The notes beneath the pieces were generated by a model. The model was not told the origin of the DNA, ran no database searches, and was given only the letters and a program-made list of their open reading frames with translations. The position numbers and the translations under genes are program-made. 32,917 nt of DNA from Draconibacterium sp. (GTDB lineage Bacteria; Bacteroidota; Bacteroidia; Bacteroidales; Prolixibacteraceae), in assembly GCA_021648495.1 (NCBI GenBank), contig JAKIST010000004.1:1-32917 (forward strand), given 5' to 3'. How positions within the stretch are numbered: position 1 is the stretch's first letter; each line of letters opens with the position of its first letter. This document shows positions 1 through 32,917 of the stretch, one piece after another.

Positions 1-2
1 AT

Positions 3-1802
3 GGCACGGCTACACTGGTTATGTTTACCATGCTCGACGATGCCGACAAACAAGCTGTAGCAAAAGATGTAAAAGATAAGATTGACGCATTAAACCTGCC
101 CGAAAAACTTTATTATGGCGGATTGCCAATGATGATGAACGATATTTCGGATTTAATAATGGCTGATTTGATTTGGTTGTTGCCCATCGTTTTTTTACTG
201 ATCGCCTTTATTTTATTTTTAAGTTTCCGTACTTTCAGGGGGGTGCTCATGCCTATGTTAACGGCCGGCATTTCAGTTGTGTGGACGCTCGGTTTAATGG
301 ATTTGTTGGGTTACGAGTTAACTATGATTTCAAACAACATTCCCATTATTTTATTGGCTGTGGGCAGTGCATACACCATTCATGTATTGAACCGGATAAA
401 CCAAACCTACGACAAAAACAGGAAAGAAGCAATTGTAAAAGCAATGGCATACATTATCGTACCTGTTATACTGGCGGCAGTAACCACTGCCATTGGTTTT
501 GTATCTTTTGTTTTTGGAGCTTACCTGACCATGATACGTGATTTCGGTATTTTCACTTCCATAGGGACACTTTTTGCCCTATTGATATCTATTTTCTTTG
601 TTCCTGCCGTGATTTCAGCATTCTCGATGTACAGGAAAAACATAAAAGAAAAAAATACTGAATTAGACTCTGTCAAAACGAACTTTTTATCAGATAAAAT
701 CCTCCACCCCCTTGTAAAGCTTTTGTTCGAACACCCAAAATATACCTTGATTGCTTGGGGTCTTTTGATATTATTAAGTACCGGCGGCATGTTTTTGATT
801 ACAACAAGTGTGAATATGCAGGAGTATTTCAAGAAAGACAACCCTACCCGGATTTCAGAAGATATCATGCAAAAAAAATTCGGTGGTTCACAACCTGTAT
901 TTGTATTATTCAAGGGGAACATGCAAAGCCCCGAGGTATTGAAAATGATGATCAAGACACAGGATTATATGGAACAAAACCCCGATATATCAACTACACA
1001 GTCGGTGGCCGACCTGATAGAAGAAATGAACGATGTAATGGGCGAAGGGAAACGGATACCCGACCAACAGGATAAAATTGAACAGTTATGGTTTTTGCTC
1101 GATGGACAGGACATCATGCCGCAATTAGTTACTGACGACCTTGACGAAGGGATTATCCAATCTAAATTTGCCTCTTCGGACAGCAAGGCAATGGATGACT
1201 TCGTTGAATACATGGATAAATTCATAAAAGAAAACACTTCAGATGTCTGTAAAATTGAAGTTACGGGCATGCCTTCTGTTTATGTAAGGATGAACGAAAG
1301 CCTTCTTTCGAGCCAGGAAAGCAGTTTAGCCATTGCCATCCTGATGGTACTGATAATTGTGGGTTTAATGCTAAAATCATTTTCAAAAGGGGTTTATGCT
1401 ACAATACCTATCATTGCAACCATTGCTATATTATTTGGGTTTATGGGCTTTGCCGGCATTTCGCTCGATATTGCAACCGTTCTTGTGGCTAGTATAGCAC
1501 TGGGGATTGGTATTGATTATTCAATACATGTTATCACACATTTTAATCATAGTTTTAAGGAGACAGGAGATATTAACAAATCTTTAGAAGATACAATTAT
1601 GATAAGTGGAAAAGCCATTGTTATTAATGTGGTTTCGGTTGCCGCCGGTTTTTTGGTGTTGATATTCTCACAAATGGTTCCATTACAAAATTTTGGGTTA
1701 TTGGTAGCCCTTAGTATGGTTGGATCTGGATTAGGTGCATTAACATTACTACCGGTTATTTTAATATTAACAAGTAGAAAAAAGAAGATTACAAATAAGT
1801 AA
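3..1802 (+). CDS. RND superfamily (MMPL-type) exporter, 5'-truncated by window edge
   Basis: Frame is open upstream of the listed ATG (GTATLVMFTMLDDAD...). Two blocks of multi-TM helices around soluble domains; motifs such as LLAVGSAYTIHVLNRI and ALGIGIDYSIHVITHF are typical of RND/MMPL-type exporters. Confidence 0.85.
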   Translation, partial: GTATLVMFTMLDDADKQAVAKDVKDKIDALNLPEKLYYGGLPMMMNDISDLIMADLIWLLPIVFLLIAFILFLSFRTFRGVLMPMLTAGISVVWTLGLMDLLGYELTMISNNIPIILLAVGSAYTIHVLNRINQTYDKNRKEAIVKAMAYIIVPVILAAVTTAIGFVSFVFGAYLTMIRDFGIFTSIGTLFALLISIFFVPAVISAFSMYRKNIKEKNTELDSVKTNFLSDKILHPLVKLLFEHPKYTLIAWGLLILLSTGGMFLITTSVNMQEYFKKDNPTRISEDIMQKKFGGSQPVFVLFKGNMQSPEVLKMMIKTQDYMEQNPDISTTQSVADLIEEMNDVMGEGKRIPDQQDKIEQLWFLLDGQDIMPQLVTDDLDEGIIQSKFASSDSKAMDDFVEYMDKFIKENTSDVCKIEVTGMPSVYVRMNESLLSSQESSLAIAILMVLIIVGLMLKSFSKGVYATIPIIATIAILFGFMGFAGISLDIATVLVASIALGIGIDYSIHVITHFNHSFKETGDINKSLEDTIMISGKAIVINVVSVAAGFLVLIFSQMVPLQNFGLLVALSMVGSGLGALTLLPVILILTSRKKKITNK

Positions 1803-1833
1803 ATAATTTATAAACTATTAAAAAGTAAGTAAA

Positions 1834-2568
1834 ATGAGAACAGTAAAATTAACAGTATTGCTAAGTGCCATATTCCTGATGACAGGATTTGTTGCCTATT
1901 CACAAGATGCAAATGAGATTCTTAAAAAAATGGACGATGTTATGTATTCGCCTAAAGACATGACCGGGAACAATAAAATTATCCTGATCGACAAAAACGG
2001 AAAAGAAAAAATACGAGAAGCTACAATGATGCAAAAAGGAACAGATAAACGCCTTTTCCGTTTTACCGCCCCCGCCTCCCAGGCCGGGATTGCCACCTTA
2101 TCGTTGCCTGGTGATATCATGTATTTATACTTGCCCTCTTTCGGCAAGGAAAGAAGGATATCAACAAGTGTGAAAAGCCAAAAATTTGCAGGCACCGACT
2201 TTGCTTATGACGATATGGAAGCAAAACCTTATGCCGAAAAATATACCCCAAAACTAATCAGCACAGAGGATGATGTTTTTGTTTTGGAACTAACCCCAAT
2301 ATCACCCAAGTCAGCTTATTCTAAGCTTATCGTAAAAATCCACAAAATAAATTTTTACCCAACATATATGGAATATTACGACAAAGGAAATAAGAAAATA
2401 AAAGTGGCTGTCTATCAATTTGAAAAAATTGGGAAGTATTGGAATGCAAAAGAAATTTTAATGACCGACCTGAAGAGAAACCATAAAACAAAGATGTTGA
2501 TGTCGGATGTAAAATACGATACTGGGTTGACCGATGATGATTTTACTGTTAGAAAATTGAAACAATAA
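1834..2568 (+). CDS. LolA-like outer membrane lipoprotein-sorting protein
   Basis: Signal peptide; KRLFRFTAPASQAGIATLSLPGDIMYLYLPSFGKERRI resembles COG2834-type proteins; located directly after an RND exporter. Confidence 0.8.
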   Translation: MRTVKLTVLLSAIFLMTGFVAYSQDANEILKKMDDVMYSPKDMTGNNKIILIDKNGKEKIREATMMQKGTDKRLFRFTAPASQAGIATLSLPGDIMYLYLPSFGKERRISTSVKSQKFAGTDFAYDDMEAKPYAEKYTPKLISTEDDVFVLELTPISPKSAYSKLIVKIHKINFYPTYMEYYDKGNKKIKVAVYQFEKIGKYWNAKEILMTDLKRNHKTKMLMSDVKYDTGLTDDDFTVRKLKQ

Positions 2569-2595
2569 TAAAATTTCAATAGCAGCTTATACAAG

Positions 2596-2838
2596 ATGAA
2601 TCATCAAGAAATTAAGAAAATAGTAACTGAAATTGTTTCACGTAAATTGAAAATTTCTGAGACTGAAATCAGCCCTGATTCTATCCTTAAAGATTTAGGT
2701 GCCGACAGTCTTGATGAACTTGAAATTATTCTTGAACTTGAACAAAAACTTAAAATTATGCTTCCCGACGAGTTTACACTAGAATTGCAAACCATTGGAA
2801 GTGTTTGCAAATTTATTGAAAAGGAGTTTGAGTTGTAA
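2596..2838 (+). CDS. acyl carrier protein
   Basis: 80 aa with phosphopantetheine attachment motif LGADSLDELEIILELEQKL. Confidence 0.9.
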   Translation: MNHQEIKKIVTEIVSRKLKISETEISPDSILKDLGADSLDELEIILELEQKLKIMLPDEFTLELQTIGSVCKFIEKEFEL

Positions 2839-2874
2839 TCAATAAAATATTTTCACTTGGATTAAAACGATAAA

Positions 2875-3771
2875 ATGAAACAAAAAGTAGCCCTGGTATT
2901 GGGTAGCGGTGGTGCTCGCGGCACAGCACACATTGGGGTAATTCGCGAACTTGAAAAGCAAGGTTACGAAATAAGTTCCATCTCAGGTACTTCTATGGGT
3001 GCTTTGGTCGGTGGAATTTATGCTGCCGGGAAATTGGATGAATATGAATCATGGCTGCGTTCCTTGAGCAAAATGGATATATTCAATCTGGTTGACTTTA
3101 CATTGAGCACAAATGGAATTATAAAAGCAGATAAAGTTTTAAGAGAGATAAAAAAATTTATCCCTGACCATAAAATTGAAGAGTTGCCCATTAACTATGC
3201 TGCTGTAGTTACTGATTTAAAACAGAAAAAAGAAGTAGTGATAACCGAAGGTAGTTTATTTGGGGCAATACGCGCTTCAATATCTATCCCTTTTGTTATT
3301 ACTCCGGTATTAAAAAACGACACTGTTTTTGTGGATGGTGGTGTTTTAAACCCCGTGCCAACTAACCGGGTTGCCCGGCAGAAAGATGATATTCTGATAG
3401 CGGTTGATGTAAACTCACGAATTCCAAATCATAAACCAATAATTGACAACCCGGATTTGGGGTATTTCGAAAAACTCACTAACGGAAAACTACGTGATTT
3501 TCAAAAAAGGCTGACCAGGCTTTTCCCTGCACATGCAAATAAAAAAGAAAACGCTGGGGTAGGTTATTTTCATCTTATTAGCGAAACATCAAGTTTAATG
3601 TTGTCACAGATTTCGAAGTTAACATTGGAGATATGCCCACCCGATATTTTAATTGCGGTTTCAAGGCAATCGTACGGAACCTTCGACTTTTATCGGGCAG
3701 AAGAGATAATTGAAACCGGAAGGAATGCGGCAATTGAAGCTATTAATAAATATAAAAAGCAGAAAAAATGA
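2875..3771 (+). CDS. patatin-like phospholipase
   Basis: Oxyanion motif GSGGARG, nucleophile elbow GTSMG, catalytic DGG (FVDGGVLNPVPT). Confidence 0.9.
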   Translation: MKQKVALVLGSGGARGTAHIGVIRELEKQGYEISSISGTSMGALVGGIYAAGKLDEYESWLRSLSKMDIFNLVDFTLSTNGIIKADKVLREIKKFIPDHKIEELPINYAAVVTDLKQKKEVVITEGSLFGAIRASISIPFVITPVLKNDTVFVDGGVLNPVPTNRVARQKDDILIAVDVNSRIPNHKPIIDNPDLGYFEKLTNGKLRDFQKRLTRLFPAHANKKENAGVGYFHLISETSSLMLSQISKLTLEICPPDILIAVSRQSYGTFDFYRAEEIIETGRNAAIEAINKYKKQKK

Positions 3772-3938
3772 AAACTACAGCTATAATTTGTGTTTATAAC
3801 GAAGAAGGAACAGTAAATGATTTGGTAACAAAAGTTGCCAGATATTCTTTTAATGAAATCATTGTTGTTAACGATGGTTCAACGGATAAGGCCGATGAAA
3901 TATTAAACAAACTAAACCAGCCTTTAGACTTTAAATAG
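3768..3938 (+). pseudogene. truncated family-2 glycosyltransferase (N-terminal 56 aa only)
   Basis: ATGA overlap with the patatin stop; MKTTAIICVYNEEGTVNDLVTKVARYSFNEIIVVNDGSTDKADEILNKL is a clear GT2 N-terminus. The ORF stops at TAG inside the inverted-repeat end of the adjacent element. Confidence 0.8.
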
Positions 3939-4083
3939 AGTCTGTCCATAAAGTCAGTGTTTGATTCAGAAGGTTCGAATTCGAGGCTTGCGAAGTCAGA
4001 AAATAAAGGAGTTTACTCTTGTAAATGACTGTTTTTCTGACAAGCGTAACGAAGAAGTCGGACTTTATGGACAAACACTATTT
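3933..4083. mobile_element. MITE-like element with imperfect 23-bp terminal inverted repeats
   Basis: 3933-3955 AAATAGAGTCTGTCCATAAAGTC versus reverse complement of 4061-4083 AAATAGTGTTTGTCCATAAAGTC (21/23). Internal hairpin GTCAGAAAA...TTTTCTGAC; no transposase. Confidence 0.65.
3991..4054 (+). repeat. first copy of structured dispersed repeat core
   Basis: See 9352-9417; stems 3995-4003/4033-4041 and 4012-4016/4021-4025. Confidence 0.75.
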
Positions 4084-4232
4084 AGTGCTTCAGAGACTTC
4101 AGACGGACTTATTCCAATAGCATTTGCAATGTCTATATTCCGCCATTTATCATCTCCTATTGAAATAATCTTTAATAGAACTACAATGTCTTGTGGACGC
4201 ATTCCATTATGCTTCTTCATAATCCCTATCAT
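4065..4232 (-). pseudogene. truncated HTH (MarR-like/winged helix) transcriptional regulator
   Basis: Minus-strand reading MIGIMKKHNGMRPQDIVVLLKIISIGDDKWRNIDIANAIGISPSEVSEALNSVCP*; the HTH reading runs into the terminal repeat and stops there. Confidence 0.6.
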
Positions 4233-4278
4233 TATTAATTCGCGATTCGCGAACTGTAAACATACCTATAATATCAAT

Positions 4279-4941
4279 TCAAACAAAATCTATTCTTCGA
4301 GTATTACATTCATATGCAGTAAGTCTTCCAAAACCTTCTTTATCTTTATATACACAGCCAGTATCAATATTAATTACATCAAGTTTAAATAGAACTCTTT
4401 CTTCACATTTTGAAACACTTACCGGATTATGACCATGAATAATAGTCTTATTTGCTAATAGAGGATTTGTGTAAAATTCTTTGCATTTCCATAGCATTGA
4501 ATAAAAGTCGGAAAACGGATTAACCAAATTATCATTAAAACCTGCATGTACAAAGAGAAATTCATCGAATGAATAATAATATTCCAACTCTTTGAAAAAC
4601 TTTAGATATTTTGGCTCAATACTTTTTATGGAAATTATTTCAAAACTTTTCAATGTTTCGTTACCTCCGTTTAGAATCCATTTTGAAACATTCTTTCCAT
4701 TTTCGCAGGCATCAAGTAGCATTACTTCATGATTTCCCATTAGAGGTACAATATTATAACCCTTGTCCTGTAATTCAATTATGAAATCAACAACTGCCTT
4801 ACTTTTATCTCCTCTGTCAATGTAATCACCGAGTAAAATAAGTTTATCACTTTTTTGAAGTTGGATTTTATTTTCCACCAATTCTTTTAACGAATCGAAA
4901 CATCCGTGAATATCTCCAATTGCAAAAAGTCGTTTGTTCAT
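4279..4941 (-). CDS. serine/threonine-type metallophosphatase (calcineurin-like)
   Basis: GDIHG, GDYIDRGD, GNHE and a late HGHN motif. Confidence 0.88.
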   Translation of the reverse strand: MNKRLFAIGDIHGCFDSLKELVENKIQLQKSDKLILLGDYIDRGDKSKAVVDFIIELQDKGYNIVPLMGNHEVMLLDACENGKNVSKWILNGGNETLKSFEIISIKSIEPKYLKFFKELEYYYSFDEFLFVHAGFNDNLVNPFSDFYSMLWKCKEFYTNPLLANKTIIHGHNPVSVSKCEERVLFKLDVINIDTGCVYKDKEGFGRLTAYECNTRRIDFV

Positions 4942-5220
4942 ATCTCAAATGTTTGAATGAAACTTGAAGGTAGGCAAGATTGCATTCTTTTGCAAATTCC
5001 GTGTTAAGGGTAGGCAATTGCAAAGTATGTGCGCTTCCTTAATTTTTCCGCTAACTATCGGAAAAAAGCGGGCGGGGAAAAACAAAATATCTCCAGGCAG
5101 TTAGCTTCTTTTCAGTATTTATAATGTTTACACTCAATTTTATTAATATTTATCTTTTTCGCCTAACAGGCAACAAGATAATAAAAATTGAATCCTCATT
5201 TCAAAAAAAAAAAATACTTA

Positions 5221-8200
5221 TTAATCTGTTGCTACTGCTTTCAACTTTTTTGATTTGCCCCCTTTAAACGATTGATACAAAACGGGAATCACAAAAAGCG
5301 AGAATAACATGGAAAGGCTCATTCCGCCAATCATTGAAATGGCGAGTGGTTTGAGCATTTCGGCACCTTCACCAATGGCAAAAGCCAGAGGCAAAAACCC
5401 AAATATACTTGATAAGGTTGTCATTAAAATAGGGCGTAATCTCACCCTTCCGGCCATTAACAATGCCTCTGCTATGTTGGGGCTTTCTTTTAAATATTTT
5501 TCGGTATAATCAATCAATAGAATCCCATTGTTTACCACCACGCCAATAATCATAATCATTCCCATAAATGCTGAAATATCGAGCGAAGTACCTGTAACCC
5601 AAAGAAACAGGAATACACCGCTTACCGAAAGCGAAGTACCGATAAGAATGGCGAGTGCGGAGCGGAACGAATTAAATTCGAACAACAAAACAATAAAAAT
5701 GATTAAAGTTGCCAGGATTAATATGAGCAGCAGTTCTTTAAAAGCCTGTTGCTGGCTTTCGTATTGTCCGCTGAGTTGAACAGTAACATCGGGTGGGAAT
5801 TGCCAATTGTGTAAAAGTTGCTGGATATCGGCAGTGGTTCCCCCGAGGTCGCGCCCCGAGAGTTGCGCTTTAATGTTTACCACCTGGCTCAGGTTTTCGT
5901 GTTCGATATCTGTTTTACCGGGTATTTTTTTAATATCTGCCAGTTCGCTTAAAATTACAGTTCGTTTAATTTCGGGGAAATAAAGGGGCAGCGATTTAAT
6001 TTTTTCGAAGTGTGAAGCATACATTTTTGGGTAACGCAACCTTATCGGAATTAATTTAATGCCCTCCATAACACGGGTTGCTTCGTTGCCCCATAAAGCC
6101 ATGTTTACGGCGTTATTTACCATTTGTGGTGTAAGTCCGTAACGGGCAATTACCTCCGGTTTTATACGAATCGTCAGTTCCGGTTCGCCCGCTTCAAAAC
6201 CGGGATAAATGTCAACTACCCCATCAATATTTTCCAAAGAATCGGCAATATTTGCAGCAACTCCCTGAATTATCGCGAGATTTTTACCATACACTTTTAT
6301 TACCACCGGGGCAATTTCTCCACTTAAATCGTTAAGGCGGTCGGGCAATACCTGGAAAATTTCGGGCGACAGGTTGGGCTCTTTTTGTTCAATAAAATCG
6401 CGCAACTCATCCATTATTTCGAATACCGAACGAGTCCTTTCTTTTTTTAGGTTGATAACAAAATCACCATCGTTGGCATGTGTTCGCGGGTGCGCCAAAC
6501 TTCGTCCGGTACGCAACGAATACGCCTCCACTTCGGGAATTGTTGGCAGGTAGTCGGTAATACTTTTTAACATGGTCCGAGTTCCGTCAACCGAACTTCC
6601 TGGGGGAGCCAGGTAATCGAGCACAATTGTTCCTTCGTCCCAAAGGGGCAAAAACCCGCTCGGTATTTTTTTGAATAAAGCAATACTTCCTGCAATGGTA
6701 ATTGCAATCAGGAAATAGGCAATAATTGGTCTTTTCAAACCCACTTTCAAAACTGCCTGGTGGGCATTTATAATTTTGCCCATCATTTTGCCAGACTTTC
6801 TTTTTTTCGTTGAAATAAAAGTAACGGCAATCGCCGGGGTTAGAAAAACGGCCAGCAACATTGACGAAAAAATGGCAAGTGTTAATGTAAGCGCAAGCGC
6901 TTTAAAAAATATGCCGGGTACTCCGGTTAAAAAGACAAGTGGAATAAGTACAATTAGCGTAGTTAAGGTTGCGCTGAGCAGCGGGGCAATAATTTCGCCG
7001 GTGGCTTCAATAACTGCCTTTTTGCGCGTTTTGCCCATTTCGAGGTGGCGCTCAATATTTTCAACCACCACAATAGCATTATCAACCAGAATACCAATGG
7101 CAGCTGCGAGTCCGCCAAGGCTCATCACACTGAGGTTCATCCCCGTTAGTTTGATGGCAATAAACGAAATCAGCACTGCAACCGGGATAATACTGACCGT
7201 AACCAATGTAATTCGCAAGCGGCGGAGGAAAACCAACAGGATTAACAGGGTAAGAAAAGCCCCAATCAAAATAGAATCCCTGACATTGTTGATTGACGAT
7301 TTTATAAAATCAGTCATGTCGTACCATTTGCTAATGTTTACATCATCGGGCAAAACGGGTTTTAACTCAGCCAGCTTTTCATCAACGGCTTTCATTATTG
7401 ACACGGCATTTGTACCGGGTTGTTTTATAATGGTTATTAAAACGGCAGGGTGCTGGTTGCTTTCGCAGGCAATAAAAGTCTCTTTTTGGGTTGAAACAAC
7501 ATTTGCCACATCTTTTAAACGAATTGGAGTTTCTCCGTTGTTGCGAATGATGGTGTTTTCAATTTCGCTCATTTTAAGATAGCGGTTGTCGGCAATGTTC
7601 AGGTACAATTTGTTGTTCTCTTCGAGCCTTCCCACAAAATCGAGCGAATTGTTTTCTTTTATCGCCTCGCTAATGGTTTTGTAGTCCATTTGATAAGCGG
7701 CAAGTTTATCGACATCGAGTTCAACACGGTACTCGCGCTCTTTTCCTCCCATTACTTCAACGTTGTAAACTCCCGGAATGGCGGCCAGTTGCGGACGGAG
7801 CGTGTAAATGGCAATGTCGCGCAAATGCAACAAGTCTTGTTTGTCGGAATACAAACTGTACCCTGCCACAGGGTAAGTACTGGTAGTAAAACGACGCACT
7901 TCTAATGTAACACCAGCGGGCAGCTGGCTTTGTATCCCGCTAACTTGTGCCTGCACCAATTGGTAGGCCTGAAACATATCGGCTCCCCACTGAAAATCGA
8001 TGTTTACTTCGGCAGAACCACGACTGATTGACGAACGCACCATTCTAACGCCTTCCACCATCATCACCGCTTCTTCGATGGGTTTGACAACTTCCATTTC
8101 CATCTGTTTAATGGGGGTGAGCCCGTAATCTACCATCACCGCGATGCGCGGGAAAGTAGCATCGGGAAATACACCCTGCGGAATTTTATTCACTAAATAA

Positions 8201-8325
8201 AATCCTGTTGCCGAAAGGAAAAGGAAAATAAAAATTAACGCGCGGCGGTTATTTACGGTAAAAGAAGCTATTTTATTCATCTCATTATTATCGTTTGTTT
8301 TAATGGTATTCGATGTAACTCCCAA
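5221..8325 (-). CDS. RND efflux pump permease (AcrB/CusA-like HAE/HME superfamily)
   Basis: 1034 aa with canonical layout (N-terminal NNRRALIFIFLFLSATGFYLV...PQGVFPDATFPRIAV). True start may be the internal Met at about 8280 (MNKIASFTVNNRR). Confidence 0.93.
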   Translation of the reverse strand: MGVTSNTIKTNDNNEMNKIASFTVNNRRALIFIFLFLSATGFYLVNKIPQGVFPDATFPRIAVMVDYGLTPIKQMEMEVVKPIEEAVMMVEGVRMVRSSISRGSAEVNIDFQWGADMFQAYQLVQAQVSGIQSQLPAGVTLEVRRFTTSTYPVAGYSLYSDKQDLLHLRDIAIYTLRPQLAAIPGVYNVEVMGGKEREYRVELDVDKLAAYQMDYKTISEAIKENNSLDFVGRLEENNKLYLNIADNRYLKMSEIENTIIRNNGETPIRLKDVANVVSTQKETFIACESNQHPAVLITIIKQPGTNAVSIMKAVDEKLAELKPVLPDDVNISKWYDMTDFIKSSINNVRDSILIGAFLTLLILLVFLRRLRITLVTVSIIPVAVLISFIAIKLTGMNLSVMSLGGLAAAIGILVDNAIVVVENIERHLEMGKTRKKAVIEATGEIIAPLLSATLTTLIVLIPLVFLTGVPGIFFKALALTLTLAIFSSMLLAVFLTPAIAVTFISTKKRKSGKMMGKIINAHQAVLKVGLKRPIIAYFLIAITIAGSIALFKKIPSGFLPLWDEGTIVLDYLAPPGSSVDGTRTMLKSITDYLPTIPEVEAYSLRTGRSLAHPRTHANDGDFVINLKKERTRSVFEIMDELRDFIEQKEPNLSPEIFQVLPDRLNDLSGEIAPVVIKVYGKNLAIIQGVAANIADSLENIDGVVDIYPGFEAGEPELTIRIKPEVIARYGLTPQMVNNAVNMALWGNEATRVMEGIKLIPIRLRYPKMYASHFEKIKSLPLYFPEIKRTVILSELADIKKIPGKTDIEHENLSQVVNIKAQLSGRDLGGTTADIQQLLHNWQFPPDVTVQLSGQYESQQQAFKELLLILILATLIIFIVLLFEFNSFRSALAILIGTSLSVSGVFLFLWVTGTSLDISAFMGMIMIIGVVVNNGILLIDYTEKYLKESPNIAEALLMAGRVRLRPILMTTLSSIFGFLPLAFAIGEGAEMLKPLAISMIGGMSLSMLFSLFVIPVLYQSFKGGKSKKLKAVATD

Positions 8326-8407
8326 TGAATTTGAAAATACTTATTTGTGTATTTTAGCATTTTAAAATTGTTTTGCACGATTTCACTTCGTTCAATTCAT
8401 GATCGTT

Positions 8408-9517
8408 TCAATCTGTAATTACTTCGAGGTTATCTTTTAATGAATAGGCTTTTTCAACAGCTACCAGTTGGTTTTCCTCTACACCCGAAATAATTTCCAC
8501 ATAATCATTGTGCATAATTCCGGTTTCAATGTGGTGTTTTGTTGTTTTCCCATTTTCGATGGTGAAAACAAAATATTGTCCTTCTTCTTCAACGAGAGCA
8601 GAACGTGGCAACAACAGTGCTTCTTTGTGGACCGGTGTGGGGAAGGTTATTTTTACACGCATTCCGGGGCGGAATTTAAGTGAAGGATTATTTAATTTCA
8701 GTCGAATTATGAGACTTTGGTTTGCGGTAACATTTGCGGTAAATGTTTCGATGGGCAGGTTTAAATCGGGGTGAATGTAGTTGGTAAACTGAACTTTTAG
8801 CATTTTTGCTTTTCGTGCAGTTTCGAGATATTGAACGGGCAGTTCGCCTTGTACATCCAATATTCTTAAATCGCCAATATGAACGATGTGTTCTCCCTTT
8901 GCCACCACATCGCCGGTGTGCATCCTTACATCGAGCACAACCCCGGTAACCGGATAATAAAGCGGGATACTTTTTTCCTGTTCATCTAATAAAGGTTTTA
9001 ACTCGTCCGAAATATTTTCGGCGGCTTGCAAAAGGGCTTCACGACGGGCCGGAACAATAATTCCGGCGAGTTGGCCCTTTTCAACTTTATCGCCTTTAAG
9101 CAGCGCAAAATCCGTTAATCGTCCTTCAAATTGCGACGAAAGCCAGGCTTCCTGACGCAATGCCAGTTCTCCAAATATGGAAATTGTATCGGTAATATCT
9201 CCCCGGAAAACCTTCGCAGTTTTAATATGTACTTTTATTTTAGCTTTTACCGATTGGGTTTTTGGAGTTGGTTGACAAGCAAATAAAACAATTCCAGCTA
9301 TAAAAACCGGAAGTATTTTTCGAAATAGCCTTTGTAAGAAAACGCCAAATACTTCGTTACTCTCGTTTCTGAAACAGTCATTTACAAGAAGTAAACTCCT
9401 TGGTTTCAAAAACTTCGAAAGTCCCCGACAATTCGGGGCAGGCTTTGTTTTTGACGCTTTCTTATCAAAGCTGTGAAAATAGGTAGTTTTCTTGCTGGCA
9501 TTAAATGGATGATTCAT
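8408..9517 (-). CDS. RND efflux periplasmic adaptor (HlyD/MFP family)
   Basis: Lipoyl/barrel-like regions, GDVVAKGEHIVHIGDLRILDVQGELP, between TolC and RND genes. The N-terminal ~65 codons coincide with a dispersed repeat. Confidence 0.87.
   Translation of the reverse strand: MNHPFNASKKTTYFHSFDKKASKTKPAPNCRGLSKFLKPRSLLLVNDCFRNESNEVFGVFLQRLFRKILPVFIAGIVLFACQPTPKTQSVKAKIKVHIKTAKVFRGDITDTISIFGELALRQEAWLSSQFEGRLTDFALLKGDKVEKGQLAGIIVPARREALLQAAENISDELKPLLDEQEKSIPLYYPVTGVVLDVRMHTGDVVAKGEHIVHIGDLRILDVQGELPVQYLETARKAKMLKVQFTNYIHPDLNLPIETFTANVTANQSLIIRLKLNNPSLKFRPGMRVKITFPTPVHKEALLLPRSALVEEEGQYFVFTIENGKTTKHHIETGIMHNDYVEIISGVEENQLVAVEKAYSLKDNLEVITD
9352..9417 (-). repeat. second copy of structured dispersed repeat (core shared with 3991-4054)
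   Basis: AAGGAGTTTACTTCTTGTAAATGACTGTTT...GAGAGTAACGAAG on the - strand versus AAGGAGTTTACTCTTGTAAATGACTGTTT...AAGCGTAACGAAG on + at 4005-4054. TTTAC/GTAAA apical hairpin in both. Confidence 0.75.
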
Positions 9518-9528
9518 AATGCGGATTT

Positions 9529-10815
9529 TTATTTAATATTTTTAATTTTTTCAGTTTGGTTGGTGAGCAAATAAAAGGCTGCTATTGATTTTAGATAGCG
9601 GTTGCGCACCGTGTTTATTTGCATTTTTGTTTCGGTGAGTGTTTGTTGGGCAATTAAAAAATCGAGGTTGGTCGATAATCCTGCTTTATAATTTATTTCG
9701 GCAACCTGGGCAGTTTTTTCATCGTTTGCAATTTTTTCCTGTTGAAAATCGAGGATTCTTTTGTATTGCTGAATTTGTTTCACAATCTGCCCGTAACGAA
9801 TCGAAAGTTCGCGTTCAACATTTTGTTTTTTAGTTTGAATTGCTTCCGAAGTAATATCAATTTCCTGAAGGCGGTAATCATTTTTTTTCCACTGGTAAAT
9901 TGGGATGGTAGCACCCAGTCCGAGCATCACAAAACTCCCATCTCCAGTAGGGTCACCATCAAAAGTGTAGCCGCTAAACGCCTGAACGTGTGGTAAAAGC
10001 GAGGCTTTCACTTCTCTTTTTCTTAAAAGTTCAGTTTCATATTCTTTCTGAATAGTTATTAGTTGCGGATAATTTTGCAAATAAACCTCCTCGCCATCAA
10101 AAGGATTTGCAGGTGGTGTTTCAAAACCATTGATTTTAGTTAGGTCGAACCCTGAATCAGAATCGAAACCCATTAAACGGGCCATGGCATATTTTGCCTC
10201 GCTGCCCTCAACTTCTTTTTGCAGCACTGCTTCTTTTACCTTATTTACAGTTGACTGGGTTTGCAGAATATCGAGTTGGTTAATGGTTCCAGCTTTCCAT
10301 AAAACACTTAAAATATCGAGGTGCCGATATAAATATTCAAGCCTGGAATTCAGGATTTGAAGTTCAAAATCGTTTTGTTGTACATCGAGATAAAGACCAG
10401 TAATTACTCCGGTTATTTCCAATTGGTTTTGTTGTTTGATGGCTTCCTGCCGTTCGATTTGTTTTTGTTTGATGGCACTTGTTTTGTACCAGAATTTTCC
10501 CAAATCCCAATCGGCAATTGCTTGTAAATAATGCTGCCCAAAAGTGTAAGGCGAAAGAAACAAGCCCGAAAACCCCAGTGCCCCCGAAATTTGGGGATAG
10601 TAGCTGGCTTGCTCTTGATTCACCTGCATTTGAATTGTTTTAGAAAGAAGGCTGTCGGTTTGCAGTTGATAACTATTTTTTATGGCAAGGTCGATACAAT
10701 CAGTTAAACTGTAACTTTTGGTTTGTACGGTTTGTGCCTTCAAAATATTTACCGGCCCGAAAAACAGTAAAAATATCAAAACAAAACCTGAAATTATTAA
10801 GTGTGATTTTTTCAT
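9529..10815 (-). CDS. TolC family outer membrane efflux protein
   Basis: Signal peptide, long coiled-coil regions, YSLTDCIDLAIKNSYQLQ start; adjacent to HlyD and RND genes. Confidence 0.88.
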   Translation of the reverse strand: MKKSHLIISGFVLIFLLFFGPVNILKAQTVQTKSYSLTDCIDLAIKNSYQLQTDSLLSKTIQMQVNQEQASYYPQISGALGFSGLFLSPYTFGQHYLQAIADWDLGKFWYKTSAIKQKQIERQEAIKQQNQLEITGVITGLYLDVQQNDFELQILNSRLEYLYRHLDILSVLWKAGTINQLDILQTQSTVNKVKEAVLQKEVEGSEAKYAMARLMGFDSDSGFDLTKINGFETPPANPFDGEEVYLQNYPQLITIQKEYETELLRKREVKASLLPHVQAFSGYTFDGDPTGDGSFVMLGLGATIPIYQWKKNDYRLQEIDITSEAIQTKKQNVERELSIRYGQIVKQIQQYKRILDFQQEKIANDEKTAQVAEINYKAGLSTNLDFLIAQQTLTETKMQINTVRNRYLKSIAAFYLLTNQTEKIKNIK

Positions 10816-10920
10816 TCAATTAACAGTTTTATGGCATTGGATAGGTCTTTCTAATTCAAAATAATAGATAAATCCTGAAGAAATTCTGAATCTTATTATT
10901 TTTTCTGTTTATCCGGGTTA

Positions 10921-11048
10921 ATACCACAAATCGAAATAGTAGCTTTCATTCCCACGAAAGTGGGAATCTCTATCAATTTCCTAGCTCTGTTTTATGAGAT
11001 TCCGTATAAAATTTTGCAAATTTTTACGGAATGACGCTCTTGTGGTAT
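10921..11048. mobile_element. small structured MITE-like element containing a dRS3-like hairpin
   Basis: Terminal ATACCACAA (10921-10929)/TTGTGGTAT (11040-11048). Hairpin ATTCCCACGAAAGTGGGAAT at 10948-10967; hairpin ATTCCGTA/TACGGAAT at 10999-11006/11025-11032. Confidence 0.6.
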
Positions 11049-11109
11049 AGTTCGGATATGCAAATATTGTTTATTACAAATTAATCTTAACAGTGTTTCA
11101 ACAGAGCGT

Positions 11110-11856
11110 TTACAAAATGTTAATTTTGAAATCATCGAAAAAGGTTACCGCGTCGGCTTTCGACCAGAGTCCGATTTTTCCTTTTTTAGTGAATGTGGAA
11201 TCTTTTACTTTAAACAACTCTTTGCCATTCAGGTAAACAGTAAATATTTCGTCTTTTACAATAAGGCTCAGCGTGTTCCATCCACTGCCCAATTTATCAA
11301 CATCTACCCCATAAGTTCTTCCTAAGCCAACCAAGGGCAAATCGGAACGTTTTCCGTTTTCCACTTTGTACAAAACAACATTATCTTCAAGTGGATTGGC
11401 ACGTACCACGTAGTAATTATTTTTATCGATAAACCTCCACATGAAGCCGCCACCCTGATCGTGTTTTCCGGCAACTCCTTTTAAACGCACCGAAAGTTTC
11501 ATGTTTTTTGCATTAATAATGTTGTTTACGACAATATTAAAATGATTGTCTGGGTTTTTGCTGTACAATTGCGCCAGTACTTTGTTGCCTTGGTCGTTTG
11601 TAATTTTCCAGTCGGTTCCGCCAGAGCCTGAATAATATTGCGACCAATCTTCCGGCAACTTATTAACAGCATATTTTTCAAAATCAAAAATATTATTAGA
11701 AACAGAGTTTTCCGAATCTGCCATTTGAAGGAATTCAGTCTTGTTTATATTTTCATTAACTTGTTGGTTCGAAACAACTTTTCCGTCAGGTGATGATGCT
11801 TTGGCACTGGCAAGCGAAAAAATAATTGCCATTGCGGGAATGATAATTTTTTTCAT
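11110..11856 (-). CDS. secreted jelly-roll (LamG/DUF1080-like) protein
   Basis: Signal peptide; GGGFMWRFIDKNNYYVVRANPLEDNVVLYKVENG...GLWSKADAVTFFDDFKI. Confidence 0.65.
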   Translation of the reverse strand: MKKIIIPAMAIIFSLASAKASSPDGKVVSNQQVNENINKTEFLQMADSENSVSNNIFDFEKYAVNKLPEDWSQYYSGSGGTDWKITNDQGNKVLAQLYSKNPDNHFNIVVNNIINAKNMKLSVRLKGVAGKHDQGGGFMWRFIDKNNYYVVRANPLEDNVVLYKVENGKRSDLPLVGLGRTYGVDVDKLGSGWNTLSLIVKDEIFTVYLNGKELFKVKDSTFTKKGKIGLWSKADAVTFFDDFKINIL

Positions 11857-11867
11857 AATAATTAATT

Positions 11868-13277
11868 TTAATTTTTTAATTCAATATACTCAAAATACGA
11901 CCCGGTAATATAGTCGAAGTCGCGGATCAAATCGAGATAATTATTTTCGAGATTATAGTGTGTTTCTTCAGTACTCAATAGCGAGCGGAACGATTGAATA
12001 AAATTATCAACGCTTTCGTCTCCAGATAAATACAGCTCTTTTTTTGATTGGTAAATGTTGCTCCATGAATTGAGGCTTGTTAAGGTATTTATTAACTGCT
12101 CTTTTTTCTTCGTCAGCCCGTCTTTCAACTTTTCAATATTCGATTTAATTAATTTTTTGCGGTCTTCAATTGTATATTCAATGGCTGAAATATCGGACTG
12201 TGCTTTGGCGATGGTATTTTTAAGCATTTTATTGTCGTAGCGTTTTATATTTAGCCCGGCATTGGCCATCAGAAAATTATTTTGTCGTTCTCCTCCCCGC
12301 ATTTCATAGTAATTATACCTTCCTCCTGTTGTTGCAAAAATATCCCATTTACCTTTCTGTGCAAGTCGTTTTTTTTCCTCTGCATTTTTTTTGATAATCC
12401 CCAGTACTTTAAATTCCGAATCGTTATTAAGTGCTTTGTTGAAAATACTATCCGTAGGCTGTTCAATATAATATTTTCCATAGTAATTATCTTGCTTAAA
12501 ATCAACATTGATAACAAGTAGATTCGACATATTTATATTGTTCACATTCATGTATCGTTGCATACTTAGTTTTTTGGAAAATAAAATAATTTCCCAGCCT
12601 GTTATTTTCGAATTTAAAGTGGCGATTTCCCCTTCAATTTGTCCTCCGTTTTGGATTGGATTGTTGGCAAGCAGGTTTTTTAATTCATCGCGGTAGTGTT
12701 TAAGCATTTCGTGTGTTTTAATACGGGGAACTAAATCGTAATATTGCTCAAGAGCATCGTGTACATTTTCTTTTACGGCATCAACATAGTCGAGGTTTTT
12801 AGTATATAATTCATTCTCTTCAAAGGTTCGTTTTATCAGTCTGCTGAGTTTGCGGGCCGAGGTGAATAATGGGAAACTTATTTCTGTTTCAAAAAAACTT
12901 ACGTTACGAGCATCAACGTTATTTCCCCAATCGGCACTATTCCCAACCGAAGCTTCTATGGATGTGCCATCAAAGAATTCCTTTCTCATGCCCGTTGAAA
13001 AATCACCGGAGTACTGTTTGTCAGAATTCGAATTCACTTTTGAATCCACAATCAATGGATTAAACTGGGTGTATTCATTTTCAAAGAGTTTAAAATTGTA
13101 TTTTGCTGATTCAAGGTTAAAGTAAGCCGATTTTATTCGATCGCTGTTATTAAAAGTTATTTTGATGATGTTTTCGGTTGAAAGCGTTAAGGCTGTATCT
13201 AACTTAAATTGTGCATAACTGTTTATTGCCAATAAGGATAAAATTAAATTTATTATCACAATTTTCTTTCTATTCAT
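11868..13277 (-). CDS. TolC-like outer membrane efflux protein (second copy)
   Basis: Signal peptide, ~470 aa with extended coiled-coil segments, ALTLSTENIIKITFNNSDRIKSAYFNLESAKYNFKLFENEY. Confidence 0.75.
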   Translation of the reverse strand: MNRKKIVIINLILSLLAINSYAQFKLDTALTLSTENIIKITFNNSDRIKSAYFNLESAKYNFKLFENEYTQFNPLIVDSKVNSNSDKQYSGDFSTGMRKEFFDGTSIEASVGNSADWGNNVDARNVSFFETEISFPLFTSARKLSRLIKRTFEENELYTKNLDYVDAVKENVHDALEQYYDLVPRIKTHEMLKHYRDELKNLLANNPIQNGGQIEGEIATLNSKITGWEIILFSKKLSMQRYMNVNNINMSNLLVINVDFKQDNYYGKYYIEQPTDSIFNKALNNDSEFKVLGIIKKNAEEKKRLAQKGKWDIFATTGGRYNYYEMRGGERQNNFLMANAGLNIKRYDNKMLKNTIAKAQSDISAIEYTIEDRKKLIKSNIEKLKDGLTKKKEQLINTLTSLNSWSNIYQSKKELYLSGDESVDNFIQSFRSLLSTEETHYNLENNYLDLIRDFDYITGSYFEYIELKN

Positions 13278-13313
13278 CGTATAAGATATTATATGTTAAC
13301 CTTAAATAAATCT

Positions 13314-14003
13314 CTATTTTACAAGACTTTTTATTTTAAAATCATCAAAAAAGGTAATGGCATCTGCTTTTGTCCAAAGTCCTGCTTTCCCAGTTTTATT
13401 AATGGTTGAATCGGTACTTTGCAAAAATAGTTGCCCATCAAAATAGCATTTGATAGTGCAGCTTGAATGGGAAACTGTAATGTTGTGCCAGACATTGGCT
13501 GTTACGGGCAGGCTGTAACTCTTCAATCGTTTGCGGTTGCCATTAATCACTTTATAGAGCCTAAAATTGTTTTCCAGCGGATTGGCGCGGGCAATGTAAT
13601 AGTTGTCTGCATCCTGGTATCGCCAAACCAGCCCGCCACCCTGGTCTTCCTTTCCAGAGATAGCTTTTATATTTACTGATAAAATCAAGTCTTTAGGTTC
13701 ATCCTGCTTTAATACCAATAAGTTAAATAGATATCCGGAGCCTGAAGAAGATGTCTGTGCAAGCAATTTATTCTCTGAATTTGTTATAAGTTCCCAGTGC
13801 CCGGCGGTATTATTGCCAGTAACAGCCGAAAACCATTCTGTAGGAATATCACTGGTTTTACAGGAGTCGAAAGTTGCCGAATAATCGGCGTTTAACAAAA
13901 GTGAATCAATTACAGGGGAATTGTGCCGTGTATTTTCTGGTTTTTGCACACAGGCAGTTGCAACTAAGCCAAAAAATCCCAAAAGGAAAATGCTGTTTCT
14001 CAT
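13314..14003 (-). CDS. lipoprotein with jelly-roll (LamG/DUF1080-like) domain, paralogue of 11110-11856
   Basis: MRNSIFLLGFFGLVATAC lipoprotein signal; GGGLVWRYQDADNYYIARANPLENNFRLYKVINGNRK...GLWTKADAITFFDDFKI. Start chosen at the internal Met of the 13314-14027 ORF. Confidence 0.65.
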   Translation of the reverse strand: MRNSIFLLGFFGLVATACVQKPENTRHNSPVIDSLLLNADYSATFDSCKTSDIPTEWFSAVTGNNTAGHWELITNSENKLLAQTSSSGSGYLFNLLVLKQDEPKDLILSVNIKAISGKEDQGGGLVWRYQDADNYYIARANPLENNFRLYKVINGNRKRLKSYSLPVTANVWHNITVSHSSCTIKCYFDGQLFLQSTDSTINKTGKAGLWTKADAITFFDDFKIKSLVK

Positions 14004-14049
14004 GATGCAAATATAAATTCCCAACATGAAGAAATGATGAAGAAAAATA

Positions 14050-15447
14050 TCAGACAGTTTCTAAGGGGATTTTTACAATGAGAGTGGTTCCCTGGTTTAT
14101 ACCGCTATTTATGGTGATTCTCCCTTTATGTGCCTCGACAATAGTTTTGCAAACTGCCAGCCCCAAACCGTAACCACCCGTTTTACGGGAACGTGATTTA
14201 TCTATCCGGTAAAATCGTTCGAGAACATGCGGGAGATTCTTTTCGGGGATTCCGATCCCGTTATCTTTAATAATAAATTCGGCCCATAAATTATCGTGCT
14301 GCAAACGAATATCAATCCATTCGTTTTGAGGAGTATATTTTACGGCATTGTCGGCGAGGTTAAGCAATAGTTGGTAAATTCTTGTTTTATCTCCTTTTAT
14401 CAAGATGTTTTCGGTAATTGAAACCCGGATCTGTTGATTTTTACTTTCGGCAAGCACCAAAATATCATCATAAAGCGCATGGGTTAATTTCGAAAAATTG
14501 ATAATCGGCAGTTCATCCGGGAAAATTCCCTCTTTGGTCGAAGCCAGCAGTAATAAGTTATTAATCAGGGAAGAAAGCCGTACCAACTCATCTACATCCG
14601 ATTGCATGTGGATGCGGTAATGGTAAGGGATATCTTTTTGTGTTACCAGTTTCTCCCAGTGAGTGCGCAAAATAGTTAGGGGTGTTTTCAGTTCATGCGA
14701 TGCATCGGCAATAAATTGTTGTTGCGAATCGAAAGCTTTTTCGAGCCGTTGGAGCAATAGATTAAAAGTGCCGGCCAGTTGCCCAAGCTCGTCCGATGGG
14801 TTTGGGCTGGTGATTCGGCTTGAAAGGTTTTTTTCATAAATATCGTCAACCTGTTTGCGGATTTGTTCTACCGGGGCAAGCGTCTTTCGTGCCAGGAAAC
14901 GCCCACTAAAAAACAACAGCAATACAATTACAATCCCGAGCGAAAACATCAATACGGCAATATAGTTAAGAATCCTTTTCCCTTCTGTGACCGGAATCAC
15001 CACTTCTACCCAGCCTGAGAATTGTTTGCCCTCGTTTACCGGGAAAACAACTGAAGAAAACCATTGGCTTTCTTCTTCGAAATTATAAAACCAAGGTTCT
15101 GTTTTTGAGCTTTGAGCAACTTTGGAAGTACTTGCCGTGTTTTTCATCACTGAAAATACAGGTGCTGGCCGGTAAAGGGAAGCATCGGGTTTAATCATCC
15201 GAAACCAGTACAAAGGATTGGCATTGAAATCATTTTCGGGCAGGTCGGTAAAAGTTTGTGATTTGTTGTCGAACCTCTCGGAGAGTTTATGTGCATTAGT
15301 TAGCAATTCGTTTCTCGTTTTAGATTGAAATGAAAAAGCTATTGCATGATACAAAATAATACAAAAGCCCGTGAGAAGGGTAAACAAAACTACCGTATAT
15401 ACAATCGACAACTTTCCCCGGATGGTTAATTTCATTTTACTCATCAT
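14050..15447 (-). CDS. sensor histidine kinase
   Basis: HAMP region, H-box DASHELKTPLTILR, N-box NLADNAVKYTP, G-boxes DNGIGIP and GGYGLGLAVCKTIV. Confidence 0.93.
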   Translation of the reverse strand: MMSKMKLTIRGKLSIVYTVVLFTLLTGFCIILYHAIAFSFQSKTRNELLTNAHKLSERFDNKSQTFTDLPENDFNANPLYWFRMIKPDASLYRPAPVFSVMKNTASTSKVAQSSKTEPWFYNFEEESQWFSSVVFPVNEGKQFSGWVEVVIPVTEGKRILNYIAVLMFSLGIVIVLLLFFSGRFLARKTLAPVEQIRKQVDDIYEKNLSSRITSPNPSDELGQLAGTFNLLLQRLEKAFDSQQQFIADASHELKTPLTILRTHWEKLVTQKDIPYHYRIHMQSDVDELVRLSSLINNLLLLASTKEGIFPDELPIINFSKLTHALYDDILVLAESKNQQIRVSITENILIKGDKTRIYQLLLNLADNAVKYTPQNEWIDIRLQHDNLWAEFIIKDNGIGIPEKNLPHVLERFYRIDKSRSRKTGGYGLGLAVCKTIVEAHKGRITINSGINQGTTLIVKIPLETV

Positions 15448-16108
15448 TAATCATATAACCAATTCCACGCACTGTTTTAATCAACTTGCAAGTAGCTTTT
15501 GCATCAATTTTTTTTCGGATATTTTTAATATGCACATCTACAAAATTTGACATGCTATCATAATTTTCCTGCCAAACATGCTCTGCAATTGTCATCCGCG
15601 AAAGTGCACGGTTTTTATTATAAGCCATAAATTCCAGTATCTGAAATTCTTTTGTTGTGAGGTTTATCGGTTCTCCATTTCTTGATACTTCGCGCCTACT
15701 GGTATCAACATTCAAATCCTTAATACGGATAGAGCTTGTTTGTGGGTTCATTTCACGGCGTAACAGTACTCGCACCCTTGCTGATAATTCGTCCAATGCA
15801 AAAGGTTTGGTCAGGTAATCATCGGCTCCCGAATCCAAGCCCTTTACTTTATTCACAATATCGCAAAGCGCAGTAAGCATCAGCACGGGAGTTGTAATTC
15901 TATTGCTCCGCAGTTTTTTTAAGATTGAGAACCCGTTCGTCCCGGGCAATAATACATCTAAAATAATCAGGTCGTAAGTTTCAAACAGAGCTTTTTGTAA
16001 GCCCATATTCCCGTCACTGACCCATTTTACCCTATAAAACTCACCCGCGAGCCGCTCAACAATATTTTGAGCAATAACAGGTTCGTCCTCAACAAGTAAG
16101 ATTTTCAT
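15437..16108 (-). CDS. OmpR/PhoB-family response regulator
   Basis: Receiver domain (LLVEDEP, YDLIILDVLLPG, LTKPF) plus winged-helix C-terminus (LTTKEFQILEFMAYN...VDVHIKNIRKKI...VRGIGYMI). Confidence 0.94.
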   Translation of the reverse strand: MKILLVEDEPVIAQNIVERLAGEFYRVKWVSDGNMGLQKALFETYDLIILDVLLPGTNGFSILKKLRSNRITTPVLMLTALCDIVNKVKGLDSGADDYLTKPFALDELSARVRVLLRREMNPQTSSIRIKDLNVDTSRREVSRNGEPINLTTKEFQILEFMAYNKNRALSRMTIAEHVWQENYDSMSNFVDVHIKNIRKKIDAKATCKLIKTVRGIGYMINDE

Positions 16109-16185
16109 AAATTACAATTTAAAAATTTGTACCGGGTGATCTATTTCCCAAAATTTATTGCGGAAAGGTAAAAATGCACAATAAA

Positions 16186-18765
16186 TTACTCTCCTTTCGA
16201 AACTACTTTTAATGTGGCCGGGAAATATATCAGATCGTAATCCGAATCGTAAACAAGGTATTTGTTCACCCATTCGGGTTTAAATTTCTCTTTAAATAAA
16301 TATTGCCCTTTAAAATGGTTTAAGGTTTTTAGGTTTTCAAGGGCAAACTTCATCGATCTTTCCGTCATATTTTTCGTCTCTGAAATACCGGCAAACGCCA
16401 CCATTCCTAAGTTAACTTTCAAAATACCTTGTTGTTTAAAATATTCAAACATTTCAATTAACAGAAAATATACGATTCCGGTTGGTGCATCATCGGCGAC
16501 ACGAATAAGGTCGTACGTACCTTCGCCTTTCACAAAATCCGGGATTATATTTAGGAACGCTACAATTTTCTCTTCGGAATTTTCGATGGTAAGAATGGTA
16601 GTTTCTTTCATTAGTTCGGGCAAAAACTTTCCTTGTGAAAAGATAGTTTCCGATTTTCCCGGTTTTTTTAACCAGTCATCCGAAACCTGCGTTAATTTTT
16701 GCATCACCCCATCTTTTATCATTGGGGAATAAAGATGAAAGGTAAACCCCATTTTTTTTGCTTTGTTGATTGCATTTCGGATGGGATGCATTTTCGAACC
16801 GGTCAACGAGAATGTTTCCAGGTTTAAAATTGCTTCCTGCCCAATAAAAATAGTTTTCTTTTTTAGATGGTGAAACCACACTGTCGATTCTTCGGGAACA
16901 CGATAGTAGAATGTTCGCAAGCCATTTTCTTTTGCATATTTTTCGAATTCGTGTAAAAGTTGTTTTTTGCCGGAATCGGTTTCGCACACGGGCAGTTCTA
17001 ATACCAAAGCAAAATTATGATGAATTTTATAGGCTAAAAATCCGTCATTATTAAAGAAAAATAATTTATCGGGGTAATATTTAAAATAGTCGAGTGCCGA
17101 GTTGCCATAATCTTTCACCAGCAATTTTGCATGGTTAATCTCATTTTCGTTGCTTTCTAAATCGTTTTTAAAAATGGGTTTTAACGAAAGGTAAATTGCC
17201 GAAACAAGAAGCCCCCCACTAAAGAGATAAATGGAATTAATAAAATAGTGGCCAAAGCTGGTTTGTGGTATATATTGCGAAGCATCAAAAAAGAATATTA
17301 AATGAAAAGAAGCTTTTATTGAACCAATAAAACTATAGTCCATTCCCATGTGGTTTTTCTCAAGAAAATAAGTGCCGCCAATGGCGTAAACGACAAGAAC
17401 AATTAATGCAGCTAACCACATTTTCCACAAATTTGTCCGGAGCATGGGGATCGATTTTACATTGTAATATTTGTAAGTGAACAGCAAACTTGCAATTGCA
17501 ATACACGAAAGAATTGCTTCTTCGTAATCGATTCCTTTTACAATATGCCCAATTGCCGAAAGGGCCAAAAGAAACAAAGTTATGCGCCAGGCCCTTTTTA
17601 CACCCCGTAATAAATAGAAGGCTAAAACAATAAGGAGCAAACCAATAAAAAACACACTAAAATTAGAGATGGACAACGCTATTTGGGGGAGTAGTTTTTC
17701 GAGGATGGCGATACGGCTTGGAATGGCAGGAGTGATAACAGAAAATACATTTATTAACCCCGAAATAAAAATGATAAAAACAGGCAAAACCCGCAACAGT
17801 ATATTTTTTCTTGAAAAGAGGAACGAACCCAAGCCGATAATTAAAGGCATCCAAAATTCGAAAAACCGGAATACCAGTGTAATTGCTGCTGCCGCTACTG
17901 TTGGAACCCCACTCCTGATAAATATGTATGTCATTGAAACTTCAATAGCACCCAAGCCCCTTAAAAAAGGTGACATAATCAGCAACATTACCATTACAAT
18001 GTAAGCAGTTAGCGAAATGAGCAAAGTGGGTTGAAACCCCAGCGCGAGCATTGAAATATAAACATGGGATACACCAATGAACTCAATGAGTACTGAAATA
18101 AACAAAGTAAACAAAAAATTCTTTTTATTTAATCTTGTCGAAGTAATGTTGTCAATAATAAGTGAAAGGCCCGGATTAAATCGAAGGATAAGTTTGTAAA
18201 AAAATTTCTTTTTGATAAACGACCAGGCAGCATAAATAAGGAAGCCAATTAATATCGATAATAAAAGGAAAGGAAGTAACTCGGTTGAGGTAAGTTTATT
18301 GTTCAACAAAAGCAGCAAAATAACTGGTATTGCAACTACTACAACCGATAAAAGCCCGGTTAATCCATAAATGTACGAGCCGTAATAAATATCGGTGGTG
18401 TTGATGCCTTTTTTTTTCAGCGGTTTTGTAAAAAATGCCAGCGACGAAAAACCACCTGCCGGCAAAAATACACTTATCACATTTCTTTTCAGGAAAAGTA
18501 AAAGGGTATCTTTTATCCCAACTTTTACTCCAACGGTTTTGAAACTAAAAACATACATTAATCCCTGGAACACAATATAAACCCCGGTAACAAAAAGTCC
18601 TAAAACCAAATAAAAACCATTGATGTGTTGTAGCGTTTTTTTTATTTCAACGAGTTCGAGGTGCTCGTTTTTAATAAAATAAATACTCGTTAACAGCATT
18701 AAAATAGCAAGCGCGATTTGCCAAAGCGGTTTATTTGTTTTACTATTCTTTAAAATCTGAATCAT
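16186..18765 (-). CDS. mprF: MprF-like flippase / DUF2156 phosphatidylglycerol lysyltransferase-type protein
   Basis: 859 aa: N-terminal UPF0104-like polytopic membrane domain and C-terminal GNAT-like DUF2156 domain (NAINKAKKMGFTFHLYSP, PTGIVYFLLIEMFEYFKQQGILKVNLGMVAFAG). Confidence 0.8.
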   Translation of the reverse strand: MIQILKNSKTNKPLWQIALAILMLLTSIYFIKNEHLELVEIKKTLQHINGFYLVLGLFVTGVYIVFQGLMYVFSFKTVGVKVGIKDTLLLFLKRNVISVFLPAGGFSSLAFFTKPLKKKGINTTDIYYGSYIYGLTGLLSVVVVAIPVILLLLLNNKLTSTELLPFLLLSILIGFLIYAAWSFIKKKFFYKLILRFNPGLSLIIDNITSTRLNKKNFLFTLFISVLIEFIGVSHVYISMLALGFQPTLLISLTAYIVMVMLLIMSPFLRGLGAIEVSMTYIFIRSGVPTVAAAAITLVFRFFEFWMPLIIGLGSFLFSRKNILLRVLPVFIIFISGLINVFSVITPAIPSRIAILEKLLPQIALSISNFSVFFIGLLLIVLAFYLLRGVKRAWRITLFLLALSAIGHIVKGIDYEEAILSCIAIASLLFTYKYYNVKSIPMLRTNLWKMWLAALIVLVVYAIGGTYFLEKNHMGMDYSFIGSIKASFHLIFFFDASQYIPQTSFGHYFINSIYLFSGGLLVSAIYLSLKPIFKNDLESNENEINHAKLLVKDYGNSALDYFKYYPDKLFFFNNDGFLAYKIHHNFALVLELPVCETDSGKKQLLHEFEKYAKENGLRTFYYRVPEESTVWFHHLKKKTIFIGQEAILNLETFSLTGSKMHPIRNAINKAKKMGFTFHLYSPMIKDGVMQKLTQVSDDWLKKPGKSETIFSQGKFLPELMKETTILTIENSEEKIVAFLNIIPDFVKGEGTYDLIRVADDAPTGIVYFLLIEMFEYFKQQGILKVNLGMVAFAGISETKNMTERSMKFALENLKTLNHFKGQYLFKEKFKPEWVNKYLVYDSDYDLIYFPATLKVVSKGE

Positions 18766-18926
18766 AAACTATTTGTATTATTCAACTTTTGAATACCATC
18801 TAACCCTTAATCAATACTGTCATTTATTGCGTGTTTAGAATTGGAGTAATTTGTGTTTTTAGACAAACAAAGTTATTTAATATTTCAACATAACGAATTG
18901 AAATAAATAACCTAAAATTATGCTAA

Positions 18927-18979
18927 CTGCATTATTCATGAATTTTCGTTATGAGAAGTCAAAATACCAAGAATAAAGG
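18927..18979 (+). repeat. 53-bp inverted repeat, left copy
   Basis: CTGCATTATTCATGAATTTTCGTTATGAGAAGTCAAAATACCAAGAATAAAGG; matches reverse complement of 23973-24025 with one mismatch. Confidence 0.9.
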
Positions 18980-19118
18980 GAAGCGCAGAGTTGAGGCCCG
19001 CAGAAATAGCTTTAGGGATTGTAATGAAATAACCTAAGCGTTTTAATTCGTTCTTTTGCACGCTAACTTCGTCAATTCCAGTCATGTTATTTCTTCACAA
19101 ACCCTAAGAATAATGCAG
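18927..19118. mobile_element. MITE-like element, CTGCATTATTC termini with nested internal inverted repeat
   Basis: CTGCATTATTC 18927-18937 versus GAATAATGCAG 19108-19118; internal CTTTAGGGATTGTAATGAAATAAC (19010-19033) versus GTTATTTCTTCACAAACCCTAAG (19086-19108). Confidence 0.6.
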
Positions 19119-19339
19119 ATAAAACTGTATGGCCTAATTTATCTATTCCCTTACCCCACAGTATAACGTTCTGAGGAAACAGGCTACACTCAAGATATTA
19201 ACACGTTCAGTAAAATTAATTGCTATCATCAAATAAAAACGTTATAATTTTTTTTGAATTTCTGAATCAGAACTCAAAAAACATATCAATAATTTTATAT
19301 ATTCGCCAATAATATTACTATTTCGAAAAAGGTGTTACT

Positions 19340-19741
19340 ATGACAGTTTCAAGAATTGGTGTTTCATTGGAGAAGGATCTTTTGGATGCTTTGGATGAAT
19401 ATGTAAAGTTGAACCACTTTTCGAACCGCTCGCAAGCGATTCGTCATTTGGTGAATAAAAACATGGTTGAACAAAAGTGGCAATGCAATAACTATGTTGC
19501 CGGCTCGGTTACTTTATTGTACGACCCGCACCGCCATGAAATACAGAATCAAATCTCCGATATCCAGATAAATTATCATCAGGAAATATTGTCAACACAA
19601 CGAATTATATTAGACAAAACAAAACAGATGGAAATAATTGCCATAAAAGGAGTTGCCAGTCGCCTAACTGAACTGGCAGATAAATTAATAACAATTAAAG
19701 GAATGCAAAACGGAAAATTAACCATGAGCAGGACTGATTAA
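19340..19741 (+). CDS. nikR: NikR-family ribbon-helix-helix regulator with degenerate metal site
   Basis: N-terminal RHH VSRIGVSLEKDLLDALDEYVKLNHFSNRSQAIRHLV and C-terminal ACT-like domain (DIQINYHQEILSTQRIILDKTKQMEIIAIKGVASRLTELADKLITIKGMQNGKL) align with NikR. Confidence 0.82.
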   Translation: MTVSRIGVSLEKDLLDALDEYVKLNHFSNRSQAIRHLVNKNMVEQKWQCNNYVAGSVTLLYDPHRHEIQNQISDIQINYHQEILSTQRIILDKTKQMEIIAIKGVASRLTELADKLITIKGMQNGKLTMSRTD

Positions 19742-19742
19742 T

Positions 19743-19787
19743 TTTTTTAAATTAATGGTATTACGTTTTTTAAATTAATGCTACCAT
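19743..19787. promoter_or_regulatory. candidate operator: 15-bp direct repeat and ATGGTA-N21-TACCAT dyad upstream of larE
   Basis: TTTTTTAAATTAATG at 19743-19757 and 19766-19780; ATGGTA 19755-19760 and TACCAT 19782-19787. Confidence 0.4.
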
Positions 19788-19808
19788 TTAAATTTCAAAA
19801 TTGAAATA

Positions 19809-20642
19809 ATGAATAACTTGAGTCCTCACCTTCAAAATAAAATTCAACTTTTAGAAAAGTGGTTTTCAAAAAGAAAAGGTTCTATTGTAGCTTTTTCGGG
19901 AGGAATTGACTCCACATTGGTCCTTTTTCTATCGCGGAAATTTCAGGGGAAACAAAATGCGATTGGTGTAATATCAAATTCAGAAAGCCTGAAAAGCAAA
20001 GATTTTGAGTTGGCAAAAAACTTTTGCAAAACATTCGATGTTCATCTTGAAATTATAAAAACATTAGAATTAGCCGATGAACGTTACAATCAAAACCCCG
20101 AGAACCGCTGTTATTTCTGCAAAGAACATCTTTTTCACGATTTACAGGGCATCAAAGAAAAATACCCTGAATTTGATGTTTTAAGTGGAACAAATTACGA
20201 TGACTTGGGAGATTACCGACCGGGTTTGCAGGCAGCTGCAAAATATAAAGTTTTGTCGCCAATGGTAGATTGCAACCTTACAAAAAATGAATTGCGCCAA
20301 ATTGCCAAACACTTCGAACTTCCAAACTGGGACAAACCTGCCAGTCCGTGTTTAAGCTCCCGCATTCCTTACAACCATCAGATTACAAGAAAAAAATTGC
20401 AACAAGTTGAGGATGCGGAAAACATTCTGAACGACTTTGGTTTTAGGGATGTCCGCGTTCGCCATTACGGAACTTACGGGCAAATTGAAGTTCAAAAAAG
20501 CGAGTTGGAAAAACTGCTCCTTGTGGAAAATGAAGTTTTGGATAAAATGAAAAATATTGGTTTCGCAGAATTGAAAATTGACAAAGAAGGCTTGGTTTCA
20601 GGAAAACTAAACCGGGTATTGAAGAATGTAAATAAGCAATAA
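19809..20642 (+). CDS. larE: LarE, nickel-pincer cofactor sulfur transferase
   Basis: PP-loop AFSGGIDSTLVLFLS, RCYFCKEHLF, SGTNYDDLGDYRPGLQAA, KPASPCLSSRIPY; adjacent to larC and larB. Confidence 0.93.
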   Translation: MNNLSPHLQNKIQLLEKWFSKRKGSIVAFSGGIDSTLVLFLSRKFQGKQNAIGVISNSESLKSKDFELAKNFCKTFDVHLEIIKTLELADERYNQNPENRCYFCKEHLFHDLQGIKEKYPEFDVLSGTNYDDLGDYRPGLQAAAKYKVLSPMVDCNLTKNELRQIAKHFELPNWDKPASPCLSSRIPYNHQITRKKLQQVEDAENILNDFGFRDVRVRHYGTYGQIEVQKSELEKLLLVENEVLDKMKNIGFAELKIDKEGLVSGKLNRVLKNVNKQ

Positions 20643-21818
20643 ATGAGAATATTATATTACGATTGTTTTGCAGGAATTAGCGGAGATATGAACCTCGGAG
20701 CACTGATTGATTTGGGCGTTGACATTAATTACCTGACCTCGGAGCTTGAAAAGCTGAATATCGAAGGTTTTCATTTGGAAGTAAAACAAGACCAACGACG
20801 GGGAATTACAGGAACAAAGGCGGAGGTAATCGTCGAAAACCAGGAAAATGAAAAGCACCGGCATTTGCGGCACATCGAAGAATTAATTAATGACAGTTCG
20901 TTGCCGGAAAGAGTGAAAATCAATTCATTAAAAATATTCGATTTGATTGCCGTGGCAGAGGCCAAAGTTCATAATATCTCAAAAGGGAAAGTTCATTTTC
21001 ATGAAGTTGGTGCTCTCGATTCTATCGCCGACATTGTTGGCGCTGCTATTTGTTTAGATTATCTGAAGGTAGATAAAGTTATATCTTCTTCTATTCAATT
21101 GGGGGGAGGAACCGTGAAATGTGCCCACGGAATTATGCCCGTGCCTGCCCCGGCCACTGCCGAAATTGTATTGGATATCCCTGTGAAAACCGGATTGGTA
21201 AACCACGAAGCAACCACTCCGACCGGAGCAGCAATTTTGGTTGCCACGGTTGATGAATTCACCGATAAAATTGAATTCCCAATTATAAAAGCGGCATACG
21301 GAATTGGTAATCGCGATAGTGAAGTGCCCAATGTTTTGCGTGTTTATTTGTGTGAAGATGCTGAACAATTAAAAGATGTTCACACCGAAGAAGCAATTGT
21401 TTTGGAGAGCAATATCGACGACATGAACCCGGAACATTATGATTTTGTTTTGGAGCAATTATTTACGGCCGGGGCAAGTGATGCCTGGCTGACATCGATT
21501 GTAATGAAAAAATCGAGACCGGCAGTCACACTTTCAATTCTTTGTAAAGAGCAGTTGGCAGAAAAAATGAAAGAGATAGTTTTTTTGCACAGCACTTCAA
21601 TTGGAATTCGTGAATATCGTGTGAAAAAAAATATGCTCCGTCGTGAAAAATCAACGATAGAAACTGTTTTTGGCCCGGTACGGATTAAACAAAGTTTTTT
21701 CAATGGGAAAATGGTACGTTCAAAACCCGAGTTTGAAGATTGTAAAAAGTTAGCGGAAAAACATCAAATAAGTATTTCTGAAATTGAAAATGCGGTAATT
21801 AAAATAGCTGATAAATAA
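20643..21818 (+). CDS. larC: LarC, nickel insertion protein (single uninterrupted ORF)
   Basis: MRILYYDCFAGISGDMNLGALIDLG, KVHFHEVGALDSIADIVGAAICLDYL, LESNIDDMNPEHYDFVLEQLFTAGASDAWLTSIVMKKSRPA. Confidence 0.95.
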   Translation: MRILYYDCFAGISGDMNLGALIDLGVDINYLTSELEKLNIEGFHLEVKQDQRRGITGTKAEVIVENQENEKHRHLRHIEELINDSSLPERVKINSLKIFDLIAVAEAKVHNISKGKVHFHEVGALDSIADIVGAAICLDYLKVDKVISSSIQLGGGTVKCAHGIMPVPAPATAEIVLDIPVKTGLVNHEATTPTGAAILVATVDEFTDKIEFPIIKAAYGIGNRDSEVPNVLRVYLCEDAEQLKDVHTEEAIVLESNIDDMNPEHYDFVLEQLFTAGASDAWLTSIVMKKSRPAVTLSILCKEQLAEKMKEIVFLHSTSIGIREYRVKKNMLRREKSTIETVFGPVRIKQSFFNGKMVRSKPEFEDCKKLAEKHQISISEIENAVIKIADK

Positions 21819-22555
21819 TGGATCCAAAAGATATTCTTGAAAAATATAAAAATGGCGAAATTGACTTGCCGGAAGCATTGGAGCATTTTCCAAAAAGGGG
21901 CATTGAAGAGATGGGTTTTGCAACCCTCGATATCGATCGTCAGCACCGCACCGGACTTCCCGAAGTAATTTATGCATCGGGAAAAACAGTTGAACAGGTT
22001 CAAATGATTGCGGAGCGGATGTACCAAAAAGGAATTGATGTGCTGGCAACACGCGTGACTCCAGAAATGGTTGATGCCGTGAAAGCCGTAATTCCGGGAG
22101 CCGAATACAATGCGCTGGCAAGAACAATCTCTTTTGCAAAAGCAACAGAGGTAGTTGCGAAAGGGTACATTGCTATTATTGCCGCCGGAACGTCAGATTT
22201 GCCCGTTGCCGAAGAAGCTGCTGTTACAGCACGGTTTTTAGGTAATAAAGTTGAAACGGTTTACGATGTTGGTGTGGCCGGAATTCATCGTTTGTTCAAC
22301 AAGCTGGAACTCATTCGTAATGCCCGGGTTTTGATTGTAGTAGCCGGAATGGAAGGAGCGTTGACCAGCGTTGTGGGCGGATTGGTTGACAAGCCTGTAA
22401 TTGGAGTGCCAACAAGTATTGGTTATGGTGCTAATTTCCAAGGTCTGTCGGCACTTCTTGCCATGCTAAACAGTTGTGCCAGCGGTGTTAGTGTGGTTAA
22501 TATCGACAATGGTTTTGGAGCTGCTTGCCAGGCTTCATTAATTAATAAATTATAA
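21818..22555 (+). CDS. larB: LarB, nickel-pincer cofactor biosynthesis carboxylase/hydrolase
   Basis: AIR-carboxylase-like (PurE-like) domain: AAGTSDLPVAEEAAVTARFLG, DVGVAGIHRLF, VVAGMEGALTSVVGGLVDKPVIGVPTSIGYGANFQGLSALLAMLNSCASGVSVVNIDNGFGAA. Confidence 0.95.
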   Translation: MDPKDILEKYKNGEIDLPEALEHFPKRGIEEMGFATLDIDRQHRTGLPEVIYASGKTVEQVQMIAERMYQKGIDVLATRVTPEMVDAVKAVIPGAEYNALARTISFAKATEVVAKGYIAIIAAGTSDLPVAEEAAVTARFLGNKVETVYDVGVAGIHRLFNKLELIRNARVLIVVAGMEGALTSVVGGLVDKPVIGVPTSIGYGANFQGLSALLAMLNSCASGVSVVNIDNGFGAACQASLINKL

Positions 22556-22565
22556 AATTTGTTTT

Positions 22566-23264
22566 ATGAAAGAATTGTATTTACTCTATGTTTCGGCAGC
22601 TTCACTCGGATTTGTGCACACCATTCTGGGACCCGACCATTATTTGCCTTTTATCGTTTTGAGCAAAGCCAGAAAATGGTCGAACAAAAAAACCATGTGG
22701 ATTACTTTTTTTTCCGGGATAGGTCATGTTGGGAGTTCTGTAATAATTGGAATGTTAGGGATTGCCCTGGGGATTAGCTTAAAAAAGTTAGAATATTTCG
22801 AATCTTTCCGGGGAGAATTGGTTGGCTGGATGTTATTAGTTTTTGGAGTTTTATATACTATTTATGGAATTTATAAATATTTGAAGAACTCACATCATTT
22901 TCACTTGCCCGATTTTTTAGTACCCAAAAAGATACGCGGGCTGCAACATCTCCCAACCGAAGAGCAAAAGGAAGATAACACGAGGTTAACTCCCTGGATC
23001 CTATTTTTGATTTTTGTTTTCGGCCCCTGCGAAGTACTTATTCCCATGTTGATTTTCCCAGCCTATGAAAACAGTACTTTTGGTATGCTTACCGTAGCAC
23101 TTATTTTTGGTATTGCCACCATTTCAACCATGATGGTTATCGTTTATTTTGGGACCAAAGGCATGTCGCTGATAAAATTAAAGAAACACGAAAAGTACCT
23201 TCACCTGTTTGCCGGAATTCTGATTCTAATCACTGCTTTGGGGATATTGTTTTTGGGGTTGTAA
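22566..23264 (+). CDS. UreH/TauE-like polytopic membrane protein, probable nickel transporter
   Basis: Multiple TM helices, HTILGPDHYLPF and GHVGSSVIIG motifs; genetic linkage to larECB and the NikR-like gene. Confidence 0.7.
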   Translation: MKELYLLYVSAASLGFVHTILGPDHYLPFIVLSKARKWSNKKTMWITFFSGIGHVGSSVIIGMLGIALGISLKKLEYFESFRGELVGWMLLVFGVLYTIYGIYKYLKNSHHFHLPDFLVPKKIRGLQHLPTEEQKEDNTRLTPWILFLIFVFGPCEVLIPMLIFPAYENSTFGMLTVALIFGIATISTMMVIVYFGTKGMSLIKLKKHEKYLHLFAGILILITALGILFLGL

Positions 23265-23358
23265 TGGTGATCAACTTGCAAGCTTTTATTTAGAACAACG
23301 CTACTTCTGCCCAATTGTGACCATAGAAAAGAGATGCAAATCTGTATTTATACAACTA

Positions 23359-23610
23359 ATGCGAATCAAGGGTTGGAATTAATTGATTATTAATAAATCA
23401 ATCCGCTGGCGGAGGTTGTTTTTTGAAATTTATCGCTTATCCCGAGCTTTGCACAGCTTGTCCCGTTTTCCGGGAGGGCTATTATTGTTAATGTCCGTTG
23501 GACATTTCTATCCCGAAAGGGATCAAACAATAATAGCCGCGAGTGTAACTCGTGGATAATGAGGCGAATAAAACCAGAACCCCGGAGTGGGTTCAACCCT
23601 TGATTCGCAT
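23359..23610. repeat. cruciform-like element: long inverted repeat enclosing serial perfect hairpins
   Basis: ATGCGAATCAAGGGTTG 23359-23375 versus reverse complement at 23594-23610; GGCTATTATTGTT 23477-23489 versus AACAATAATAGCC 23526-23538; hairpins at 23491-23505, 23510-23523, 23540-23552, 23577-23594. Confidence 0.8.
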
Positions 23611-23972
23611 AACTAATTGATTTTTGAGGTGGAGAATAGCGAACTCAAATCGCTGACTTTTCGACTGTTGGTGAAAATACAACAAATCTTTTTCATTGGT
23701 TTTAATAGCATAAAATTTATTGAATTCAATAAACCAGAATAAAAGCAGGGAAAAGTACATGTAAATATTCTATGCAATTTAATTTGAGATGGAAAGAAAA
23801 TAGATATTTTTAAGGTCACTTTTCTTTCCCCAAATAAAAGGAAAATCTTTTATCCTGAATAATTCACAAATATTTCTATTCCGAAACCAAACTACTTTGC
23901 ATAAATGTAATGCTCGGAATCCAATTCTCAAAATAGCAACTGCTATTCCTGTGAGTTGAATTCCTGCGCTCA

Positions 23973-24025
23973 CCTTTATTCTTTGTATTTTGACTTCTCA
24001 TAACGAAAATTCATGAATAATGCAG
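23973..24025 (-). repeat. 53-bp inverted repeat, right copy
   Basis: Reverse complement CTGCATTATTCATGAATTTTCGTTATGAGAAGTCAAAATACAAAGAATAAAGG; 52/53 with 18927-18979. Confidence 0.9.
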
Positions 24026-24069
24026 GCTGAAATAGTTTTTTTTGCAGAATAAAAAAAAGTAGCACACTT

Positions 24070-24324
24070 GAATTTGTACTGGCAAATCCAGGTCTTTCTT
24101 CAAAAGCAATATTTGATGGATTAACAATTAAAATAGGATATTGTACGGTAAAAAGGATACTTAGGGATTGTAATGAACTTTTACCCTTGCCAAATTCAAC
24201 AAGCCTTCAAAATGAGTATTTAAAATTGAAATTAAATCACTATTTTCGTTTGGGCTATTGGCTTTTTCCATTAGATAAAATAAGTAGTTTTATTCTTCTA
24301 ATACACCAAGGAACTGTTATGTAA
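24070..24324 (+). pseudogene. remnant with HTH-like segment
   Basis: Open frame without a good start: EFVLANPGLSSKAIFDGLTIKIGYCTVKRILRDCNELL..., resembling winged-helix segments of Fic/nucleotidyltransferase-associated regulators. Confidence 0.35.
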
Positions 24325-24655
24325 TAACCTGACCATTTGTGCTTGTTCTTTCGCTCTTTAACTTCCTTGAAATAATCTTTAAATAGAACGCTATTCGCTA
24401 AATTTTCAAGTTGTTAAAAAACAAAATGCCTACGCTCAAATTGTTCATTGTATTACGTAACAGTTTCTAAGTATTTATCTTATGTAATTTTATCGATGCC
24501 TTTTTTAACCGCTTTTAACTTTTTTTTGTCATGTACTAAAATAACTTTTATAATAATGGCGCACTTACTAATTGGATTTTCATGGAATAAAAGTAACAGA
24601 TATGAAAAATATAAAACTAAATTGCAACGATGATATAAAAACTGAAATTAGAAAC

Positions 24656-25024
24656 ATGAAACGTATTCTGTTAGCTGAAGATAATAAGTTGATTTTGGAA
24701 ACGGTTGCTCATAGCTTAACTAAAGAGGGGTATGAAATTATTAAAGCAATTGATGGGAAGGAGTGCCTTGAATTGTTAGAAGACAATGAAGTAGATTTAA
24801 TTATTACAGATTTGTATATGCCTAATGTTAATGGGATGGAGGTAATATCTTTTTTAAGAGATGAACGAAGAATAACAACACCAATTATGGTGCTTTCTGC
24901 AGCGGGGGATGAAGAGAACGTTTTAAAGGCTTTCGAATTTGGAGCAGATGATTTTATGATTAAACCATTTAGCCTGGTCGAAATTAATATTAGGGTAAAA
25001 AAGTTGTTGGCACAAAAAAGATAA
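24656..25024 (+). CDS. stand-alone response regulator receiver protein
   Basis: MKRILLAEDNKLIL, DLIITDLYMPNVNGMEV, MVLSAAG, MIKPFSLVEINIRV; no output domain. Start chosen at internal Met of the 24572 ORF. Confidence 0.9.
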   Translation: MKRILLAEDNKLILETVAHSLTKEGYEIIKAIDGKECLELLEDNEVDLIITDLYMPNVNGMEVISFLRDERRITTPIMVLSAAGDEENVLKAFEFGADDFMIKPFSLVEINIRVKKLLAQKR

Positions 25025-25070
25025 GGTTTCGATAATTTAAACTAAACTAATCTATTAAAATTAAGAGCAA

Positions 25071-26750
25071 ATGAGGTATGTCAACTTTACGATTATAAAA
25101 TTGATAATTCGTACGCTTGGCTTCTTATACTGTATTTGTTTGATACCTGTTAAAGATTGTGCAGGTGCTCAAAAATTTGTAATTCAGGTGGCTGCCACAA
25201 AAACCCCATTAAATATTCAATCCTTTGCAAAAAAGTACAACATAAATGATAGTATCAAGGAATTAAAGTCTGGCGATTGGAACCAATACATTATTGGAAG
25301 CTTTGACAGTTATAAATCAGCTTCGAATTATGCTCATAAATTAATCAAAATAAATGGATTGTCCGGGATATATATTCGCGATATTGAAAAAGATTCAAGT
25401 GGAATCTTTGAACAACTTAAAAAGAAGGAAGCACTTACCTATTTCAAAAAAGAAGAGCAAGTTGTTTTAGCTCCAAAACCTGCTCCCATAAAAACAGAAC
25501 TTTCAGGAAATAAACAAACCGATTCTTTAAAAATTAAAACAGATAAGTTGGAAGTAAGGAATATGGGCAATTATTTTTTGCATCTTTTGTTGACCGATTT
25601 TGAAATTAAAACATTCAAAAATGATCTTGTTGAATATGGGGAAAATAATGTCTCTGAACCGTACTTCAGGTTTTATTTAAGTTTCGTTGATTTTGTGTTC
25701 AAATATCCTTTTGCAATTGTATTATTCGTTTTTATATTTTTCTTCATTATTAATATTATTACGGTTCTTTTTGTTTTAAATTTCTCTGTCAAAGAAAAAA
25801 ATCGGCAAGATCGGTATCTAAAAGTGTACGGCAAAATGTATGAGAGTACTTTATTGGCGTATTTATTTGGCGAAATTGATTGGGATAGAGCTCTGATTCA
25901 ATTAAAGCACATAAAACGGAAAGAGAATAAAAAGATACTGATTTCAATATTGTTTAATTTTCATGAGAATTTGAAAGGAGAGGTGGATAAATTTATTCCT
26001 GAAATATTTGTAAAACTTGGCTTACATAATGATTCCTTAAAAGCATCGAAATCATATTATTATCATAAAAAAATTCAGGCAATTAGGGAGTTAACCTATT
26101 TGTATCCAGAGGGTGCTGCAAAAATAATCCCTAAATTAATCAATTATCCCAATGATAGAGTCAGGGCTGAAGTTCAAATTTCATACATTAGCCTGAACAA
26201 GGATCATCCTTTTCAATTTTTAAGTAAATTAACCAAACCATTTGTCCGTTGGACACAACTGTCTGCTTTTTATTTAATTCGCCTGCACCAGCTTCCGGTT
26301 CCCTCTTTTGCTGCGTTTTTAACTTCCAAGCAATATACGGTAAGAGAGTTTTGTTTGAATATGATTATTTACTCTCAACAATTCGAGAATGTTTCTGCAA
26401 TATTTCAAATGCTTGAAAGTAGTAGGGAACAAACCCGTTTCCTTTCCTATAAAGCCATAAACAACCTTCGTTTATTTGATGGTAAACGAAGATTAAAAAA
26501 CAGATACAGGTATGAAACGGAAAAAAATAAACTGGAAATAGTAAAAGCATTAAGGAATATAGGAAATGAAGAAGACCTGAATTTTTTAGAAATTATTATT
26601 AAGTCTGAATCTATTCCGTTAAAAATAGAAGCTTGCCGTTCTATGTATTATATGAATTCGCAGGGGAAGGAAAGAATGATTAGTTTAACCAAAGAATATG
26701 ATAGTAAGCTGGAATTATTTATTTCACATGTAACAGACCCAAGAAATTAG
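25071..26750 (+). CDS. membrane protein: N-terminal SPOR-like domain, central TM helix, C-terminal HEAT-like repeats
   Basis: FVIQVAATKTPLNIQSFAKKYNINDSIKELKSGDWNQYIIGSFDSYKSASNYAHKL (SPOR-like); YPFAIVLFVFIFFFIINIITVLFVL (TM); helical repeats after residue ~330. Confidence 0.7.
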   Translation: MRYVNFTIIKLIIRTLGFLYCICLIPVKDCAGAQKFVIQVAATKTPLNIQSFAKKYNINDSIKELKSGDWNQYIIGSFDSYKSASNYAHKLIKINGLSGIYIRDIEKDSSGIFEQLKKKEALTYFKKEEQVVLAPKPAPIKTELSGNKQTDSLKIKTDKLEVRNMGNYFLHLLLTDFEIKTFKNDLVEYGENNVSEPYFRFYLSFVDFVFKYPFAIVLFVFIFFFIINIITVLFVLNFSVKEKNRQDRYLKVYGKMYESTLLAYLFGEIDWDRALIQLKHIKRKENKKILISILFNFHENLKGEVDKFIPEIFVKLGLHNDSLKASKSYYYHKKIQAIRELTYLYPEGAAKIIPKLINYPNDRVRAEVQISYISLNKDHPFQFLSKLTKPFVRWTQLSAFYLIRLHQLPVPSFAAFLTSKQYTVREFCLNMIIYSQQFENVSAIFQMLESSREQTRFLSYKAINNLRLFDGKRRLKNRYRYETEKNKLEIVKALRNIGNEEDLNFLEIIIKSESIPLKIEACRSMYYMNSQGKERMISLTKEYDSKLELFISHVTDPRN

Positions 26751-26752
26751 AG

Positions 26753-28180
26753 ATGATGAATTTGGAAGAATTTAAAAGAATCGTAGAAATATTTTTTTTA
26801 ATTTACGCAATATGTGTATTTGTAGCTTATTTCTGCTTAGCAATAATTTCAGCCAAAGAATTATTAAAAAATATAAACGAGGCCAAAATCACCAATTACA
26901 ATGCCCTTTTATCTTCGCCTTTTGCTTCCAAAGTTTCTGTATTAGCTCCGGCATATAACGAATCGCGTACAATTGTTGAAAATATAAAAGCTCTATTAGG
27001 GCTTTACTACCCCAGTTTTGAAATTATTGTAATTAACGATGGCAGCAAAGATGATACACTGGGAAAAACGATTAAAGCATTTGATCTGGAAAAAGTTCCT
27101 TATGTAATTGATTATAAAATTCCATGTCAGGAGATCCAGGGCATTTATAAATCACGAAAAAAGGCGTATAATAACCTCACTGTTATTGATAAAATTAATG
27201 GAGGAAAAGCAGATGCTTTGAATTCAGGAATCAATATTTCGAAAGGGGAATATTTTATTGCAATTGATGTAGATTCAATTATAGATCCACATGCACTTAA
27301 GAAATTAATTAAACCCTTTTTCGAAGAAACAGAACGAAAGGTTATTGCAGTTGGGGGGGTTATTCAAATTGCAAATTCATGTAAATTTGAAGACGGTCAA
27401 TTAGTCGAAGTAGATGTTCCTGATAAATTCTTACCACGTTGCCAGGTAATTGAATATAACAGGTCTTTTTTAATGGGAAGAATGGCTTGGAGCCGGCTTG
27501 ATGGACTTTTACTGATTTCTGGCGCACTAGGGCTTTTTGATATTGAAGTTGTTATTGCGTGCGGAGGTTATTATACTAAAACAGTTGGCGAAGACATGGA
27601 GTTAGTTGTTCGAATGCGAAGGTATATGTCGAATAAAGGCGAAAAATATAAAGTGATATATATTTCGGATCCTCTTTGCTGGACAGAAGCACCCTCCAGT
27701 TTAAAGGTACTTGGAAGTCAGCGAAATCGGTGGACACGAGGAACCATTGATACAATTTTTCGTCATTGGCATATTTTCTTCAATCGTAAATATGGTTTTA
27801 TGGGTATGGTTTCGCATCCATATTGGGTATTGTTTGAGTGGTTGGCTCCAATTATTGAAGTATTTGGGATTATGTTCTTTATTTTTATTGCTTTATTAGG
27901 TGAATCCAACTGGCCACTTTTTTTAGTGATGTTGAGTTTTGTTTATTTCTTCGCCATAACTATGTCAACTTATGCAATTCTATTTGATCAAATTGCATAT
28001 CACCGATATAAAGATAAACGAATGGTAATAAAACTAATTTTAACCTCTTGGGTTGAACCGGTACTATATCATCCATTAACTGTTTACTGGGCTATTCGTG
28101 GGAATATAGACCATTTTATAAAAAGAAAAAAAACATGGGGGAAAATGACACGGGAGGGATTTTCTAAACCAAAAGAATAA
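26753..28180 (+). CDS. processive family-2 glycosyltransferase (PgaC/BcsA-like)
   Basis: VLAPAYNESRTIVENI, IIVINDGSKDDT, GGKADALNSGI, AIDVDS, GEDMELVVRM, QRNRWTRG; multiple TM helices. Confidence 0.92.
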   Translation: MMNLEEFKRIVEIFFLIYAICVFVAYFCLAIISAKELLKNINEAKITNYNALLSSPFASKVSVLAPAYNESRTIVENIKALLGLYYPSFEIIVINDGSKDDTLGKTIKAFDLEKVPYVIDYKIPCQEIQGIYKSRKKAYNNLTVIDKINGGKADALNSGINISKGEYFIAIDVDSIIDPHALKKLIKPFFEETERKVIAVGGVIQIANSCKFEDGQLVEVDVPDKFLPRCQVIEYNRSFLMGRMAWSRLDGLLLISGALGLFDIEVVIACGGYYTKTVGEDMELVVRMRRYMSNKGEKYKVIYISDPLCWTEAPSSLKVLGSQRNRWTRGTIDTIFRHWHIFFNRKYGFMGMVSHPYWVLFEWLAPIIEVFGIMFFIFIALLGESNWPLFLVMLSFVYFFAITMSTYAILFDQIAYHRYKDKRMVIKLILTSWVEPVLYHPLTVYWAIRGNIDHFIKRKKTWGKMTREGFSKPKE

Positions 28181-28255
28181 TTTTTATTAATAAAACTGGA
28201 CTTTTTGAAACCAATTATAAAAAGACAGATAATCATATAATAAATTTGTAAAAAT

Positions 28256-29491
28256 ATGAGGTTTAAAAATATAATTCGATCAATTATTTTATTAGCGTTC
28301 ATTGCTTTTGCTGGGCTTTCAAATAAAACAGCAGCCCAGACTTTTGAAGATGCCAGAAATTATGCTTTTAATGGTGAACGGGAAAAAGCAAGAACAATTT
28401 GCTATGAGATTCTTTCACAGGGGTTTAATTCGGATGTTGCGCTTTTACTTGGCAGAACCTATGCGTGGGATGGAAAGTACGACTCTGCACGTGTTGTTTT
28501 TAACGAGGTTCTGATTAATAAACCTGAAAACATGGAAGTTTTGGGGGCGTTTGCTGATGTGGAGTACTGGTCTGAAAATTATTCAAAAGCCGTTGAATAC
28601 TGCGATATGGCTTTGCAGAAAGATTCTGTTGCAGAAGAATTTATATTGAAAAAAGCAAGAATTTTAAACAGTAATGAAAAATTTGAAGAAGCTGTTACTA
28701 CATTAAAAGATTTTGTCTGCAAACATCCAGGTTATGCAGATGTAATGAGGAAATTAAAGGAATATCGCCTTGATCTTATGAGGAACAAGATTAAGGTAGC
28801 ATATACATTTGATTTTTTTGATAAAAACTTTAATCGCGACCCCTGGCAAATTACTGCTTTGTCGTATGGGCGGAAAACAAAATTAGGTTCCGTAATAGCT
28901 CGTGTAAATTATGCCAATCGTTTTGGGTATAAAGCATATCAGTATGAAATTGATGCTTATCCAAAGCTGAGTGAAAATAGTTACTATTATGTGAATTATG
29001 GATTTTCAAATAACTCCCTTTTCCCAAAAAACAGAATGGGATTAGAGTGGTATCACAACTTTCCAAAAGCTTACGAAGGTTCAATTGGTATGCGAATGTT
29101 GATTTTTAATGCTTCAAATGTAGATATTTATACAGCTACTATTGGCAAGTATGTTGGTAATTATTGGCTGTCAATGCGCTCTTTTGTTACACCTGGGACT
29201 GACGGAACCTCTGTGTCAGGTTCATTGCAGATGAGGCGATACTATTCGGATCCTGAAAATTATTATGGTTTAAGGATGAGTTATGGCGTTTCGCCCGATG
29301 ATAACCTAAATTTGATTGATTCTGGGCAAAGGTTAACATTAAAAACACGGGCATTACGTGTAGAATTTAATCATATATTTAACCACATTTGGATTTTTAA
29401 TATTGGAACTATTTGGGGTGCAGAAGAGCTGGATCAAGGGAAGTATTCAGGTTATTATACATTTGATTTTACTTTTTCCCGACTTTTTTAA
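28256..29491 (+). CDS. TPR plus YaiO-like outer membrane beta-barrel protein
   Basis: Signal peptide, TPR-like helices (NYAFNGEREKARTICYEILSQG...), C-terminal barrel-like strands ending FDFTFSRLF. Confidence 0.78.
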   Translation: MRFKNIIRSIILLAFIAFAGLSNKTAAQTFEDARNYAFNGEREKARTICYEILSQGFNSDVALLLGRTYAWDGKYDSARVVFNEVLINKPENMEVLGAFADVEYWSENYSKAVEYCDMALQKDSVAEEFILKKARILNSNEKFEEAVTTLKDFVCKHPGYADVMRKLKEYRLDLMRNKIKVAYTFDFFDKNFNRDPWQITALSYGRKTKLGSVIARVNYANRFGYKAYQYEIDAYPKLSENSYYYVNYGFSNNSLFPKNRMGLEWYHNFPKAYEGSIGMRMLIFNASNVDIYTATIGKYVGNYWLSMRSFVTPGTDGTSVSGSLQMRRYYSDPENYYGLRMSYGVSPDDNLNLIDSGQRLTLKTRALRVEFNHIFNHIWIFNIGTIWGAEELDQGKYSGYYTFDFTFSRLF

Positions 29492-29500
29492 ACGTATTCT

Positions 29501-31531
29501 ATGGATAATTTAATGGAATCAGTAAGGTTAGTTATTAGATCATTAAGGAGATTTATTAGTTTAAGTTTTATATTGTTGTCAATGATATTGGTTGTTCGTT
29601 TCTATGAACTAATTATTACTTCAAATTTTTCAAATTATCCGCCAGGAAGCTCAGTTGATGTGCTAATTGGCCTAAAGTTTGACTTTATTACGTATTTACG
29701 TATTTCAGCATTTCTGATGATCCCTTTTTTGATTATTGCTTATTTTAGCCAGAAAGCAGCTAAATACTTTTTTATTGTTTCCAGTATTTTGCTAGTTCTT
29801 GGTGAAATTATGCTACTTCAGTATTTTACTACTGCAAGGATTCCTTTAGGAGCAGATTTGTTTGGGTATTCAGTAGAAGAAATACAGCATACTGTTGCAG
29901 CTTCTGGTAGTATTCGTATTTTCCCATATATAATGATAATGCTTTATCTGGCTTTTATGGTCAGGATATTTGTCAAACATGTTTATTATAGAATAAAACC
30001 ATGGGCAATGGTTCTTATTACAATTTTAATGTTTGGCTCTTTACTTCCCTTAAAGAAATTAAATCCAGAGCCTTCAAAATTTAGTAATGAGTTTTGTTAT
30101 TTTGTAGCCATAAATAAACTTAGCTTTTTTACTCAAAGTGTTTCTAATTATTATGTAAATAAGGGAAAGCTGGATGATCAACCATTTACTTTTAAAAAGT
30201 CAGTTGCCTCCGCAATTGGTAATCCGTTCAGTTATATCGATCCTGATTATCCTTTTCTTCATCAGGAAACCACTCCAAATGTATTAGGCGAATATTTTGA
30301 ATTAGGTGAAACACCGACAAATATTGTTTTTATTTTGGTTGAAAGTTTGGGACGAGCCTATAGCGGCGAAGATGCGTATTTGGGGAGTTTTACTCCTTTT
30401 TTGGATTCGTTAATGCGAGAAAGCCTTTATTGGGAGAATTGCCTGAGTACCTCTGGTCGTACTTTTCAGGTATTGCCTTCAACATTGGCATCGCTACCGT
30501 ATGGAAACCATGGTTTCACCGATATGGGGGATGAAATGCCCGACCACCTTAGTCTAATTAGTATTTTGAAGAAAGAAGCTGGATACAACAGCACATTTGT
30601 TTATGGTGGTGATGCAAGTTTCGATAAAATGGATATTTTCCTTCGGCGACAAGGTATTGATCAGATTATAGATGTTGAAAATTTTGGTGCGGATTATACT
30701 AAACTCCCAGCATCCGAAAGTGGATTCACCTGGGGATATGGTGACAAAGAAATATTTAGAAGATATATTGAGGATTGGAAATTAAACCAAAGTGAACCAA
30801 GAATTGATGCAATACTTACACTGGCAATGCACAGCCCGTTTAAAGTGCCGGATCAACTGAATTACAATCGGAAATTTGAAGAACGATTAATTGGTTTGGA
30901 TTTGAGTGATAAAACCAAATTGTTTAACCGTAATTACGTTAAACAGTTTGCTACAATAATTTATTTCGATGAGGCATTGAGATATTTCTTTAATGAAATT
31001 AAGAAATTGCCCGCTTTTAAAAATACTATTTTTGTTATTACTGGAGACCATCGAATGCCGGAAATTCCAATTAGTACACAAATTGATCGATTTCATGTTC
31101 CATTGGTTATATACTCTCCAATGCTAAAAAAAACCAAGAAATTTTCTTCTGTTGTTACACACTTCGATTTAACACCATCAATACTTGCATTGTTAAATAA
31201 AAGGAATAATATCTCTCGCCCGACAGTAGCTTCATGGATCGGACATGGACTTGACAATTCAGCTTCATTCCGCAATTTGAATTCGTATGTATTAATGAGG
31301 AATAAAAATGAAATTATGGATATACTGGATTCTAAACGAATGCTTGCAAACAATACTTTATATCAACTTTATCCAAATATGAACATTGAACCTATTGATG
31401 AAAGTAATATTCAGGAAGAGATGGAAATGGAAATGGAAAATTTCATACGTAAACAATATTATGTTAACCGTAACAATAAGCTCATCCCCGATTCGTTGAA
31501 AAAATGGGCTGTACACTTAAAAGCCAATTAA
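29501..31531 (+). CDS. LTA synthase-like / alkaline phosphatase superfamily membrane enzyme
   Basis: N-terminal TM bundle, FILVESLGRAYSGEDAYLGSFTPFLDSLMRES, SGRTFQVLPSTLASLPYG, VITGDHRMPE, FHVPLVIYSP. Confidence 0.88.
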   Translation: MDNLMESVRLVIRSLRRFISLSFILLSMILVVRFYELIITSNFSNYPPGSSVDVLIGLKFDFITYLRISAFLMIPFLIIAYFSQKAAKYFFIVSSILLVLGEIMLLQYFTTARIPLGADLFGYSVEEIQHTVAASGSIRIFPYIMIMLYLAFMVRIFVKHVYYRIKPWAMVLITILMFGSLLPLKKLNPEPSKFSNEFCYFVAINKLSFFTQSVSNYYVNKGKLDDQPFTFKKSVASAIGNPFSYIDPDYPFLHQETTPNVLGEYFELGETPTNIVFILVESLGRAYSGEDAYLGSFTPFLDSLMRESLYWENCLSTSGRTFQVLPSTLASLPYGNHGFTDMGDEMPDHLSLISILKKEAGYNSTFVYGGDASFDKMDIFLRRQGIDQIIDVENFGADYTKLPASESGFTWGYGDKEIFRRYIEDWKLNQSEPRIDAILTLAMHSPFKVPDQLNYNRKFEERLIGLDLSDKTKLFNRNYVKQFATIIYFDEALRYFFNEIKKLPAFKNTIFVITGDHRMPEIPISTQIDRFHVPLVIYSPMLKKTKKFSSVVTHFDLTPSILALLNKRNNISRPTVASWIGHGLDNSASFRNLNSYVLMRNKNEIMDILDSKRMLANNTLYQLYPNMNIEPIDESNIQEEMEMEMENFIRKQYYVNRNNKLIPDSLKKWAVHLKAN

Positions 31532-31575
31532 AAAAATTGTTAAAAAGATAATAGCAGTTTCTTCATTAATTAATT

Positions 31576-31854
31576 TTAAAAATAATCTACATGAACAAAA
31601 GGGACAAGCACATTTAACGTTTTCAGTATACCGAAATATTGATAAGAGTAACCATATTTAGTCTCTAAATTAGTTGGTAAATTTTCGGTAATATCTGTTG
31701 TAGCAGCAATATTAAATGTTCTATAACCATCGGTCAAAAAATTACCACCATCAGTATAGTAGTCATTTTTATTTTTTGGAGTTATTGTATCGTTTGGAAA
31801 ACTTAGTTGTTTTGCAATAAATCCTCCTGTATAATCTTCAGAAAAATTATACAA
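31576..31854 (-). pseudogene. C-terminal remnant of an unidentified protein
   Basis: In-frame codons continue upstream (TRYKDDVEQAYLYNFSEDYTGG...) but hit a stop without a start; ends ...KTLNVLVPFVHVDYF. Confidence 0.4.
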
Positions 31855-32618
31855 ATAAGCTTGCTCAACATCATCTTTATAACGGGTTTTACTTTAACAA
31901 AACGAGTAAAATCAGTGTCTATCTGAGATATTTTTCTTCAATTCGTTGCTATGTTTTTATCATCTGGCTTTAATTTAAGGATACTCATAATTTCTTGTTG
32001 TATTGGGTTTAAATCAGGCATCATAATTTTTTTCATTTGATAACCTAACCCAAGTTCGCTCATCTTTATGTTTTTTAATTCGTCAGCTATTGGGAAATCG
32101 GTTGAGTTCGGTGGGAAATTAAATCCTTTTCTGAAGTTTAATACTACCAAGTTGAGTGAATTATTTTTATGGAATAAAATTAAAGACAACTATTAAAGGA
32201 CAATGCTTAATGAATTTTTCTTGAGTCCCATGAAATATTTCTTAATAACATTAATTGGCAAAACCATCCAACTAAACCGTTAAAAAAATATTTATAATCC
32301 GCGCAAAAATGCTCAAATTCAACCGGTCTTGTTTGGTAATTACGAGGAATAGCTATATTTTTAGAGGGAAGTGAAAATTCATGAGTAACACCGGAATATC
32401 CAATAATTATTAAATCCCCATTTTTCAAGAACTCTTTGCGAAGCAAGATTATAATCAAAAACTCATTGACTGTTATCCTGAATTGGCAGAAACCTTTCAT
32501 GCTGATAAATATAATCCGGGAATTACGTTTGTGGAATTGTAAATATTACAGATAAACGATACTATTCAACAATAAAGTGATATGAATATTTTGGAGCAAC
32601 CATTGGCTTCTGAATTAT

Positions 32619-32917
32619 TTACTTATTCGAAAGCGCAGATAAATAATCTGCTGTTAAAAATAAACTTAAATTCCGTGTAAAATTATATCCTATTTTAATG
32701 GCTGTTGAAAAATAGGATATTTTAGAGGTTTTCTCAGCGTTTAAACTGTAAACAGGAATTGTAATATCCACATTTTCAGCATAACTAATTTTTAAATCGA
32801 CAGGTTTAATTGATAATATTCCAGCTCTAACTATAAATTTAGCCGAAAATTTATTAAAAGAAACATTATATTCTGGTCCAATCCCATAATAAGTTGTTTC
32901 CCAATCTTTAGAGCTAT
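32619..32917 (-). CDS. probable outer membrane beta-barrel protein, C-terminal part (runs off window)
   Basis: Minus frame SSKDWETTYYGIGPEYNVSFNKFSAKFIVRAGILSIKPVDLKISYAENVDITIPVYSLNAEKTSKISYFSTAIKIGYNFTRNLSLFLTADYLSALSNK* with alternating hydrophobic pattern. Confidence 0.55.
   Translation of the reverse strand, partial: SSKDWETTYYGIGPEYNVSFNKFSAKFIVRAGILSIKPVDLKISYAENVDITIPVYSLNAEKTSKISYFSTAIKIGYNFTRNLSLFLTADYLSALSNK

Follow-up and report, generated by a model that had tools for sequence, protein, structure and literature searches.

A NikR-family protein without the nickel ligands heads a lar operon in Draconibacterium

NikR is a textbook metalloregulator, and the locus described here raises the question of what a protein of this family does when the residues that should bind nickel are not there. 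The window (the whole stretch of 32,917 nucleotides that we analysed) contains a nikR-like gene at the head of an operon with the order nikR-larE-larC-larB-nicO (Table 1). The starting compound nicotinic acid adenine dinucleotide is converted by LarB, LarE and LarC into the cofactor nickel-pincer nucleotide, or NPN (PMC11770544). Our best explanation, to which we assign a probability of about 0.7, is that the window protein is a functional, operator-binding regulator of NPN synthesis that has no nickel site. (Note that this reading is drawn from sequence comparison and that the identity of the input to the regulator lies outside the figure.) In the open-access papers that we searched we found no report of a NikR free of nickel ligands or of control of lar genes by NikR.

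Table 1. Positions in the window of the nikR-like gene, its diagnostic codons, its neighbours and putative control elements.
Feature	Position	Strand	Detail
Bacteroidota-type -7 promoter box TATATTCG	19298..19305	+	match to consensus TAnnTTTG
Putative NikR-type operator ATATTAC-N13-GTGTTAC	19312..19338	+	ends one base before the nikR ATG
nikR-like gene, RHH DNA-binding and NikR_C domains, nickel ligands absent	19340..19741	+	133 aa
Trp47-Gln48-Cys49 codons, invariant hinge W47 and C49	19478..19486	+	74/74 broken-site NikRs
Ile77 codon, at the His76 ligand position	19568..19570	+	HMMER and profile alignment
Arg88 codon, at the His87 ligand position	19601..19603	+	HMMER and profile alignment
Ile90 codon, at the His89 ligand position	19607..19609	+	HMMER and profile alignment
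Gln96 codon, at the Cys95 ligand position	19625..19627	+	HMMER and profile alignment
Possible weaker second operator GTATTAC-N13-ATGCTAC	19758..19784	+	between nikR and larE; score 11/14
larE, sulfur transferase of NPN synthesis	19809..20642	+	TIGR00268, 282.9 bits
larC, nickel insertion protein of NPN synthesis	20643..21818	+	PF01969, 489 bits; LarC1 and LarC2 models
larB, pyridinium carboxylase of NPN synthesis	21818..22555	+	NF033503, 300 bits
Membrane protein, DsbD_2/UreH-NicO type	22566..23264	+	PF13386, 33.8 bits

Family, fold and ligand positions of the window protein

The window protein matched the Pfam models NikR_C (PF08753; 77.4 bits, cut-off 22) and RHH_1 (PF01402; 25 bits, cut-off 20.5), and its relatives in the PDB by sequence were the NikR proteins of P. 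horikoshii (2bj1, E=1e-22), H. pylori and E. coli. An AlphaFold2 monomer predicted with 14 relatives as input had a mean pLDDT of 79.8, with low confidence at residues 1-7. When it was compared with the PDB by Foldseek, the 50 best-ranked matches were all NikR structures, and the predicted monomer has the NikR tertiary fold. In HMMER alignments with P. horikoshii (2bj1) and H. pylori NikR, which are free of gaps across the ligand region, the four ligands pair with I77, R88, I90 and Q96. A profile alignment that included E. coli NikR (sequence identical to 1q5v) gave the same four residues, and the square-planar site formed by His76, His87, His89 and Cys95 is absent from the window protein. The first-pass annotation of this DNA had read the same replacements by eye (His76 to Ile, His87 to Arg, His89 to Ile and Cys95 to Gln), and its view that the RHH domain and the ACT-like fold are intact and the square-planar site is lost agrees with the alignments, the structure model and dozens of relatives.

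Histidines in the motifs DPHRHE and NYH had been named as residues that might supply an alternative site. These are not conserved even in close relatives (one, L003, has DPNRRE and another, L004, lacks the His of NYH), and we rejected a replacement metal site built from them. No new conserved cluster of His or Cys residues that could replace the site was found across the NikRs with broken sites. The secondary metal (K+) site of NikR includes residues E30 and D34 (PMC7055735), and these are Q32 and H36 in the window protein. Because E30 and D34 are also missing from most of the intact-site Bacteroidales NikRs, we rejected the idea that their loss was part of the event in which the nickel ligands were lost.

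The window protein scored 116 bits against the NCBIfam NikR equivalog model NF003381, above the cut-off of 105, despite its missing nickel site, which argues that automated annotation of this branch is likely to be misleading. Databases call broken-site proteins nickel-responsive by homology, and for the window protein this label is probably wrong. Judged by its sequence and fold the window protein is a member of the NikR family; judged by the feature that defines a nickel response, it is not. In common with the NikR proteins of E. coli (1q5v/2hza), P. horikoshii (2bj1) and H. pylori (6mrj) it has the RHH and ACT-like fold, the DNA-reading residues, the operator type and the link to nickel genes, but unlike them it lacks the four ligands, heads an NPN operon and is likely not nickel-dependent.

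The lar operon and its operator

The first-pass annotation had also placed the gene at the head of a Lar operon, and larE, larC and larB indeed follow it, all with scores above the NCBIfam cut-offs. The membrane protein encoded last in the operon, which has an H-x5-DH motif close to its N terminus, is presumed to be a nickel importer; homologues of this nicO type sit either in the lar operon or beside nikR genes whose products keep the His3Cys site (hereafter HHHC NikRs). The gene order of the window is also found in relatives; in some other Bacteroidales (L017, L062 and L063) the genes are arranged as nikR-nicO-larE-larB-larC. LarA was not found in the window genome, which is 74% complete, and a Lar_N-type match, mostly weak, was present in 125 of 140 genomes of the window's family. 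(The nikR-lar operon lies between the two copies of a 62-bp inverted repeat, at 18927-18988 and 23964-24025, which share 95% identity and are about 5 kb apart.)

LarR of Lactobacillus plantarum, reportedly described by Desguin in 2015, is said to regulate lactate racemisation. LarR is a lactate-responsive regulator of the Crp/Fnr type. The window protein would resemble it as a dedicated regulator of lactate-racemisation or lar genes, and the folds of the two are unrelated.

The half-sites of the putative operator that precedes nikR in the window are direct rather than inverted. Across lar loci the consensus consists of GTGTTAC/GTAACAC half-sites with a 13-14 bp spacer, directly upstream of the start codon, and is the same as the NikR signal published for delta-proteobacteria, GTGTTAC-[N13/14]-GTAACAC, for which other orientations of the half-sites were noted too (PMC545781). 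An operator score of at least 11/14 was obtained at 32 of the 34 lar loci compared with 1.5% of shuffles, and 28 of the 34 nikR genes linked to lar have a TAnnTT(T/C)G-like box upstream of the operator, in most cases 36-43 bp ahead of the ATG. The possible second operator between nikR and larE has counterparts in L003 (score 11) and, more weakly, in L005 and L006 (score 10), and none in the other relatives examined. Note that genome-wide operator counts in the window genome showed no excess over a control pattern, and for this reason we used only operator sites that are supported by their position.

The same operator precedes 71% of the HHHC NikRs beside TonB receptors and 86% of those beside nicO, which argues that the DNA target predates the loss of the ligands. 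These Bacteroidales HHHC NikRs are the closest intact relatives of the window protein; their operator has the same position relative to the start codon and the nearest of them share the KWxC hinge of the window protein, but they keep the His3Cys site and in the loci that we read are never beside lar.

We also scored the regions upstream of lar operons that have no adjacent nikR, taking a score of at least 12/14 as an operator. LarC is present in 61 genomes of the family, and in 28 of these nikR is at the head of the operon. Where nikR was absent from the lar operon, an operator was found in 10 of the 16 genomes with a NikR at some other locus, compared with 0 of 13 genomes without any NikR (Fisher p=4e-4, uncorrected for relatedness; 14 NikR-less genomes were looked at and one was left out for too little sequence, and of those scored one gave only 52 bases and another was readable only from larC). 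The NikRs of the ten operator-positive genomes are all of broken-site types, and G769, the one genome of the set known to have an HHHC NikR, had no lar operator. At such nikR-less lar operons a broken-site NikR would act on the operator in trans. (Three genomes, G787, G788 and G785, have a stand-alone broken NikR and an operator at a lar operon elsewhere in the genome.)

Distribution, ancestry and selection

The sample comprised 295 Bacteroidales genomes, 396 Bacteroidota genomes and 140 genomes of the window's family, together with GTDB contigs, and yielded 155 distinct NikR proteins, namely 80 HHHC proteins, 74 full-length broken-site proteins and one pseudogene. All 34 distinct proteins encoded next to lar genes are broken, 29 of them keeping none of the four ligands and five keeping one. 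A further nine lar-operon loci, from one genus, encode LQNC-like broken variants. None of the 80 HHHC NikRs adjoins lar genes, although many of the HHHC loci span only about 3 kb and so show close neighbours alone. Relatives of the window gene at 92 to 55% identity all keep the gene and all have a broken site, and 20 family members added later brought two more HHHC proteins, the rest being broken. The search that had been proposed, for a clade of ligand-less NikRs that co-occurs with larBCE, gave a positive result, with several lineages and the operator retained.

Ligand loss is wider than the lar operons and not exclusive to them. TonB-receptor genes adjoin 31 broken-site NikRs (the QQYC and YGYY types are examples), and another nine, with an operator in 0 of 9, are separate from both lar and TonB genes; about half of the broken-site NikRs thus head TonB-receptor operons or stand alone. 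The QQYC-like group occurs beside TonB-receptor genes in other Bacteroidales families (L052, L053, L055-L058, L060, L061 and L070-L072), and no recognisable NikR operator precedes the start codons of this group. Stand-alone broken NikRs with neither lar nor TonB neighbours were seen at L143, L147-L149, L152, L156, L158, L171, L184 and L185, and these have no operator of their own.

In a NikR tree built without the ligand columns (125 columns, with many weak forks), a single origin of all lar NikRs was rejected (AU p=1.6e-4, from a tree with few columns), and the best tree requires four changes of ligand state. The nickel site thus appears, from this tree, to have been lost more than once; because the tree is small and many of its forks are weak, repeated loss is the better reading rather than a proven count. 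When lar linkage and ligand loss were compared in an independent-pairs test, three pairs lay on supported branches, too few to separate the association from ancestry.

Pairwise dN/dS within the lar group was 0.04-0.11 (for pairs with usable dS), and for the window protein and L003 dN was 0.049 and dS 1.14; these substitution rates indicate strong purifying selection on the window protein. The 74 broken proteins share, without exception, residues of the DNA-binding domain (R5, S9, D19, N29, R30, S31, A33 and R35), of the hinge (K46, W47, C49, V53, A54 and G55) and of a few positions in the core (G104, L109, T110, L127 and M129). The former ligand columns are invariant in the HHHC proteins; ranked by variability within the main lar group, they lie at the 86th, 47th, 79th and 95th percentile. 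In the two main lar groups, 28 of 30 proteins have Arg at the His87 position. (We considered as a general lock, and rejected, a Glu-Arg salt bridge linking the His76 and His87 positions, since only 13 of the 21 proteins in the main lar group have the Glu and the window protein lacks it.) A large and apparently still functional NikR branch, in which the metal site seems to have been lost repeatedly and the operator kept, offers a test of how the allostery of a metal switch can be rewired, and marks the broken-site NikR as a candidate regulator of NPN cofactor synthesis.

Possible inputs to the regulator

According to the explanation that we favour, the window protein would be a NikR-derived DNA-binding repressor that no longer uses its His3Cys square-planar nickel site. 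It would bind the ancestral NikR operator where transcription of its own operon begins and would thereby autoregulate nikR-larE-larC-larB-nicO, and with it NPN synthesis and the presumed nickel importer. We infer that repression would come from covering the start site, with no need for Ni2+ at the old site. Because the ligands are lost, the DNA-reading residues and the operator are kept and dozens of relatives are alike, the window protein probably responds to something other than free nickel.

The hinge offers a hint that there is still a signal to respond to. In alignment W47 corresponds to Trp54, an allosteric residue of H. pylori NikR, and changing Trp54 to Ala uncouples nickel binding from DNA binding and leaves DNA binding by the apo protein unchanged (PMC9860126). 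The full conservation of Trp47 thus hints that the C-terminal domain of the broken-site NikRs may still send a signal. One candidate input is an anionic NPN-pathway metabolite, which would bind at the vacated interface of the ACT-like domain, where the conserved Arg lies, and would provide end-product feedback. This candidate is favoured because the linkage to NPN synthesis is found in more than one lineage, the coupling hinge is retained and the Arg in the vacated site is conserved. We hold, weakly, that such a metabolite is the most likely input, a constitutive autorepressor being about or almost as likely; the pincer cofactor that the first-pass annotation had proposed as an input is likewise a hypothesis. 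The fuller proposal, that in Bacteroidales the metal site was turned more than once into an ACT-type pocket sensing NPN or its precursors, making the protein a feedback regulator of NPN synthesis, is less likely than not, and since broken sites also occur away from lar, loss of the site does not require NPN sensing. ACT-domain regulators and enzymes bind small organic ligands at domain interfaces. Their likeness to the NikR C-terminal domain is in the ACT-like fold, and is only a lead for metabolite sensing.

A regulator that is blind to any signal is a real possibility, albeit short of even odds. Here side chains would fill the old site and lock the tetramer in a DNA-competent state, and negative feedback would hold lar expression at a steady level. 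Consistent with this, the main lar group shows free variation at three of the four former ligand columns (those at the 86th, 79th and 95th percentile), and the model predicts a well-ordered helix after the hinge even though nickel is absent. Moreover, apo-NikR of H. pylori samples DNA-competent states, and some apo mutants bind DNA more tightly (PMC9860126). However, a signal-blind protein would have no need of Trp47, whose H. pylori counterpart is dispensable for apo DNA binding and which is nonetheless invariant in the broken-site NikRs, and the Arg kept at the His87 position also speaks against a protein of this kind.

We consider it unlikely that a metal, thiol or redox response has moved to another part of the protein, such as the interdomain hinge, where Cys49 is close to Trp47, and Met129. 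Cys49 and Met129 are both invariant in the 74 broken-site NikRs, compared with Cys49 in only 17 of 62 HHHC rows, and M129 aligns with Lys140 of H. pylori NikR, so that W47 and M129 both have counterparts at the domain interface, where Trp54 and Lys140 have described roles (PMC9860126). Yet 16 of the 20 nearest HHHC relatives already have Cys49, which argues that it was inherited and is not a replacement, and neither a partner His nor a second Cys is conserved (the window protein has Asn in place of His124).

Still less probable is a protein that continues to sense nickel through a weak or altered site hidden from alignment, for example by three-ligand coordination aided by the main chain or other residues. 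The product of the operon is a nickel cofactor, one of its genes encodes the presumed nickel importer, and 32 of 34 proteins retain Glu98 (E97 in E. coli) beside the former site, but 29 of the 34 lar-linked proteins have none of the four ligands, and the secondary residues are changed as well, as they already are in intact-site relatives. Finally, that the gene is a functionless, decaying copy is scarcely credible, for although the same genome holds a decayed NikR, the low dN/dS, the full-length reading frames in dozens of species and the retained operator all speak against it.

The decayed nikR, on contig C18 at 16404-16845 (L002), has an in-frame stop codon and a frameshift, and its own upstream operator is still readable. 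When the gene is read across the frameshift the surroundings of His87 and Cys95 are kept, which suggests that it was probably once a canonical NikR. Beside it, just before the ATG of a TonB-receptor gene, is an intact-looking operator, GTAACAC-N14-GTAATAC, and the window protein may therefore have inherited that target.

A 149-bp interspersed repeat at 3937-4085 of the window recurs with 93% identity beside the decayed nikR (L002:1077-1225), and a diverged partial copy of it lies at window 9323-9401. Also in the window, the genes at 11110-11856 and 13314-14027 encode two secreted proteins that resemble each other in length and in their C-terminal halves (ending KADAxTFFDDFKI), and this pair flanks a gene resembling those for outer-membrane efflux.
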